Source: Methylophilaceae bacterium
GTDB taxonomy: Bacteria; Pseudomonadota; Gammaproteobacteria; Burkholderiales; Methylophilaceae
Direction of reading: 5' to 3'
Length of the DNA: 56,205 bases
NCBI GenBank assembly: GCA_028355955.1
Contig: JAOMTQ010000006.1
Span: 1-56,205 of the forward strand
The notes under the pieces were generated by a model, which was given only the letters and a program-made list of their open reading frames with translations, ran no database searches and was not told where the DNA came from. Position numbers and translations under genes: made by a program. Shown here piece after piece: positions 1-56,205 of the stretch. Every line of letters begins with the position of its first letter. Position 1 is the first letter of the stretch.

Positions 1-1
1 A

Positions 2-166
2 AGGTTTATCAGAAGATCAGAGTTAGGAAGAAAAATGACAGCAGATGAAAGCTCCTTATATTTTTTCTGGCAAGATAATTTTAAATTTAGAGAAAACTTT
101 TTGAGTGAAGATATGCATGAGTTAAGTGAATTTAAAATAGAAACTCTAAAGAAAATTAAGTCATAA
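2..166 (+). CDS. 3' end of an unidentified protein gene (partial)
   Basis: An open frame runs from the left edge to a TAA at 164-166 and gives the last 54 residues of a protein that begins outside the window. The tail is rich in Phe, Glu and Lys (it includes SSLYFFWQDNFKFRENF and ends KKIKS), looks soluble, and contains no motif I recognise. It converges on tRNA-Ser with only about 10 bp between them. I assign no function. That it is coding is inferred from the uninterrupted frame and a composition like the neighbouring proteins; 54 codons alone is weak evidence. Confidence 0.55.
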   Translation, partial: RFIRRSELGRKMTADESSLYFFWQDNFKFRENFLSEDMHELSEFKIETLKKIKS

Positions 167-175
167 AAATGTAAT

Positions 176-268
176 TGGCGGAGAGCGAGGGATTCGAACC
201 CTCGATACAGGTTTACCCCGTATGCTTCCTTAGCAGGGAAGTGCTTTCGACCACTCAGCCAGCTCTCC
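176..268 (-). tRNA. tRNA-Ser(GCU)
   Basis: On the minus strand the sequence folds as a class II tRNA. The acceptor arm is GGAGAGC/GCTCTCC, the D arm contains GCTGAGTGG, the anticodon loop is CTGCTAA with anticodon GCU, there is a long variable arm around ACGGGGTAAACCTGT, and the T arm has GGTTCGAATCC. The CCA end is encoded in the DNA (TGG at 176-178 on the plus strand). It reads AGC/AGU serine codons. It lies 20 bp downstream of lysC on the same strand and could be cotranscribed with it. Confidence 0.97.
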
Positions 269-288
269 TATTTTTCGTAACAATACTC

Positions 289-1515
289 TTAAATTTTATC
301 TAAATCAAAAGCTTTATGAAGAGCATTTACTGCCTTATCAAGTGATTTTTCCTCAAGTATTACTGATATTTTAATTTCACTTGTTGAGATAGTACTAATA
401 TTTAGACCTTCTTCAGCCAGTGTCCTAAACATTTTGCTAGCTACACCCACATGAGATCTCATTCCAACTCCAATAATTGAAAGTTTGGCTATTTTATCGT
501 CTCCCTTAACTTCTCTTGCTTTAATATGATCTTTTACCTTAGCATTTAAAATTTTCAAGGTTCTTTTTAAATCATTTTTTTGAACAGTAAATGTAAAGTC
601 AGTCAGTCCATCTTGTCCTAAATTTTGAATAATTACATCTACGTCAATATTGGCTTCTGCGATAGGGCCTAGAATTTGATATGCGATACCTGGCATATCT
701 GGAACGCCGAGAATATTTACTTCAGCCTCATCTCTATTAAAAGCAATACCTGAAATAATTGGATCTTCCATATTCTTTTTTTCCTCAAAATTAATTTCTG
801 TACCTTCATTGTTTGGTGAGAAGCTCGATAAAACCCTCAACTTAACTTTATATTTACCTGCAAATTCAACTGACCTTGTCTGTAATACCTTTGAGCCTAA
901 GCTAGCCATTTCTAGCATTTCTTCAAAGTTTATTGATTTAAGTTTTTTTGCCTCAGGAACTACTCTAGGATCAGTTGTATAAATACCATCAACATCTGTG
1001 TATATCTGGCACTCATAAGCTTTAAGTGCTGCGGCAAGAGCCACAGCAGTTGTATCTGAACCACCACGACCTAAAGTTGTAATATTACCTTCTTTGTCTA
1101 CACCTTGAAAACCAGCAACAACTGCAATAAAACCATTTTTTAAATCTATCTTAAGGTTCGTATCTTCAATATTTAGAATTCTTGCCTTGCTATGTGCACC
1201 ATCTGTTTCTATTTTTACTTGGTGGCCAGAGTAACTTTTTGCTTTAAATCCCATATTAGTAAGTGATAAAGCCATAAGACCACTCGTTACTTGTTCACCA
1301 GTTGAAACAATAGAGTCATATTCCCTCAACTCAGGGCTAGGCATCATTTCCTCACAAAGTTTTATTAATTTATTTGTTTCTCCAGACATGGCAGATACAA
1401 CAATTACTACTTGATGGCCTTGGTTATAAGTTTTAATCGCTATATTAGCTGCCGCTTTAATCCTTTCAGGATTAGCAACCGATGTACCGCCAAATTTTTG
1501 TACAATGATACTCAT
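289..1515 (-). CDS. lysC: Aspartate kinase
   Basis: Phosphorylates L-aspartate, the first step of lysine, threonine, methionine and diaminopimelate synthesis, in the cytoplasm. The kinase signature KFGGTSV is at residues 7-13, and GRGGSDTTA lies near residue 150. Two C-terminal ACT domains follow, one starting near residue 270 (DMPGIAYQILGP) and one near 357 (GVASKMFRTLAEEGLNI). At 408 residues this is the usual monofunctional length, with no fused homoserine dehydrogenase. In this family the ACT domains usually mediate feedback inhibition by lysine and/or threonine. The gene follows alaS with a 13-bp gap and is the last protein gene of the recA-recX-alaS-lysC run, upstream of tRNA-Ser. Confidence 0.97.
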   Translation of the reverse strand: MSIIVQKFGGTSVANPERIKAAANIAIKTYNQGHQVVIVVSAMSGETNKLIKLCEEMMPSPELREYDSIVSTGEQVTSGLMALSLTNMGFKAKSYSGHQVKIETDGAHSKARILNIEDTNLKIDLKNGFIAVVAGFQGVDKEGNITTLGRGGSDTTAVALAAALKAYECQIYTDVDGIYTTDPRVVPEAKKLKSINFEEMLEMASLGSKVLQTRSVEFAGKYKVKLRVLSSFSPNNEGTEINFEEKKNMEDPIISGIAFNRDEAEVNILGVPDMPGIAYQILGPIAEANIDVDVIIQNLGQDGLTDFTFTVQKNDLKRTLKILNAKVKDHIKAREVKGDDKIAKLSIIGVGMRSHVGVASKMFRTLAEEGLNISTISTSEIKISVILEEKSLDKAVNALHKAFDLDKI

Positions 1516-1528
1516 TTATATAGATTCT

Positions 1529-4162
1529 TTAACTGCTAAGGTTTGTTTGAACGAGTTTGAAAGCTTCTTGGACTAATTTTGTATTTGTTCCACCTGCCAT
1601 TGCCATATTTTTTCTACCCCCACCTTTGCCTCCTACTTTTTCACCAAGTATTTTAGCAATGGAACCTGCGTTAATTTTATTTGTTAAGTTATCCGTAACG
1701 CCAACAGCAAAGGTTACATTAGAATCTTTTACTGAAGCCAGTATTATAACTGCTGTTTTAAGTTTTAGCTTCAATTTATCAATCATATCTCTTAATTCAT
1801 TAGGCCCCTGATTATCAATAACTTGACTTAAGAAATCAAAATTATCTATTTTTGATGTTTTTGAAAGTATCTCATCGGTTTGATTCAATGCTAATTCTGA
1901 TTTTAGTTGGTTTTGTATTTTTTCATTCTCTTTAAGTTGAGTGAGCAGGGAGGATACTTTTGATGGTATTTCTGATGTTTTGGTATTTAAGTCTTTGGAG
2001 ATTCTAGTTAATATTTCTTCTTGATCATTTAAAAATTTAAGGAGATTAATACCTGTAACACCTTCAATTCTTCGGATGCCTGAAGCAACACCTGTCTCAG
2101 AATAGATTTTAAAGAGCCCAATATCCCCTGTATTTCCTACGTGAGTGCCTCCACATAGCTCGATACTATTTCCAATATTTAATACGCGAACTTCTGAATC
2201 GTATTTTTCTCCAAAAAGCATTAAAGCACCTGACTCTTTTGCCTTATCTATTGACATCATTTGTGTAGTTGTCATTTTATTAGTTAAAATTTCATTATTA
2301 ACAATAGATTCTATTTGATGAATTTCTTCATTTGAAATAGATTTTGAATGAGAAAAATCAAATCGTGTTTTTAGGTTGTCTACGAGAGAACCTTTTTGTT
2401 CAACATGATCACCCAAAACAATTTTTAATGCTTTATGAAGTAGATGGGTGACAGAATGATTTCTTTTAATATCATTCCTTCTATGTTCATCAATAAATAC
2501 CTCAACCTGTTCATTGCATTTTAAGGAGCCAGATTCAAGAATCCCAACATGACCAAATACGTTTTTTTTAATTTTTACCGTATCTCGCACATTAAATTTT
2601 CCGCTGTTAGTTTTAATATAGCCAGTATCTCCAACTTGCCCTCCTGACTCTGCGTAAAAGGGAGTTTTGTCTAAAATAAGGATTGCTTCTCCCCCTTTTT
2701 TTATCTCCTCCACTTCATCACCATCTCTAAACATTCCTAAAATTTCTGAAGAAGAATGAATATCGATATAACCTAAAAATTCTGTCTCTTTACCTTCGTA
2801 AGGTAACGTTTTAATTTTATTAAACTTACCAGATTCACGTGCCATTTTTTTTTGAGATTTCATAGATACCTCAAATGCTTCAGTATCAATTTCAATTTTA
2901 TTTTCCCTACAAATATCAGCTGTAAGATCAAGAGGAAACCCATATGTATCATGTAACTTAAAAGCAATTTCACCATCAAGTATAGATACATTTTTATTCT
3001 TAATGCCATTTATTGACTGTTCGAGAATAGACATTCCGTTCTCAATTGTTATGAAGAAACGTTCTTCTTCTAAGAAGATTTCATTTGAAATTAATTTTCT
3101 TTTTTCGGAAGATATATTTTTTTCATCATCCATTAACTTTAAAACTAATGGTACGAGTTTATTAAAGAATGGCTTATTACAACCAAGCTTATAACCATGC
3201 CTTATGGCTCTTCGAATAATTCTTCTTAAAACGTAACCTCTACCTTCATTGGCAGGCAACACACCGTCTTTAATAAGATAGGTAGATGTTCTTATATGAT
3301 CTGCAATTACTTTAAGTGAGTTATGCTCAAGATTTTTTGTATTTGTAATTTTGCCAATTTCAGCAATTAAAGTTTTAAATAAATCAATTTCATAGTTTGA
3401 GTGGACATTTTGAAGTATTGCAGAAATTCTCTCTAATCCCATACCTGTATCCACTGATGGCTTTGGGAGAAGATGCATTTTACCTTGCTCATCTCGATTG
3501 TACTGCATAAAAACTAAATTCCAAATCTCAATGAAGCGATCACCATCTTCATCTTTTGTGCCTGGGGGACCTCCAAAATAATCTTTCCCATGATCATAAA
3601 AAATTTCACTACATGGACCACAAGGACCAGTATCTCCCATCATCCAAAAATTATCTGAGGCATACTTGGTTCCTTTATTATCCCCAATAAGAATAATTTT
3701 TTCTTTAGGTAAGCCTATTTCCTTTGACCAGATTTCTAGTGCCTCTTTATCTTCTTCATAAACAGTGACTAATAATTTTTCCTTCGGAATTTTGTAGATC
3801 TCTGTCAAAAGCTCCCATGCGTAAGAGATAGCTTCTTTTTTAAAGTAATCTCCAAAGCTGAAGTTACCAAGCATTTCAAAAAAAGTTAAATGCCTTGCTG
3901 TATATCCAACATTTTCTAAATCATTATGCTTTCCGCCTGCGCGAACACAGCGCTGACTTGAGGTTGCTCTTTGATAACTTTTTTTCTCAACACCTAAAAA
4001 AATTTCTTTAAATTGATTCATCCCTGCATTTGTAAAAAGCAGTGTTGGATCATCTTGAGGGACCAAGCTTGATGAAGAAACAACTTCATGCCCTTTAGCA
4101 GCAAAGAAATCTAAAAACTGTTTCCTGATTTCTTTTTCAGTCAAATTATTTTTTTTATTCAT
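1529..4162 (-). CDS. alaS: Alanyl-tRNA synthetase
   Basis: Charges tRNA-Ala. The 877-residue protein has the full bacterial architecture. The class II catalytic core begins with TNAGMNQF near residue 45. A tRNA-recognition domain follows. The editing domain has the zinc-binding motifs HSVTH (about residue 565) and CGGTHV (about 665). The C-terminal C-Ala domain ends with the glycine-rich GGKGGGRKNMAMAGG segment. It sits 2 bp downstream of recX and 13 bp upstream of lysC, so one transcript is likely. Nothing is truncated. Confidence 0.98.
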   Translation of the reverse strand: MNKKNNLTEKEIRKQFLDFFAAKGHEVVSSSSLVPQDDPTLLFTNAGMNQFKEIFLGVEKKSYQRATSSQRCVRAGGKHNDLENVGYTARHLTFFEMLGNFSFGDYFKKEAISYAWELLTEIYKIPKEKLLVTVYEEDKEALEIWSKEIGLPKEKIILIGDNKGTKYASDNFWMMGDTGPCGPCSEIFYDHGKDYFGGPPGTKDEDGDRFIEIWNLVFMQYNRDEQGKMHLLPKPSVDTGMGLERISAILQNVHSNYEIDLFKTLIAEIGKITNTKNLEHNSLKVIADHIRTSTYLIKDGVLPANEGRGYVLRRIIRRAIRHGYKLGCNKPFFNKLVPLVLKLMDDEKNISSEKRKLISNEIFLEEERFFITIENGMSILEQSINGIKNKNVSILDGEIAFKLHDTYGFPLDLTADICRENKIEIDTEAFEVSMKSQKKMARESGKFNKIKTLPYEGKETEFLGYIDIHSSSEILGMFRDGDEVEEIKKGGEAILILDKTPFYAESGGQVGDTGYIKTNSGKFNVRDTVKIKKNVFGHVGILESGSLKCNEQVEVFIDEHRRNDIKRNHSVTHLLHKALKIVLGDHVEQKGSLVDNLKTRFDFSHSKSISNEEIHQIESIVNNEILTNKMTTTQMMSIDKAKESGALMLFGEKYDSEVRVLNIGNSIELCGGTHVGNTGDIGLFKIYSETGVASGIRRIEGVTGINLLKFLNDQEEILTRISKDLNTKTSEIPSKVSSLLTQLKENEKIQNQLKSELALNQTDEILSKTSKIDNFDFLSQVIDNQGPNELRDMIDKLKLKLKTAVIILASVKDSNVTFAVGVTDNLTNKINAGSIAKILGEKVGGKGGGRKNMAMAGGTNTKLVQEAFKLVQTNLSS

Positions 4163-4164
4163 TG

Positions 4165-4650
4165 CTATTCAAAATTCTTCCCAGATAGAATCTTATGTAT
4201 AAGCTCTAGGTTAATACCTCTTCCCTGGAGAAACCTTATTTGTTTATTTCTTTCCTCTTGTGAATGAGGAGTATCATCAAATTTCTTGGACCAGATTTTT
4301 TTTGCAAGCGAATAATCTTCTGATTTAATTTTGATAAGCTCACTATTGATAATTGCTTCATCTACCCCTCGTATTTTTAGTTCATATCTAATTTTGTTTA
4401 CTCCATATTTATTCTTTTTTGAAAAAATGAATTGTTCCGTAAATCTTTGATCCGATAACCAATCATTACCTTCGAGGTCATTTAGTATGTTTTTTATATT
4501 ATGTGTATCAATCTCAAGCTCTTGAGCGAAGGCATTTATTTTTTTTTGTAACTCTAGGCGTGAGTATTCTCTTTTACCTAAATAATATAGAGCTCTTTTC
4601 TTCAATAAAATAATATTTTTTTCAGTACTATTTTTCAGATTCTGCATCAT
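4165..4650 (-). CDS. recX: Regulatory protein RecX
   Basis: A small helical protein that binds RecA filaments and modulates recombinase activity. The segment [20 protein letters not shown] matches the first RecX three-helix repeat, and the protein is basic and about 160 residues, as usual. I chose the ATG at 4650, inside the 3' end of recA, which gives a 23-bp overlap. A longer reading would begin with TTG at 4677, and another ATG follows at 4647. GAGG directly precedes these ATGs, so the exact start is uncertain. The overlap suggests translational coupling to recA, an arrangement common for recA-recX. Confidence 0.9.
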
Positions 4651-5674
4651 CCTCAGGAACTGTATCCTCGATTTCAATTTCAGCTGAAATGCTTGATTTA
4701 TCTCTTACTTGGTTTTCTATATCTTTTGATATTTCAGGGTTATCTTTAAGAAATTCTCTTACATTGTCCTTTCCTTGACCAATTTTTTCGCTATTGTAGC
4801 TGTACCATGAACCAGACTTTTCTATAATATTCAATTTAACAGCTTGGTCTATAATCTCTCCTTCTAATGAGATTCCTTCACCATACAGCATATCAAATTC
4901 AGCCTTCCTAAATGGAGGCGCCACTTTATTTTTAACTACCTTTACCCTAGTTTCAGCACCGATAATTTCATCATCTTTTTTTATTGCACCAATTCTTCTT
5001 ATATCAAGCCTCACAGATGCATAAAATTTAAGTGCATTACCACCCGTTGTGGTTTCTGGATTTCCGAACATCACGCCAATTTTCATTCTAAGTTGGTTAA
5101 TAAAAATTACCATGGTATTTGTTTTTTTTATGTTGCTTGTTAATTTTCTTAATGCCTGTGACATCAATCTCGCTTGTAATCCCATATGTGAATCACCCAT
5201 GTCACCCTCAATTTCTGCTCGTGGAGTTAATGCAGCAACCGAATCGACAACCACAATATCAACCGAACCACTTCTGACAAGCATATCTGCTATTTCAAGA
5301 GCTTGTTCGCCAGTATCTGGTTGTGAGACTAACAATTCTTCAATATTAACCCCAAGTTTTGCCGCATATTGAATATCTAGTGCATGCTCAGCATCTATAA
5401 ATGCTGCTGTTCCTCCTACTTTTTGCATTTGAGCAATTACTGAAAGCGTTAGCGATGTTTTTCCAGACGATTCTGGACCATATATTTCAATGACTCGTCC
5501 TCGAGGCAAACCACCGATGCCTAGAGCAATATCAAGCCCTAAAGACCCGGTGGATACAGACTGGATGTCTTCAACAACAGAAGTATCATCCATCCTCATT
5601 ACTGATCCTTTGCCGTACTGTTTATCTATTTGCGCGAGCGCTGCATCTAGGGCTTTTCTCTTATTTTCATCCAT
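4628..5674 (-). CDS. recA: Recombinase RecA
   Basis: ATP-dependent strand-exchange protein for homologous recombination and SOS signalling. Walker A is GPESSGKT (residues 66-73), the N-terminus contains the conserved [11 protein letters not shown], and the MAW-type signature [14 protein letters not shown] lies near residue 215. The length of 348 residues is normal and the acidic C-terminal tail ([13 protein letters not shown]) is typical. An AAGG ribosome-binding site precedes the ATG. I see no CTGT-N8-ACAG LexA box in the 58-bp spacer upstream. pncC ends just before it, so read-through from the pncC/thiL run is possible. Confidence 0.98.
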
Positions 5675-5732
5675 TGAATATTTACCTTTAGTTAGTGTTT
5701 TTTAATTTGTTTTTATTATTTCATACTTGTTG

Positions 5733-6221
5733 TTATAACGTAAGGTTCAAGAGTTCATTTAATACAAAAAGAACCGATTCCTCTCTAATTTTATCTCTTG
5801 AACCCTTAAAATCTCCTTTGTGTTCTAAAATGATCTTTTCTTGGTTTGCAATTGAAAAAAAAACGGTCCCAACAGGTTTATCTAATGACCCTCCTTCAGG
5901 ACCCGCAATACCTGTGATGCTGATACTTAGATTTGCTTCACTATTTTTTAGTGCTCCCTTAGCCATTTCATTTGCAATTTCTTGACTCACAGCTCCAAAA
6001 TTTTCTAGAGTCTCACCTCTGACACCCAAAGAGTCGATTTTTGAATTATTACTATAAGTGACAAAACCCCTATCAAACCATTTTGAACTTCCAGCCTCTC
6101 GAGTTAACAATGTAGACAGAAGACCACCCGTACAAGACTCGGCAGCCACTAACAATATGTTCTTTTCTAAACACTGCCTTGCTAATTTTTGGATGAGCTT
6201 TAAATTTTCTTTAAGAAACAT
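5733..6221 (-). CDS. pncC: Nicotinamide-nucleotide amidase (CinA C-terminal domain family)
   Basis: Deamidates nicotinamide mononucleotide to nicotinate mononucleotide for NAD salvage. This is a stand-alone 162-residue CinA C-terminal domain. The family signature AESCTGG is at residues 27-33, followed by the conserved VSQEIANEMA and SITGIAGPEGG segments. There is no N-terminal MoaB-like domain, as in the E. coli YgaD/PncC type. It overlaps pgpA by 11 bp and precedes recA, the order common in proteobacteria (thiL-pgpA-pncC-recA). Confidence 0.93.
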   Translation of the reverse strand: MFLKENLKLIQKLARQCLEKNILLVAAESCTGGLLSTLLTREAGSSKWFDRGFVTYSNNSKIDSLGVRGETLENFGAVSQEIANEMAKGALKNSEANLSISITGIAGPEGGSLDKPVGTVFFSIANQEKIILEHKGDFKGSRDKIREESVLFVLNELLNLTL

Positions 6222-6684
6222 ATTGGTTGAATAAAATTATTATTAAAGCAGAATAAAGTGCAGCTGCTATATCATCAATCATTATTCCAAAGCCACCTTC
6301 AAATTTTTTTTCAAGGATATTTATAGGGAATGGTTTTAAGATATCAAAAAATCTAAATAACAAAAAACAATAAAATAATTCAATTATATTAGGTTGAAAG
6401 TAGATTAATAATGCAAGAAAGGCAACAATTTCATCAATAACAATACAAGAAGGGTCTTTTATTTTCATGATGAGGCAGGTTTTGTTTGATACATAAATAC
6501 CAATAAAAAAAAGAGTGATCACAAAAAAATAATCATAATATTGAGGAAGAAGTTGAGAAAAATAAAATAAGGGTATCGCAATCAACGTACCAAATGTGCC
6601 GGGCGCAAAATTTGCTAAGCCTGACCCAAAACCTAAAGCAATAAATGTTGATTCGTTTTTGAAGAGTAAATTATTTTTTTTCAA
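6211..6684 (-). CDS. pgpA: Phosphatidylglycerophosphatase A
   Basis: Inner-membrane enzyme that dephosphorylates phosphatidylglycerophosphate to phosphatidylglycerol. The 157-residue protein has the PgpA features: an N-terminal GFGSGLANFAPGTFGTL segment (about residues 18-34), the acidic motif IVIDEIVAF, and a C-terminal FGIMIDDIAAALYS motif, with hydrophobic helices between. The start appears to be TTG at 6684, inside the end of thiL (14-bp overlap). It also overlaps pncC, so these three genes are probably translated as a coupled set. Confidence 0.94.
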   Translation of the reverse strand: MKKNNLLFKNESTFIALGFGSGLANFAPGTFGTLIAIPLFYFSQLLPQYYDYFFVITLFFIGIYVSNKTCLIMKIKDPSCIVIDEIVAFLALLIYFQPNIIELFYCFLLFRFFDILKPFPINILEKKFEGGFGIMIDDIAAALYSALIIILFNQYVS

Positions 6685-7615
6685 AGTGAGTAAAGCCTTT
6701 TTTTAATTTGATCTCCTTACCATTATCACTTATACGAAGTTTTTTATCTTTAGTTATAATGCCTACCCTTGAGATGTTTAAATTATTTTTATGGATCAAC
6801 TTTTCAATTTTAGATCTCATCTTTTTTGATGCAGTTAGTATTGTTTGATAGTCATCGCCACCATAAAGAGCTAAATCCTCATGCCCTGTTTTTTTTATCC
6901 ATTTATCTATTGGTATGTCTTTAAAATTGATACTTGCGCCTACTTTTGACGCCTTTAAGATATGGCTTAGGTCTGCCACAAAACCATCTGAAATATCTAT
7001 TGCCGAATTACAAAAAGATTTAATTTTGTCGATAGAAAATTGATTAAGCTTTGGTTCCTCTAAAGCATTGATAGATTTTTTTGTTATTACATTAGGAGCT
7101 TCTATTTTCTTCTTAATGATTTTTAAACCTAATGCAGCAAGACCAAGATCTCCAGTAACCCATATATCATCCTCAATTTTTGCATTTGATCTCAGTAGGA
7201 CACTATTTTTATTTACATCACCTAAAACGGTTACGTTGATAGATAAAGGACCTCTTGAAGTATCTCCGCCTATAAGCTCAATATTAAATTCTTTGCAACA
7301 ATCAAAGAAGCCTTTAGAAAATTGTTTTAACCAATTATTGTTTGGCTTTGGCATCGCTATGGCAAGTAATGCAAACATAGGAGATGCCCCCATTGCTAAA
7401 ATATCAGAAACATTTACTGCCATTGCCTTCCATCCAATCTTATATGCATCAGTAGTTGTTTCGAAATGAACTTTTTCATTCAACGTATCTGTTGAAATAG
7501 CCCATAAGTTATTATCATCCTTTTTCAATAGTGCAGCATCATCCCCTATACCTTTGTATGCTTTTATTTTTTTTTTGGAAAAGAATTTTTCAATAATTTC
7601 AAATTCTATATGCAT
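6671..7615 (-). CDS. thiL: Thiamine-monophosphate kinase
   Basis: Phosphorylates thiamine monophosphate to thiamine diphosphate, the last step of thiamine cofactor synthesis. It belongs to the PurM/AIR-synthase-like kinases. GIGDDAALL at residues 22-30, GDTSRGP near 120 and the late AIDISDGFVADL motif are all present. The length of 314 residues is normal. It lies 2 bp after the mog stop codon and overlaps pgpA. I see no TPP riboswitch in front of it. Confidence 0.96.
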   Translation of the reverse strand: MHIEFEIIEKFFSKKKIKAYKGIGDDAALLKKDDNNLWAISTDTLNEKVHFETTTDAYKIGWKAMAVNVSDILAMGASPMFALLAIAMPKPNNNWLKQFSKGFFDCCKEFNIELIGGDTSRGPLSINVTVLGDVNKNSVLLRSNAKIEDDIWVTGDLGLAALGLKIIKKKIEAPNVITKKSINALEEPKLNQFSIDKIKSFCNSAIDISDGFVADLSHILKASKVGASINFKDIPIDKWIKKTGHEDLALYGGDDYQTILTASKKMRSKIEKLIHKNNLNISRVGIITKDKKLRISDNGKEIKLKKGFTHFEKK

Positions 7616-7617
7616 TA

Positions 7618-8193
7618 TTATTTCTTTTTTGGCCTAAAAGATTTTACAAATTGCTCATTCGTTTCAATATACGGAGCACCAATTAGTTCCAAACAATAAG
7701 GAATTGCAGCAAATATGCCATGTGTTTTTACGTTATTTTCTTTATCTTTCACACCCTCTAATGTTTCAACTATAGCCTTAGGTTGCCCTGGAAGATTCAC
7801 AATAAGCGTTTTCTTTCTAATTACAGCTACCTGCCTTGATAAAATCGCAGTAGGAACAAAATTTAAGCTAATCTGACGCATTTGTTCACCAAATCCAGGC
7901 ATCTCTTTATCAGCGATGGACAAAGTTGCTTCAGGAGTAATATCTCTTTCAGCAGGACCTGTCCCACCTGTTGTTAATATCAAAGAACATTCTTTTTCAT
8001 CACAAAAATCAATTAAAGTGCTCTTAATCTTAGAGATTTCATCTGGGATCACAATCGATTCTGTTTGGTAATTATTTTTAATCGTTTTTTTTAACCAAGA
8101 TTCCAGCTCTGGAATCCCTTTGTCTTTGTAAATACCAGAAGATGCTCGATCACTAATTGAAATTAATCCAATTTTAATGAATTTTTGTGGCAT
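7618..8193 (-). CDS. mog: Molybdopterin adenylyltransferase (MogA family)
   Basis: Adenylylates molybdopterin before molybdenum insertion into the cofactor. The fold signatures are ISISDRASSG near residue 12 and the nucleotide-binding TTGGTGP at residues 74-80, followed by AERDITPEA. The length of 191 residues matches MogA rather than MoaB, and the conserved LVNLPGQPKA segment is near residue 132. It is the first gene of the leftward mog-thiL-pgpA-pncC-recA run and is divergent from the PDZ protein gene. It implies that the cell makes at least one molybdoenzyme, although none lies in this window. Confidence 0.92.
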   Translation of the reverse strand: MPQKFIKIGLISISDRASSGIYKDKGIPELESWLKKTIKNNYQTESIVIPDEISKIKSTLIDFCDEKECSLILTTGGTGPAERDITPEATLSIADKEMPGFGEQMRQISLNFVPTAILSRQVAVIRKKTLIVNLPGQPKAIVETLEGVKDKENNVKTHGIFAAIPYCLELIGAPYIETNEQFVKSFRPKKK

Positions 8194-8247
8194 GAGTATG
8201 TCAATTCAATGTATAAAATATTATAATATCATTTTCAAGGGAGCCTC

Positions 8248-8997
8248 ATGTATAAATCATACGCTAATGCTATTATCTCAGCAGTTTTTTTCATCTCTAC
8301 CAATGTGTTTGCTGATGAAAATTTATTTGAGAAAAACTATGTTTTACAGAGCCCTGAAGGCTTCAAGTCATACGAACAAAATCCAGATACTAAAATAATG
8401 AGAGGTTGGGATAAAGATACTGATAATGTGATGATGTTAGAAAATGGCTATGATTTTATGGGGTTCTCAGGATTTGTTAGCACTAATTTGCCACCGAGCA
8501 TAGCACTTGAACACGGGCAGAACATAAAAGCAGATTTAATTTTGATTTATGATAGACAAATTAATGAAGGCGATAGAGCATCACAATTTAAACAGGCTAG
8601 AAGAAAGGCTATCGAGGAAAAAAGAGTAAAAGATTTTGGGAAAGTTACAGAAATAGAAATTACTGAAGAAGATTTAGTCGATCCAAATGTAATGTATGAT
8701 TTTTACGCTTCTTATTGGGTAAAATTACCTAAACCAACTTTTGGAACGCATTTTATTGAGCTTGGTAAGGGAGATAATAGTGAAAATGTAGAAGGCGTTC
8801 AAGTTATCGCTGTAATTAAGGGGTCAGCTGCAGCTAAAGCCGGAATAGTCAGGAATGATAGTATTATTTCTATTAATGGCCAAAAAGTAACAACACCTGA
8901 AGAACTTATTTCATTAATCAGGGAAAATAAGGGTTCAGATATTGATGTTCGCTACATTAGAAATGGTAAGGCTTCAGGAACAGTAGCAAGCATATAA
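8248..8997 (+). CDS. Exported PDZ-domain protein of unknown function
   Basis: The 249-residue product starts with a signal peptide (residues 1-22, probable cleavage after VFA). A middle region (about 23-170) with many acidic and basic residues resembles nothing I know. A C-terminal PDZ domain (about 172-249) has the typical GVQVIAVIKGSAAAKAG and DSIISINGQKV segments. There is no serine-protease domain, so it is not a DegP-type protease; it may bind C-termini of periplasmic partners. The ATG follows a good GGGAG ribosome-binding site. The gene stands alone between divergent mog and convergent darP. Confidence 0.85.
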   Translation: MYKSYANAIISAVFFISTNVFADENLFEKNYVLQSPEGFKSYEQNPDTKIMRGWDKDTDNVMMLENGYDFMGFSGFVSTNLPPSIALEHGQNIKADLILIYDRQINEGDRASQFKQARRKAIEEKRVKDFGKVTEIEITEEDLVDPNVMYDFYASYWVKLPKPTFGTHFIELGKGDNSENVEGVQVIAVIKGSAAAKAGIVRNDSIISINGQKVTTPEELISLIRENKGSDIDVRYIRNGKASGTVASI

Positions 8998-9004
8998 AAC
9001 CAAA

Positions 9005-9490
9005 TTATAAAATGTTTTTAATGAACTGAAAAAGTTCTTTTTGAAATTTTTTGGCGCTTCCTTTTTTTATCTCTTTTTGAGAATTGAGTATAAGCTTTCT
9101 TAATTGCTGGATATCAACGGCAGGAGATAAGTTAACAAAATCAGTGAGATTTGAGATATCAGCTATTAGTTTGTTTCTCCAGATCTCTACCTGATGAAAT
9201 TTTTTAATCTCTGTTTGGGATTCAAACTTCAAATGATCAACGAATTGTTGAGCTTCTGATAAGTCTATATCTCTTAGTAATTTGGCTAGATATAGGCTTT
9301 GTCTTTTTTGGGCAGAATTTTTTTTTAGTTTTTTTAATTCTTTTATAGCTTCGTGGACGTTTTCAGGTAATTCAATCTGGCTTATTTGCTTATCAGTAAG
9401 GCCTACTAAAATTTTTCCAAACGCATGAACATCTTTAGCTTCGTTTTTTAAAGCTGTTTTGCTTTTTAAACCATCTGTTATGTTGATCAT
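9005..9490 (-). CDS. darP: Ribosome-associated protein DarP (YjgA/DUF615 family)
   Basis: Small factor associated with late 50S ribosomal subunit assembly. The 161-residue product shows the family pattern. An N-terminal SKTALKNEAKDVHAFGKILVGL segment (split here: SKTALKNEAKD then VHAFGKILVGL) comes first, then LPENVHEAIKELKKLK, then the conserved KRQSLYLAKLLRDID region, and a helical C-terminus. It is divergent from pmbA, its usual neighbour in beta- and gammaproteobacteria. Its stop is 7 bp from the convergent PDZ-protein stop, with no terminator hairpin between them. Confidence 0.93.
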   Translation of the reverse strand: MINITDGLKSKTALKNEAKDVHAFGKILVGLTDKQISQIELPENVHEAIKELKKLKKNSAQKRQSLYLAKLLRDIDLSEAQQFVDHLKFESQTEIKKFHQVEIWRNKLIADISNLTDFVNLSPAVDIQQLRKLILNSQKEIKKGSAKKFQKELFQFIKNIL

Positions 9491-9557
9491 AGAAATTTAA
9501 TGCCAAATCTTTAATTTGATTATGTATCATATCACTTTAATAGTTTTCGAAAATTGT

Positions 9558-10898
9558 ATGATAAAAATACTTAATTATTCAAAAGAAGCTTTATATGAGT
9601 TAGCGAGGTATGTTAATAAACAGGCCAAAGCTAAAGGTGCTTCTGAGTCAGATGTTGAAATTGATGTTGATGCTGGAACTTCAGTTTCAGTTCGATTAAA
9701 AGAGCTTGAATCAGTTTCTTTAAATAATGATAAAAGTTTATCGATTACAGTATATTTTGGAAAAAAAAGAGGTATAGCGACAACTTCTGATTTTAGTAAA
9801 GAGGCTATTGAATCTTGCCTGGCAGCAGCATGCGATATTGCTAAATTCACTGGTGAAGATAAAGCCTTTGGGCTAGCAAGCTCAAAATTATTTCCAAAAA
9901 AAGAAATTGAACTTGATCTATATCATCCCTTTGAAGGTTCACAAGATGCTATGATTGCCAAAGCATTAGTCGCTGAAAAAGCCGCGTTATCATTTGATAA
10001 AAGAATAAGTAATTCTGAAGGGGCGAATTTTAGTACCACCGATAATTTATTTGTTCAAGCAAATTCAAATGGATTTTTTGGGAGCTTCCCATCCTCGCGT
10101 CATACAATAAGCTGTTCTGTAATTGCACAAGATAGTTCTGGAATGCAAAGAGATTATAGTTATAGCAATTCACGTAAAATTTCAAATTTACAATCTTTAG
10201 AGGAGGTCGGTGAAACCGCAGCTCAAAGGGCATTAAATCGCCTTATGCCAAAACCTATTAAAACAGGCCGTTATCCTGTAATTTTTGAATCTCAGGTTGC
10301 AACCTCTCTTATATCGTCAATAGTTTCTGCATCATCAGGTACAAATCAATATCGTAAAACCTCTTTTTTGTTGAATTCACTTGATAAAAAGATTGCTTCA
10401 GAAAATCTTACGATCAATGAAGATCCATACTTAAAGCATGGAAACGCAACAACATATTTTGATGGAGAAGGAGTTTACGTTAAGCCAAGAGTTGTTGTTG
10501 ATAAAGGTTTTTTAAAGGGATACTTTTTGTCTTCTTATAGTGCAAGAAGATTAAAAATGCAAACAACAGGAAATGCTGGAGGCGCACATAATTTAGTAAC
10601 AACTTCATCAAGTCACAGGTTTAAAGATTTATTAAAAAAGATGGGTAGAGGCTTGTTAGTCACAGAATTAATGGGACAAGGATTGAATATGGTAACTGGA
10701 GATTATTCAAGAGGTGTTGCTGGTTTTTGGGTCGAAGAGGGTGCTGTCGTTTATCCAGTTGAAGAGATTACTATTGCTGGAAATATGAGAGATATGTTGT
10801 TAAATATTTCTGCTATTGGAAATGATACTTACAAAAATGGTTCCCAATATGTTGGATCTGTATTGATAGATGAAATGACTATTGCATCTGGTAAATAA
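9558..10898 (+). CDS. pmbA: Metalloprotease PmbA/TldE
   Basis: Subunit of the TldD/TldE protease, implicated in peptide maturation and antitoxin turnover. The product has 446 residues from the ATG at 9558. The frame continues upstream to 9516, but the extra residues lack conservation. PmbA features include LKELESVSLNNDKSLSITVY, the GRYPVIFESQVATSLIS segment and the C-terminal GSVLIDEMTIASGK. In this family the catalytic zinc site resides in the TldD subunit, which is not in this window. It is divergent from darP and stops 3 bp from convergent mlaA. Confidence 0.95.
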   Translation: MIKILNYSKEALYELARYVNKQAKAKGASESDVEIDVDAGTSVSVRLKELESVSLNNDKSLSITVYFGKKRGIATTSDFSKEAIESCLAAACDIAKFTGEDKAFGLASSKLFPKKEIELDLYHPFEGSQDAMIAKALVAEKAALSFDKRISNSEGANFSTTDNLFVQANSNGFFGSFPSSRHTISCSVIAQDSSGMQRDYSYSNSRKISNLQSLEEVGETAAQRALNRLMPKPIKTGRYPVIFESQVATSLISSIVSASSGTNQYRKTSFLLNSLDKKIASENLTINEDPYLKHGNATTYFDGEGVYVKPRVVVDKGFLKGYFLSSYSARRLKMQTTGNAGGAHNLVTTSSSHRFKDLLKKMGRGLLVTELMGQGLNMVTGDYSRGVAGFWVEEGAVVYPVEEITIAGNMRDMLLNISAIGNDTYKNGSQYVGSVLIDEMTIASGK

Positions 10899-10901
10899 AT
10901 T

Positions 10902-11786
10902 CTAGAGGGATGATACTAGGTGGGATGCTAGGGGTCGTTGACTTGTTTTACTACTTTCGTTAGATTCAAAATCTTTATATTGCGATACTAAATCACTTTC
11001 GACATTTTGATTCTCATTAGCTGAAGATTTAATAGCATCATCAGTTGCGTCATCTTCAGTTAAAAAGTCATCTAAATACTCATTATAATTTATTTGTTCT
11101 TTACCGTTGATTTGGTTTTCTCTCATCTGCAACCAAGAATCACGTTGAAATGCATATGGATCAATTGCTGCATCATCCATTAGGTTTGTTGCATCTAGGA
11201 GTTGAGCCCTAGTATTAATAACCCAACCTACGTATAAACCGTTTCTTAACGCCACATTATCAATATAACCAATGGGATTTATGAAAAGACCGTCAACTGC
11301 TAGACCTGTACCATCTCTGAAGGTAGACGGTCCAAAAAAAGGTAATACTAGATAAGCACTGTCACGCCATCCATAGCGCGCTAATGTCGTACCAAAATCT
11401 TGTTTATTGCGATCTGTAAAGTTATTAACATTTGTTGAAGAAACATCAATGAAGCCAAGCATGCCGATAGTTGTATTTACTATCACTCTTCCTGTATCAG
11501 CCATACCTTGCTCTATATCTAACTGTAAAAAACTATTAACTGCAGTTATAAAATCTGAAATATTATTATAGAAATTATTAATTCCTTTCTTAGCTACATC
11601 AGGTGTGATGTGGTTGTAGCCCATTGCAATAGGCTTAAGAATGGCTCCATCGATGGTATCGTTAAATGTATAAACACCTCGATTAAACCCTTCGTAAGGG
11701 TCCTTTGGATTTTCTTCTGCGCTTATTAAGCATGAAAATAGAACAAATGAAATCGCTACTAATTTTATATTTATTTTAGTCCACAT
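10902..11786 (-). CDS. mlaA: Outer-membrane lipid asymmetry lipoprotein MlaA (VacJ)
   Basis: Removes mislocalised phospholipids from the outer leaflet of the outer membrane and passes them to the Mla pathway. The N-terminal hydrophobic segment ends in a lipobox-like L-F-S-C with the candidate lipidated cysteine at 19. The family hallmark NPKDPYEGFNRGVYTFND begins near residue 26. GFIDVSS, YLVLPFFGPSTFRDGTG and NPIGYIDNVALRNG follow. The 294-residue product has a Ser/Asn/Glu-rich C-terminal tail of about 70 residues without conserved features. The MlaBCDEF genes are not adjacent. Confidence 0.95.
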   Translation of the reverse strand: MWTKINIKLVAISFVLFSCLISAEENPKDPYEGFNRGVYTFNDTIDGAILKPIAMGYNHITPDVAKKGINNFYNNISDFITAVNSFLQLDIEQGMADTGRVIVNTTIGMLGFIDVSSTNVNNFTDRNKQDFGTTLARYGWRDSAYLVLPFFGPSTFRDGTGLAVDGLFINPIGYIDNVALRNGLYVGWVINTRAQLLDATNLMDDAAIDPYAFQRDSWLQMRENQINGKEQINYNEYLDDFLTEDDATDDAIKSSANENQNVESDLVSQYKDFESNESSKTSQRPLASHLVSSL

Positions 11787-11854
11787 ATCATACTATTATT
11801 ACATATTTGTTGCTTTTAAGGTACATCAAAAGAATATTAAAGGGGGTGAAGGGG

Positions 11855-11879
11855 AAAAAAGTGTTGTTAAGAAACAACA
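11855..11879 (-). terminator. Rho-independent terminator of phrB
   Basis: On the minus strand, immediately after the phrB stop, a 7-bp stem TGTTGTT/AACAACA closes a 4-base loop (plus-strand positions 11862-11879). It is followed by ACTTTTTT (the A tract at 11855-11860 on the plus strand). The stem is AT-rich, but the position and T-tract fit an intrinsic terminator that separates phrB from mlaA. Confidence 0.6.
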
Positions 11880-11880
11880 A

Positions 11881-13299
11881 CTATTTACATGTTTTATACA
11901 TAGATAATGCCTTTTCCCTTTGTTGTTTATGGTCAACTATTGGTAACGGATAATCGATACCTAGCTTGATAGGAAATGCATCTTTATTTTTTTCAAAATG
12001 TATCCATGGTTGATGAATTTCCCTTGAGGAGAGAGGAGATAATTGAGGAATATATTTTTTTATAAATACTCCATCTTTATCAAATTTTTCTGACTGAAGC
12101 ACTGGATTAAATATTCTAAAATAAGGCTGTGAGTCGCACCCTGTGGATGCAGCCCATTGCCAGCCACCATTATTTGCCGAAAAATCAAAATCAATTAGGT
12201 TATCTTCGAAATATTTTTCCCCCCATCTCCAATCAACCAGTAAATCTTTAACTAAGAATGAAGAGACAATCATTCTTAAGCGATTGTGCATATAACCTGT
12301 CTGATTAATTTGTTTCATTGCAGCATCAATAATTGGAAAGCCAGTAAGTCCATTCTTCCATGCTTCAAATTTATTTTTATCATTTTCGAATTGTAAGTTT
12401 TCAAACTGACTTTTAAATGATTTTTTTTCAGATACCTGGGGGAAGTTTGAAATTATTTGAAAATAAAAATCTCTCCAGATTAACTCACTTAGCCAAGTTG
12501 AAGCACCATCATTATCTGCTTCAATAGCTAATTTTGCGAGATGCCTAATCGATAATGTTCCGAAGCGATTATGTACGGATAGGTAAGACACTCCTCTTAT
12601 GGAAGGAAAATTTCTGTTTGTTGAATAATTTTTTATATTTTTATAAAATTTCTCAAGAAGGCTCTTACCTCCGCTGGTCCCAGTTGGCAAGTCGAGGTCT
12701 TCTAAATTAGTTTTTTCAAAACCAAGCTCCCCTAATGTCGGTAATGGTTTAGAAGTATATTTCGCAAAGTTGTCTTTATGATTTTCACAGTTGTATAGTT
12801 CAATGCCTTGCTCATTTAATCTTTTAAGATGGTTATTTTTGTAGGGTGTAAAAACTGTATACGGGTTATTTGATTGCGTTAAAATTTCATCATTTTCAAA
12901 TAAAACTTGATCTTTAAATGTGAAGGTTGTGACATTTTTATTCAATAAAATTTTAGAGATTGTTTGATCTCGATCTTGAGCATATTTTTCATAATCCCTA
13001 TTTATATATAATGAGTTACATTTATATTCTGTAATCAGTTTTGGGATAAGAAATTCTGGATCACCCATTTCAACGATTAGGTCCGAACCATTTTCATTTA
13101 AAGTTTTTTTGATCTTAGCAAGAGATCTCAAAATGAATTCAATTCTTCGATCTTTTTTGTTTTTAAGTTTACTTAATATTTGTATATCGAAAATAAATAC
13201 AGGAAAAACCTGATTTGAATTCTTTAATGCATGAAAAAGGGCAGCATTATCGTAAAGCCTTAAATCTCTTCTAAACCAAATGATAGTGTTCTGATTCAT
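11881..13299 (-). CDS. phrB: Deoxyribodipyrimidine photolyase
   Basis: Light-driven FAD enzyme that splits cyclobutane pyrimidine dimers. The N-terminal antenna domain begins IIWFRRDLRL (residues 6-15). The C-terminal FAD domain has WLSELIWRDFYFQI, GFPIIDAAMKQ, the MHNRLRMIVSSFL segment and NNGGWQWAASTGCD. The length of 472 residues is standard for class I CPD photolyases. The ASTGCD motif and overall length favour CPD photolyase over a cryptochrome-DASH. It lies 1 bp downstream of rlmH and has a terminator after it. Its retention fits a sunlit, planktonic lifestyle (inference). Confidence 0.95.
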   Translation of the reverse strand: MNQNTIIWFRRDLRLYDNAALFHALKNSNQVFPVFIFDIQILSKLKNKKDRRIEFILRSLAKIKKTLNENGSDLIVEMGDPEFLIPKLITEYKCNSLYINRDYEKYAQDRDQTISKILLNKNVTTFTFKDQVLFENDEILTQSNNPYTVFTPYKNNHLKRLNEQGIELYNCENHKDNFAKYTSKPLPTLGELGFEKTNLEDLDLPTGTSGGKSLLEKFYKNIKNYSTNRNFPSIRGVSYLSVHNRFGTLSIRHLAKLAIEADNDGASTWLSELIWRDFYFQIISNFPQVSEKKSFKSQFENLQFENDKNKFEAWKNGLTGFPIIDAAMKQINQTGYMHNRLRMIVSSFLVKDLLVDWRWGEKYFEDNLIDFDFSANNGGWQWAASTGCDSQPYFRIFNPVLQSEKFDKDGVFIKKYIPQLSPLSSREIHQPWIHFEKNKDAFPIKLGIDYPLPIVDHKQQREKALSMYKTCK

Positions 13300-13300
13300 T

Positions 13301-13762
13301 TTATTCTCGATGATAAGGATGATTACTTAGGATTGCAAAAGCTCTGAATAGTTGCTCAATTAAAATTAATTTTACGGTTTGATGCGGAAGTGTCATTTTA
13401 GATAGCGATATATTTTCCAAACTTCCATTTAATAAATCTTTATCAATGCCATCCGCACCACCAATCACAAATATTATCGTAGGAAAATTCTGTAACCAAT
13501 TGTTTAATTTTGTAGAAAAATTTACCGATGTTAGAGAGATTCCATGTTCATCTAAGCAAATATATGGGGACTCTTTGATATGAGTTTTAATTCTAATTGC
13601 TTCCTCTTTTTTTTTATTCTCAATAGAACTAAATTTTTTTTCAGGTTTTATTTCTATCCATTCAATCTTGGTATACTTAGGAAATTTATTTATGTAGTTT
13701 TTAATTCCTTCTTGTAACCAACTATCAAGTTTATTGCCAACGGTGATAATTTTAATTTTCAA
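13301..13762 (-). CDS. rlmH: 23S rRNA (pseudouridine1915-N3)-methyltransferase RlmH
   Basis: SPOUT-family methyltransferase that modifies pseudouridine 1915 in helix 69 of 23S rRNA. The 153-residue protein has the family marks: an N-terminal KIKIITVGNKLDSWLQEG segment, CLDEHGISLTS, the SAM-binding FVIGGADGID loop, and the C-terminal LLIEQLFRAFAI-type helix ending in HPYHRE. It follows rsfS by 21 bp, a nearly universal pairing in proteobacteria. Confidence 0.97.
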   Translation of the reverse strand: MKIKIITVGNKLDSWLQEGIKNYINKFPKYTKIEWIEIKPEKKFSSIENKKKEEAIRIKTHIKESPYICLDEHGISLTSVNFSTKLNNWLQNFPTIIFVIGGADGIDKDLLNGSLENISLSKMTLPHQTVKLILIEQLFRAFAILSNHPYHRE

Positions 13763-13783
13763 TCTGAAAATACATCCAATATT

Positions 13784-14107
13784 TTAATTTGACCATAACT
13801 CTTCAAGGTTAAAATAAGCACGGGTTGTTGGCGTCATGATATGGACAATGATATCTCCAAGGTCCACTAATACCCAATCACCCTCAGCCTCTCCCTCAAT
13901 TCCAATAACCTCAACTCCAAAAGCACTCATTTTATCTTTAATATTTCTAGCCAGGGCTTTCGTTTGTCTTGTTGAAGATGCACTTGCGATAATCATGAAA
14001 TCACTTATAGATGTCAATTTTTTAACATCCAGTGACACTATATCAAAAGCTTTTATGTCCTCTAAAGCCGAGATAACATGTTTTTTTATACTTAACGTTG
14101 AAGCCAA
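13784..14107 (-). CDS. rsfS: Ribosomal silencing factor RsfS
   Basis: Binds ribosomal protein L14 on the 50S subunit and blocks subunit joining when nutrients are scarce. The product has 107 residues, the usual length. The core motifs are DIVSLDVKKLTSISDFMIIASA near residues 20-42 (here broken by no gaps), then GDWVLVDLGDIIVHIMTP and YFNLEELW at the C-terminus. It starts 2 bp after panD and precedes rlmH. In many relatives nadD is its neighbour; here panD takes that place. Confidence 0.95.
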   Translation of the reverse strand: MASTLSIKKHVISALEDIKAFDIVSLDVKKLTSISDFMIIASASSTRQTKALARNIKDKMSAFGVEVIGIEGEAEGDWVLVDLGDIIVHIMTPTTRAYFNLEELWSN

Positions 14108-14109
14108 AT

Positions 14110-14490
14110 TTAAGCTGCTTGAATTGCAATCGAATTTTTTGTGATAGTCATTTTATTTGATTCATCTAAATAGACTAAGGTAGGGTGATAAGTTTCTAAT
14201 TCTGACTCGTTATATTCTGCATAGGTGGCAATAATTAGCTTGTCCCCAGGATTTGCTTTGTGTGCAGCTGCTCCATTAATTGAAATAATTCCTGAGTCTT
14301 TTTCAGCTCTAATCGCATAGGTTACGAACCTTTCACCATTTGAAATGTTATAAATCGATATTTGTTCATATTCTTTGATATCAGCAGCTCTTAGAAGAGA
14401 CGAATCAATAGCACATGATCCCTCATATTCTAATTCAGAGTGCGTTACAGTTGCTCTATGAAGTTTTGATTTGAGCATGGTTCTTTGCAT
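14110..14490 (-). CDS. panD: Aspartate 1-decarboxylase
   Basis: Makes beta-alanine from aspartate for pantothenate and coenzyme A synthesis. The enzyme is made as a proenzyme that self-cleaves between Gly24 and Ser25 to give a pyruvoyl group, and that site is intact here (YEGSCAID at residues 22-29). The length of 126 residues is normal, with the conserved [16 protein letters not shown] segment. With panC and panB directly upstream, all three dedicated pantothenate genes except ketopantoate reductase are together. Confidence 0.97.
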
Positions 14491-14535
14491 AAGTATCTCA
14501 ATATTTCTTTTGTGATTTAAATCGTGACATTATAG

Positions 14536-15375
14536 TCATATAGTACCATCTGTGCAAAATTCTATATTATCAATTAACCTTACATTCTCATAGTTTGCTG
14601 CACCTAAAATTACCAGGTTTTCGTCACTCGTTGATGGTTTTAATAAATCAGCTTGACGTCTAATTTCCACGTAGTCAACAGCCCAACCTAAGCTAGTTAA
14701 TTTTTTTACAGCAAATAATTCAGCTAGATTTATATCATGAAATTTTTTCAATTCTACTATTGCATCTTTTAAGGTTTCGAAAAGTGTTGAGGCTATTACT
14801 TTTGCTTTTGATTTTAATAAGCTATTTCTTGAGCTTAAGGCAAGTGAATTTTGTTCTCTTACTGTTTCAACTGAATGAAAGCAAATTTGATAATTTTTAT
14901 CTGAGATAAATTGTTTAATCAGTATGAGTTGTTGGTAATCCTTTTTTCCAAAAAAAACATGATCTGGTTTAAAGAGACCAAACAGTTTATCGATAATCAT
15001 AATCACACCTTCAAAGTGACCTGGTCTTGATGCTCCACATAGTTGTTTGGCTAGTGGTGGTAATGTATAGGAAAGCTTTGGCTTTGATGGATAAATATCT
15101 TTTTCTGATGGATTAAAAAGAATATCTACTCCTAGTTTATTTAGAATTTCGATATCTTTTGTGAGTGTTCTTGGATAATTTTTTAAATCATTTTGAGAAT
15201 TAAATTGTATCGGATTTACAAAAATACTGACGATAATGGTACCTGCATAATTTTTAGCTTTCTCAATTAATGAAATATGTCCAGCATGCAAATTACCCAT
15301 GGTCGGAATTAACGCTAAATTTTTTTTATTAACTAAATTCGACTTTACGTCACTTTGGTTATTTAAAATTATCAT
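14536..15375 (-). CDS. panC: Pantothenate synthetase
   Basis: Joins pantoate and beta-alanine using ATP. The nucleotidyltransferase HIGH-type motif is in PTMGNLHAGHISLI (about residues 24-37). FVNPIQFN, RPGHFEGV, FGKKDYQQL and the KMSKS-like LALSSRNSLL follow. The length of 279 residues is normal. Its ATG overlaps the panB stop by one base (TAATG), so coupled translation is likely. A 45-bp gap separates it from panD. Confidence 0.97.
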   Translation of the reverse strand: MIILNNQSDVKSNLVNKKNLALIPTMGNLHAGHISLIEKAKNYAGTIIVSIFVNPIQFNSQNDLKNYPRTLTKDIEILNKLGVDILFNPSEKDIYPSKPKLSYTLPPLAKQLCGASRPGHFEGVIMIIDKLFGLFKPDHVFFGKKDYQQLILIKQFISDKNYQICFHSVETVREQNSLALSSRNSLLKSKAKVIASTLFETLKDAIVELKKFHDINLAELFAVKKLTSLGWAVDYVEIRRQADLLKPSTSDENLVILGAANYENVRLIDNIEFCTDGTI

Positions 15376-16109
15376 TAAAGTAGATGAGTATTTTTTATAA
15401 AATCTTGAATAGATTTAAAATTAAAATTTTTATAATTAGCATCATTTTTTTTTGTTGGATTCAAAGTATTTGTAATTTCTAAGCCAAGTAAATCATACAA
15501 AATTTCAACTCTTCCTGAGCAGTCATTTGAGGATTTGTATGAAATAGTTGGTATATCTAACTCAGCTGTAATAGCTTGGCAAATTTCACTGTTTAGCATT
15601 GATAAAACAATCATAGAGATACCTGCATTTTGAAGTATCTTTGCATCTTCTAATAAATCATCTAATTTAAATTTAAATTCTGAAATAGTTTTTGTTTGCG
15701 GTGTTAAGCCAATATGCCCACACATAAATATTTCTTCTTTTTTAAGATGCCTCACAATATCTTTAATTTCTTTTCCTCCTTCTACCTTCACTCCATCAGC
15801 TCCAGCCTCGATTATTTTTTTAGCATTAATTAATGCGGTTGATTTTTTTTCGTAAGAATTTATTGGCATATCAGCAACAATTGGCAAATCATTTGCTCCA
15901 TTCCTGACAGAACGTGTGTGATATAAAATCTCATTCATTGTGACATTTAAGATATTTTTTTCTCCCTTAACTCTTGTTCCCAATGAGTCTCCAACAAGCA
16001 AGGCATCTACCTTAGTATTAGCAAGCATGGACGCGAATGTGGCATCGTAGCAAGAAATGATTGCTAAATTTTCTTTTTTAATAAGGTTTTGTAATTTATT
16101 CATAACCAT
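15375..16109 (-). CDS. panB: 3-methyl-2-oxobutanoate hydroxymethyltransferase
   Basis: Transfers a one-carbon unit from methylenetetrahydrofolate to alpha-ketoisovalerate to give ketopantoate. The TIM-barrel motifs are AIISCYDATFASM, DALLVGDSLG, VVADMP-type PIVADMPINSYE, and the metal/substrate segments GADGVKVEGG and CGHIGLTPQ. About 244 residues is slightly short for the family (about 263-270). I placed the start at the ATG at 16109, which overlaps the previous stop (TGATG). A further in-frame ATG lies at 16103. Confidence 0.95.
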   Translation of the reverse strand: MVMNKLQNLIKKENLAIISCYDATFASMLANTKVDALLVGDSLGTRVKGEKNILNVTMNEILYHTRSVRNGANDLPIVADMPINSYEKKSTALINAKKIIEAGADGVKVEGGKEIKDIVRHLKKEEIFMCGHIGLTPQTKTISEFKFKLDDLLEDAKILQNAGISMIVLSMLNSEICQAITAELDIPTISYKSSNDCSGRVEILYDLLGLEITNTLNPTKKNDANYKNFNFKSIQDFIKNTHLL

Positions 16110-16756
16110 CAAATGAACTGTGGATTAAAGTATTCTCGTATGCTTGTAATACTCATAATTCTATCAACCATCATGTTTAAAGCTGAGCTATCCTCTAATA
16201 GGTCAATATTTTCATTATTAACAATCAAGACATTAGATTTATGTTGATTATGAAAGTAATTACTATAAGAAGCTGCGATTTTTTCAAGATATTCAGTTGA
16301 AATTGTTTGTTCGTAATTAATATTTCTTTTTTCTACTCTTTTCCTAAGAAGATCCACGGGTGTTTGGAGATAAATAACCAAATCTGGAACGGGAGCCTTG
16401 AGTTGAAGATGTTTATATATTTGTTGATATAACTTAAATTCTTCATCATCTAAATTTAACCTTGCAAAAATTGGATCTTTTTGCAAGAAAAAATCAGCGA
16501 TCACGCCATTTCTAAAAAAATCTTTTTGTTTAAGCTCCTCTAATTGATTAGCTCTTTGGAAAAGAAAAAAAAGTTGCGTAGGCAGTGAATAGTGTTTCAT
16601 ATCCTCATAAAATTTTGGTAAAAAAGGGTTTCTTTCTGCTTTTTCATTAAAAATTGCAGCTCGGTGTTGATTTGCTAAAAGGCCTGCAAGTGTTGATTTA
16701 CCACATCCAATAGGACCCTCAATCACAATATAAGGATATTTATCAAATATATTCAT
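16109..16756 (-). CDS. Deoxynucleoside kinase (dAdo/dGuo kinase family)
   Basis: P-loop kinase that phosphorylates deoxynucleosides for dNTP salvage. Walker A is EGPIGCGKST (about residues 13-22). The family's substrate-site segments are LPTQLFFLFQRANQLEEL and VIADFFLQKDPIFARL, and the lid-like RKRVEKRNINYEQ is near residue 140. The length of 215 residues fits the dNK/dGK family. It overlaps panB by one base and follows folK by 1 bp, a folK-kinase-panB order seen in other betaproteobacteria. Substrate preference cannot be read from the sequence alone. Confidence 0.9.
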   Translation of the reverse strand: MNIFDKYPYIVIEGPIGCGKSTLAGLLANQHRAAIFNEKAERNPFLPKFYEDMKHYSLPTQLFFLFQRANQLEELKQKDFFRNGVIADFFLQKDPIFARLNLDDEEFKLYQQIYKHLQLKAPVPDLVIYLQTPVDLLRKRVEKRNINYEQTISTEYLEKIAASYSNYFHNQHKSNVLIVNNENIDLLEDSSALNMMVDRIMSITSIREYFNPQFI

Positions 16757-16757
16757 T

Positions 16758-17234
16758 TTAGATTTTAACGACCCCTTGGTCTGGAAGGGATTTTAAGATT
16801 TCATCAATAGAACCAATACCTGGGATATTTAATTTTTGATTGATTTCAAAGAGGGGAACAATGACAAACTGTCTTTGATGCATTCGTGGGTGAGGAACAG
16901 TCAATTTTTTTGTTTTCATAATTAAGTCATCAATCAACAAAATATCCAGATCTAGCGTACGTGGTTCATTTAACTCCATCCTTATTCTACCTGCTTTTGT
17001 TTCTATATCTTGTAATGCAGCATGCAAATTTTCTGGAGAAATGTCTCCCTCTACTTTAACAGCAGCATTTATAAAATCAGGCTGATCAATCTTACCGATA
17101 GGTTTTGTTTTATATAGAGAGGATGTATGCGTTACTGAAAGCTCATCAATAGCATCAATTAAATTGATAGCTTTATAAATTTGTTGGCTAGGCTCTTCGA
17201 GATTACTTCCAAGTGCAATATAAATTTTAGACAT
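16758..17234 (-). CDS. folK: 6-hydroxymethyl-7,8-dihydropterin pyrophosphokinase (HPPK)
   Basis: Pyrophosphorylates the pterin precursor of folate. The conserved motifs are IALGSNLEEP at residues 5-14, LYKTKPIGKIDQPDFINAAV near residue 41, and the diagnostic RTLDLDILLIDD (about residues 91-102) followed by VPHPRMHQRQFVIVPL. The length of 158 residues is typical. It overlaps the end of pcnB by 8 bp. Confidence 0.96.
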   Translation of the reverse strand: MSKIYIALGSNLEEPSQQIYKAINLIDAIDELSVTHTSSLYKTKPIGKIDQPDFINAAVKVEGDISPENLHAALQDIETKAGRIRMELNEPRTLDLDILLIDDLIMKTKKLTVPHPRMHQRQFVIVPLFEINQKLNIPGIGSIDEILKSLPDQGVVKI

Positions 17235-18462
17235 AAGTTTTATTTTTAATTAATTTTTTTCTAGTTTTATCATCAGAGTTAACAAACTTCTCCCACCAAC
17301 GACTTAAATTCTTATCAAATTGATCGCTTTCTGAACGAATAAGCATAAAGTCATAAGCAGCTCTGAACCTAGGGTGTGTGAAAAATCGATACACTTTTTT
17401 TTGTGATAAATTTTCGAAGCGTATTTGAAGCCTCCATATCTCGGACATAGCAATGAGAAACCTTTTTTGAATAGGGAAAATTTTATTTTGTTTAAAAATT
17501 ATTTTATCAATAGCATCGTTTAACGCAAGGGAACTGTGGGAATATTGAGTTTCATTTGTTTTCCATAATTTAAAAACATCTTGCCATAAAAATACAGAAA
17601 AAATAAAACCGGGACTGATATGTTTATTATTTGCTATTCGTTGGTCGCAATTATCAAGTGCCTTATAAACAAATCTTTCGAAATTAGAGTTAAGAGAATC
17701 AATAGAGGGTAAGTATTTTTTTGTTAGATTATATTCTCTAAAAATTCTTAAGCTATTTTTTGCATGGCCAGTAAGAAAAAACTTTAAAATTTCATCGAAT
17801 AATCTTGAGTGAGGAATGGTTTCAAGAAGCTTCATTGATGGCTCAATAAGCTTGAGGGTATCATGATGAATATTCATATCAAGCTTGGCTGAAAACCTTA
17901 AGGCTCTGAGAAGTCTTATAGGATCCTCAATAAACCTTTTTTGTGGGTCTCCAATTAACTTTATTATTTTCTTCTTAATATCGCTTTTACCATTAAAAGT
18001 ATCGATTAATATTTTATTGATAGGATCGTAATAAAGTGCATTAATTGTAAAATCACGTCGTTTAATATCTTCAGACATTGAGCCGTATTCATTGTCTTTC
18101 AAAATACCATTTTTCATATGAATTTTTTCTGTAGGAGCTGTTCGGAAAGTCGAAACCTCTATTATTTCTCTATTATAAATAACATGAACTAATTTAAATC
18201 GTCTCCCAATGATTCTTGAGTATTTAAATATTTTTCTTATATCTTCAGGTTTTGCATTGGTTGCAATATCAAAATCTTTTGGGGAGTAATCTAATAAAAT
18301 ATCTCTTATCGCACCACCCACAATATAGGCTTCATAATTATTTGCTTGAAGCTTAAGTACGATATCAATTGCAGCCTCGCTAATTAAGTTTTGATTTATC
18401 CCCGTGGGACTAATTAGTTGATTAATTTTTTTGAAAAATTGAGGAAAAACTTTTAAATTCAT
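17227..18462 (-). CDS. pcnB: Poly(A) polymerase I
   Basis: Adds 3' poly(A) tails to RNA and promotes decay. The nucleotidyltransferase core has VGGAIRDILL followed by the catalytic DFDIATNA (D-x-D). The PcnB-specific RIIGRRFKLVHVIY and RRDFTINALYYDP come next, then RFIEDPIRLLRALRF. The C-terminal RNA-binding region is basic and ends in KTRKKLIKNK. The length of 411 residues is in the PcnB range, and the GRRFKLVHV segment argues for poly(A) polymerase rather than CCA-adding enzyme. It overlaps folK. Confidence 0.93.
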   Translation of the reverse strand: MNLKVFPQFFKKINQLISPTGINQNLISEAAIDIVLKLQANNYEAYIVGGAIRDILLDYSPKDFDIATNAKPEDIRKIFKYSRIIGRRFKLVHVIYNREIIEVSTFRTAPTEKIHMKNGILKDNEYGSMSEDIKRRDFTINALYYDPINKILIDTFNGKSDIKKKIIKLIGDPQKRFIEDPIRLLRALRFSAKLDMNIHHDTLKLIEPSMKLLETIPHSRLFDEILKFFLTGHAKNSLRIFREYNLTKKYLPSIDSLNSNFERFVYKALDNCDQRIANNKHISPGFIFSVFLWQDVFKLWKTNETQYSHSSLALNDAIDKIIFKQNKIFPIQKRFLIAMSEIWRLQIRFENLSQKKVYRFFTHPRFRAAYDFMLIRSESDQFDKNLSRWWEKFVNSDDKTRKKLIKNKTYV

Positions 18463-18473
18463 TTATTTAGATT

Positions 18474-19013
18474 CTAGATGTCTTTTTGCCACAAAATATC
18501 ATCAACATTATTTTCTTTATTGATATATCTAGCTAGAACAAAAAGAAAATCAGATAAACGATTAATATATTTGAGTGTGTTTTTATTTACTTCTTCTGTA
18601 TCATTTAGACGGAATAAGTTTCTTTCAACTCTTCTACAAACTGTCCGGCCTAAGTGACTATAAGAGGCTACTTTGGAGCCACCTGGTAATATGAAATCTT
18701 TTAGGGGAGGGAGCGTATCGTTCATTCTATCAAGCTCTCGTTCAAGAAAGCTGACTTTTTTTATATCGATCTTTTTATAATTTGGAATAGATAACTCTCC
18801 TCCAATATCAAATAGATCGTGCTGAATTTTTTTTAGGATGTCTTTTTGTGTAATATTTTCTGTGAGGATTAAACCTATAATAGAATTGAGTTCGTCTACA
18901 CTTCCTAAGCATTCAATTCGAGTGCTAAATTTCACAACACGAGTTCCATCACCGAGTCCAGTTTTACCTTCATCGCCTGTTTTAGTATAAATTTGTGTTA
19001 ATCTATTCACCAT
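18474..19013 (-). CDS. Cob(I)alamin adenosyltransferase (PduO/MMAB type)
   Basis: Transfers the adenosyl group of ATP to cob(I)alamin to make adenosylcobalamin. The 179-residue protein has the PduO-type nucleotide-binding N-terminus TKTGDEGKTGLGDGTRV (about residues 10-26). IECLGSVDELNSIIGL, the PGGS-containing loop and the CRRVERNL helix follow. It is unrelated to the CobA/BtuR type. No cobalamin biosynthesis gene, B12 transporter, B12 riboswitch or B12-dependent enzyme is in the window. It lies 11 bp upstream of pcnB and is divergent from murI. Confidence 0.93.
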   Translation of the reverse strand: MVNRLTQIYTKTGDEGKTGLGDGTRVVKFSTRIECLGSVDELNSIIGLILTENITQKDILKKIQHDLFDIGGELSIPNYKKIDIKKVSFLERELDRMNDTLPPLKDFILPGGSKVASYSHLGRTVCRRVERNLFRLNDTEEVNKNTLKYINRLSDFLFVLARYINKENNVDDILWQKDI

Positions 19014-19084
19014 AATTTTTAACTGTATTCTACATTATCCAATTAATTATTTTGGGTTATCTTTTGAAAACTAAATTTTAATTT

Positions 19085-19891
19085 ATGCACAAAAAACTTC
19101 CTTTAGGCATTTTTGATTCAGGCTTTGGAGGATTATCAGTAGCGAAAAGCATCCATAATCTTTTACCCAACGAAAACTTATCTTATGTCGCTGATTCTGA
19201 TTTTACTCCCTATGGAGATATGGAAGAGTCTGACATAGTAAAAAGAGCTATTTTGATTTCAGACTTTCTTATTAACAAAAAAGAATGCAAAGTAATTGTT
19301 GTTGCGTGCAACACTGCTACTGCATATGCTATAAATATTCTTCGTGACAGATTTAATGTTCCAATTATTGGTATGGAGCCAGCAGTTAAGCCAGCTCTTA
19401 AGGTTACATTAAATAATAAGGTAGGTGTTTTGTCCACAAGCGGGACATCAAAAAGTGCAAAATTTTGTGCTCTTTTAGAAAAGTACTCAGGTGACGTAAA
19501 ATTTTTTGTTCAACCTTGTCCAGGCCTTGTAAATGCAATAGAAAAAGGAAGTTTTGATGAAATAGAATTATTTGAGTTACTGGATAAATATCTGGCTAAC
19601 TTTAAAAAAAATGGGGTTGATACTATTGTCTTAGGCTGCACCCACTTTGTTTATATAAAACATTTGGTAAAAAAAATTATGGGTGAAAATATTATGATTG
19701 TCGATACGGGTGAGGCAGTAGCAAGACAATTGAAAATAAAATTAGAAGAATTCAATTTGATGGAAAATGCAAGTCAGCCAATTGAAAAAATGGAGCTAAT
19801 ATTAACTAAGTATAAAAATATTCCTCAGATAGTTAATCAATTTCTTTCTGGAAGTAATATAAGTTTTAAATTAGAGCGAAGCTGGGATTAA
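19085..19891 (+). CDS. murI: Glutamate racemase
   Basis: Makes D-glutamate for peptidoglycan. The signature GIFDSGFGGLSV is at residues 8-19. The two catalytic cysteines sit in VVACNTATA (about residue 76) and LGCTHFVY (about residue 186). The length of 268 residues is typical. It is divergent from the cobalamin adenosyltransferase gene across a 71-bp spacer. Its stop overlaps the convergent zinc-finger gene by 4 bp. Confidence 0.96.
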   Translation: MHKKLPLGIFDSGFGGLSVAKSIHNLLPNENLSYVADSDFTPYGDMEESDIVKRAILISDFLINKKECKVIVVACNTATAYAINILRDRFNVPIIGMEPAVKPALKVTLNNKVGVLSTSGTSKSAKFCALLEKYSGDVKFFVQPCPGLVNAIEKGSFDEIELFELLDKYLANFKKNGVDTIVLGCTHFVYIKHLVKKIMGENIMIVDTGEAVARQLKIKLEEFNLMENASQPIEKMELILTKYKNIPQIVNQFLSGSNISFKLERSWD

Positions 19892-20061
19892 GCTTTTAGC
19901 CTAAAAACTTTCCCACAATAGGGGCAAGCAGCCTCTTTTTTCTTATCCATGTTTATATAGACTCTTGGATGCATCGAAATAGTATCAGACTCATTGGGTG
20001 GACAAAAAATTGGAAAATCTTTTTGAGTGATGAAGGTTAACTCTCGAATTTTCTTATTCAA
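19888..20061 (-). CDS. Small CHCC-type zinc-finger protein
   Basis: A 57-codon gene from TTG at 20061 to TAA at 19890-19888. The encoded protein has Cys20, His31, Cys46 and Cys49 in the spacing of the zf-CHCC family (PF10276), the domain found in the NDUFS6 subunit of mitochondrial complex I. Visible segments are FPIFCPP, SMHPRVYI and the C-terminal ACPYCGKVFRL. The start overlaps the last codons of ilvE by 8 bp, which suggests translational coupling. The ilvE/zinc-finger pairing is common in betaproteobacteria. Its exact role is unknown; a zinc-binding accessory function is inference. Confidence 0.85.
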   Translation of the reverse strand: MNKKIRELTFITQKDFPIFCPPNESDTISMHPRVYINMDKKKEAACPYCGKVFRLKA

Positions 20062-20989
20062 CGAATGTTAACCAATCACTGTATTTTTTGTTACCACCTT
20101 TTACGATATCAAAATATATAGATTGAAGCTCATGAGTAAGTTTTCCTTTAGTACCAGAACCTATTTTTCTTTTATCTAGCTCTCGAATGGGTGTAACTTC
20201 AGCAGCTGTTCCTGTAAAAAATGCCTCATCTGCTGTATAAACTTCGTCCCGAGTGATGTTTTTTTCAATTACTTCTACTCCTAAATCCTTTGCGATAGTA
20301 ATTATTGTATCTCTCGTAATACCCTCAAGCGCACTATTTAAACTTGGTGTTACTAATTTACCATTTTTAATTAAAAAGAAATTTTCACCAGTACCCTCAG
20401 TAACAAAGCCTTGTGTATCAAGTAATAGCGCCTCATCGTAACCATCAGTTTTGGCCTCATGGTGAGCTAATATTGAATTCATATAGTTACCATTTGCTTT
20501 GGCTTTGCACATGGTGACGTTTACATGGTGCCTTGAGTATGAGGAAGTCTTAACTTGTATACCATTATCAATAGCTTCTTGACCCATGTATGCACCCCAC
20601 TCCCATGCAGCAACAATTAGATGGGTAGATAATTTATCTGCTGAGATGCCCATTTCTTCAGCGCCATAGAAAGCCATCGGTCTAATATAAGCAGATTTTA
20701 AATTATTTTTAGAAACAGATTTTTTCTGCGCGTCAATTACTTGAGATTTTGAAAAAGGCATTTTCATATTCATAATATGCGCTGAATTAAATAATCTATC
20801 CGTATGTTCATTCAATCTAAATATAGCTGGCCCTTTTTTTGTTTCATAAGCCCTCACTCCCTCAAATACGCCAAGACCATAGTGAAGTGTGTGCGTTAAA
20901 ACATGTGTCTTTGCTTCACGCCAGTCTACAAATTTATCGTCGTACCAGATAAACCCATCTTTATTTTCCATTGATTGAGGTATTGCCAT
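20054..20989 (-). CDS. ilvE: Branched-chain amino acid aminotransferase
   Basis: PLP enzyme that interconverts valine, leucine and isoleucine with their 2-oxo acids. Fold type IV signatures are present: HTLHYGLGVFEGVRAY near residue 34, YIRPMAFYG, SSYSRHHVN and KAKANGNYMNS with the PLP lysine. The late EGTGENFFLI and FFTGTAAEVTPI motifs are typical of IlvE. The length of 311 residues is normal. It is divergent from the SCO gene and overlaps the zinc-finger gene downstream. Confidence 0.96.
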   Translation of the reverse strand: MAIPQSMENKDGFIWYDDKFVDWREAKTHVLTHTLHYGLGVFEGVRAYETKKGPAIFRLNEHTDRLFNSAHIMNMKMPFSKSQVIDAQKKSVSKNNLKSAYIRPMAFYGAEEMGISADKLSTHLIVAAWEWGAYMGQEAIDNGIQVKTSSYSRHHVNVTMCKAKANGNYMNSILAHHEAKTDGYDEALLLDTQGFVTEGTGENFFLIKNGKLVTPSLNSALEGITRDTIITIAKDLGVEVIEKNITRDEVYTADEAFFTGTAAEVTPIRELDKRKIGSGTKGKLTHELQSIYFDIVKGGNKKYSDWLTFVE

Positions 20990-21085
20990 AAAAACCCTTT
21001 TTTAAATAAGTTATTTCAAATTTATTATAAAATTTGCAATCTGATTAGCATGATAAAATGAAAAGTCATTTTTGAGAAACTTTCT

Positions 21086-21652
21086 ATGAATAAATTTTTA
21101 AACGTAATCCTATTGATCTGTTTTTTATGTTCTTGTTCAGAAGATAAAAAAATTAACTTTAATGGTTCTAATATAACAAAAGCAAAAATTAATGGGAATT
21201 TTAGTCTGACTGATCAATATGGCGCAAATAGAACATTAGAAGATTTTAAAGGAAATGTTGTTGCTATTTTTTTTGGCTTTGCTAACTGTCCAGATATTTG
21301 CCCAACCACCTTGATTGAATTAAAAGAAATTGATAAAAGAATTAATAATAAAAATTTACAAGTATTGTTTGTGACATTGGATCCAGACAGAGATACCCAA
21401 GAGGTGCTGAAAGATTATTTGGCATCATTTAATGAAGCCTTTATTGGTTTAACAGGGAATATTGAGGATATTGAAAAAATGGCTCGGCAATATAAAATTT
21501 TTAGGTTGAAAGTAGAGGAAGGAAATAGCTATACCATTGATCATTCCTCAGCAATATATTTGGTTGATAAAGAGGGAGAGGTTAGGCTTCGCTATCCATA
21601 TGGATTTAAAATTGAAGGTATCGTTGATGATATTAAAAAGCTAATCGAGTAA
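21086..21652 (+). CDS. SCO1/SenC-family copper lipoprotein
   Basis: Delivers copper to the CuA centre of cytochrome c oxidase or acts as a periplasmic thiol reductant. A short N-terminal hydrophobic segment ends in a lipobox (L-C-S-C, candidate Cys17), so it is probably a membrane-anchored lipoprotein. The thioredoxin-like domain carries the metal site Cys68-P-D-I-Cys72 and the distal His153 (TIDHSSAIYLVD). The length of 188 residues is typical. The gene ends 12 bp inside the convergent YgjP-like gene. No oxidase genes are adjacent. Confidence 0.93.
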   Translation: MNKFLNVILLICFLCSCSEDKKINFNGSNITKAKINGNFSLTDQYGANRTLEDFKGNVVAIFFGFANCPDICPTTLIELKEIDKRINNKNLQVLFVTLDPDRDTQEVLKDYLASFNEAFIGLTGNIEDIEKMARQYKIFRLKVEEGNSYTIDHSSAIYLVDKEGEVRLRYPYGFKIEGIVDDIKKLIE

Positions 21653-22366
21653 ATACAGACTAAAACCTTTATTCTTTAAATAATTTTCAGCTAATTTGTA
21701 ATCTGGACTAATTTTTTCAACTAAATTCCAAAAACTCCTTGAATGATTCATATGGGTTAAATGTGCAAACTCATGACAAATTACATATTCTATGATGTAA
21801 GGATCTGCCTGAATAAGCCGCCAATTTATTCTAACTTCAGTTTTGCTGTTACATGAACCCCACTTTGTTTTGGCATTCGAAAGCAATATTAAATTTGAGG
21901 GAATCGAATTTATTTTTGAAATCTCATAAGCTCTTTGTGAAAAATAATCTAATGCTGTTTCTTTTAACCATTTTATAAAAAAAATTTTAATTTTTTCTTG
22001 GTTAGAAGGGTCTTTGAAGTGAATATTTAAGCTATGAGTGTTGCTCCATTCTATTTTATTTTTTCCTTGCAATAGAATAATTTTTATTTCTTTCCCTAGC
22101 AAATTAAAAGAAGCACCATTCTTAATAATAAGCTTGTTCCTTTGAGGCTCAATAAGCGCTAATTTCTTTTTAATCCAATTAATTTTTGATGATACTAACT
22201 CATTAATTTTTCTTTCCGTCATGAAAAAGGGTGCACTGACAATCAAGCCATTTTCAGTAATTTTTAGACTTAATGTTTTTTTAGATTTCTTAATTAAATG
22301 ATATTTTAAAGATTCATCATTTGATATTGATAATTCAACTTTTTTTTCTGAATTAAAGTTAAACAT
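21641..22366 (-). CDS. YgjP-like (DUF45/SprT-like) metallopeptidase-family protein
   Basis: The 241-residue protein has a C-terminal zinc metallopeptidase motif HEFAHLTHMNH (His198, Glu199, His202 and His208) and the family's KTKWGSCNSKTEVRINWRL segment (split: KTKWGSCNS then KTEVRINWRL). This is the PF01863 pattern. No signal peptide is present, so it is probably cytoplasmic. The cellular role of this family is poorly defined. It overlaps plsC by 8 bp, as in many betaproteobacteria, and overlaps the convergent SCO gene. Confidence 0.88.
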   Translation of the reverse strand: MFNFNSEKKVELSISNDESLKYHLIKKSKKTLSLKITENGLIVSAPFFMTERKINELVSSKINWIKKKLALIEPQRNKLIIKNGASFNLLGKEIKIILLQGKNKIEWSNTHSLNIHFKDPSNQEKIKIFFIKWLKETALDYFSQRAYEISKINSIPSNLILLSNAKTKWGSCNSKTEVRINWRLIQADPYIIEYVICHEFAHLTHMNHSRSFWNLVEKISPDYKLAENYLKNKGFSLYLLD

Positions 22367-23063
22367 TTATCTTTAGCATTTCTTTTTCTATCCAGTCTTT
22401 TGTTTTTAAATTTAGTTTGTCAGCTTTTAACTTATTACTTGAAATTACCTGTCCTATTGAAACGGTAATTACACCTGATTTTTTTATAATAGAATTTTTT
22501 GGCCAAAAAAATCCTGCATTATGAGCAACAGGCAGAATAGGTATTTTAGTTTGAGATGCCAGCCAGGCACCGCCGATATGATATTTACCAATTTCTTTGG
22601 GTTTTATTCTTGTGCCTTCTGGAAAGATAACAATACAGAATCCTTTTTTAATTCGATCAAGACCTTGTTGAAGCATCTGAGATAAAGATTTTTTGCCTAA
22701 TGATCGATCAATTGCAATAGGAGAGGTCATTGCTAAACCCCATCCAAAAAAAGGGACAAAAAGTAATTCACGCTTCATTACCCACACTTGAGGAGGAAAA
22801 ATCTTTTGGAATGCTAACGTTTCCCAGGCTGATTGATGTTTAGATAAAATTATGAAAGGAGCCTTAGGGATATTTTCGCGCCCTTTTATCTGAAATGTAA
22901 TGTTACAAGTCCATTCCAACCAAATCAGCATAGTTTTAGCCCATAAAGAAATAAATTTATAGCGGTATATTGGTGGGGCTGGAAGAGTGAGTATGGAAAG
23001 AAAAGTAAATGGAATTGTAAAAATCCACATACCCAACTGAAATAATATTGATCTTAAAAACAT
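22359..23063 (-). CDS. plsC: 1-acyl-sn-glycerol-3-phosphate acyltransferase
   Basis: Acylates lysophosphatidic acid to phosphatidic acid at the inner membrane. The 234-residue protein has an N-terminal hydrophobic segment (about residues 5-35). The acyltransferase block I is SKHQSAWE, with His76 and Glu81 (an H-x4-E variant of the usual H-x4-D). FPEGTRIKP near residue 150 and the later LPVAHNAG segment follow. The KHQSAWE form is common in betaproteobacterial homologues. It lies between gmhB (2-bp gap) and the YgjP-like gene. Confidence 0.92.
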   Translation of the reverse strand: MFLRSILFQLGMWIFTIPFTFLSILTLPAPPIYRYKFISLWAKTMLIWLEWTCNITFQIKGRENIPKAPFIILSKHQSAWETLAFQKIFPPQVWVMKRELLFVPFFGWGLAMTSPIAIDRSLGKKSLSQMLQQGLDRIKKGFCIVIFPEGTRIKPKEIGKYHIGGAWLASQTKIPILPVAHNAGFFWPKNSIIKKSGVITVSIGQVISSNKLKADKLNLKTKDWIEKEMLKINV

Positions 23064-23065
23064 TA

Positions 23066-23605
23066 CTATTCCATTTTAATGATGAATTTAGAAACCGCTA
23101 GAAGATTATCAAAAATTAAGGTACCACTTGGGTAGGATTTACTTTCTTCAACATCTTTTCCATTGCCCGTTCTTACAAGAATAGGTTGGGCTTCAGATTT
23201 TGAATAAGCTTCTAAGTCTCTTGCTGAATCTCCTATAGCAGGTATTTTTTCTAAACTAATATTGTAGTGCCCTTTTATTTTTTGCATTAATCCAGTTTTT
23301 GGTTTTCTACATATGCAGTTATCTTTTTCAACATGAGGACAATAAAAAATTTTATCAATCTTAGCTTTTTTCGTTTTGAGTAAATCTTGCATTTTTTTAT
23401 GAATTTTATCCAAGGTGGCATTATTAATTAATTTTTTACCAATTGCACTCTGGTTTGTTGCCACAACAACAGTATATCCATTTTTATTTAATAAGCTGAT
23501 TGCTTCTAGGCTGCCCTCGATTGGAATCCACTCCTCAGGACTTTTTATAGAATGTACACTGTCTTTATTGATGACACCGTCTCTATCCAAAATCACTAAT
23601 TTCAT
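23066..23605 (-). CDS. gmhB: D-glycero-beta-D-manno-heptose 1,7-bisphosphate 7-phosphatase
   Basis: HAD-family phosphatase that makes the heptose precursor of LPS inner core. Motif I is DRDGVIN (residues 7-13), followed by VVATNQSAIG. The GmhB-type zinc loop is CPHVEKDNCICRKP (cysteine/histidine cluster near residues 94-107). Motif IV is IGDSARDLEA. The length of 179 residues is normal. It starts 1 bp after the glyS stop, an order conserved in betaproteobacteria (glyQ-glyS-gmhB-plsC). Confidence 0.94.
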   Translation of the reverse strand: MKLVILDRDGVINKDSVHSIKSPEEWIPIEGSLEAISLLNKNGYTVVVATNQSAIGKKLINNATLDKIHKKMQDLLKTKKAKIDKIFYCPHVEKDNCICRKPKTGLMQKIKGHYNISLEKIPAIGDSARDLEAYSKSEAQPILVRTGNGKDVEESKSYPSGTLIFDNLLAVSKFIIKME

Positions 23606-23606
23606 C

Positions 23607-25694
23607 TCAAGAGGCTAATTTAGAAATATCAGCAACACAGTTTAAATTTTGTCTTAGCTTGAACAGAAGGCTATATCGATTATTTTTGATTTTAGTATCA
23701 TCAGTATTTACCATCACTTTTTCAAAGAAATTATTTATTGGCGTATTTAAAATGACTAAATTTTTTAATGCACCTACAAAATCATTCTTCACTAAGCATT
23801 GATTAATTTTTAGCTCCAGATCCAATAAAACTTTATGAAGCATAATTTCTTCATTCTCTATTAGAAGATTAACATCAACAGGGTTAATGATAATCTTGTC
23901 TGCTTTTTTAAGAATATTTGATACTCGTTTATTTGCTGAGGAAAGTGTGTCAGATTCGTTGAGTTTTTTAAATTCAGAAATTGCTCGCAAGCGTTCCAAA
24001 ATATCATGAATTCGTTCAGGTTTTGAAGATACTAATGCATCTACCATATCATTAGAATAACCAAGGTCTTTAAGGTAATTGAATAGTCGTTCATAAAAGA
24101 AATTAGTTAAACTTGCTCTAGCAGAATCATTTTTATCCAAGAAAGTATCAATTAAGGCATTTATATTGATTGGCAATTTTTTTTCTATGATTAATCTTAT
24201 TACTCCTATCGTGTTTCGTCTCAGACCAAAGGGATCTTTCTCACCTGTTGGAATTTCATTAATAGAGAATAAATCAATTAGCGTCGTAAATTTATCTGCA
24301 AGTGAAAGCATAAAACCTAACTCATCTCTTGGGAGTGAATCATTAGAAAATCTTGGCTTATAATGATCTTCGATTGAATTGGCAAAATTTTTATTTTTAT
24401 TTTCACTTAGTGCATAGTAGCGCCCCATTATTCCCTGTAGTTTTGGAAATTCACCTACCATTAGGCTCATAAGATCTGCCTTTGAGTAAAGACATAATTG
24501 CTCCAAATCAATATTAAACTTTAAATTTAAATTTTTTGTTAAGTACTGTAACTTCTTGGCAACTCTTTCTGCCCGATCTTTTTGTGATCCAAGCTTGTGA
24601 TGATAGATAACTTTTTTAAGTTTTTCGCAAAAAGTTGTTAATCCCAGTTTTTTATCTTCATCATAAAAGAATTCAGCATCTGCTAAACGTGGTCTTATCA
24701 CTTTTTCATTTCCATGGATAACTTGATCTGTATTTTTTGGTGAAATATTTGAAACAATAATAAAACTATTTGTTAGGCCGTTATTTTTATTAAAAATAGG
24801 GAAGTATTTTTGGTTTGTCTTCATCGTTAATGTGAGGCATTCTTCTGGGATAGAAAGATATTTATCTTCAAAGTTACCGATTAAAATATTTGGCATTTCG
24901 ACAAGTGATGTTACCTCATCAGTTAAAGCTTCATCTTCGGTAATAAAAAAATCTTTGCCAAGCTTAGCAAGAGCATCTTTTATATCCTTTTTAATCTTAG
25001 TTTTACGATTGTTAAAACATACAATTACGTTACCATCCGTCTCTAGAGTTTTTTCATAATCATCAGCATGGTTAATTGTGATAGTTTCTTTATTGGATTC
25101 AAACCTATGGCCTCGTGTTTTATTTGATGATGTGCAGCCAAGAACGCTTGCATTTAATACTTGTTTTCCATGAAGCGCAATTAGACCTCTCATTGGTCTT
25201 GCAAAGTTGACTGATGTCCATCCATCTTCAAGCTGATAAGTCATCACTTTTTTTATTGCTAATTTTTGAAGTGAATTCTTGATAATATCGTTCAAAGAGT
25301 CTTCAAGCTTTATACCTTTTAATTTTTTTGTAACATAAATAAATTTCTGACCTTTGTCTTCTTTAATCTCAAGATCTTCTTTTTTAATTGCTTCATCGAT
25401 AGAACTTATTTTCTTTAATAATGGTTGTGTTGGTTTATTATTTTCATCAAAGCCTACAGAATAGGGCATTAATTTAATCAGCTTTTCTTCGTCTTCTGCT
25501 TCATCTATTACTGATTTAATGTTTACAGCAATTCTTCTTGGCGTAGCATATGTTTGAAAATCACTCTTAGTTACTAAATTCCTTGAGATAAGCTCTGATG
25601 CTATGGTTTCACCAAACTGATGACTTAAAGTTTCGAGTGAATCAGGTGGTAACTCCTCTGTGAAAAGTTCTATTAGTAAATTATCTTTAACCAC
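23607..25694 (-). CDS. glyS: Glycyl-tRNA synthetase beta subunit
   Basis: Beta chain of the bacterial alpha2beta2 GlyRS. The N-terminus [16 protein letters not shown] aligns with the E. coli FLVEIGTEELPP segment so that the GTG at 25694 falls exactly at the E. coli start methionine. I therefore prefer it to the GTG codons at 25703 and 25721. About 695 residues is the expected length. [18 protein letters not shown] and the HD-like [18 protein letters not shown] segment are present. The GTG overlaps the glyQ stop, consistent with coupled translation of the two subunits. Confidence 0.95.
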
Positions 25695-26613
25695 TTGAAT
25701 CACTTTTTTTGTCAAGTTCACTTATCGCTTCTTTGGCATGGTTTTTATCTGCCATGGGGAAACCTAATTTTTTTCTGCTCATTAAGTATGCGCTAGCAAC
25801 ATTTCTAGAAATATCCCTTATTTTTCCAATATAGTCAGCTCTTTCTGTAACGCTTATTACACCCCTTGCATCTAATAAATTAAATGTATGCGCTGCTTTT
25901 AAAACTTGCTCGTAGGCAGGTAATGCAAGGTTTTCTTCGACAAGTTTATTTGCTTGTTTAGCGTGGGAGGCAAAAGCTTTTAATAGAAATTCACTATCAC
26001 TGAATTTAAAGTTGTAACTACTTTGTTCTTTTTCATTTTGTAAGAAAACATCACCATAGCTAATTCCATCTGTCCATTGAATATCGTAAACACTATCTAC
26101 ATTTTGAATATACATAGCAAGTCTTTCTAATCCATAAGTAATTTCACCCGTGATTGGCTTGCATGTAATTCCTCCGACCTGCTGGAAATATGTAAATTGA
26201 GTGATCTCCATTCCATTTAACCAAACCTCCCATCCTAGACCCCAGGCACCTAGTGTTGGATTTTCCCAGTTATCTTCTACTAGGCGAATATCGTTTTTTT
26301 TAAGATCAATGCCAAGGCTCTGAATAGACGACATATAAAGATCTACAATATTTTCTGGCGCTGGTTTTAAGGCAACTTGAAATTGATAATAGTGCTGCAG
26401 ACGATTTGGGTTTTCACCATAACGCCCATCTTTTGGTCTTCTACTTGGCTGCACATAGGCGGCCTTCCATGGCTCAGGCCCAATCGATTTTAAAAATGTG
26501 GCGGTATGTGAGGTTCCGGCACCTACTTCCATGTCATAGGGTTGAATGATGGCGCATCCTTGTTTACTCCAATATTCCTGAAGCTTAAAAATAATTTCTT
26601 GGAAGTTAAGCAT
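25687..26613 (-). CDS. glyQ: Glycyl-tRNA synthetase alpha subunit
   Basis: Alpha chain of tetrameric GlyRS, carrying the class II catalytic core. Conserved segments are [17 protein letters not shown] near residue 11, [32 protein letters not shown] (split: [10 protein letters not shown] and GRYGENPNR), and [18 protein letters not shown]. The length of 308 residues is normal. It starts 18 bp after lnt and overlaps glyS. Confidence 0.97.
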
Positions 26614-26631
26614 TTTTTTAATTTTAATTAA

Positions 26632-28137
26632 TTACCAACGTATTTTACGTTGTTTCTTAATCACAGCAAGAAACTTACTAATTAATTTTTTACGAAACAA
26701 GGTAATTGAGGTAATTAAAAAGCATAGAATTAAAATTGGAAAATGACCATATTTTATAAATGGCGTACTTCCATTAAAACCCTGCACATTCTGAGTAAGT
26801 GACCCACTTTGAAATTGGGGTAGTTTATTTATGACCTTACCTTTTTCATTGATAAAAGCAGTGACGCCAGTATTTGTCGCTCGAAGCATCATCCTTCCAG
26901 TTTCAATGGCTCTAGCTTGTGAGATTTGCAAGTGTTGTTCGGCAGCAATTGAATGTCCATACCATGCATCATTACTCATATTTAACAAAATGTTTGCGTT
27001 GGGTAATTGACGAATTATTTCATTCCCAAATACATCTTCATAGCAAATATTTATTGCTATCTTTTGTTGATCAAACTTCATTGGAAGCTGTATTCTCTCA
27101 CCCCTTGATAAATCATTAAATGGCATGTTAAGTAGATCTTCATAAATGAAACCAAAAATACTTCTCAGTGGGACATATTCTCCAAAGGGGACTAAATGAT
27201 ATTTCCTATATTTCTGTGATTCATCCTCCCCAAAAGAAACAGCAGAGTTATAAATACCAGCGTCATTCCTTTCGATGACGCCTAAAATTAGATTCCCGTC
27301 AATTTTATTCATATGTCTTTTAATTTTATTTAAATAATTTGATGGAATATATTCAATTAAAAGTGGTATTGAGGTCTCTGGTAAAACAGTCAAGGGAGAA
27401 TTACTTTTTAAAATTAAACTTTCATAATTATTTAATATTTTTTTAATTTTAGTTTGATCCCACTTTTCATCCTGCTTTACGTTGCCCTGCAATAATGTAA
27501 CTTCAATAGGGCCTCCATTTGGCTCTGTCCATTCAATTTTTTTTAGAAAATGACCTCCGCCCCAGATAATAATGATTAAAAAAATAATCCATAAACGTTG
27601 ATAGGCTTTATTTAACAAAAGAAATAAGAGATGCGAGGTTAATATTAGAAGGAAGCTAACTCCGTAGATACCTGTAATAGGAATGTATCCAGCCAAAGGG
27701 CTACCCTCGACTTGAGAATACCCGAGAGTTAACCATGGAAAACCTGTAAAGATCCAAGAGCGAACCCATTCAACTAGTGTGAAAATTGCTGCGACTAAGA
27801 GAGGTTGATTTTTAAATTTTGGAAAAACTGAAAGGGATAGAAAAAAAAGAGATAGAAATAAACATAAAATAAAGGTTGAGAGTATTGCTAAAATTTCTGG
27901 CATACCTCCAAATTTTTGGAGGCAGATATATATCCAATAAATTCCAAAAATAAATAAACCTAATCCAAAAAGAAGGCATTCTTTGACGGGCAGATTATTT
28001 TTACGGATTAACCAAAAAAAAATGGTAAATACAAGAGGAAGAATGATATAAAAATTAAACGGGGAAAAACTTAAAACAAGTGAACTTCCAAGAATTAGAT
28101 AAGAAGTATTTAATGCTTGTTTAAATAAAAAGGTCAA
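26632..28137 (-). CDS. lnt: Apolipoprotein N-acyltransferase
   Basis: Inner-membrane enzyme that adds the third acyl chain to lipoproteins. The N-terminal half holds about six to seven hydrophobic helices (residues 10-200). The periplasmic nitrilase-like domain has the catalytic Glu in VLPETSIPLL, the region before FGEYVPLR with the Lys, and the catalytic Cys in INICYEDVFG. A final TM helix lies near residue 470. The length of 501 residues is typical. Translation appears to begin at a TTG (28137), three bases downstream of a 9-bp hairpin, and no Shine-Dalgarno sequence is visible. Confidence 0.94.
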   Translation of the reverse strand: MTFLFKQALNTSYLILGSSLVLSFSPFNFYIILPLVFTIFFWLIRKNNLPVKECLLFGLGLFIFGIYWIYICLQKFGGMPEILAILSTFILCLFLSLFFLSLSVFPKFKNQPLLVAAIFTLVEWVRSWIFTGFPWLTLGYSQVEGSPLAGYIPITGIYGVSFLLILTSHLLFLLLNKAYQRLWIIFLIIIIWGGGHFLKKIEWTEPNGGPIEVTLLQGNVKQDEKWDQTKIKKILNNYESLILKSNSPLTVLPETSIPLLIEYIPSNYLNKIKRHMNKIDGNLILGVIERNDAGIYNSAVSFGEDESQKYRKYHLVPFGEYVPLRSIFGFIYEDLLNMPFNDLSRGERIQLPMKFDQQKIAINICYEDVFGNEIIRQLPNANILLNMSNDAWYGHSIAAEQHLQISQARAIETGRMMLRATNTGVTAFINEKGKVINKLPQFQSGSLTQNVQGFNGSTPFIKYGHFPILILCFLITSITLFRKKLISKFLAVIKKQRKIRW

Positions 28138-28140
28138 AAT

Positions 28141-28167
28141 GTACTATTTCAATTATGAAAATAGTAC
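28141..28167 (-). terminator. Hairpin between the small secreted-protein gene and lnt
   Basis: A perfect 9-bp inverted repeat GTACTATTT (28141-28149) / AAATAGTAC (28159-28167) with a 9-base loop. On the minus strand it is followed by ATTTTGACCTTTTT, which contains the lnt TTG start. It could be a weak intrinsic terminator for the upstream small gene, or a structure that controls lnt translation. The sequence does not decide between them. Confidence 0.4.
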
Positions 28168-28196
28168 TTTAACCCTAGTTGGTAGTCTTGTAAAAA

Positions 28197-28598
28197 CTAA
28201 AACAAACTATCAGGCTGTTTAGTATCGAACTTTTTACCTTCAAAATTTGAGTTTTCATCAACGTCGTTTAAAAACACAACCGACTCAACGTATCCATCTA
28301 TGATATCTAATTCAGTGGTAGGAAAGTAGTTTCCGTTACCATCAGTATTGAGGTTATGGTAATACCATGAACTCGCTATAACTTCATTAGATGATTTCAT
28401 CTTTAAATCTAATTTTTTAGCTGGCTCACCAATAAGCCCAACAATTTCTTCTGGTTTTAAAAGTCCAATGACGCTGGCAAATTCTAGATAATCAGTAGGC
28501 ATTTCATCAATGATTAGGTTGTCTGAATCGGCCACTTGGTCTTCGGCGAGCGCTAATGAGAAGCAAAAAATTGAGAATATAGCGATAAATATTTTCAT
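28197..28598 (-). CDS. Small exported protein, possibly BamE/OmlA-like fold
   Basis: The 133-residue product has a signal peptide (residues 1-18, cleavage likely after ALA) and a short acidic mature protein. The region from about residue 44 reads as a short helix, then IGEPAKK, a WYYHN strand and an LDIIDGYVESVVFLN strand. This resembles the G-x-P ... W-x-Y ... F-x-D-G-x-V layout of SmpA/OmlA (BamE)-like domains, but there is no lipobox and the match is by eye only. It sits between corC and lnt, which are usually adjacent. Function unknown. Confidence 0.75.
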   Translation of the reverse strand: MKIFIAIFSIFCFSLALAEDQVADSDNLIIDEMPTDYLEFASVIGLLKPEEIVGLIGEPAKKLDLKMKSSNEVIASSWYYHNLNTDGNGNYFPTTELDIIDGYVESVVFLNDVDENSNFEGKKFDTKQPDSLF

Positions 28599-28638
28599 AA
28601 GAGGGTGTCCTGTTTAAATAATGTAGAGTGCTAAATAT

Positions 28639-29475
28639 TTATTTAAGTTCCACATTTTTCTTTGCCTCAGCAATATTGATCTGAATGGAGTGAATTTGCC
28701 TGCTATCTGAACGTATGATTGTTATATCTAAGCCATCAAATGAAATTTTTTCATCGTTCTCCGGTAGATACCCAAATTTATGCGTCACCAAACCACCAAT
28801 CGTCGAAAAATCATTGTCTTCATAGGAGGTTGCAAAGAAACTATTAAAATCTGAAATTTCTGTTGTTGCTTTAACTCGAAACTGCCTCTGATTCTCTTCG
28901 ATGATATTGCCTTCCGTTTCATCGTAATCAAATTCATCTTCAATATCACCTACAATTTGCTCAAGCACATCTTCAATTGTAACCATGCCAGCTACACCAC
29001 CGTGTTCGTCAACAACAATTGCGATATGATTCCGCTTCGTTCTAAATTCTTTCAATAAAACATTTAATCTTTTAGATTCAGGAATAAAAATTGGTGGCCT
29101 TAAAATATCTCGAATTTCAAATTCATGTTCGGAAGTGAGCTTAAGTAAGTCTTTAGCGAGAAGAATTCCAATGATATTATTAATTCCTTCCTCAAAAACA
29201 GGAAATCTCGTATGAGCAGTCTCTATTACAAACGGAATGAATTCTTCGGGCTTCTTCGATACATTGATAGCGTCAATTTGTGACCTAGGTCGCATAATAT
29301 CCCTGACTTGCATATCTGAAACATTTAAAACACCTTCAATCATCATTAATGCATCTGCATCAATCATATTTTTATCAAAAGCTGACTTTAAAAGATCACC
29401 AAGTTGTTTTTTATCTCTTGGTTTTAATAGAAGGTTTCTTAGTTGAGATCCAATTTTCAATCTTTTTCTTTTCAT
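28639..29475 (-). CDS. corC: CorC/HlyC-family CBS-domain protein
   Basis: Cytoplasmic CBS-pair protein of the Mg2+/Co2+ efflux-associated family. The segment MQVRDIMRPRSQIDAI opens the first CBS motif (about residues 55-70). AIVVDEHGGVAGMVTIEDVLEQIVGDIEDE is the signature of the second CBS (about residues 151-178). The C-terminal CorC_HlyC domain (about residues 200-275) includes TIGGLVTHKFGYLP. At 278 residues it lacks the DUF21 membrane domain, as in E. coli CorC/YbeX. It lies 8 bp downstream of ybeY in the ybeZ-ybeY-corC-lnt layout. Confidence 0.94.
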   Translation of the reverse strand: MKRKRLKIGSQLRNLLLKPRDKKQLGDLLKSAFDKNMIDADALMMIEGVLNVSDMQVRDIMRPRSQIDAINVSKKPEEFIPFVIETAHTRFPVFEEGINNIIGILLAKDLLKLTSEHEFEIRDILRPPIFIPESKRLNVLLKEFRTKRNHIAIVVDEHGGVAGMVTIEDVLEQIVGDIEDEFDYDETEGNIIEENQRQFRVKATTEISDFNSFFATSYEDNDFSTIGGLVTHKFGYLPENDEKISFDGLDITIIRSDSRQIHSIQINIAEAKKNVELK

Positions 29476-29483
29476 GATTTTAA

Positions 29484-29930
29484 CTATTTATAGTCTTTAT
29501 ATGGGTCACTAATATTGAATTTGCTTAATATTTTTCTTTCTATGTTTTCCATTTTATCAGCATCTGCATTATTTTGATGATCATATCCTAAAAGATGCAA
29601 ATATCCGTGGATAATAAGATGTGCGTAGTGATCTCGGATTTTTTTATTTTGGGCTTTTGCCTCCATCTTTATAATCGGATGACATAAGACCAAATCTCCC
29701 TCAATTGGATCTTCCAGCATTAGAAAAGATAAGATATTTGTTGATGTATCTTTATTTCTAAATTTTTTGTTTAATATTTTCGATTCATTTTCATCAACAA
29801 TTCTGAGCGTAATTTTACTTTGATTTTTGGCTACAAGGCTTAACCATTCAACACATTGCTTTTTTGACAATTGTTTTCTATTATGAACCGTATCCTGTAC
29901 AAATACAGAAAATGAATTTTTAGACTTCAT
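29484..29930 (-). CDS. ybeY: Endoribonuclease/rRNA maturation factor YbeY
   Basis: Metal-dependent factor for 16S rRNA 3' end maturation and ribosome quality control. The diagnostic motif HGYLHLLGYDH (three histidines, H-x3-H-x5-H) is near residues 109-119. It is preceded by NKKFRNKDTSTNILSF and the GDLVLC segment. The length of 148 residues is normal. It is 8 bp downstream of ybeZ and 8 bp upstream of corC. Confidence 0.96.
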   Translation of the reverse strand: MKSKNSFSVFVQDTVHNRKQLSKKQCVEWLSLVAKNQSKITLRIVDENESKILNKKFRNKDTSTNILSFLMLEDPIEGDLVLCHPIIKMEAKAQNKKIRDHYAHLIIHGYLHLLGYDHQNNADADKMENIERKILSKFNISDPYKDYK

Positions 29931-29938
29931 AGTAAATT

Positions 29939-30874
29939 TTATAGCTTAAATTTCTCATAAGCATTAATGATTTTTTGCACTAATGGGTGACGAACAACAT
30001 CCACAGAAGTAAAGAAATTGAATTCGATACCTTTCACAGATTTTAAAATTCCTTGTATTTCAATGAGACCACTTTTTTGTGATTTTGCAAGGTCAATTTG
30101 AGTTACATCACCAGTTATTACTGCCTTCGTTCCAAAGCCTATACGGGTCAGAAACATCTTCATTTGTTCCGGTGTTGTATTTTGTGCTTCATCAAGAATT
30201 ATAAAGCTTTGATTAAGCGTCCTCCCTCTCATATAAGCTAAAGGAGCAACTTCTAATATGCCTTTATCGAACATTTTAGTCACGTTGTCATAACCAGCTA
30301 AATCATATAATGCATCATATAAGGGTCTTAGGTATGGGTCTACTTTTTGTGCAAGGTCACCGGGAAGAAAACCTAGATTTTCTCCTGCCTCAACTGCCGG
30401 CCTTACTAAAACTATTCTTTTAACCTTTTCTTTATTGAGTGCATCAACAGCAGAAGCAACCGCAAGATATGTTTTTCCCGTTCCGGCAGGACCAATGCCA
30501 AAATTAATATCATTTCCTTGAATATTGTTGAGATAGCAAACTTGCATGGGTGTGCGACCTTGTAAATCAGTTTTTAAAGTATGAAGTTGGGGTGAGTTTT
30601 TTGTATTACCATTTTCTTTTTGATTTAGCTCTACAAGGCTTAATTGAATATCTTCAGGTAGGATTGCCCTTGTCGCTCTTAGATAAATACTTTCAAGCAA
30701 TTGGGATGCTAGTAAAATTTTTTTTTCATCCCCATTAAGAACAAACAAAGAATTTTTTCTGCTTATTTTAATCTCTAACCCAACACTTATTTGAGAAATA
30801 TTTTCATCGAGTGGGCCACATAAGTTCGCTAGTTTTTTGTTGTCTTGAGGTGAAAGATTTAATTCTGTTTTCAT
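29939..30874 (-). CDS. ybeZ: PhoH-like ATPase YbeZ
   Basis: P-loop ATPase that partners with YbeY. Walker A is GPAGTGKTYLAVA (about residue 130), followed by KRIVLVRPAVEAGENLGFLPG. The Walker B-like FIILDEAQNTTPEQMK comes next, then ITGDVTQIDL. A short N-terminal KH-like region precedes the ATPase domain. The length of 311 residues is slightly below E. coli YbeZ. It lies 3 bp after miaB and is followed by ybeY; the order miaB-ybeZ-ybeY-corC-lnt is conserved. Confidence 0.95.
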   Translation of the reverse strand: MKTELNLSPQDNKKLANLCGPLDENISQISVGLEIKISRKNSLFVLNGDEKKILLASQLLESIYLRATRAILPEDIQLSLVELNQKENGNTKNSPQLHTLKTDLQGRTPMQVCYLNNIQGNDINFGIGPAGTGKTYLAVASAVDALNKEKVKRIVLVRPAVEAGENLGFLPGDLAQKVDPYLRPLYDALYDLAGYDNVTKMFDKGILEVAPLAYMRGRTLNQSFIILDEAQNTTPEQMKMFLTRIGFGTKAVITGDVTQIDLAKSQKSGLIEIQGILKSVKGIEFNFFTSVDVVRHPLVQKIINAYEKFKL

Positions 30875-30877
30875 GTC

Positions 30878-32200
30878 TTAAACTAATTCTCCAACCAGAG
30901 ATTTACCTAAAATTTTCATCACCTTTACATTGACAAATTTATTCAATAAATCTTTTGAATCTTTAAACTCAATAATTCTATTGTTATCGGTTTTACCTAA
31001 TAAAACACCTGGTTTCTTTTTTGAAAAATGATCAATCAAAACTCTATGGGTGGTACCAATCATTTTTTTTGTATAACACTCACCTTGTTTGATGTTTAAT
31101 GACTGAATTTCACGTAAGCGCTCAAGTTTTTCTACATCCGTCGTTTCATCTTTAAGGTAGGCTGCCGGTGTACCTGGTCTTTTGCTATAAATAAAACTGA
31201 AGGAGTAATCAAAATCTAGCTCGATAAATAATTTTTTGGTTAAATTAAAATCATTTGTTGTCTCAGTAGGAAAGCCAATAATTAGATCTGTAGTTAATGA
31301 AACATTAGGTAGTTTTTTTCTAAGTTTTTTTATAATCGATTTATATTCTAACGTTGTATAGTTTCTTTTCATTGCCATCAATACTTTGTCGGAACCTGAT
31401 TGAATGGGTAAGTGAAGGTGATTGGCTAACTTTTTGATATTACCAAAACAGTCAATAAGGTGATCATTCATTTCATTTGGATGACTGGTTGTAAACCGTA
31501 TTCTTTTTACTTCTTCAATTTCCGATATATATTCAATCAGGGATGCAAAGTTTGCAATTTTTCCATTACTCATCAGCCCTCTGTAACCATTTACATTTTG
31601 GCCTAAAAGTATAATTTCAGATGCTCCTTGAAGTGTTAGTTGGATAATTTCGGTTATGATATCGTCTAGTGGTCTTGAGATCTCTTCCCCCCTTGTGTAA
31701 GGAACGACACAAAAAGAGCAGTATTTACTGCATCCCTCCATAATTGAAACCATCGCAGATGGGTTTTTACTTTTTGATGTAGGTAAGTTATCAAATTTTT
31801 CAATTTCTGGGAATGAAATATCAATTTGTGGTTTACCTGTTATTTCCCTTAAATTAATAAGTTCAGGAAGCCTGTGAAGAGTTTGTGGCCCAAAAACAGC
31901 ATCAACATAGGGTGCGCGTTTAATTATTTCCTCGCCTTCTTGACTCGCAACACATCCACCTACAGCAATTTGTATATGCGGCTTTGTTTCTTTTAGTTTT
32001 CTATATCTTCCCAGGTCACTGAAAAGCTTTACCTCTGCCTTTTCCCTAACTGAGCAAGTATTTAAAACAATTAAATCTGCGTCTTCTGGAGAATCTGTTT
32101 GTGATAAATTCTTTTTAGAACCTAAAATATCTTCAATTTTTTCAGAATCATACTCATTCATCTGACAACCAAAAGACTTTACAAATACTTTTTTTGACAT
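30878..32200 (-). CDS. miaB: tRNA-2-methylthio-N6-isopentenyladenosine37 methylthiotransferase
   Basis: Radical-SAM enzyme that methylthiolates i6A37 in tRNAs reading UNN codons. The auxiliary [4Fe-4S] cluster ligands are Cys12, Cys49 and Cys83 in the N-terminal UPF0004 domain. The radical-SAM triad is Cys157-x3-Cys161-x2-Cys164 (CSKYCSFC). A C-terminal TRAM domain begins near residue 375. The length of 440 residues is normal. It is the first gene of a long leftward run and is divergent from cysG over a 97-bp spacer. Confidence 0.97.
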   Translation of the reverse strand: MSKKVFVKSFGCQMNEYDSEKIEDILGSKKNLSQTDSPEDADLIVLNTCSVREKAEVKLFSDLGRYRKLKETKPHIQIAVGGCVASQEGEEIIKRAPYVDAVFGPQTLHRLPELINLREITGKPQIDISFPEIEKFDNLPTSKSKNPSAMVSIMEGCSKYCSFCVVPYTRGEEISRPLDDIITEIIQLTLQGASEIILLGQNVNGYRGLMSNGKIANFASLIEYISEIEEVKRIRFTTSHPNEMNDHLIDCFGNIKKLANHLHLPIQSGSDKVLMAMKRNYTTLEYKSIIKKLRKKLPNVSLTTDLIIGFPTETTNDFNLTKKLFIELDFDYSFSFIYSKRPGTPAAYLKDETTDVEKLERLREIQSLNIKQGECYTKKMIGTTHRVLIDHFSKKKPGVLLGKTDNNRIIEFKDSKDLLNKFVNVKVMKILGKSLVGELV

Positions 32201-32297
32201 GTTAATTTAAAAATATAAATTTTACGATTATGGATTATAACTTTTTTTGTATACAAGACCTATGTATATAACATCTTTAATAGAGTAACATTTTGTT

Positions 32298-33668
32298 ATG
32301 GATAACTTCCCGATATTCTTAGAGATTAGAAATAAACCAGTTTTAGTAATTGGTGGTGGAGATATCGCACTAAGAAAAATCAAGTTATTGCTTAAGTCAA
32401 AACCTAACATAAAAGTGATAGCAACTAATTTTTGTGAAGAAATTTTGGACTTAAAAGATAGGCATTCGATAGATATTATCCAGAAAGATTTTCACCCTCA
32501 TGATGTTGAATTTCCAATGATTATTATTGCTGCCACAAATAATAAACCCCTTAATAAACAAATTGCCCAAATCGGAGTAAAGAAAAAAATCCCAGTCAAT
32601 GTGGTTGATCAACCTTCATTATGTACCTTTACGATGGGTTCAATTGTTGAAAGAGGGTCATTGGTTGTTTCTATTTCGAGTAGTGGAAAAGCTCCTGTAT
32701 TGGTTAGGCATCTTAGAGAAAAAATTGAAATGATGATTCCAGATGCTTATAAGGATCTAGTGGATCTAGCAGGGAGCTTAAGGCACAAAGTTAAAAAAAC
32801 TATCAAAATAAGCAATAAAAGAAGAATCTTTTGGGAGAAATTCTTTGATATTGAAAATATTCAGTCATTTTTAAAACAAAATAAAACACTAACTAAAAAA
32901 TTTAATTCTTTGCTTGGCAGTATGAAAAGTAATACAGGGGAAGTTTATTTGGTTGGGGCAGGACCAGGAGAAAGGGATTTATTAACAATAAGAGCACTGC
33001 ATTTAATGCAAAAATGTGATGTTTGTATTTATGATAATTTAGTCTCTGATGAGGTGATTGAATTGGTTCGTCGAGATGCCGATATGATTTTTGCGGGGAA
33101 AAAAAGAGATCAACATACATTTAGCCAAGAGAAAATAAATGACCTACTAGTGAAATATGCCAAAAAAGGTAAAAAAGTTTTAAGACTTAAGGGAGGTGAT
33201 CCATTTATTTTTGGTAGAGGGGGGGAGGAAATAGCGTCACTTATGTCACACAAAATAAATTTTCAAGTTGTCCCTGGAATTTCAGCTGCGAATGGAGTTG
33301 CTGCATACGCAGGGATACCATTGACGCACAGAGATTATGCTCAAAGCTGTCTATTCTTAACAGGTCACTTTAAGGATGGAAAAATTGATTTTGATTGGCC
33401 AAAACTAATCACAGAGAAACAAACCCTTGTGATTTATATGGGTCTTTTAAGCCTAAATGATTTTATAAATGAACTTATTCACCATGGCCAAAAGAAAACA
33501 ATACCGGTTGCTGTAATCGAAAGAGGAACAACAAATGCTCAAAGAGTAATTGTTGGTAATATTGGAAATATAAAGACTAAAGTTGTGCGTTCAAAGATCA
33601 AATCACCTGCGCTTGTAATTATTGGTGAAGTAGTGAAATTAAGAGATCACCTAAAATGGTTTAAGTAA
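32298..33668 (+). CDS. cysG: Siroheme synthase (trifunctional CysG)
   Basis: Converts uroporphyrinogen III to siroheme by methylation, oxidation and iron chelation, supplying sulfite or nitrite reductase. The N-terminal dehydrogenase/ferrochelatase half has VLVIGGGDIALRK (about residues 15-27) and FTMGSIVERGSLVVSISSSGKAP (split: FTMGSIVERG and SLVVSISSSGKAP). The C-terminal methyltransferase half begins VYLVGAGPGERDLLT near residue 216 and contains RLKGGDPFIFGRGGEE and GISAANGVAAYAGIPLTHR. The length of 456 residues matches E. coli CysG. It converges with the histidine-kinase gene, 2 bp between stops. Confidence 0.96.
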   Translation: MDNFPIFLEIRNKPVLVIGGGDIALRKIKLLLKSKPNIKVIATNFCEEILDLKDRHSIDIIQKDFHPHDVEFPMIIIAATNNKPLNKQIAQIGVKKKIPVNVVDQPSLCTFTMGSIVERGSLVVSISSSGKAPVLVRHLREKIEMMIPDAYKDLVDLAGSLRHKVKKTIKISNKRRIFWEKFFDIENIQSFLKQNKTLTKKFNSLLGSMKSNTGEVYLVGAGPGERDLLTIRALHLMQKCDVCIYDNLVSDEVIELVRRDADMIFAGKKRDQHTFSQEKINDLLVKYAKKGKKVLRLKGGDPFIFGRGGEEIASLMSHKINFQVVPGISAANGVAAYAGIPLTHRDYAQSCLFLTGHFKDGKIDFDWPKLITEKQTLVIYMGLLSLNDFINELIHHGQKKTIPVAVIERGTTNAQRVIVGNIGNIKTKVVRSKIKSPALVIIGEVVKLRDHLKWFK

Positions 33669-33670
33669 AT

Positions 33671-35002
33671 TTATGCTCTTATAATCGGAATTGTAATTTT
33701 TGCCTCAAGCCCTTTATCTTTTTTATTTGAAATTAGCTCTAATTTTCCATCATGCGCCTTTGCAATTCTATCAGCAATTGATAAGCCTAGCCCACACCCA
33801 CCTTCATTGCCTCGAGCCTCATCGAGACGTTCAAATGGCTTTAATAACCTTTCAAGTTCCTTATTTGGAATTCCAGGACCATCATCGACCACACTTATTG
33901 TAAAAGACTCTTCTTTAAGGGTTGCGATAAGTGTTACCTTCCCTTTAGCATAAAAGAAAGCATTATTAATTAAATTATCTAGACACCTTTGCAGCGCTAA
34001 GGGCCTTAGATCAATAAAGAGTTTTTTTGGTATATCGTTTTTAATATTTTTTTTTCTTAGTGTAAATTTTTGCCCCATCCTTAAATGCTTCACTTGAATG
34101 TTATTAAGGAATTTACCTAAATTGACTGGAATTTTAGTTTCATCTTCGAAGCCTCGAGCAAAATCAAGAAATTGGTTAAGAATATTGTTAATTTCAAGAA
34201 TATCTTCTTCCATACTCTTTTTTAAATCATCTGATTTCTCTGGCAACATTTCTGATGCAATTCTTAAACGTGTCAAAGGTGTCCTAATATCATGAGATAC
34301 GCTTGCAAGTAGAAACTTTCTTTCTTGGCTTGCTTTTTTTAAGTTAGCCAACATTTCATTAAAAGCCACATTTAAATCACTAAACTCAACTACATTATCA
34401 TGAGGAAGTTTTTCAGGGGATAACCCTTTTCGTACACTTTCAGCTGCTTCAATTAGTCTATTTAAACGTCTATTGATTCTCTCCGTTGTCATGTAGGAGG
34501 CAACTAGTGCAATTAAAGCAATAATAGTCCCCCAACCTATCCAATGCCATGGAAAGGGCCTGTCTACAATTGTACGTGGTATTACTACCCAAAATAATTC
34601 ACTATTTAATTCAAAACTGACCCATATCCCCTCAATAGAAAAGTGATTAATAGCAATAAGTGTTCCAAGAGGAAGTCTCTGGGTAACTTTTTGGATTACA
34701 AGTTGGAGAAATGGATCATCTGGTATTGGCTCAATTTGTTCAAAGAAGTGAGCGGGATATATCCTGACATTACCCATAGTTGAAAGCTCGTTCAAAAGCT
34801 GAACTCTTTTTTCCGAAGCTGAAGCTGCCATTGATGCTTTGGTAAAGTTTACAATAGTAGATATTTCAAGAGCTAAAGCTTCTGCTCGAGGCTCTCTTTC
34901 ATAAACATCAAAAATTTTAAGGGATACAAGCTGTGTTGTGATCAATAATAATGCAATTATTAAAGATAGCCTAGTAAGAAGACTCTTTGGTAAGTATTTC
35001 AA
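33671..35002 (-). CDS. Sensor histidine kinase (EnvZ-like)
   Basis: Inner-membrane sensor kinase. TM1 spans about residues 10-28 and TM2 about 153-172, enclosing a periplasmic domain of about 120 residues. A HAMP linker follows (about 173-225). The dimerisation domain carries the phosphoacceptor His237 in SVSHDIRTPLTR. The ATPase domain has N box LDNLINNAFFYAKG, G1 DDGPGIP and G2 GCGLGLSI. The 443-residue protein directly follows the OmpR-type regulator on the same strand with no gap. Pair order and H-box type suggest an OmpR/EnvZ-class osmosensing or envelope system, but the signal cannot be read from sequence. Confidence 0.93.
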   Translation of the reverse strand: MKYLPKSLLTRLSLIIALLLITTQLVSLKIFDVYEREPRAEALALEISTIVNFTKASMAASASEKRVQLLNELSTMGNVRIYPAHFFEQIEPIPDDPFLQLVIQKVTQRLPLGTLIAINHFSIEGIWVSFELNSELFWVVIPRTIVDRPFPWHWIGWGTIIALIALVASYMTTERINRRLNRLIEAAESVRKGLSPEKLPHDNVVEFSDLNVAFNEMLANLKKASQERKFLLASVSHDIRTPLTRLRIASEMLPEKSDDLKKSMEEDILEINNILNQFLDFARGFEDETKIPVNLGKFLNNIQVKHLRMGQKFTLRKKNIKNDIPKKLFIDLRPLALQRCLDNLINNAFFYAKGKVTLIATLKEESFTISVVDDGPGIPNKELERLLKPFERLDEARGNEGGCGLGLSIADRIAKAHDGKLELISNKKDKGLEAKITIPIIRA

Positions 35003-35716
35003 TTACTGAGCCTCTCCATCAGGATCAAAGATATAGCCATACCCCCATTTAGTTTGAAGATATTTAGGTTTATTTGGATTGTCTTCAATTAATCTTCTAA
35101 TTCGTGAAATTTGTACATCAATACTTCTATCAAAAACATCCAACTCTTTACCTTTAGCTAGTTGCATTATTCTATCTCTTGATAGAGGTTGTTTGGCATG
35201 ATCTGTAAAGACTTTTAATAGGTCAAACTCTCCTGCTGTAATAGAAATATTCTTACCTTCATGAGAAAGACTTCGATTTTCTGTATCAAATTCGAACGAA
35301 CCGAAAAGCACCACTTTTTTTGGTGATGAAACTCCTAATTTTGTTTGTCTTCTGATGATTGCATTAATTCGTGCGAGAAGCTCTCTAGGACTAAAAGGTT
35401 TTGGAAGATAATCATCTGCTCCCATTTCAAGGCCAACAATTCGATCAACCTCATCTCCTTTGGCAGTAAGCATGATGATCGGCACATTGATATTCTTTGC
35501 TCTATATCTTTGGCATAGATTAAGACCTGATTCTTCAGGCATCATTAAATCAAGAACAATTAAATCAATAGCATTAGCGTCAACAATATCATCGAGTGCA
35601 GAACCACTATCAGCAGTAAAGACGTTTAAATTTTGATCTGTGAGATACTTTGCTGTGAGTTCAAGTATTTTTGGATCATCGTCAACAAGGGCAATATTTG
35701 GTTTATTCACAGACAT
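35003..35716 (-). CDS. ompR: OmpR-family response regulator
   Basis: DNA-binding response regulator of the kinase encoded next to it. The receiver domain has the acidic pocket at Asp12-Asp13 and the phosphoacceptor Asp56 in LIVLDLMMPEESG, with the conserved Lys in LTAKGDEVDRIVGLEMGADDY (split: LTAKGDEVDR and IVGLEMGADDY). The C-terminal winged helix (about residues 135-237) has ISITAGEFDLL, the SRDRIMQLAKG segment and the typical end WGYGYIFDPDGEA. The length of 237 residues and the DRSIDVQISRIRRLIEDNP region (split: DRSIDVQISRI and RRLIEDNP) fit OmpR proper. GTTACA direct repeats lie about 66-82 bp upstream of its start. Confidence 0.94.
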   Translation of the reverse strand: MSVNKPNIALVDDDPKILELTAKYLTDQNLNVFTADSGSALDDIVDANAIDLIVLDLMMPEESGLNLCQRYRAKNINVPIIMLTAKGDEVDRIVGLEMGADDYLPKPFSPRELLARINAIIRRQTKLGVSSPKKVVLFGSFEFDTENRSLSHEGKNISITAGEFDLLKVFTDHAKQPLSRDRIMQLAKGKELDVFDRSIDVQISRIRRLIEDNPNKPKYLQTKWGYGYIFDPDGEAQ

Positions 35717-35728
35717 GATAGATTTGTA

Positions 35729-35757
35729 ATTATATTAAAGTATATAATATGCTATAA
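35729..35757 (-). promoter_or_regulatory. Candidate sigma-70 promoter of ompR
   Basis: On the minus strand a TATAAT -10 hexamer (35734-35729) lies 17 bp from a TTATAG -35-like hexamer (35757-35752). Transcription would begin about 6 bases before the ompR ATG, giving a nearly leaderless mRNA. The region is so AT-rich that chance matches are common. Confidence 0.3.
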
Positions 35758-35781
35758 AAGCTTAATCATCATATTTAAATC

Positions 35782-35798
35782 GTTACAGTTTTGTTACA
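35782..35798. promoter_or_regulatory. Candidate OmpR-type binding site (GTTACA direct repeats)
   Basis: Two identical GTTACA hexamers at 35782-35787 and 35793-35798 are spaced by 11 bp start to start, one helical turn. They lie in the 164-bp divergent spacer between ompR and the EF-hand protein gene. OmpR-class regulators bind tandem half-sites spaced about 10-11 bp, and GTTACA-like half-sites are known for OmpR. I infer autoregulation and/or control of the EF-hand gene. Confidence 0.45.
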
Positions 35799-35880
35799 AT
35801 TTCACCGTTTATTGTAATATTAGGTTAACATTGTAGTTGCAAAATGATTGACCGTTTAAAGAAAAGGCATTGATTTTAAT

Positions 35881-36360
35881 TTGAATAAACTAATTCTTTT
35901 ACCGCTATTATTTATGACTTGGTATGCGAATGCTGAGGTTGACTTGAAAAAAGTCAGAAGTAGTAATTCAACTCAAACTATTGAACTTGAAGAGATACAT
36001 AATGCGTTATCTAACTTCTCAAAAGCAGAAGATAAAGTAAATGTCATATATGAGCAGAGAAGAAGAGAAATGCTCGAAAGTGTCGAGAGAAGATTTATTT
36101 TATGCGATTCTGATAATAATGAGCAGCTGGATGTTTATGAAACTACAGTATGTCTGCCACAAATTGCAAGGCAGTTTAGGAAGGTAGATACCAATAACGA
36201 TTTTTTAATTAGTTTTGATGAGATGGCAATATTAGCAAAAGCCTATCAAGACAAAGTGAACGCCAAACAAGATGAAAGTTCGCAAATTGTAAAAAGTAAG
36301 AAAACCCCATCCCCCGCAACAGCGCAAAAGAATAAAACTAAAACCAAAAAAATTAATTAA
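35881..36360 (+). CDS. Exported EF-hand calcium-binding protein
   Basis: The 159-residue product has a signal peptide (residues 1-18, cleavage likely after ANA). A helical region contains an amphipathic coiled-coil-like stretch (about 33-70). Two consecutive EF-hand loops follow: residues 76-87 (Asp76, Asp78, Asn80, Asp84, Glu87) and 103-114 (Asp103, Asn105, Asp107, Ser111, Glu114). Cys75 and Cys91 could form a disulfide. The tail is a Lys/Thr-rich basic segment. The start is TTG at 35881; no closer ATG exists. It is divergent from ompR. Function unknown; periplasmic calcium binding is inferred from the loops. Confidence 0.85.
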   Translation: MNKLILLPLLFMTWYANAEVDLKKVRSSNSTQTIELEEIHNALSNFSKAEDKVNVIYEQRRREMLESVERRFILCDSDNNEQLDVYETTVCLPQIARQFRKVDTNNDFLISFDEMAILAKAYQDKVNAKQDESSQIVKSKKTPSPATAQKNKTKTKKIN

Positions 36361-36401
36361 TTTTCTCTAAACTTTATTCCCATAAGAAGACTCAATAGCT
36401 A

Positions 36402-37520
36402 ATGATTGAGATAACTTCAAATAACAGTTTTTTAAATTTAAAAAAAGAGCTTTCAAATTTAAAGATAAATTCATCTTTTTTATCCTATGAATTTCATAGC
36501 GCATTAGAAACTTCAGGTTCTGTTGGAAAAAACTCTGGCTGGATACCGTTCCCAATTGTTGCAAAATCAGAAGGAAAAATGGTTGGTTTTATGCCTATAT
36601 ATCTTAAGGAACATTCATATGGAGAGTATGTCTTTGATTGGTCATGGGCAGAAGCTTTTCATAAAAGTGGTTTAAATTATTATCCCAAAATGATTTCAGC
36701 TATTCCTTTTAGTCCAATAACTGGTAACAGAGTTATTGCTGATAATCTTGATATCAAGAAGATGATGGTAAAAGCTTTGGAAAAGATTTTACTAGATCAT
36801 AAAATTTCTTCGTGCCATATATTATTTCCTAATGAAGAAGATGCATCCTTATTTAAGGATATGGGTTGGTTACAACGAGAGGGTGTGCAATTTAGGTGGG
36901 AAAATAAAAATTATGATAATTTTGAGCAATTTCTATCAAATCTTTCTCACAATAAGAGAAAAAAAATAAAACAAGAAAGAAAGAAAATCAATAATTTAAA
37001 TATTGAAGTCACTATTAAGCAAGGCAACCTAATCTTAGATAAGGATATTGAGTTTTTTTATACATGTTATTGCAATACTTATATGCTTCATAATTCATCC
37101 CCTTATTTAACAAAAGAATTTTTTTATCAATTGAATAATGATATGCCTAACAAGCTTGTGTTTATATTTGCCCAACAAGATGGGAAGAGGGTAGCAAGCG
37201 CACTGAACATTATCAGTGAGCAGAGCCTGTATGGAAGATATTGGGGGGCACTAGAATATATACCTGGCTTACATTTTGAACTTTGTTACTATGCTGGGCA
37301 AGAGTTTTGTATTCAAAATAAGTTAAAGTATTTTGAGGGTGGTGCGCAAGGTGAGCATAAATTAGCTCGAGGCTTTGATCCATTTAAAACTTTTTCAAAT
37401 CATTTTATTGCGAATTCTGATTTTAAAAGTGCAATCGAAAGTTTTCTAAGTAAAGAAAAAACACATATAACAATGTATACAGATGAATTAGAGGAGAGGT
37501 CAGCTTTTAAAAAAAAATAA
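36402..37520 (+). CDS. FemAB-like (DUF482/PF04339) GNAT-fold protein
   Basis: The 372-residue protein matches the PF04339 family of acyltransferase-like proteins related to FemAB. Segments are SSFLSYEFHSALETSGSV near residue 24, GWIPFPIVAKSEGKMVGFMP (split: GWIPFPIVAK and SEGKMVGFMP), a YVFDWSWAEAF motif, LSNLSHNKRKKIKQERKKI, and the late YYAGQEFCIQN with FEGGAQGEHKLARGF. No signal peptide is present, so it is probably cytoplasmic. Its natural substrate is not established; an aminoacyl or acyl transfer is inferred from the fold. It follows the EF-hand gene by 41 bp on the same strand. Confidence 0.88.
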   Translation: MIEITSNNSFLNLKKELSNLKINSSFLSYEFHSALETSGSVGKNSGWIPFPIVAKSEGKMVGFMPIYLKEHSYGEYVFDWSWAEAFHKSGLNYYPKMISAIPFSPITGNRVIADNLDIKKMMVKALEKILLDHKISSCHILFPNEEDASLFKDMGWLQREGVQFRWENKNYDNFEQFLSNLSHNKRKKIKQERKKINNLNIEVTIKQGNLILDKDIEFFYTCYCNTYMLHNSSPYLTKEFFYQLNNDMPNKLVFIFAQQDGKRVASALNIISEQSLYGRYWGALEYIPGLHFELCYYAGQEFCIQNKLKYFEGGAQGEHKLARGFDPFKTFSNHFIANSDFKSAIESFLSKEKTHITMYTDELEERSAFKKK

Positions 37521-37521
37521 T

Positions 37522-37725
37522 CTAGCTGAGAATAAAATCTACAATGAAATAAAGTATAAGACCTAGTAAGAATACCAAAGTAAAACCAATAAAAATATAG
37601 CTTGATACTCCGTTCTTTTGAATGTAATCATCATCTTCATTAAATTTTTTGTTTGATTGAATTCCACAAAAAGCTGCTAAAACACTTTTAATAATCAGTA
37701 GGAGATCTTTCATATTTGTCTTCAA
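37522..37725 (-). CDS. Small membrane protein, DUF2970 family
   Basis: The product has 67 residues with one clear C-terminal transmembrane helix (about residues 42-63). The N-terminus KDLLLIIKSVLAAFCGIQS is the hallmark of the DUF2970 family, common in beta- and gammaproteobacteria. The start may be the first Met or the fifth residue (MKDLLL). Its gene lies between tRNA-Met and the convergent FemAB-like gene, one base from the latter's stop. Function unknown. Confidence 0.8.
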   Translation of the reverse strand: MKTNMKDLLLIIKSVLAAFCGIQSNKKFNEDDDYIQKNGVSSYIFIGFTLVFLLGLILYFIVDFILS

Positions 37726-37728
37726 AGA

Positions 37729-37805
37729 TGGTGGTGATGGAGAGACTTGAACTCTCGACCTCAGGATTATGAATCCTGCGCTCTAACCACCTGAGCTACA
37801 TCACC
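37729..37805 (-). tRNA. tRNA-Met(CAU), probably elongator
   Basis: The minus strand folds as a 77-nt tRNA with encoded CCA. Acceptor stem GGTGATG/CATCACC, D arm AGCTCAGGTGGTTAGAGC, anticodon stem-loop CAGGATTCATAATCCTG with anticodon CAU, and T loop GTTCAAGTC. The A-U-rich D loop and a paired first acceptor base exclude initiator tRNA. A lysidine-type tRNA-Ile(CAU) cannot be fully excluded without comparing identity elements, but the body resembles betaproteobacterial elongator tRNA-Met. Confidence 0.88.
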
Positions 37806-37863
37806 AATAATTTAAATTTAGCGTGAGATTATATTTTTATAGGCAACTAAAGTCAAAGTGTAA

Positions 37864-38949
37864 TTAAACATTAAATCTAAAATGAATTACATCACCATCT
37901 TGAAGAATATAATCTTTTCCTTCTAGGCGAAGTTTACCTGCTTCCTTTGCTTTTTGTTCCCCACTTAAATCAATATAATCTTGGTATGAAATTACCTCTG
38001 CCTTGATAAAGCCTTTTTCAAAATCTGTATGAATAACGCCGGCTCCCTCAGGTGCTGTCGCACCAATTTTAACCGTCCAGGCTCTCACTTCTTTAACTCC
38101 AGCAGTGAAATATGTTTGCAACCCCAAAAGCTTATAAGAGGTTCTAATCAACCTATTTAATCCTGGTTCACTTAATCCTAATTCACTCAGAAAAATTTCC
38201 TTTTCTTCATCTTCCAGGTCAGCTATATCTGATTCTATTTTTGCACAGACTGTTACAACAGGAATATTAAGCTTTTGTGCATAAGAACTTAATGCATTTA
38301 GAGAAGGGTTATCTTTGAAACCATTTTCATCTACATTGGCAACAAACATTACTGGTTTAATTGTGATCAGGCAAAGTGGCTTAATCAGTATAATCTCTTC
38401 AGCCGTCAGTTCTACTGAAGACGCAAGACCACCTGAATTAAAAACTAACTGAATTTTTTTATATAACTCTAATAATTTCTGAGAATCTTTATCACCTGAT
38501 TTGGATTTTTTTGACTCTTTTTGAATTGCTTTATCAAGCGTCTCCATATCAGATAAAATTAATTCAGTATTAATAGTTTCAATATCAGATAAGGGATTGA
38601 TGCGTCCTGAAACATGAACAATATTTTCATCATCAAAACATCGAACAATATGCATTATTGCATCAGTCTCTCTGATGTTAGCTAGAAATTTATTGCCTAA
38701 GCCCTCACCTTTAGAAGCTCCAGCTACTAAACCTGCAATATCAACAAGTTCTACTGTAGCGGGCTGAGTTTTTACGGGTGAGACTATATTTTCGAGTTTT
38801 GAAATTCGTTGATCAGGAACTTCTACGATGCCAACATTTGGCTCAATTGTACAAAAAGGATAGTTTTCAGCATCAATACCTGCCTTAGTGATGGCGTTAA
38901 ATAGAGTTGATTTACCAACATTTGGGAGTCCTACAATTCCACATTTCAT
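37864..38949 (-). CDS. ychF: Redox-regulated ATPase YchF (Obg-like)
   Basis: Ribosome-associated P-loop NTPase that prefers ATP. G1 is [11 protein letters not shown] (residues 7-17), G3 is [17 protein letters not shown], and the G4 position reads VANVDENG. In YchF proteins this N-x-x-E-type motif explains the ATP preference. The C-terminal TGS-like domain ends in [10 protein letters not shown]. The length of 361 residues is normal. It follows pth by 19 bp, the usual pth-ychF pair. Confidence 0.97.
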
Positions 38950-38968
38950 ATATTAATTTCCAAAATAT

Positions 38969-39541
38969 TTAAGCCGAGTGTAGATTTAACATTGCTTTTT
39001 CAAACTGACCGCTCTTAAGAAGCGAAAAAATTTTATAGCTATTGAGTATCGAATCTTCTATTAACTCATTTTCTTTTTTAAAAGGAGGTTTTAATACAAA
39101 ATTACTTACTAGATTCTTGTTTCCAGGATGCCCAATCCCAATACGGATTCGCCAGAAATTTTTACTTTTTATTGATTCAGTAATACTTTTTAGACCATTA
39201 TGACCACCATCACCACCACCAAGTTTCAGTTTGATCTTTCCAGGTTCAATATCTAATTCATCATGAATAACAAGAATTTCTTCAGGACGGATTTTGTAGA
39301 AGTTTGCAACAGCTGCAAGCGATCTTCCACTTTCATTCATAAATGTTGAAGGTTTAAGGAAAAAACAGTTACCGTCATCGGTATATTTAGCAATATAACC
39401 ATTAAATTTTGCATTATATTTTAGACTGAGTCGGTGATTATTGGTTACAAAATCAATCCACCAAAACCCACAATTATGTCGAGTATTTTGATACTTTTCT
39501 CCAGGATTTCCTAATCCAGCAAAGAGCTTTATTTTGTTCAT
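38969..39541 (-). CDS. pth: Peptidyl-tRNA hydrolase
   Basis: Hydrolyses peptidyl-tRNA released from stalled ribosomes. The N-terminus LFAGLGNPGEKYQNTRHNCG (residues 6-25) includes the catalytic His. LKPSTFMNESGRS, ILVIHDELDIEPGKIKLKLGGGDGGHNGL (split: VIHDELDIEPGK and GGGDGGHNGLKSI) and FWRIRIGIGHP are all intact. About 190 residues is typical. I take the ATG at 39541; a TTG lies one codon upstream. An 11-bp hairpin stands 11 bases before the start, and no Shine-Dalgarno sequence is visible. Confidence 0.96.
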   Translation of the reverse strand: MNKIKLFAGLGNPGEKYQNTRHNCGFWWIDFVTNNHRLSLKYNAKFNGYIAKYTDDGNCFFLKPSTFMNESGRSLAAVANFYKIRPEEILVIHDELDIEPGKIKLKLGGGDGGHNGLKSITESIKSKNFWRIRIGIGHPGNKNLVSNFVLKPPFKKENELIEDSILNSYKIFSLLKSGQFEKAMLNLHSA

Positions 39542-39551
39542 CAATGATAGG

Positions 39552-39579
39552 ATAGCGCACTTGTAATTAAGTGCGCTAT
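39552..39579 (-). repeat. Strong intergenic hairpin between rplY and pth
   Basis: A perfect 11-bp inverted repeat ATAGCGCACTT (39552-39562) / AAGTGCGCTAT (39569-39579) with a 6-base loop. Neither strand shows a T-tract after the stem, so it is not a textbook intrinsic terminator. It lies in the 47-bp spacer after the rplY stop and ends 11 bases before the pth ATG. It could be an mRNA processing or stability element, or act on pth translation (inference). Confidence 0.6.
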
Positions 39580-39588
39580 AAAAACCTA

Positions 39589-40305
39589 CTAATCTTTTTT
39601 ATCTGCTTTATCGTCACCACCCTCAGCAGCACCTTCTTCACCCTCAGCAGCACCTTCTTCACCCTCAGCAGCACCTTCTTCACCCTCAGCAACACCTTCT
39701 TCACCCTCAGCAGCCACTGGCGTTTCTTCGATAATAACCTTAGGTTTGGATATAGAGGTAATAATAGGATCATTTTCTTCAGATAAGGCAGTTAACTCTA
39801 CACCCTCTGGAGCTTTTATTTCTGACAGATGAATTGAATCACCAATAGATAAATTTACTAAATCAACTTCTATATAAGTTGGTAAATCTTTTGGAAGACA
39901 TAAGATATCAACATCGACCATGATGTGCGAAACAACACCACCCTCGAGTTTTACGCCAGGTGCTACATCTTCATTTAAGAAGTGGAATGGAATTTTTACA
40001 CTTAACTTCTTGTTTTCATCAATTCGTTGAAGATCAATATGTTGAATATTGTTCCTAACTGGATGCATTTGATAGTCTCTAAGTAGAACTGATTCTTTCT
40101 TACCATCCAAATTTAGAGTAAGGATAGAGGCATGAAAAGCTTCATGTTTGAATTGCATAAATAAGTCTTTAGCATTCAATTCAATACTTTTTGCATCACC
40201 TTTTCCACCATAAAGAACTCCCGGAACCTTTCCTTCATGACGAAGACGGCGGCTCGCACCCGTACCTTTCGCATCTCTTAATACTGCATTTATTTCAATT
40301 TTCAT
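39589..40305 (-). CDS. rplY: Ribosomal protein L25 (general stress protein Ctc form) with acidic repeat tail
   Basis: Binds 5S rRNA in the 50S subunit. The L25 domain (about residues 1-95) has KIEINAVLRDAKGTGASRRLR, here split as EINAVLRDAK and GTGASRRLR, and VPGVLYGG. The TL5/Ctc C-terminal beta domain (about 96-185) contains VSHIMVDVDILCLPKDLP. A 40-residue tail then consists of about four E-G-E-E-G-A-A repeats and ends DDKADKKD. The start is the ATG at 40305 behind an AGGAG site; an upstream Met in the frame lacks one. It follows prs, the standard order prs-rplY-pth-ychF. Confidence 0.95.
   Translation of the reverse strand: MKIEINAVLRDAKGTGASRRLRHEGKVPGVLYGGKGDAKSIELNAKDLFMQFKHEAFHASILTLNLDGKKESVLLRDYQMHPVRNNIQHIDLQRIDENKKLSVKIPFHFLNEDVAPGVKLEGGVVSHIMVDVDILCLPKDLPTYIEVDLVNLSIGDSIHLSEIKAPEGVELTALSEENDPIITSISKPKVIIEETPVAAEGEEGVAEGEEGAAEGEEGAAEGEEGAAEGGDDKADKKD
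39620..39714. repeat. 21-bp tandem repeat in the 3' end of rplY
   Basis: Four 21-bp units start at 39620, 39641, 39662 and 39683, followed by a partial unit of 11 bp to 39714. Units 1-3 are identical; unit 4 has one substitution (Ala to Val in the protein). The unit length is a multiple of three, so copy-number change would lengthen or shorten the acidic L25 tail without a frameshift. Confidence 0.95.
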
Positions 40306-40325
40306 TATCGAACTCCTAAAAATCA

Positions 40326-40349
40326 AATAGACCCGCGACCAGGCCTATT
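40326..40349 (-). promoter_or_regulatory. Leader hairpin upstream of rplY
   Basis: On the minus strand AATAGGCC pairs with GGTCTATT (one G-U pair) around an 8-base loop, at 40349-40326. TTTGATTTTT and then the AGGAG ribosome-binding site of rplY follow. It may be a weak terminator after prs or a leader structure for L25 control; L25 leaders are known in gammaproteobacteria, but I cannot claim homology. Confidence 0.35.
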
Positions 40350-40393
40350 TATGTAATTAAATTACTCAGCATTCAAAAAAAAGCTTTTATTTT

Positions 40394-41344
40394 TTAATCA
40401 ATAAATAAAGAGCTTACAGAATCTTCGTGGCTAATTCTTTTTATTGTCTCAGCTAAAATCTTAGCAACTGACAGTTGTCTTATTTTTTTACAGCTTAGAG
40501 CATTTTTTTCAAGCGTAATTGTATCAGTAATTACAATTTCATCAAGTTCAGAAGATTGTATTGATTCAATGGCTTTTCCTGAAAAAATTGGATGTGTGGC
40601 ATAGGCAACAACTTTTTCTGCACCTTTCTTTTTTAAAGCTAATGCTGCCTCACAAAGCGTATTCGCTGTGTCAACAATATCATCGACTATAATGCATGTG
40701 CGACCATTCACATCACCAATAATGTTCATAACCTCTGATACATTTGGTTTTGGGCGCCTTTTGTCTATAATTGCTAAATCACTTCCAAGAATTTTTGCCA
40801 TCGCTCTTGCTCTTACAACCCCTCCGACATCCGGGGATACAATTACAGCATCCTCATAGCTTTGTTTTTTTAAATCTTCAAGCAAAACAGGTGTTGCGTA
40901 TATATTATCAACTGGAATTTCAAAAAAACCTTGTATCTGATCTGAATGAAGATCCATCGTCAAAAGTCTGTCAACACCAACTCCAGTAAGCATATTGGCA
41001 ACTACTTTTGCAGTAATAGCGACTCTGGCTGACCTGGGTCTTCTATCTTGTCTTGAGTAGCCGAGATATGGTATGGCAGCTGTTATTCTTGCAGCAGATG
41101 ATCTTCTGAGCGCATCGACCATCACCATTATTTCCATTAGATTATCGTTAGTAGGGAAACTAGTTGATTGTAAAATGAAAACATCCTTTCCTCGGACATT
41201 TTCAAGAAGCTCTAACATGGTTTCTCCATCGCTAAAATTACCAACAGTCGCTTCACCGAGTTTTAGACCTAAATTAGAGGCAACTTTTTTTGCAAGATCT
41301 TTATTGGCATTCCCAGTAAAAACCATTAGATTTTCGTTTTTCAC
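40394..41344 (-). CDS. prs: Ribose-phosphate pyrophosphokinase
   Basis: Makes PRPP from ribose 5-phosphate and ATP for nucleotides, histidine and [15 protein letters not shown] near the N-terminus, [16 protein letters not shown], the [11 protein letters not shown] metal/ATP segment, [12 protein letters not shown] and the PRPP loop [11 protein letters not shown] are present. About 316 residues from the GTG at 41344 is the expected length. GGAGG precedes this GTG by 6 bp, whereas the longer frame would run through tRNA-Gln. It lies 24 bp after that tRNA. Confidence 0.97.
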
Positions 41345-41368
41345 AAATACCTCCGCATTTTTAAAAAT

Positions 41369-41445
41369 TGGCTGGGGAGGAAGGATTCGAACCTTCGCAT
41401 GCATGGATCAAAACCATGTGCCTTAACCAGCTTGGCGACTCCCCA
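41369..41445 (-). tRNA. tRNA-Gln(UUG)
   Basis: The minus strand folds as a 77-nt tRNA with encoded CCA. The acceptor stem TGGGGAG/CTCCCCA begins with the unpaired-type U1-A72 seen in tRNA-Gln. The D arm is GCCAAGCTGGTTAAGGC, the anticodon loop TTTTGAT carries anticodon UUG, and the T loop is GGTTCGAATCC. It lies between ispE (6 bp) and prs (24 bp), the conserved betaproteobacterial order. Confidence 0.97.
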
Positions 41446-41451
41446 TTTAAC

Positions 41452-42312
41452 TTAAACATCATAAAAAGGATGTTTAGATAATCCTTTTACAATAAAACTT
41501 TTTATATCTATTGGTTTTTTCTCATCAATAAGTTGTATTTCTTTCACATCCGCTATTTTTACAAAAACACTTGAGCCTGTCCCTGAAATTTTAGCAAATC
41601 CAAAATTATTCATCCAACTCAATAATTTTTTCATCTTTAAATATTTTTTAGTAATCGTAGATTCTAAGTCATTAGATTCTTGGTCAAGTTTATCACTAAA
41701 ATAGGACGTTATTTTCAATGTAATTGGGACTTTTGTCAATTTAAATGATTTAAAAATTGACTCCGTAGAGATAGAAAAATTGGGGTAACACAAATAATAG
41801 ATGGAATTAGGAATGTTAAATTTACTTAGGCATTCGCCAATTCCTTCTACCCATGCGTTTTCCCCAAATATAAAAAATGGAACATCGGCACCTAAGCCTA
41901 AGCCAAGAGTCATTAATTCTTTTTTTGATAAATTTATATTAGCTAATTTATTTATTCCCATGAGTATGGTTGCTGCATCTGAACTTCCCCCCCCCCCTAA
42001 GCCTGCTCCAATAGGGATGTTTTTTTTGATATAAATATCGACGCCAATATTTTTATTTTTAAGAATTAATTGTGCTGCTTTTAGGCCAAGGTCATCTTGA
42101 TTATCGATCTTATTTGATTCATTGATAAAATTTATTTGAGAATCACTTCTAGTCCTTATATAAATATAATCATATAAGTCTATAAGTTGAAAAACACTTT
42201 GTAATTTATGAAAGCCATCATCTCTTTTACCAATAATTTTTAAAAATAAATTAATTTTTGCAGGTGCCTTAAACTCCTCATAACCCTCTTGCGTAAAGTC
42301 TTCTTTATTCAA
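41452..42312 (-). CDS. ispE: 4-diphosphocytidyl-2-C-methyl-D-erythritol kinase
   Basis: GHMP kinase of the MEP isoprenoid pathway. APAKINLFLKI (residues 16-26) holds the catalytic Lys, and GLGADVPFF near residue 145 holds the catalytic Asp. The phosphate-binding motif reads G-A-G-L-G-G-G-G-S-S-D-A-A (residues 102-114), with one glycine more than the usual L-G-G-G-S-S. It is encoded by a run of 11 G on the coding strand (plus-strand C tract 41987-41997). The product has 286 residues. The start is TTG at 42312, directly after the lolB stop. Confidence 0.95.
   Translation of the reverse strand: MNKEDFTQEGYEEFKAPAKINLFLKIIGKRDDGFHKLQSVFQLIDLYDYIYIRTRSDSQINFINESNKIDNQDDLGLKAAQLILKNKNIGVDIYIKKNIPIGAGLGGGGSSDAATILMGINKLANINLSKKELMTLGLGLGADVPFFIFGENAWVEGIGECLSKFNIPNSIYYLCYPNFSISTESIFKSFKLTKVPITLKITSYFSDKLDQESNDLESTITKKYLKMKKLLSWMNNFGFAKISGTGSSVFVKIADVKEIQLIDEKKPIDIKSFIVKGLSKHPFYDV
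41987..41997. repeat. 11-base homopolymer (C on plus, G on coding strand) in ispE
   Basis: Eleven consecutive C on the plus strand in an otherwise AT-rich genome. The tract encodes four glycines of the ATP-binding loop of IspE. Shortening to eight would restore the common motif in frame, while changes by one or two would frameshift this essential-type gene. Confidence 0.95.
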
Positions 42313-42870
42313 TCAAGATTTCCAATTAATAATATATATTTTAAGTGTAATTTTATTTTTGTTTAATTCGACATACTTGGGTAAACTTTTGTTTTCTTTC
42401 TCCATAGTGCCCTCATAATCTACCTTCCAATCTTCATAAAATAGCGAGACATTATTTTTACTTGTCAATTGTGCTGGTGGACTCATAATTATTCTTTCCA
42501 GGATAAAAACATTTTGTTTATTACCAAAGATTTGCCTTATAATATTCTCGATTTCATTTTTATTTTTTGATAAATTACTGATTTTTATAGAATTATTAGA
42601 TTTATTTAAATAAACTTTAGAAATTACTGAATTGAACGGATTCAAAATTGTAATACTACTTTTACCATTCTTTACATTCCAAATAAGCTTTCCGGTAAAC
42701 CCTTTTTTCTCAACAAAGAGAGTAATTTTGGCTGACAAAGATAGGTTAGCAAAATTATTTATATTAGTTTGGCTGGAATAGTCTTTGTAAGAAATTATCT
42801 CTGGTTGAGTTTTGTCAACTGAAGCACAGCTAACCAGGAAAAAAGATATTAAAATACAAATAAATTTCAT
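42313..42870 (-). CDS. lolB: Outer-membrane lipoprotein receptor LolB
   Basis: Accepts lipoproteins from LolA and inserts them in the outer membrane. The signal peptide ends in the lipobox L-V-S-C with lipidated Cys15. The mature part (about 170 residues) shows LolB-like features: LSAKITLFVEKKGFTGKLIWNV near residue 44 (split: LSAKITLFVE and KKGFTGKLIWNV), and a late DWKVDYEGT strand. Sequence conservation in LolB is low, so context supports the call: TPR gene-lolB-ispE-tRNA-Gln-prs is the betaproteobacterial order. It abuts ispE. Confidence 0.88.
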   Translation of the reverse strand: MKFICILISFFLVSCASVDKTQPEIISYKDYSSQTNINNFANLSLSAKITLFVEKKGFTGKLIWNVKNGKSSITILNPFNSVISKVYLNKSNNSIKISNLSKNKNEIENIIRQIFGNKQNVFILERIIMSPPAQLTSKNNVSLFYEDWKVDYEGTMEKENKSLPKYVELNKNKITLKIYIINWKS

Positions 42871-42893
42871 TATTTGCCTATTCTTGATAAAAG

Positions 42894-44612
42894 TTATCGG
42901 TATTTCTTAACGGTATTTAATAGTATCTTATTATCAGGGTATTGTTGCAATGATTCTTCCCATATTTTCTGAGCCTCATCAGTTTTATTTGCGTGCCATA
43001 GAACCTCACCTAGATGAGCAGAAATTTCGGGGTCTTTTTTAATACCATAAGCCTTTCTTAAGAAATCAAGTGCAACGTCGATATTACCAAGTTTATATTG
43101 TACCCATCCCATACTATCCATAATATAGTGGTTTCTAGGTTCAAGAGACAAAGCTATTTCAATGTTAATCTTCGCTTCATCAAGTTTTATGTTTCTGTCG
43201 GCAAATGAGTAACCTAAAGCATTGTATGCGACGGCATAGTCAGGCTTAATTTTTATTGCCTCCCTTAAAAGCTGCTCCATAAGGACTGTATTCCCCATTC
43301 TCTCTGCAAGCATAGCGTAATCGTACTTAAACTCAGCAGAATTTTTAAAATTTTCTTCTTCTTTTTTCATTAAATCATATGCTTCTGTTTCTTTATTATC
43401 GCTATATAAAATTGAAATCTTTGCTCTGAATAATTCGAGCTTTGCCTCTGAAGTTAAGTTGTTATATTGATCTAAGCTCTCTAATGCTTGGTCATTTCCT
43501 TCATATTTAGCAATTAACTCAGCTGTTAATATCTTAGATTCAATAAAAGATGGACCAGAATTAATTTTGTTTAGCCAAGCAAGAGCTTCTGAGTAATTAC
43601 TTCTTGTATCTTCAATACGTGCAAGGTAAATGTAAATTTGTTCGGGCTGTGGGTAACCTCTTTCAAGACTTTGCATGAGGAATTTTTCTGCTAAATCATA
43701 ATCACCTAGCTCGATAGCAAGCAGTGAAACAGTAAAGCTGATCTCTGCAGATGCAAGAGAACTGTTTACTATTTTGAGAAATTCATCTTTAGCTAAATTA
43801 TATTTTTTTTGATTTGTAAGGAGCTTTGCGTACTCCAATCTAACTTCACTTGCTTCAGGAAATTGCTTCAAATAATTAATATAAAAATTTATCGCCTTTT
43901 CTTGTGAATCTAGTCCTATGATATAACCCTCAAATAAAACTGCTGTTTGCCACTTAGGATCAATTTTTTTTACTCTAATAAGCTCCGAAGTGGTCAGTTT
44001 TTTATTATTAGCAAAGTAAGCCGCATGTGCGATTGCAAAATGTGCTTCTTTACTATTTGGATATGGTTCAGCAATATCAACAATAAATCTCAAGGCATTT
44101 TTCTTATTCTCTACTTTAGCAAGAATAGAATTTAAATATAAAAAACCTTCTCCTCGGTATGTATCTTGCTCAAGTAATTTTTTTACAATTGGCTTTGCTT
44201 TGCTTAGGTTTCCACTTGTAATGTAAAGTTCTGCTAAAATTTGTTGAGCTTGAACTGAATTGGGATCTAAACTGGTCCATACTTTTGCTGAATCAAGGGC
44301 GACCCGACCATTTCTTGAACTTCCTGCAACTCTAGTAGCCCTCTCAGCCAATGAAGTAACGTGCGTTTGTTTAGCTAAATCAAGATAGAGATGTCCAGCA
44401 GAATTAAAATCACCCCTTTGGGTAGCAATTTCGGCTAGAAGGAATTTATATACGAACTCCGCATTCGCTTTAGTGATTTTTGGGGCTAGGTTAGGATTAA
44501 AATTATCTTGCTGATTAGCAAAAGAAGAATTAAAACAAACTAAAAAAAATAAAAAAATATAGAATCTTGCGAAAGGTATTTTATTGAAAATATTATTTTT
44601 TTCCATATTCAA
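42894..44612 (-). CDS. Exported TPR-repeat protein
   Basis: The 572-residue product has an N-terminal signal or anchor segment (hydrophobic about residues 17-31, possible cleavage after SFA). The rest is built of many tetratricopeptide-type helix pairs, recognisable in KPDYAVAYNALGYSFADR and EPRNHYIMDSMGWVQYKLGN near the C-terminus. It has no enzymatic motif. TPR proteins of this kind next to lolB are usual in betaproteobacteria and are thought to scaffold envelope complexes. It is divergent from the ABC cassette. Confidence 0.9.
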   Translation of the reverse strand: MNMEKNNIFNKIPFARFYIFLFFLVCFNSSFANQQDNFNPNLAPKITKANAEFVYKFLLAEIATQRGDFNSAGHLYLDLAKQTHVTSLAERATRVAGSSRNGRVALDSAKVWTSLDPNSVQAQQILAELYITSGNLSKAKPIVKKLLEQDTYRGEGFLYLNSILAKVENKKNALRFIVDIAEPYPNSKEAHFAIAHAAYFANNKKLTTSELIRVKKIDPKWQTAVLFEGYIIGLDSQEKAINFYINYLKQFPEASEVRLEYAKLLTNQKKYNLAKDEFLKIVNSSLASAEISFTVSLLAIELGDYDLAEKFLMQSLERGYPQPEQIYIYLARIEDTRSNYSEALAWLNKINSGPSFIESKILTAELIAKYEGNDQALESLDQYNNLTSEAKLELFRAKISILYSDNKETEAYDLMKKEEENFKNSAEFKYDYAMLAERMGNTVLMEQLLREAIKIKPDYAVAYNALGYSFADRNIKLDEAKINIEIALSLEPRNHYIMDSMGWVQYKLGNIDVALDFLRKAYGIKKDPEISAHLGEVLWHANKTDEAQKIWEESLQQYPDNKILLNTVKKYR

Positions 44613-44678
44613 TGTCTTTTCTTAAATTTAAAAAATTTACTTGAACCAATTATAACTTGCTTAATGACTTAGATTCTA

Positions 44679-44699
44679 AAAGATAATTCATTTATCTTT
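44679..44699. promoter_or_regulatory. Inverted repeat (candidate operator) upstream of the ABC cassette
   Basis: Perfect 8-bp arms AAAGATAA (44679-44686) and TTATCTTT (44692-44699) with a 5-bp spacer, located in the divergent spacer 9 bp before a candidate -35 element. The symmetric GATAA/TTATC arrangement suits a dimeric regulator. Hairpin formation followed by a T-run is an alternative, but no gene ends just upstream on the plus strand. Confidence 0.4.
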
Positions 44700-44708
44700 A
44701 AATTTTTT

Positions 44709-44737
44709 TTTACTTCTTTAAACTTTTTTTTTAATAT
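44709..44737 (+). promoter_or_regulatory. Candidate sigma-70 promoter of the ABC cassette
   Basis: TTTACT (44709-44714) and TAATAT (44732-44737) are separated by exactly 17 bp. Transcription would start near 44744, about 25 bases before the first possible start codon. The AT richness makes the hexamer matches weak evidence. Confidence 0.35.
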
Positions 44738-44767
44738 ACACTCCTATTAAATTATTAATAAATTTTA

Positions 44768-45724
44768 TTGAATTCACTGGAAATCAAGTTGAGCATTACT
44801 ACATTTGAAAATACGATAGAAGCTTCAAATCTTACTAAAAGTTTTGGAAACAACATTGCAGTCAATGATGTTTCTTTCCAACTCAAAAAAGGTGAAGTTC
44901 TCGGTTTTTTAGGTCCTAATGGAGCAGGTAAATCAACTACAATGAGGATGCTTACAGGGAATCTTGCGCCTACAGATGGGGATGTAAGGATATGTGGCAT
45001 TAATATTATTACCGAGCCAAAAAAAGCTAAAGCATTGATAGGATATTTACCTGAGATGAGACCACTTTATAAAGAGCTTACAGTAAATGAATATTTAACT
45101 ATTGCTGCTAGGTTTCATAAAGTACCTTCACCAAAAATTAAAAAAGCTCTTGAGGAAGCGAAAGAAAGATGTGGCTTGTCTCATATGAGCAAAAGGTTAA
45201 TTGAAAACTTATCTAATGGTTACCAACAGAGGGTTGGGATTGCACAAGCCATCATTCATAATCCTGAAATTGTAATTCTCGATGAACCTACTGTTGGTTT
45301 AGATCCTATTCAGATAAGAGAAATACGTAAATTAATCAGAGATATTGGTCAGCAACACAGCGTGATTATCTCCACTCATATTCTTCCCGAAGTAGAGATG
45401 GTCTGTGATCGTGTTCAAATTATAGATAATGGTCAACTTGTTTTTCACGGATCTATTGAAGACCTTAGAGCACAAAGAAGAGGTAACAAGTTATTGGTTG
45501 GTTTCTCAAAAGCCCCTGCGCTAAGCAAATTAAAAAAAATTAAAGGGGTTGATAAAGTTGAGAATGCTGAGAATGGTATGTTTAGATTCCACTTCAAAGA
45601 AAAATACTTACCTGCTGAAGAAATTGTCAATCTTTCGGTGAAAGAAGGCTGGGGTCTTTATCATATTAATATGGACATAACGAGCTTAGAAGAAACTTTT
45701 GTAAATTTAACGCAAACTAGTTAA
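44768..45724 (+). CDS. ABC transporter ATP-binding protein (GldA-like)
   Basis: Cytoplasmic ATPase of an ABC-2-type transporter. Walker A GPNGAGKSTTMRML is near residue 53. The signature loop is NLSNGYQQRVGIAQA (LSNGY instead of LSGGQ), and Walker B with D-loop is VILDEPTVGLDP. The switch His is in ISTHILPE. A C-terminal domain of about 90 residues follows, as in GldA and other drug- or polymer-export ATPases. The start is ambiguous: TTG at 44768 or TTG at 44789, the latter preceded by GGAAA. It is the first gene of a four-gene cassette. Confidence 0.93.
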   Translation: MNSLEIKLSITTFENTIEASNLTKSFGNNIAVNDVSFQLKKGEVLGFLGPNGAGKSTTMRMLTGNLAPTDGDVRICGINIITEPKKAKALIGYLPEMRPLYKELTVNEYLTIAARFHKVPSPKIKKALEEAKERCGLSHMSKRLIENLSNGYQQRVGIAQAIIHNPEIVILDEPTVGLDPIQIREIRKLIRDIGQQHSVIISTHILPEVEMVCDRVQIIDNGQLVFHGSIEDLRAQRRGNKLLVGFSKAPALSKLKKIKGVDKVENAENGMFRFHFKEKYLPAEEIVNLSVKEGWGLYHINMDITSLEETFVNLTQTS

Positions 45725-45731
45725 AAGTGAA

Positions 45732-46487
45732 TTGATTTTTATGATTATTAATGTTGCTAGAAAAGAATTAAAAAGTTTATTCGCTTCTCCAATGGGGTGG
45801 ATAATACTTTCAATTTTAATGTTTGGATTTGGAACATTATATTTGCAGGGTGTTAATAGTTATTTTGAAGTTATGTCTGGGGCAGTTCGTCCTGCTGAAA
45901 GGGTTGGAGTCACAATTTATGTTGGGTCTCAAATTTATAGCACGGCACTTTTTCTGCTTTCTGTTACTACGCCCATGCTTACAATGAGGTTAATTAGCGA
46001 AGAAAGAAAGAGTCAAACAATGCCATTTTTGCTAAGCGCTCCAATATCTCTCTCAGAAATAGTGATTGGTAAATTCTTAGGCCTAGTTATATTTTTAAGT
46101 ATTCTTGTTATTTATATATTTGTTATGCTTTCAACACTTAATATTTGGGCTGATATAGATTTTGGGTATCTGATTGGTAACTCTTTTGGGTTCATCTTAT
46201 TGATAGCAAGTTTTACAGCGTTGGGAATTTTCTTCTCAAGCTTAACAAATCAACCTATTATTGCGGCGATCACAACATTTATTGCACTTGTGTCGATGGT
46301 CGGTTTGGGAAGCTATTTTGCGAGTGATCCAAGTCACTGGTTCAATTACATCTCAATGACTAAGCACTATCAATCATTTACTAGGGGTGTTTTTGATAGC
46401 GCAGATATTATTTATTATTTGCTCTTTATTGTTACCTTTTTAACTCTAACTGTTAGAAGGCTTGATTCAGATAGGCTTAGGGGGTAA
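45732..46487 (+). CDS. ABC-2-type permease (GldF-like)
   Basis: The 251-residue integral membrane protein has about six hydrophobic helices (roughly residues 20-42, 65-90, 110-135, 145-170, 175-200 and 225-242). The N-terminal NVARKELKSLFASPMGWI is the typical amphipathic start of GldF/ABC-2 permeases. RLISEERKSQTMPFLLSAPIS is split here as RLISEERKSQ and TMPFLLSAPIS and forms the conserved coupling loop. It starts 7 bp after the ATPase gene and is followed 5 bp later by the GldG-like gene. The exported or extruded substrate is unknown. Confidence 0.9.
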   Translation: MIFMIINVARKELKSLFASPMGWIILSILMFGFGTLYLQGVNSYFEVMSGAVRPAERVGVTIYVGSQIYSTALFLLSVTTPMLTMRLISEERKSQTMPFLLSAPISLSEIVIGKFLGLVIFLSILVIYIFVMLSTLNIWADIDFGYLIGNSFGFILLIASFTALGIFFSSLTNQPIIAAITTFIALVSMVGLGSYFASDPSHWFNYISMTKHYQSFTRGVFDSADIIYYLLFIVTFLTLTVRRLDSDRLRG

Positions 46488-46492
46488 CTACT

Positions 46493-47872
46493 GTGAAAGC
46501 AAATAAAAAATTAAGACTCCAATATTCTCTACAAAATAGTTTTTTTCTTATTTTATTTTTATCTTTAGTATTTGTTATTGGCTTTTTGGCCAAGCAATTT
46601 GTCTATGTCAAAGATATGACCCAAGCCAACAGGAGCGTTCTAACTAAAGGCAGTATTGAGGTTATTGAGAGTATGAAAGATCCTATACAGCTAACGATTT
46701 TTGCATCTAACGATGATGGCAGTGAGAACTTTAGGAAAAGCATCGTGGATTTTTTTGCTAAGTACCAGAGAGCTAAGTCAGACATAAATATTAAATTTAT
46801 TAATCCAATCGAAGAGCCAAAACTCTTACAAGAGCTTGGCATCAGAAGTGATGGAGAAGTTGTTGTTGAATACAATAAAAGAACAGAACATATATCACCA
46901 CCATTTGCTGAACAAGAATTTACAAATCTTCTTGTTAGGCTCTCTCGAACAAATCAAAAACCAATTTTATATCTTGATGGTCACGGCGAAAAAAACTTAA
47001 TTGGTAAAAAAACAAATGATCTTGGTGGCTTTGGCGATCAATTAAGAAACAAAGGACTCAAGCTTGCGAATCCAGATCTAACAGCTCTTAACGATGTCCC
47101 TAAGGAGGGAGCAATGCTTATTATTGCAAGCCCTCAAGTAAATGTTGGAAAAGTAGAAGCAAAAAAAATATTAGATTATGTAGAACAGGGTGGAAATCTG
47201 CTTTGGCTATTAGATGATAATAATTTTAAAGGGCTAGATAGTCTGGCAAAATATTTAGCTTTGAAGGTGTCTGATGTGTCTGTTATTGATCCACTTGCTG
47301 AAGAATATGGTGGAGATGAAAATATAACTTTTTCAACCATTTATGGAGATCATCCGATTACGAGAAATTTTATGTTGAGGACCATATATTCTAATGCTCA
47401 TGAAGTGAATGCTCAAGATTCATATGAGAATGGATGGGAAGTGAGTGAGTTGATAGAAGTTGCAACAGGTGGATGGCTCCCTTTAAGCAAAAAGAATGGT
47501 GAGGATAAATTTAATTTCATTAAAGGTGAAGATAAACAAGGACCCATAAACATAGGAATAGCGCTTAAAAGGAAGTTTGGAGATATTGGACAAAGAGTAG
47601 TTGTAGTAGGCAATGCGTCATTTTTATCAAATACCTTTATTACCTCTGGAGGTAATTTAGACTTGGGTATTAATATTATTAATTGGCTTGCTGGCGATGA
47701 TCAGTTAATTACAATCCAACCAATGCCACTTAAGGATATAAATGTAAGCATCCCGAATGATAGTAAGTCTGTATTTATTGCATGGACCATATTTCATTCA
47801 TTTCAATATTTTATTCCAATTGGTTTGTTCATTTTAGGTTTTGTGGTTTGGTTCAGAAGAAGAAAGGCCTGA
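46493..47872 (+). CDS. GldG-like ABC-associated membrane protein
   Basis: The 459-residue protein has one N-terminal TM helix (about residues 15-37) and one C-terminal TM helix (about 430-452) ending in a basic RRRK. Between them is a large extracytoplasmic region. This contains the family's TKGSIEVIESMKDPIQLTIF segment (split: TKGSIEVIES and MKDPIQLTIF), ILYLDGHGEK, and a DUF4350-like fold with GNLLWLLDDNN. This is the architecture of the GldG/ABC-2 auxiliary subunits. The start is GTG at 46493. In Bacteroidetes GldAFG is needed for gliding; here the role is unknown. Confidence 0.88.
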   Translation: MKANKKLRLQYSLQNSFFLILFLSLVFVIGFLAKQFVYVKDMTQANRSVLTKGSIEVIESMKDPIQLTIFASNDDGSENFRKSIVDFFAKYQRAKSDINIKFINPIEEPKLLQELGIRSDGEVVVEYNKRTEHISPPFAEQEFTNLLVRLSRTNQKPILYLDGHGEKNLIGKKTNDLGGFGDQLRNKGLKLANPDLTALNDVPKEGAMLIIASPQVNVGKVEAKKILDYVEQGGNLLWLLDDNNFKGLDSLAKYLALKVSDVSVIDPLAEEYGGDENITFSTIYGDHPITRNFMLRTIYSNAHEVNAQDSYENGWEVSELIEVATGGWLPLSKKNGEDKFNFIKGEDKQGPINIGIALKRKFGDIGQRVVVVGNASFLSNTFITSGGNLDLGINIINWLAGDDQLITIQPMPLKDINVSIPNDSKSVFIAWTIFHSFQYFIPIGLFILGFVVWFRRRKA

Positions 47873-47873
47873 T

Positions 47874-48776
47874 ATGACTAATAAATGGGTTACTAATTTA
47901 ATATTACTAATCGCATTAGTTGCTGCAAGTTTAGTTGCCTTTAAATCTTTAAAAGAAGAACCTAAAATTATAAAAGGTATAGAAGTTTCAAACTTTAAGC
48001 TTTCTGATTTTGACGAGATAGAGTTAAACTTTCCATCAAAAGCAAAAGTACACTTTAAAATCATTGAAAATCACTGGAAAATTTTGTCGCCAGTTAAAGG
48101 CAGGGCAAATGAACGCTACATATATCAAATTCTATCAATCCTAGCTTCAAGGAGCCCTGAAAAACTTAAAAGCGATAACTTAAAAAAATATGGCCTTGAT
48201 CAACCTCAGTTAAAATTGGTATTTCAAAATAATGAAAAGATGTTGAAAGAGGAGTTTATATTTGGGACATATAATCCAATTTCAGAAAATCAGTATATAA
48301 AATATAAAGAAGATGTATTTATTGTGAATGGTTTATTTTCGGAAACAGCATCATATGTTCCAATTGAGTTTATTGATAAAAGACCGATTGCCCCTTACGA
48401 AATGATACAAGGGTTTAACTTTTCAAGGCTAGAGCAATGGCAAAAAAACCAATTAAAACTTGTTAAAAAAAATGGTAAGTGGATTACAAAAGGAATCGAT
48501 GTTAAGACTACTCAGGAAGATATTTTAGAGTGGCTCAGCGTTTCTTGGGATGGGTTGCAAGCGCTTTCACTTGAAAGTTTTAAGATGGACTCAAGACTAG
48601 GGTATAAAAGTTTTGATGTAATAGTTGGCAATAATAAAAAAGTAACATTTTACAAAATTCAAGAATCCCCCCAACTTCATCTTTATCGAAAGGATGAAGG
48701 ACTGTTATATCGCTTTCCAGGAGATTTAGGATTTACAATGTTAAATCCCCATGTTGAGGTAGTAGAAAAAGAATAA
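47874..48776 (+). CDS. DUF4340 membrane-anchored protein
   Basis: The 300-residue protein has a single N-terminal TM helix (about residues 6-24) and a periplasmic region. The region shows repeated DUF4340-type units: KIIENHWKILSPVKGRANERY (split: KIIENHWKIL and SPVKGRANERY), KYGLDQPQLKLVF, and KNGKWITKGIDV. I use the ATG at 47874, one base after the GldG-like stop and behind an AAAGG site. DUF4340 genes regularly follow GldG-like genes. The stop overlaps the mutM ATG (TAATG), coupling the cassette to mutM. Confidence 0.87.
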   Translation: MTNKWVTNLILLIALVAASLVAFKSLKEEPKIIKGIEVSNFKLSDFDEIELNFPSKAKVHFKIIENHWKILSPVKGRANERYIYQILSILASRSPEKLKSDNLKKYGLDQPQLKLVFQNNEKMLKEEFIFGTYNPISENQYIKYKEDVFIVNGLFSETASYVPIEFIDKRPIAPYEMIQGFNFSRLEQWQKNQLKLVKKNGKWITKGIDVKTTQEDILEWLSVSWDGLQALSLESFKMDSRLGYKSFDVIVGNNKKVTFYKIQESPQLHLYRKDEGLLYRFPGDLGFTMLNPHVEVVEKE

Positions 48777-49597
48777 TGCCTGAGTTACCGGAGGTTGAAG
48801 TAACAAGACTTGGTCTAGCCCCTCTTATAAATGGAACAGTTTACGACGTAAAAGTGAGAAATTTTTCACTCAGATGGCCTGTAAATCCAAATCTTAAAAA
48901 AATTCTTAATTCACAAAAATTAATTTCACTTATTAGAAGAGGTAAATATCTTCTTGCTGGTTTTTCAAATGGTTATTTAATTATCCACCTTGGGATGTCT
49001 GGAAGGATATCTATTGTTTCTGAAAAAAATTGTCCTTTAAAGCATGATCATATCGATATATGTTTCGAAGTAGACGGAAATAAAAAAATATTAAGATATA
49101 ACGACACAAGAAGATTTGGAGCAATGATTTGGACTGATGACAACCCATTTAATCATAAGCTCATATCAACCCTAGGCCCTGAGCCTTTATCAGATGAATT
49201 TAATACGGACTATTTATTTAATATAGTTAAAAGAAAAAAACAGCCGATCAAGAGCACAATAATGGATAGTCACACTGTAGTTGGTGTTGGTAATATTTAT
49301 GCTAGTGAATCACTTTTTCTTGCTTGTATTAGACCTCAACGTCGATCTGAAAAAATTAAAAAAAAAGAGATTGGAGTATTAGTTGATTCTATTAAAATTG
49401 TTATACAAAAAGCAATTGAAAGAGGTGGAAGTACACTTAATGACTTTTATAGTGTAAATGGACAAAGCGGATACTTTCAAAATGAGCATAAGGTTTATGC
49501 AAGAGAAAATGAATGCTGCGCTAACTGCGACGGTAAAATATATTTGCTAAAAATTGCACAGAGGTCAAGTTTCTATTGTAAAAAGTGCCAGATATAA
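48776..49597 (+). CDS. mutM: Formamidopyrimidine-DNA glycosylase
   Basis: Removes 8-oxoguanine and formamidopyrimidines. The mature N-terminus PELPEVEVTR carries the catalytic Pro2 and Glu3. The conserved HLGMSGRI, RYNDTRRFGAM and VVGVGNIYASESLF segments are present, as is the C-terminal zinc finger with C-A-N-C and C-K-K-C pairs around the LLKIAQRSSFY segment. The length of 273 residues is typical. In related genomes mutM is next to the TPR gene; here the ABC cassette stands between them. It converges with ubiB. Confidence 0.97.
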   Translation: MPELPEVEVTRLGLAPLINGTVYDVKVRNFSLRWPVNPNLKKILNSQKLISLIRRGKYLLAGFSNGYLIIHLGMSGRISIVSEKNCPLKHDHIDICFEVDGNKKILRYNDTRRFGAMIWTDDNPFNHKLISTLGPEPLSDEFNTDYLFNIVKRKKQPIKSTIMDSHTVVGVGNIYASESLFLACIRPQRRSEKIKKKEIGVLVDSIKIVIQKAIERGGSTLNDFYSVNGQSGYFQNEHKVYARENECCANCDGKIYLLKIAQRSSFYCKKCQI

Positions 49598-49611
49598 ATT
49601 CTATTTTTTTA

Positions 49612-51138
49612 TTATATTAATGAAAAGGCTATAAGCGTTATAGCTATAAATATCAGAACTATTACAATTAAAATTCTGTCCTGTTTGAGCTTCATTTCTA
49701 TTACTGACTTTTGCATATCATTTTTAAGAATAGTATAAGAATTTTTATTGTGATTATTTAAGTAAGAATGTAAAAGTGTTGGCAACTGAGGTGCAACATC
49801 CATCCAATTAGGGAATTCCTTTTTTATTTTATTTATTATGCTTTTGGGGCCTAATTGTTCTTTTAACCAATTTTCCAAAAAAGGTCTTGCTGTAACCCAT
49901 AAATCTAAATTTGGATCTAGTTCACGCCCTAAACCCTCTACGTTAAGAAGTGTTTTTTGTAACATGGTTAATTGTGGTTGTATTTCCATATTAAATTTTT
50001 TAGAAGTTTGAAATAATCTAATAAGTAACTTACCAAAAGAAATATCTTTAAGGGGTTTATTAAAAATTGGTTCACATACTGACCGAATAGCATTTTCAAA
50101 TTCATCAATTGAAGTTTCTGCAGGAACCCATCCCGATTCAATATGGACTCTTGCAACTTCCCGATAATCTCTTTTGAAAAATGCTGCAAAATTTTTGGCT
50201 AAATAAAGTTTATCCTGTTCATTAAGCGTACCCATTATTCCAAAATCCATTGCAATATACTTTCCACTTTTTGCTACTTGAATATTTCCAGGATGCATAT
50301 CTGCATGGAAGAAGCCATCTCGAAAGACTTGTGTAAAAAATATTTCAACGCCATTCTTAGCTAATTTGGGTAAATTAATTTTATTCTTTTTGATGACATC
50401 AATATTACTTATGGGAATCCCATCCATTCTTTCCATTACCATTACTTTTTCATGGCAGTAATCCCAAAAAATATTTGGGACAATTAATAATTTTTTATCT
50501 TTAAAGTTTTCTCCGAGATGGCTACAATGACCCGCTTCAAGCAGAAGATTCAGTTCTGATTGAGTATGCCTCTCAAATTCAGAGACGACTTCATCAGGCT
50601 TTAGCCTCTTACCGTCTGACCAAATTTTATGTAAAATTTTTGCAATTAAATGAAGTAATTTAATATCTTTTTTAACTTCGTTTTCTATGTTTGGTCGAAG
50701 AATTTTTACAGCTACCTTCTCTCCATTGTGGAGTTTGGCAAAGTGCACTTGCGCTACTGAAGCACTTGCTATCGGTTTCTCATTAAATTCTTTGAATACC
50801 GATGAAATTTTTTTTGAATAAGAGTTTTCAATTGTTTGCTTAACTTTTTTAAATTCAAAGGGAGGAACTTTATCCTGAAGCTTTGAGAGCTCAATCGCAA
50901 TATCACTTGGGAGTAAATCTTTCCTAGTAGAAAGCATTTGTCCAAATTTTATAAATATTGGGCCTAAGCTTTCTAGAGCAAGCCTAAGTCGAATTGCTCG
51001 ATTATTTTTTTTGGGTTTGAAAAAATTAAGGGGGAAGATCACTATATTCAGAAAAGAGTTTTTACGTAATTTAAAAAACTCATCAAGTCGAAATTTTAGT
51101 ACGATGAAAATAATAAAAATTATTCTAAAAATAATCAT
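49612..51138 (-). CDS. ubiB: Ubiquinone biosynthesis protein UbiB
   Basis: Atypical protein-kinase-like ATPase needed for coenzyme Q synthesis. The UbiB-specific motif KFGQMLSTRKDLLP (K-x-G-Q) is near residue 62. The A-rich nucleotide loop is ASVAQVHFA, and the catalytic-loop analogue is FHADMHPGNI with the metal site MDFGIMG. C-terminal TM helix residues (about 485-507) anchor it to the membrane. The length of 508 residues is normal. It overlaps ubiJ by 4 bp; the set ubiE-ubiJ-ubiB is conserved. Confidence 0.95.
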   Translation of the reverse strand: MIIFRIIFIIFIVLKFRLDEFFKLRKNSFLNIVIFPLNFFKPKKNNRAIRLRLALESLGPIFIKFGQMLSTRKDLLPSDIAIELSKLQDKVPPFEFKKVKQTIENSYSKKISSVFKEFNEKPIASASVAQVHFAKLHNGEKVAVKILRPNIENEVKKDIKLLHLIAKILHKIWSDGKRLKPDEVVSEFERHTQSELNLLLEAGHCSHLGENFKDKKLLIVPNIFWDYCHEKVMVMERMDGIPISNIDVIKKNKINLPKLAKNGVEIFFTQVFRDGFFHADMHPGNIQVAKSGKYIAMDFGIMGTLNEQDKLYLAKNFAAFFKRDYREVARVHIESGWVPAETSIDEFENAIRSVCEPIFNKPLKDISFGKLLIRLFQTSKKFNMEIQPQLTMLQKTLLNVEGLGRELDPNLDLWVTARPFLENWLKEQLGPKSIINKIKKEFPNWMDVAPQLPTLLHSYLNNHNKNSYTILKNDMQKSVIEMKLKQDRILIVIVLIFIAITLIAFSLI

Positions 51139-51707
51139 TTTGAAATCTTGAGCGCGATATTATTAATTTTAGCTTCAATGCGCTCTACATCTTCATTAAT
51201 ATTATCTATTTCAGCTAAAAACTGTTGTACTCTAGTTTTTTTTGCAATTAAAGGTTTTTCTTCTTCCCAATACTCTTTAAAAGCCTCAGCAATACTTATC
51301 GTAACTTTTTTACTTTCATTTAAGAATTTTCCTCCCAAAATACCTAATCTGTTTGCAGCTACATCACCAATGATTTTGCTTAAGTCCTCTTCTACATCCC
51401 ATTTTGTTTTTTTTAATATTTCAGATACTTCCTTTGCTAAATCAATATCACCTTTGATGGTGATGCCTTTATTTTCTTTATGAATAATTTGATTAATAAA
51501 GCTATTGATAGGCATAGAAATTGATGCATCAGGATCTTTTACTTGACTAATATATTCTAATAATCCTTTTTTATTTACTTTAAAAAATATAGATAGCTCT
51601 GAGATTTTGATGAGTATGGTTTTGTTGTGAAACTTTTTTAACCTTGAGCTCATCCAGTCGTTTTGTGATAAAACATGATTTAAAACAAGTTTTCTTAATT
51701 TTTCCAC
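51135..51707 (-). CDS. ubiJ: Ubiquinone biosynthesis accessory factor UbiJ (SCP2 domain)
   Basis: Lipid-binding accessory factor of the aerobic ubiquinone biosynthesis complex. The N-terminal half resembles an SCP2 fold (about residues 15-110, including the ITIKGDIDLAKEVSEIL segment). The C-terminal helical region is coiled-coil-like (EEIDNINEDVERIEAKI region near residue 168). The protein has 190 residues. Sequence alone gives moderate support; the position between ubiE (1-bp overlap) and ubiB (4-bp overlap) settles it. Confidence 0.9.
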   Translation of the reverse strand: MEKLRKLVLNHVLSQNDWMSSRLKKFHNKTILIKISELSIFFKVNKKGLLEYISQVKDPDASISMPINSFINQIIHKENKGITIKGDIDLAKEVSEILKKTKWDVEEDLSKIIGDVAANRLGILGGKFLNESKKVTISIAEAFKEYWEEEKPLIAKKTRVQQFLAEIDNINEDVERIEAKINNIALKISK

Positions 51708-52441
51708 TAAAATTTGTATCCCTGATGAATAGCAACAATACCACCTGATAAATTTAGGAAGCTTACATTATCAAACCCTTGATTTTGCATTATTGCTAGT
51801 AATGCTTTTTGATCGGGATGCATTCTTATTGATTCAACAAGATACTGGTAGCTCTTTTCATCTTTTGCAAATATTTTACCAATCTTAGGAAGTATATTAA
51901 ATGAAAAGCTATCGTAAATTTTGGAAAGTGGCGACCAAATTTTTGAAAATTCTAAAATAACTAATTTTCCACCAGGAGATAATACTCTGTACATTTCTGA
52001 TAAAGCCTTTTCTTTATTTGTAATATTTCTTAATCCAAAGGCTATTGTTATGCAATCAAAATAATTTGATGGAAAGGGAATTTTTTCAGCATCACAGGCT
52101 ATGCTTGGGATCATTTTCCCATGATCAATTAATTTTATTTTTCCTTGTTTCAACATTTTGATATTTATATCGGTATGAAAAATTTTAAAGCTTTTATTTC
52201 GATTTGATAACTCAATACAAATATCACCTGTCCCACTTGCTAGATCGAGGATTTTTGAGTTATTTTTTATTGTTAAAATTTGTGTAAAGTATTTTTTCCA
52301 TATCTTATGCAAGCCTGCAGACATCAAAGAATTCATTAGGTCATATCTGGTAGCAACTGACTCAAAGACACTTTTTACTTTTTTTGCTTTTAAGTTTTTA
52401 TTTACTGACTCAAATCCGAAATGTGTTTTCTCATTCTCCAT
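51707..52441 (-). CDS. ubiE: Ubiquinone/menaquinone biosynthesis C-methyltransferase
   Basis: SAM-dependent C-methyltransferase. THFGFESVNKNLKAKKV near the N-terminus, VASRYDLMNSLMSAGLHKIWK (here VATRYDLMNSLM then SAGLHKIWK), motif I LDLASGTGDICIEL and the UbiE signature AFGLRNITNKEKAL are intact. I chose the ATG at 52441 behind an AAAGG site; it gives 244 residues, close to E. coli UbiE. It overlaps the DUF971 gene by 11 bp and ubiJ by 1 bp. Confidence 0.95.
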   Translation of the reverse strand: MENEKTHFGFESVNKNLKAKKVKSVFESVATRYDLMNSLMSAGLHKIWKKYFTQILTIKNNSKILDLASGTGDICIELSNRNKSFKIFHTDINIKMLKQGKIKLIDHGKMIPSIACDAEKIPFPSNYFDCITIAFGLRNITNKEKALSEMYRVLSPGGKLVILEFSKIWSPLSKIYDSFSFNILPKIGKIFAKDEKSYQYLVESIRMHPDQKALLAIMQNQGFDNVSFLNLSGGIVAIHQGYKF

Positions 52442-52805
52442 CTGTAACCTTTCTTTTAAAACCTTTTTCATCTAGCTTCATAATATACTCCATCCAAAGT
52501 TGGTCATAATTTTTTGCTAAATTATAAAGGTATGTCCAACTAAATAACCCAGTATCATGGCCGTCAGAAAAATGTAATTTTATTGCATATTGCCCTACGG
52601 GGGAAATTTTAACGATATTGACGTTCTCTTTGCCTATTTGAAGAACTGCTTGTGAAGGATGATGTCCTTGAACTTCTGCGGAGGGAGAGTAAACCCTTAA
52701 AAATTCGCATGATAGCTTACATTCAGTGCAATCATTAAAAACAATATGAAGTAACTTTGACTTTTGTTGTAGGTTTATTTCAATAGGTATTGGTGAAGAA
52801 GCCAT
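52431..52805 (-). CDS. DUF971 protein (gamma-butyrobetaine hydroxylase N-terminal-like)
   Basis: The 124-residue protein consists of a single DUF971 domain. The segments YSPSAEVQGHHPSQAVLQIGK (split: YSPSAEVQGHH and PSQAVLQIGK), PVGQYAIKLHFSDGHDTGLFSW (split: PVGQYAIKLHF and SDGHDTGLFSW) and a pair of N-terminal cysteines are typical. Family members have been linked to iron-sulfur or zinc binding, but a clear function is lacking. It is immediately upstream of ubiE, as in other betaproteobacteria, and 37 bp downstream of rpoH. Confidence 0.9.
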   Translation of the reverse strand: MASSPIPIEINLQQKSKLLHIVFNDCTECKLSCEFLRVYSPSAEVQGHHPSQAVLQIGKENVNIVKISPVGQYAIKLHFSDGHDTGLFSWTYLYNLAKNYDQLWMEYIMKLDEKGFKRKVTDGE

Positions 52806-52842
52806 AGTTAACCTTTAAATTGGCTAATATTATCAGAAAGAG

Positions 52843-53706
52843 TTAATCTAATCTTTCTTTACTTATAGCTTCATTTAATTTACCCATAGCAATTTTTTCA
52901 ATTTGCCTAATACGCTCTGCTGAGACATTAAATTTTTTTGCAAGATGATTTAGCGTTTCTGCTTTATCTTCACCTAACCATCTGGCTTTGATAATTGATT
53001 CGCTTCTTTCATCTAAGGTTGCCATAGCATTCTTAAGTAATTCTAAATTATTTGATTCAGTCTGGCTTTCATGAAGTGCATCATGTGGATTTAATGACTT
53101 ATCTTCAAGGTAAGAAATAGGTCTAAATGAATCCTCATCAGAATCATCATCTGAATAGTCAATTGTTAATTCTTGGCCATTCATTCTATATTCCATTTCT
53201 TTTACATCAGACTCTTTTACATTCAAATCATTAGCAATTGATTGAATTTCATCAATACTTAATGGTTTTAAAGTTTTTTTCATACTTCTTAAGTTAAAGA
53301 AAAGCTTTCTTTGAGCTTTTGTTGTTGCATTTTTGACCAAACGCCAGTTTTTAACAACGTATTCTTGTATCTCTGCTTTTATCCAGAAAATTGCATAAGA
53401 TACCAAACGAACCCCTTTATCTACATCAAATTTCTTGACAGCCTTCATTAAGCCTATGTTACCCTCTTGAACTAGATCAGATACTGGAAGGCCATATCCA
53501 CTGTAGGACCTAGCAATTTTGATAACTAATTTTAAATGGGATAAAATTAGTTTTTTTGCTGCTTCAAGATCATTGTTAAGTTTTAATTTTTTACCAAGCT
53601 CAAACTCTTCTTCAGCAGTAAGTGAAGGAAAAGCTCTAATTTCTCTTTGATATAAATCAAAACTATCAGTTACGTTATATTTTGATAATGAAAATGTATT
53701 TGTCAT
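52843..53706 (-). CDS. rpoH: Heat-shock sigma factor RpoH (sigma-32)
   Basis: Directs RNA polymerase to heat-shock promoters. Region 2 shows LVQEGNIGLMKAVKKFD and LVSYAIFWIKAEIQEYVVKNW (split: LVSYAIFWIK and AEIQEYVVKNW). The RpoH box QRKLFFNLR is at about residue 132. Region 4 carries LAKKFNVSAERIRQIEK. The length of 287 residues is normal. A CIRCE-type operator ends 9 bp upstream of the ATG, so HrcA repression of the sigma factor is predicted. It sits downstream of ftsX in the ftsYEX-rpoH order. Confidence 0.97.
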   Translation of the reverse strand: MTNTFSLSKYNVTDSFDLYQREIRAFPSLTAEEEFELGKKLKLNNDLEAAKKLILSHLKLVIKIARSYSGYGLPVSDLVQEGNIGLMKAVKKFDVDKGVRLVSYAIFWIKAEIQEYVVKNWRLVKNATTKAQRKLFFNLRSMKKTLKPLSIDEIQSIANDLNVKESDVKEMEYRMNGQELTIDYSDDDSDEDSFRPISYLEDKSLNPHDALHESQTESNNLELLKNAMATLDERSESIIKARWLGEDKAETLNHLAKKFNVSAERIRQIEKIAMGKLNEAISKERLD

Positions 53707-53715
53707 AATTGTATT

Positions 53716-53742
53716 TTAGCACTCTTTATACATGAGTGCCAG
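53716..53742. promoter_or_regulatory. CIRCE element (HrcA operator) upstream of rpoH
   Basis: The plus strand reads TTAGCACTC (53716-53724), a 9-bp spacer, then GAGTGCCAG (53734-53742). The CIRCE consensus is TTAGCACTC-N9-GAGTGCTAA, so 16 of 18 arm positions match, with the exact spacer length. The rpoH ATG is at 53706-53704, so the element lies 9 bp before it, in the promoter or 5' leader. It is bounded by ftsX on the other side. Confidence 0.85.
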
Positions 53743-53774
53743 TTTTCTATATAAAGTTCAATTAAAACAATATT

Positions 53775-54683
53775 TTATTTATAAATTTTTAGCCTTTGAA
53801 TCGAATTTCTTGCTGAGATGTATGATGAAATTAAGCCAATAAGCATCGCTAAAACTATAATGTATATATAATATCTTTTTGGCAAATCATTAAAAATGAT
53901 ATCTGTTCCAAATATTGAAACTAACTTAATTAATGCAACATTTAAACTAAAGACAGATAGCTTTAATATAGAAATGGTAATAATTCCTCCACCTAGCCCA
54001 TATAATATTCCTGTATATATAAAAGGCCTTTGAATAAAAGCATTTGTTGCACCAATTAATTTACTGACTTCAATTTCGTCTTTGTAGGTAAGCGTTTGGA
54101 GCCGAATAGTATTTCCAATTACAACAAGGAGGACAATAATTAGAAGCGCTGCTATAAAAAATACACTTAATTTACCGAGTGACAGCCCAATTCTAAGTTT
54201 TTTAATCCAATTTCCGTCTACTGTAACGCTTTCAATCCCGTCAACTCCATCAAGATTATCTATGAGCTTTTGTATTTTTATTTCATCAAGTGTGTTTAAT
54301 GATATAAAAAAGGCATCAGGAAGAGGGTTAGCAGAAACGCTTGAACTTACAGCTACATCTAGCTTAGTTTGAAGTTTTTCCCAGGCAATCAGTTTAGGTT
54401 CAAAATGAATTTTTTTTACTAAACTATTTTTTTTAAGACTTAATTCAATAAAGTCTATTTGATCTTTTGATACGGTCTTATCAAGAAAAATACTAATTTC
54501 AGCTTCATGTTCTATATTTTGTGAAATTTGACCCGCATTTTCAATAAGCAACAAGCCTGCACTAGGCAAGCAAAGGGTAATACCGATGACAATAGTCATC
54601 ATAAAGGATGCACCAATATTATTAATGAATCTTGAAAATCCATTTAGAAATGCTTGATAATGATTATGAAGGAAGTTGAACAT
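53775..54683 (-). CDS. ftsX: Cell division protein FtsX
   Basis: Membrane subunit of the FtsEX complex that activates septal peptidoglycan hydrolases. The product has 302 residues with four TM helices (about residues 22-45, 172-195, 222-245 and 272-295). A periplasmic loop between TM1 and TM2 contains SVSANPLPDAFFISL, and the conserved TYKDEIEVSKLIGATNAFI (split: TYKDEIEVSK and LIGATNAFIQRPF) lies between TM2 and TM3. It overlaps ftsE by 20 bp. Confidence 0.95.
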   Translation of the reverse strand: MFNFLHNHYQAFLNGFSRFINNIGASFMMTIVIGITLCLPSAGLLLIENAGQISQNIEHEAEISIFLDKTVSKDQIDFIELSLKKNSLVKKIHFEPKLIAWEKLQTKLDVAVSSSVSANPLPDAFFISLNTLDEIKIQKLIDNLDGVDGIESVTVDGNWIKKLRIGLSLGKLSVFFIAALLIIVLLVVIGNTIRLQTLTYKDEIEVSKLIGATNAFIQRPFIYTGILYGLGGGIITISILKLSVFSLNVALIKLVSIFGTDIIFNDLPKRYYIYIIVLAMLIGLISSYISARNSIQRLKIYK

Positions 54684-55341
54684 GGCCTATTAAATTTTGA
54701 ATTGATCCTCCATTAAGTTGGAATCTTTTAAAATTAATCTTGGTTGATGGTATTTCATGTGTTGAGATAATTACAGTTACACCTACCTGTTGAAAGCTAT
54801 AAAAAATATTCATTATTTCCTCTGCATATTCTTTGTCTAGGTTTGCAGTTGGTTCGTCTGCAATAAGAATTGAAGGTCTTGATACAATTGCTCTGGCAAT
54901 AGCCAATCTTTGCTGCTCTCCTCCAGAAAGTGTAACGGGCATCATTCTTTCTTTTTTAAGTAAACTTACTTTATCAAGTGCAGCTCTCACCCTTCTGTTT
55001 ATATCAGTTTTTGACATATTATTAATTTCTAATGGTAGGGCAACATTTCCAAAACAATTTCTATCATAAAGTAGCTTATGATCTTGAAATATCATTCCAA
55101 ATCGTCTTCTCAATAGAGGAACTTCTTTATTTTTTATTTGAGAGAGGTTTTGATTTTCAAAAATGATAGAGCCTGAACTTGGTTTTTCTAGTGCAGATAT
55201 GAGTTTTAGAAGAGTTGTTTTTCCTGCACCTGATGGACCGGTTACAAAAACCAACTCTCCTGATAATATTTCTAAATTTATATTTTGTAATATTTCAGGA
55301 CTACCTTGGTAATTCTTCGATACTTTTTCAAAGGTTATCAT
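54664..55341 (-). CDS. ftsE: Cell division ATP-binding protein FtsE
   Basis: ABC ATPase that partners with FtsX at the division septum. Walker A is GPSGAGKTTLLKL (about residues 35-47), the Q loop is MIFQDHKLL, the signature is LSGGEQQR, Walker B is ILIADEPTANLD, and the switch His is in ISTHE. The length of 225 residues is normal. The start overlaps the ftsY stop by 4 bp (ATGA), so translation is coupled in the ftsY-ftsE-ftsX run. Confidence 0.97.
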   Translation of the reverse strand: MITFEKVSKNYQGSPEILQNINLEILSGELVFVTGPSGAGKTTLLKLISALEKPSSGSIIFENQNLSQIKNKEVPLLRRRFGMIFQDHKLLYDRNCFGNVALPLEINNMSKTDINRRVRAALDKVSLLKKERMMPVTLSGGEQQRLAIARAIVSRPSILIADEPTANLDKEYAEEIMNIFYSFQQVGVTVIISTHEIPSTKINFKRFQLNGGSIQNLIGHVQLPS

Positions 55342-56205
55342 TCAATCATTCCTTCAACATAGTCTTCTGCATTAAAAACCTTTAAATCATCAATTTTTTC
55401 TCCTACACCAACAAATCTTAATGGTGTTGGCTGATCTTTCGCTATAGCGGCAACAATTCCACCCTTCGCTGTTCCATCTAATTTAGTTATGATTAAACCA
55501 GTAACATTCAAGGCCTCATTAAATATTTTGAGCTGATTAATCGCATTTTGTCCAGTATTTGCATCAATGACTAACATTACTTCTTGAGGCGCATCAGAAT
55601 GACACTTTGTTATGACTCTTTTTATTTTTGTTATCTCATCAATAAGATTTTTCTGAGTAGGCAACCTCCCAGCAGTATCTGCTAAAACAATATCAATATT
55701 TTTTGATTTCGCTGAATTTACAGCATCAAATATAACTGCACTTGGATCTCCATTTTGTTGTGCAATTACCTGAGTGTTATTTCTCTCCCCCCATACAGAT
55801 AACTGCTCAACTGCAGCCGCCCTAAAAGTATCTCCGGCGGCAATTAAAACCTTTTTGTTTTGCAATTGAAATATTTTTGTTAATTTACCAATAGTTGTTG
55901 TCTTTCCTGCACCATTTACACCAACAATCATCATAACAAATGGGCTTGAGTTATCTATATTTAAAGGGCGCTCTATTTTCTTGAGTAGCTCAATAAGACG
56001 ATCCTTTAGAATTTTTTTTAATTCTAGTGGGTCAGTAATTTTATCTTTTTTTATTTTTTCTTTTGTTTCTTCAATAAGCATTGTGGTGGCAGATATACCA
56101 ACATCTGCAGTTAAAAGAATCATTTCTAACTCATCATAAAAAGAATCATCAATTTTTTTGTTGGAAAATAAATCAGTGAACTGAGCATTTAGTGTCTCTC
56201 TTGTC
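55338..56205 (-). CDS. ftsY: Signal recognition particle receptor FtsY (5' end beyond window)
   Basis: GTPase that docks SRP-ribosome complexes at the inner membrane. The open frame runs off the right edge: upstream of the internal Met at 56123 it reads FYDELEMILLTADVG, the usual FtsY NG-domain entry. G1 is GVNGAGKTTTIGKL, then DTFRAAAVEQL, G3 DTAGRLPTQ, G4 TKLDGTAKGG and the C-terminal VGVGEKIDDLKVF. About 289 residues are inside the window. The acidic N-terminal region and true start are missing. It is the first visible gene of the ftsY-ftsE-ftsX run. Confidence 0.97.
   Translation of the reverse strand, partial: TRETLNAQFTDLFSNKKIDDSFYDELEMILLTADVGISATTMLIEETKEKIKKDKITDPLELKKILKDRLIELLKKIERPLNIDNSSPFVMMIVGVNGAGKTTTIGKLTKIFQLQNKKVLIAAGDTFRAAAVEQLSVWGERNNTQVIAQQNGDPSAVIFDAVNSAKSKNIDIVLADTAGRLPTQKNLIDEITKIKRVITKCHSDAPQEVMLVIDANTGQNAINQLKIFNEALNVTGLIITKLDGTAKGGIVAAIAKDQPTPLRFVGVGEKIDDLKVFNAEDYVEGMIE

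Follow-up and report, generated by a model that had tools for sequence, protein, structure and literature searches.

Why does an inverted repeat resembling CIRCE, the operator of the repressor HrcA, lie directly in front of rpoH, the gene for the heat-shock sigma factor sigma-32, in a member of the Methylophilaceae? The question arises from a window of 56,205 nucleotides (the whole stretch of DNA that was analysed), in which positions 53716-53742 read TTAGCACTC-TTTATACAT-GAGTGCCAG on the plus strand. Compared with the CIRCE consensus used here, the inverted repeat TTAGCACTC-N9-GAGTGCTAA, this is a match at 16 of 18 positions with a spacer of 9 bp; both mismatches are in the outer arm and the core arm bases are intact. 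The repeat lies 9 bp from the rpoH ATG (53706, minus strand). The match, the exact spacing and the distance to the start codon given in the original prediction were all reproduced, and when sequences with three or fewer mismatches were counted as sites the repeat was the single match in the window, against 0.03 expected per window from shuffles. The features of the locus, all on the minus strand, are as follows.

52843 to 53706, minus strand: rpoH, encoding sigma-32 of 287 amino acids; its product passes the curated equivalog cut-off for RpoH (TIGR02392, 367.9 bits against 323.1) and scores 390.8 bits with NF005143.
53713 to 53721, minus strand: extended -10-like sequence TGCTAAAAT, made up of the CIRCE right arm plus AAT, with the hexamer TAAAAT at 53713-53718; a putative promoter element.
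53716 to 53742, minus strand: predicted CIRCE operator (CTGGCACTC-N9-GAGTGCTAA in the sense of rpoH) with two mismatches.
53737 to 53742, minus strand: CTGGCA, within the CIRCE left arm, a possible -35 for TAAAAT with an 18-bp spacer.
53754 to 53759, minus strand: GAACTT, resembling a sigma-E -35, 11 bp before CIRCE; its -10 partner, TCATG, 18 bp on, is poor here.
53765 to 53770, minus strand: TTGTTT, -35-like, from motif comparison in the genus the candidate -35 of an upstream promoter with a 17-bp spacer.
53775 to 54683, minus strand: ftsX-like gene upstream of rpoH (TIGR00439, 218.8 bits, below the cut-off of 255).

The 1.09-Mb assembly to which the window belongs contains two CIRCE matches, the rpoH site and another that lies 66 bp from the groES ATG, both of them 5' of a heat-shock gene, and the consensus read backwards gave no match at three or fewer mismatches anywhere in it. 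This backward pattern does find matches somewhere in 37 of 101 genomes, so that chance matches with three mismatches occur genome-wide in larger genomes; it is therefore the position beside rpoH in many genomes, and not the bare count, that constitutes the evidence.

We compared the window's genome with 100 relatives from its genus, family and order. rpoH was found in 93 of these 101 genomes, on which the conservation counts are based, and hrcA in 94. A CIRCE with at most three mismatches is present upstream of rpoH in 86 of the 93; the backward pattern reached this threshold in none of them, its best instance having four mismatches in one genome and the rest being worse. Site and hrcA occur together in 85 genomes, hrcA alone in three, neither in four and the site alone in one, the last being the window's own incomplete assembly. 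The hrcA-bearing genomes that lack a good site at rpoH have five mismatches (G029) or four (G069 and G085), and four genomes that have no hrcA and are complete to 98% or more (G079, G093, G099 and G100) have five to eight. In G029 (locus L066), rpoH has an internal stop and the CIRCE right arm is broken, with hrcA present in the genome. In G066 (68% complete) and G089 (96%), hrcA is present, and neither a CIRCE match in the whole genome nor rpoH was found. Loss of the repeat amid conserved flanking sequence in close relatives had been named as grounds for abandoning the prediction, and the comparison of 25 genus members goes the other way: averaged over pairs, identity reaches 100% for the right arm and 91% for the left, compared with 44% in the loop, 82% in the next three bases, 48% in the six after those, and 73% and 63% in the upstream 15-base blocks. 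Exactly two CIRCE matches occur in 65 of the 101 genomes, and in the 55 of these 65 for which both upstream regions were read, the two matches correspond to groES and rpoH. Both the conservation of the site and its joint occurrence with hrcA give good support to control of rpoH by HrcA.

To this extent the proposed repression of rpoH by HrcA is supported; the origin proposed for it, in the streamlining of a small genome, is not supported, as the combination of CIRCE and rpoH spans the order and many other beta- and gammaproteobacteria. We looked at a set of named beta- and gammaproteobacterial loci, the best 80 of 590 candidate rpoH loci from a genome collection, and 41 of these best 80 have CIRCE at rpoH. 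Those with the site include Nitrosomonas, Polynucleobacter, Pandoraea, Trinickia, Janthinobacterium and Hydrogenophaga, and the gammaproteobacteria Haliea, Alcanivorax, Dyella and Pseudoalteromonas luteoviolacea; within the same best 80 of 590, the site was not found at enterobacterial, Vibrio or Pseudomonas rpoH loci. Of the 80 genomes, 43 yielded an hrcA match (one of them, in the genome of L244, being weak at 1.2e-11), and here too the site tracks it: both are present in 40, neither in 36, and among these best 80 of 590 only four are discordant. Three of the four have hrcA alone, namely L263 (its contig breaks off short of the upstream region, and it was counted as lacking the site), L278 (Xanthomonas pisi) and L294; L291 has the site alone. 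In both comparisons the counts come from related genomes that are not independent, and the relatives' set and the named set may share species. CIRCE at rpoH is a widespread arrangement, ordinary in kind, and not a quirk of a small genome.

Upstream of rpoH in X. pisi (L278) the CIRCE has five mismatches, and its two arms are altered in step (CAGTC and GACTG); the GAT that comes next preserves TGCTAAGAT. CAGTC is also present in Luteimonas (L264). In this group HrcA may recognize an altered operator.

What distinguishes the rpoH site from that at groES is its relation to promoter-like sequence. The three bases after the rpoH CIRCE, AAT in the window, hardly vary. CIRCE positions 25-30 form a hexamer that reads TAAAAT in 56 of 86 rpoH sites and whose TA...T core is kept in 83 of 86, compared with 22 of 75 groES sites; the final T occurs in 40 of the 41 named loci with the site (best 80 of 590 candidates). 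Together with the CIRCE TG at positions 22-23, the hexamer reads as the extended -10 TGCTAAAAT, a putative promoter element that takes its first six bases from the CIRCE right arm. A longer operator was considered as the cause of AAT and rejected: groES sites do without AAT (T at position 30 in 33%), and the left flank at rpoH has no mirror of it. In G093 (99% complete, no hrcA), the rpoH upstream reads GGGAACTTTACGCCC-ATAGCACACTCATAGAAACGGTGATAA-AATTG, a five-mismatch relic in which the operator is broken and GGAACTT and TGATAAAAT are retained around it, in this single case.

Among rpoH sites with up to four mismatches, position 3 of the left arm has G in place of A in 21 of 88, and the mirror change, T to C, occurs in 0 of 88; in the named set (best 80 of 590 candidates) the figures are 7 and 0 of 41. 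The A-to-G change requires 15 steps on the RpoH tree, at least nine of them forced by well-supported branches. It turns TTAGCA, 18 bp before TAAAAT, into TTGGCA, nearer to a -35 of the TTGACA type. The same asymmetry could suggest that the rpoH leader folds into a hairpin at the inverted repeat, which would serve as a thermosensor or stability element instead of or besides a DNA operator, since A to G keeps a G-U pair and the absent mirror change would break one. However, the change also brings the arm nearer to a -35, and at groES the asymmetry is missing (3 left and 6 right of 76). Pairing is also lost at inner positions (G-G, C-C, T-T and C-A), with C-A at position 1 in 37 of 88; the predicted transcription starts lie inside or after CIRCE, so that those transcripts would not contain the whole hairpin; and the presence of the repeat follows that of hrcA. 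With inner changes breaking pairs and predicted starts inside or after the repeat, we rejected an RNA hairpin as the main explanation and consider an RNA role very unlikely.

A motif resembling the -35 of the envelope-stress sigma factor, sigma-E, accompanies the operator at many rpoH loci. The sigma-E consensus has a GGAACTT -35, a TC-type -10 and a spacing of 16-17 bp. Exact GAACTT occurs within 36 bp upstream of the site at 47 of 86 rpoH loci (0.66 expected) and at 0 of 75 groES loci (0.62 expected); allowing one mismatch raises these figures to 76 of 86 and 36 of 75, so that the loose form has a high background. When GAACTT lies 7 bp upstream of CIRCE the loop starts with TC in 22 of 22 sites, giving a sigma-E-like promoter with a 16-bp spacer; TC is found at 4 of 5 sites at a distance of 8 bp, 11 of 16 at 9 bp and 6 of 31 at 10-11 bp. 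This pairing was not repeated in the named set (best 80 of 590 candidates), which held no 7-bp cases and had TC in 6 of 23. In the window's genome the sigma-E-like promoter is weak, with its 18-bp spacer and TCATG as -10. RpoE was not found in the window's assembly, which is 78.6% complete; the relatives G014, G017, G019 and G023 have it. In the 64 genomes with a completeness of 98% or more, a GAACTT-like motif is missing from all four that have no RpoE and from 12 of the 60 that have it.

HrcA most likely covers the rpoH promoters directly, judging from these overlapping motifs. A fuller version of this idea is that at rpoH, unlike at groES, CIRCE would be operator and promoter in one: its right arm, TGCTAA, would supply the extended -10 TGCTAAAAT, its left arm the -35, and the sequence between them the sigma-E -10, so that HrcA would compete with two sigma factors at a single 27-bp site. 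Selection on the promoter would then explain a nearly fixed right arm beside a changing left one, and in the window's subclade transcription would start on the A of the rpoH ATG and yield a leaderless message. We put this version forward tentatively, as plausible but somewhat short of probable. The extended -10 in the right arm and the sigma-E-like -35 upstream are possibly new and would be useful details of the promoter.

The genus has a further promoter-like element of its own, TTGNNT-17-TAAAAT, with the -35 at 23-28 bp before CIRCE and the -10 ending on the first base of CIRCE; TTG is present in 23 of 25 genus members and TAAAAT in 15 of 25. In the window the -10 position belonging to TTGTTT (53742-53747) has decayed, with GAAAAC instead of TAAAAT.

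A genome without hrcA had also been named as grounds for abandoning the prediction, and hrcA was not found in the window's assembly (78.6% complete, 19 contigs). This, with the two outer-arm mismatches, would fit a lineage that has lost hrcA and keeps a decaying or neutral relic. Yet of the 31 genus members searched, 29 have hrcA, the exceptions being the window's assembly and G028 (81% complete). In the 25 other genus members in which both rpoH and hrcA were found, the two share a contig in 15, at a distance of 18-27 kb, and are on separate contigs in 10. The 14-kb stretch of G019 that carries hrcA has a 39-base match and no other counterpart in the window's assembly, and the first 4.0 kb of the G019 stretch on the rpoH side aligns at 88.7% right up to the window's final bases. 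From the rpoH start, about 2.5 kb of contig remain in the direction in which hrcA lies in G019. Because the hrcA block of G019 is absent as a whole and the alignment on the rpoH side runs to the window's end, hrcA would lie past the contig end in the window's species, and its absence from an assembly of this completeness is uninformative. Moreover, the core of the arms is unchanged and the site survives at rpoH as well as at groES, whereas the four near-complete genomes without hrcA keep no site with three or fewer mismatches at either gene. We therefore regard a relic as very unlikely. A terminator of the ftsYEX operon that resembles CIRCE by chance is suggested by the position of the inverted repeat directly after ftsX, but is extremely improbable, as the sequence itself and not pairing alone is conserved to the CIRCE consensus, the right arm is followed on the rpoH strand by AAT and no T-run, and presence tracks hrcA.

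With HrcA as the likely regulator of rpoH, the site at groES bears on how the circuit is wired. Of 97 groES upstreams found, 81 were examined and 75 have CIRCE; the six misses are second groES copies in G046 and G098 and the four near-complete genomes without hrcA. In the window's genome a sigma-32-like promoter, CTTGAA-N15-CCCTAT, ends 2 bp before the groES CIRCE, and a score of at least 10 of 12 for such a promoter was reached in 62 of 75 upstreams compared with 0 of 75 when shuffled. Upstream of rpoH the signal was not above shuffles, and sigma-32 autoregulation of rpoH was rejected. The proposal that the two heat-shock circuits are wired in plain series needs correction: groESL has a CIRCE to itself together with a sigma-32-like promoter, and this points to a feed-forward loop. 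With these elements at groES and no sigma-32 signal at rpoH, HrcA appears to repress groESL both directly and via rpoH.

The site is very probably an HrcA operator that represses rpoH, with bound HrcA covering the rpoH promoters, in a coherent feed-forward loop with GroE feedback. HrcA on CIRCE would cover the extended -10 and, in many relatives, also a sigma-E-type promoter with its GAACTT -35 just upstream and its -10 inside CIRCE. Under heat, or when misfolded protein builds up, HrcA would lose its activity and rpoH would open, perhaps by the GroE titration known from other bacteria. The sigma-32 produced would then help to transcribe groESL, which HrcA would repress too via its own CIRCE, resulting in the coherent loop and its feedback. 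The alternative route to inactivation would be direct thermosensing by HrcA, as reported for Campylobacter (PMC8533110).

If correct, this would place HrcA above sigma-32 in a large bacterial group and not in one streamlined genome, with a layout of one repressor site overlapping housekeeping and envelope-stress sigma promoters and a second site at groESL. It would explain how chaperonin load is coupled to the entire sigma-32 regulon in these beta- and gammaproteobacteria, and groups without hrcA would need to replace that input. The rpoH promoters of E. coli include a sigma-E promoter, a likeness to the sigma-E-type element seen here upstream of rpoH; as a control genome, E. coli differs in not being among those with an HrcA match. 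Sites at rpoH in betaproteobacteria may well be listed already in the 2003 work of Permina and Gelfand. That study, as cited in PMC545781, concerned the regulons of HrcA and of sigma-32 in beta-, gamma- and epsilonproteobacteria, the same regulators and bacterial groups as here. In the portions of the literature covered, CIRCE at rpoH was found for Geobacter sulfurreducens only, where it is predicted directly upstream of rpoH with another before groESL, as here (PMC545781, Table 8); there CIRCE also precedes hrcA-grpE-dnaKJ, a difference from the 65 of 101 genomes with exactly two matches. In Agrobacterium tumefaciens both regulators act on groE, as here, and their roles are called differential and independent (Nakahigashi, 1999; PMC11764788), whereas in the present genomes HrcA appears to sit above rpoH.

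Some minor observations concern the window and its genus. Shine-Dalgarno-like motifs precede just 2 of 38 ATG-started window ORFs of at least 150 amino acids, from a crude ORF list, compared with 1.6 in shuffled upstreams, which weakens a leaderless rpoH as a special trait; Shine-Dalgarno sequences may play little part in the window's genome. The 16S 3' end, when searched for, matched at one place inside the window, with one mismatch. A third CIRCE-like site with two to three mismatches (TTATCACTCATGA-TTAAG-GTGGTAA) recurs in G001, G006, G008 and G016 of the same genus.
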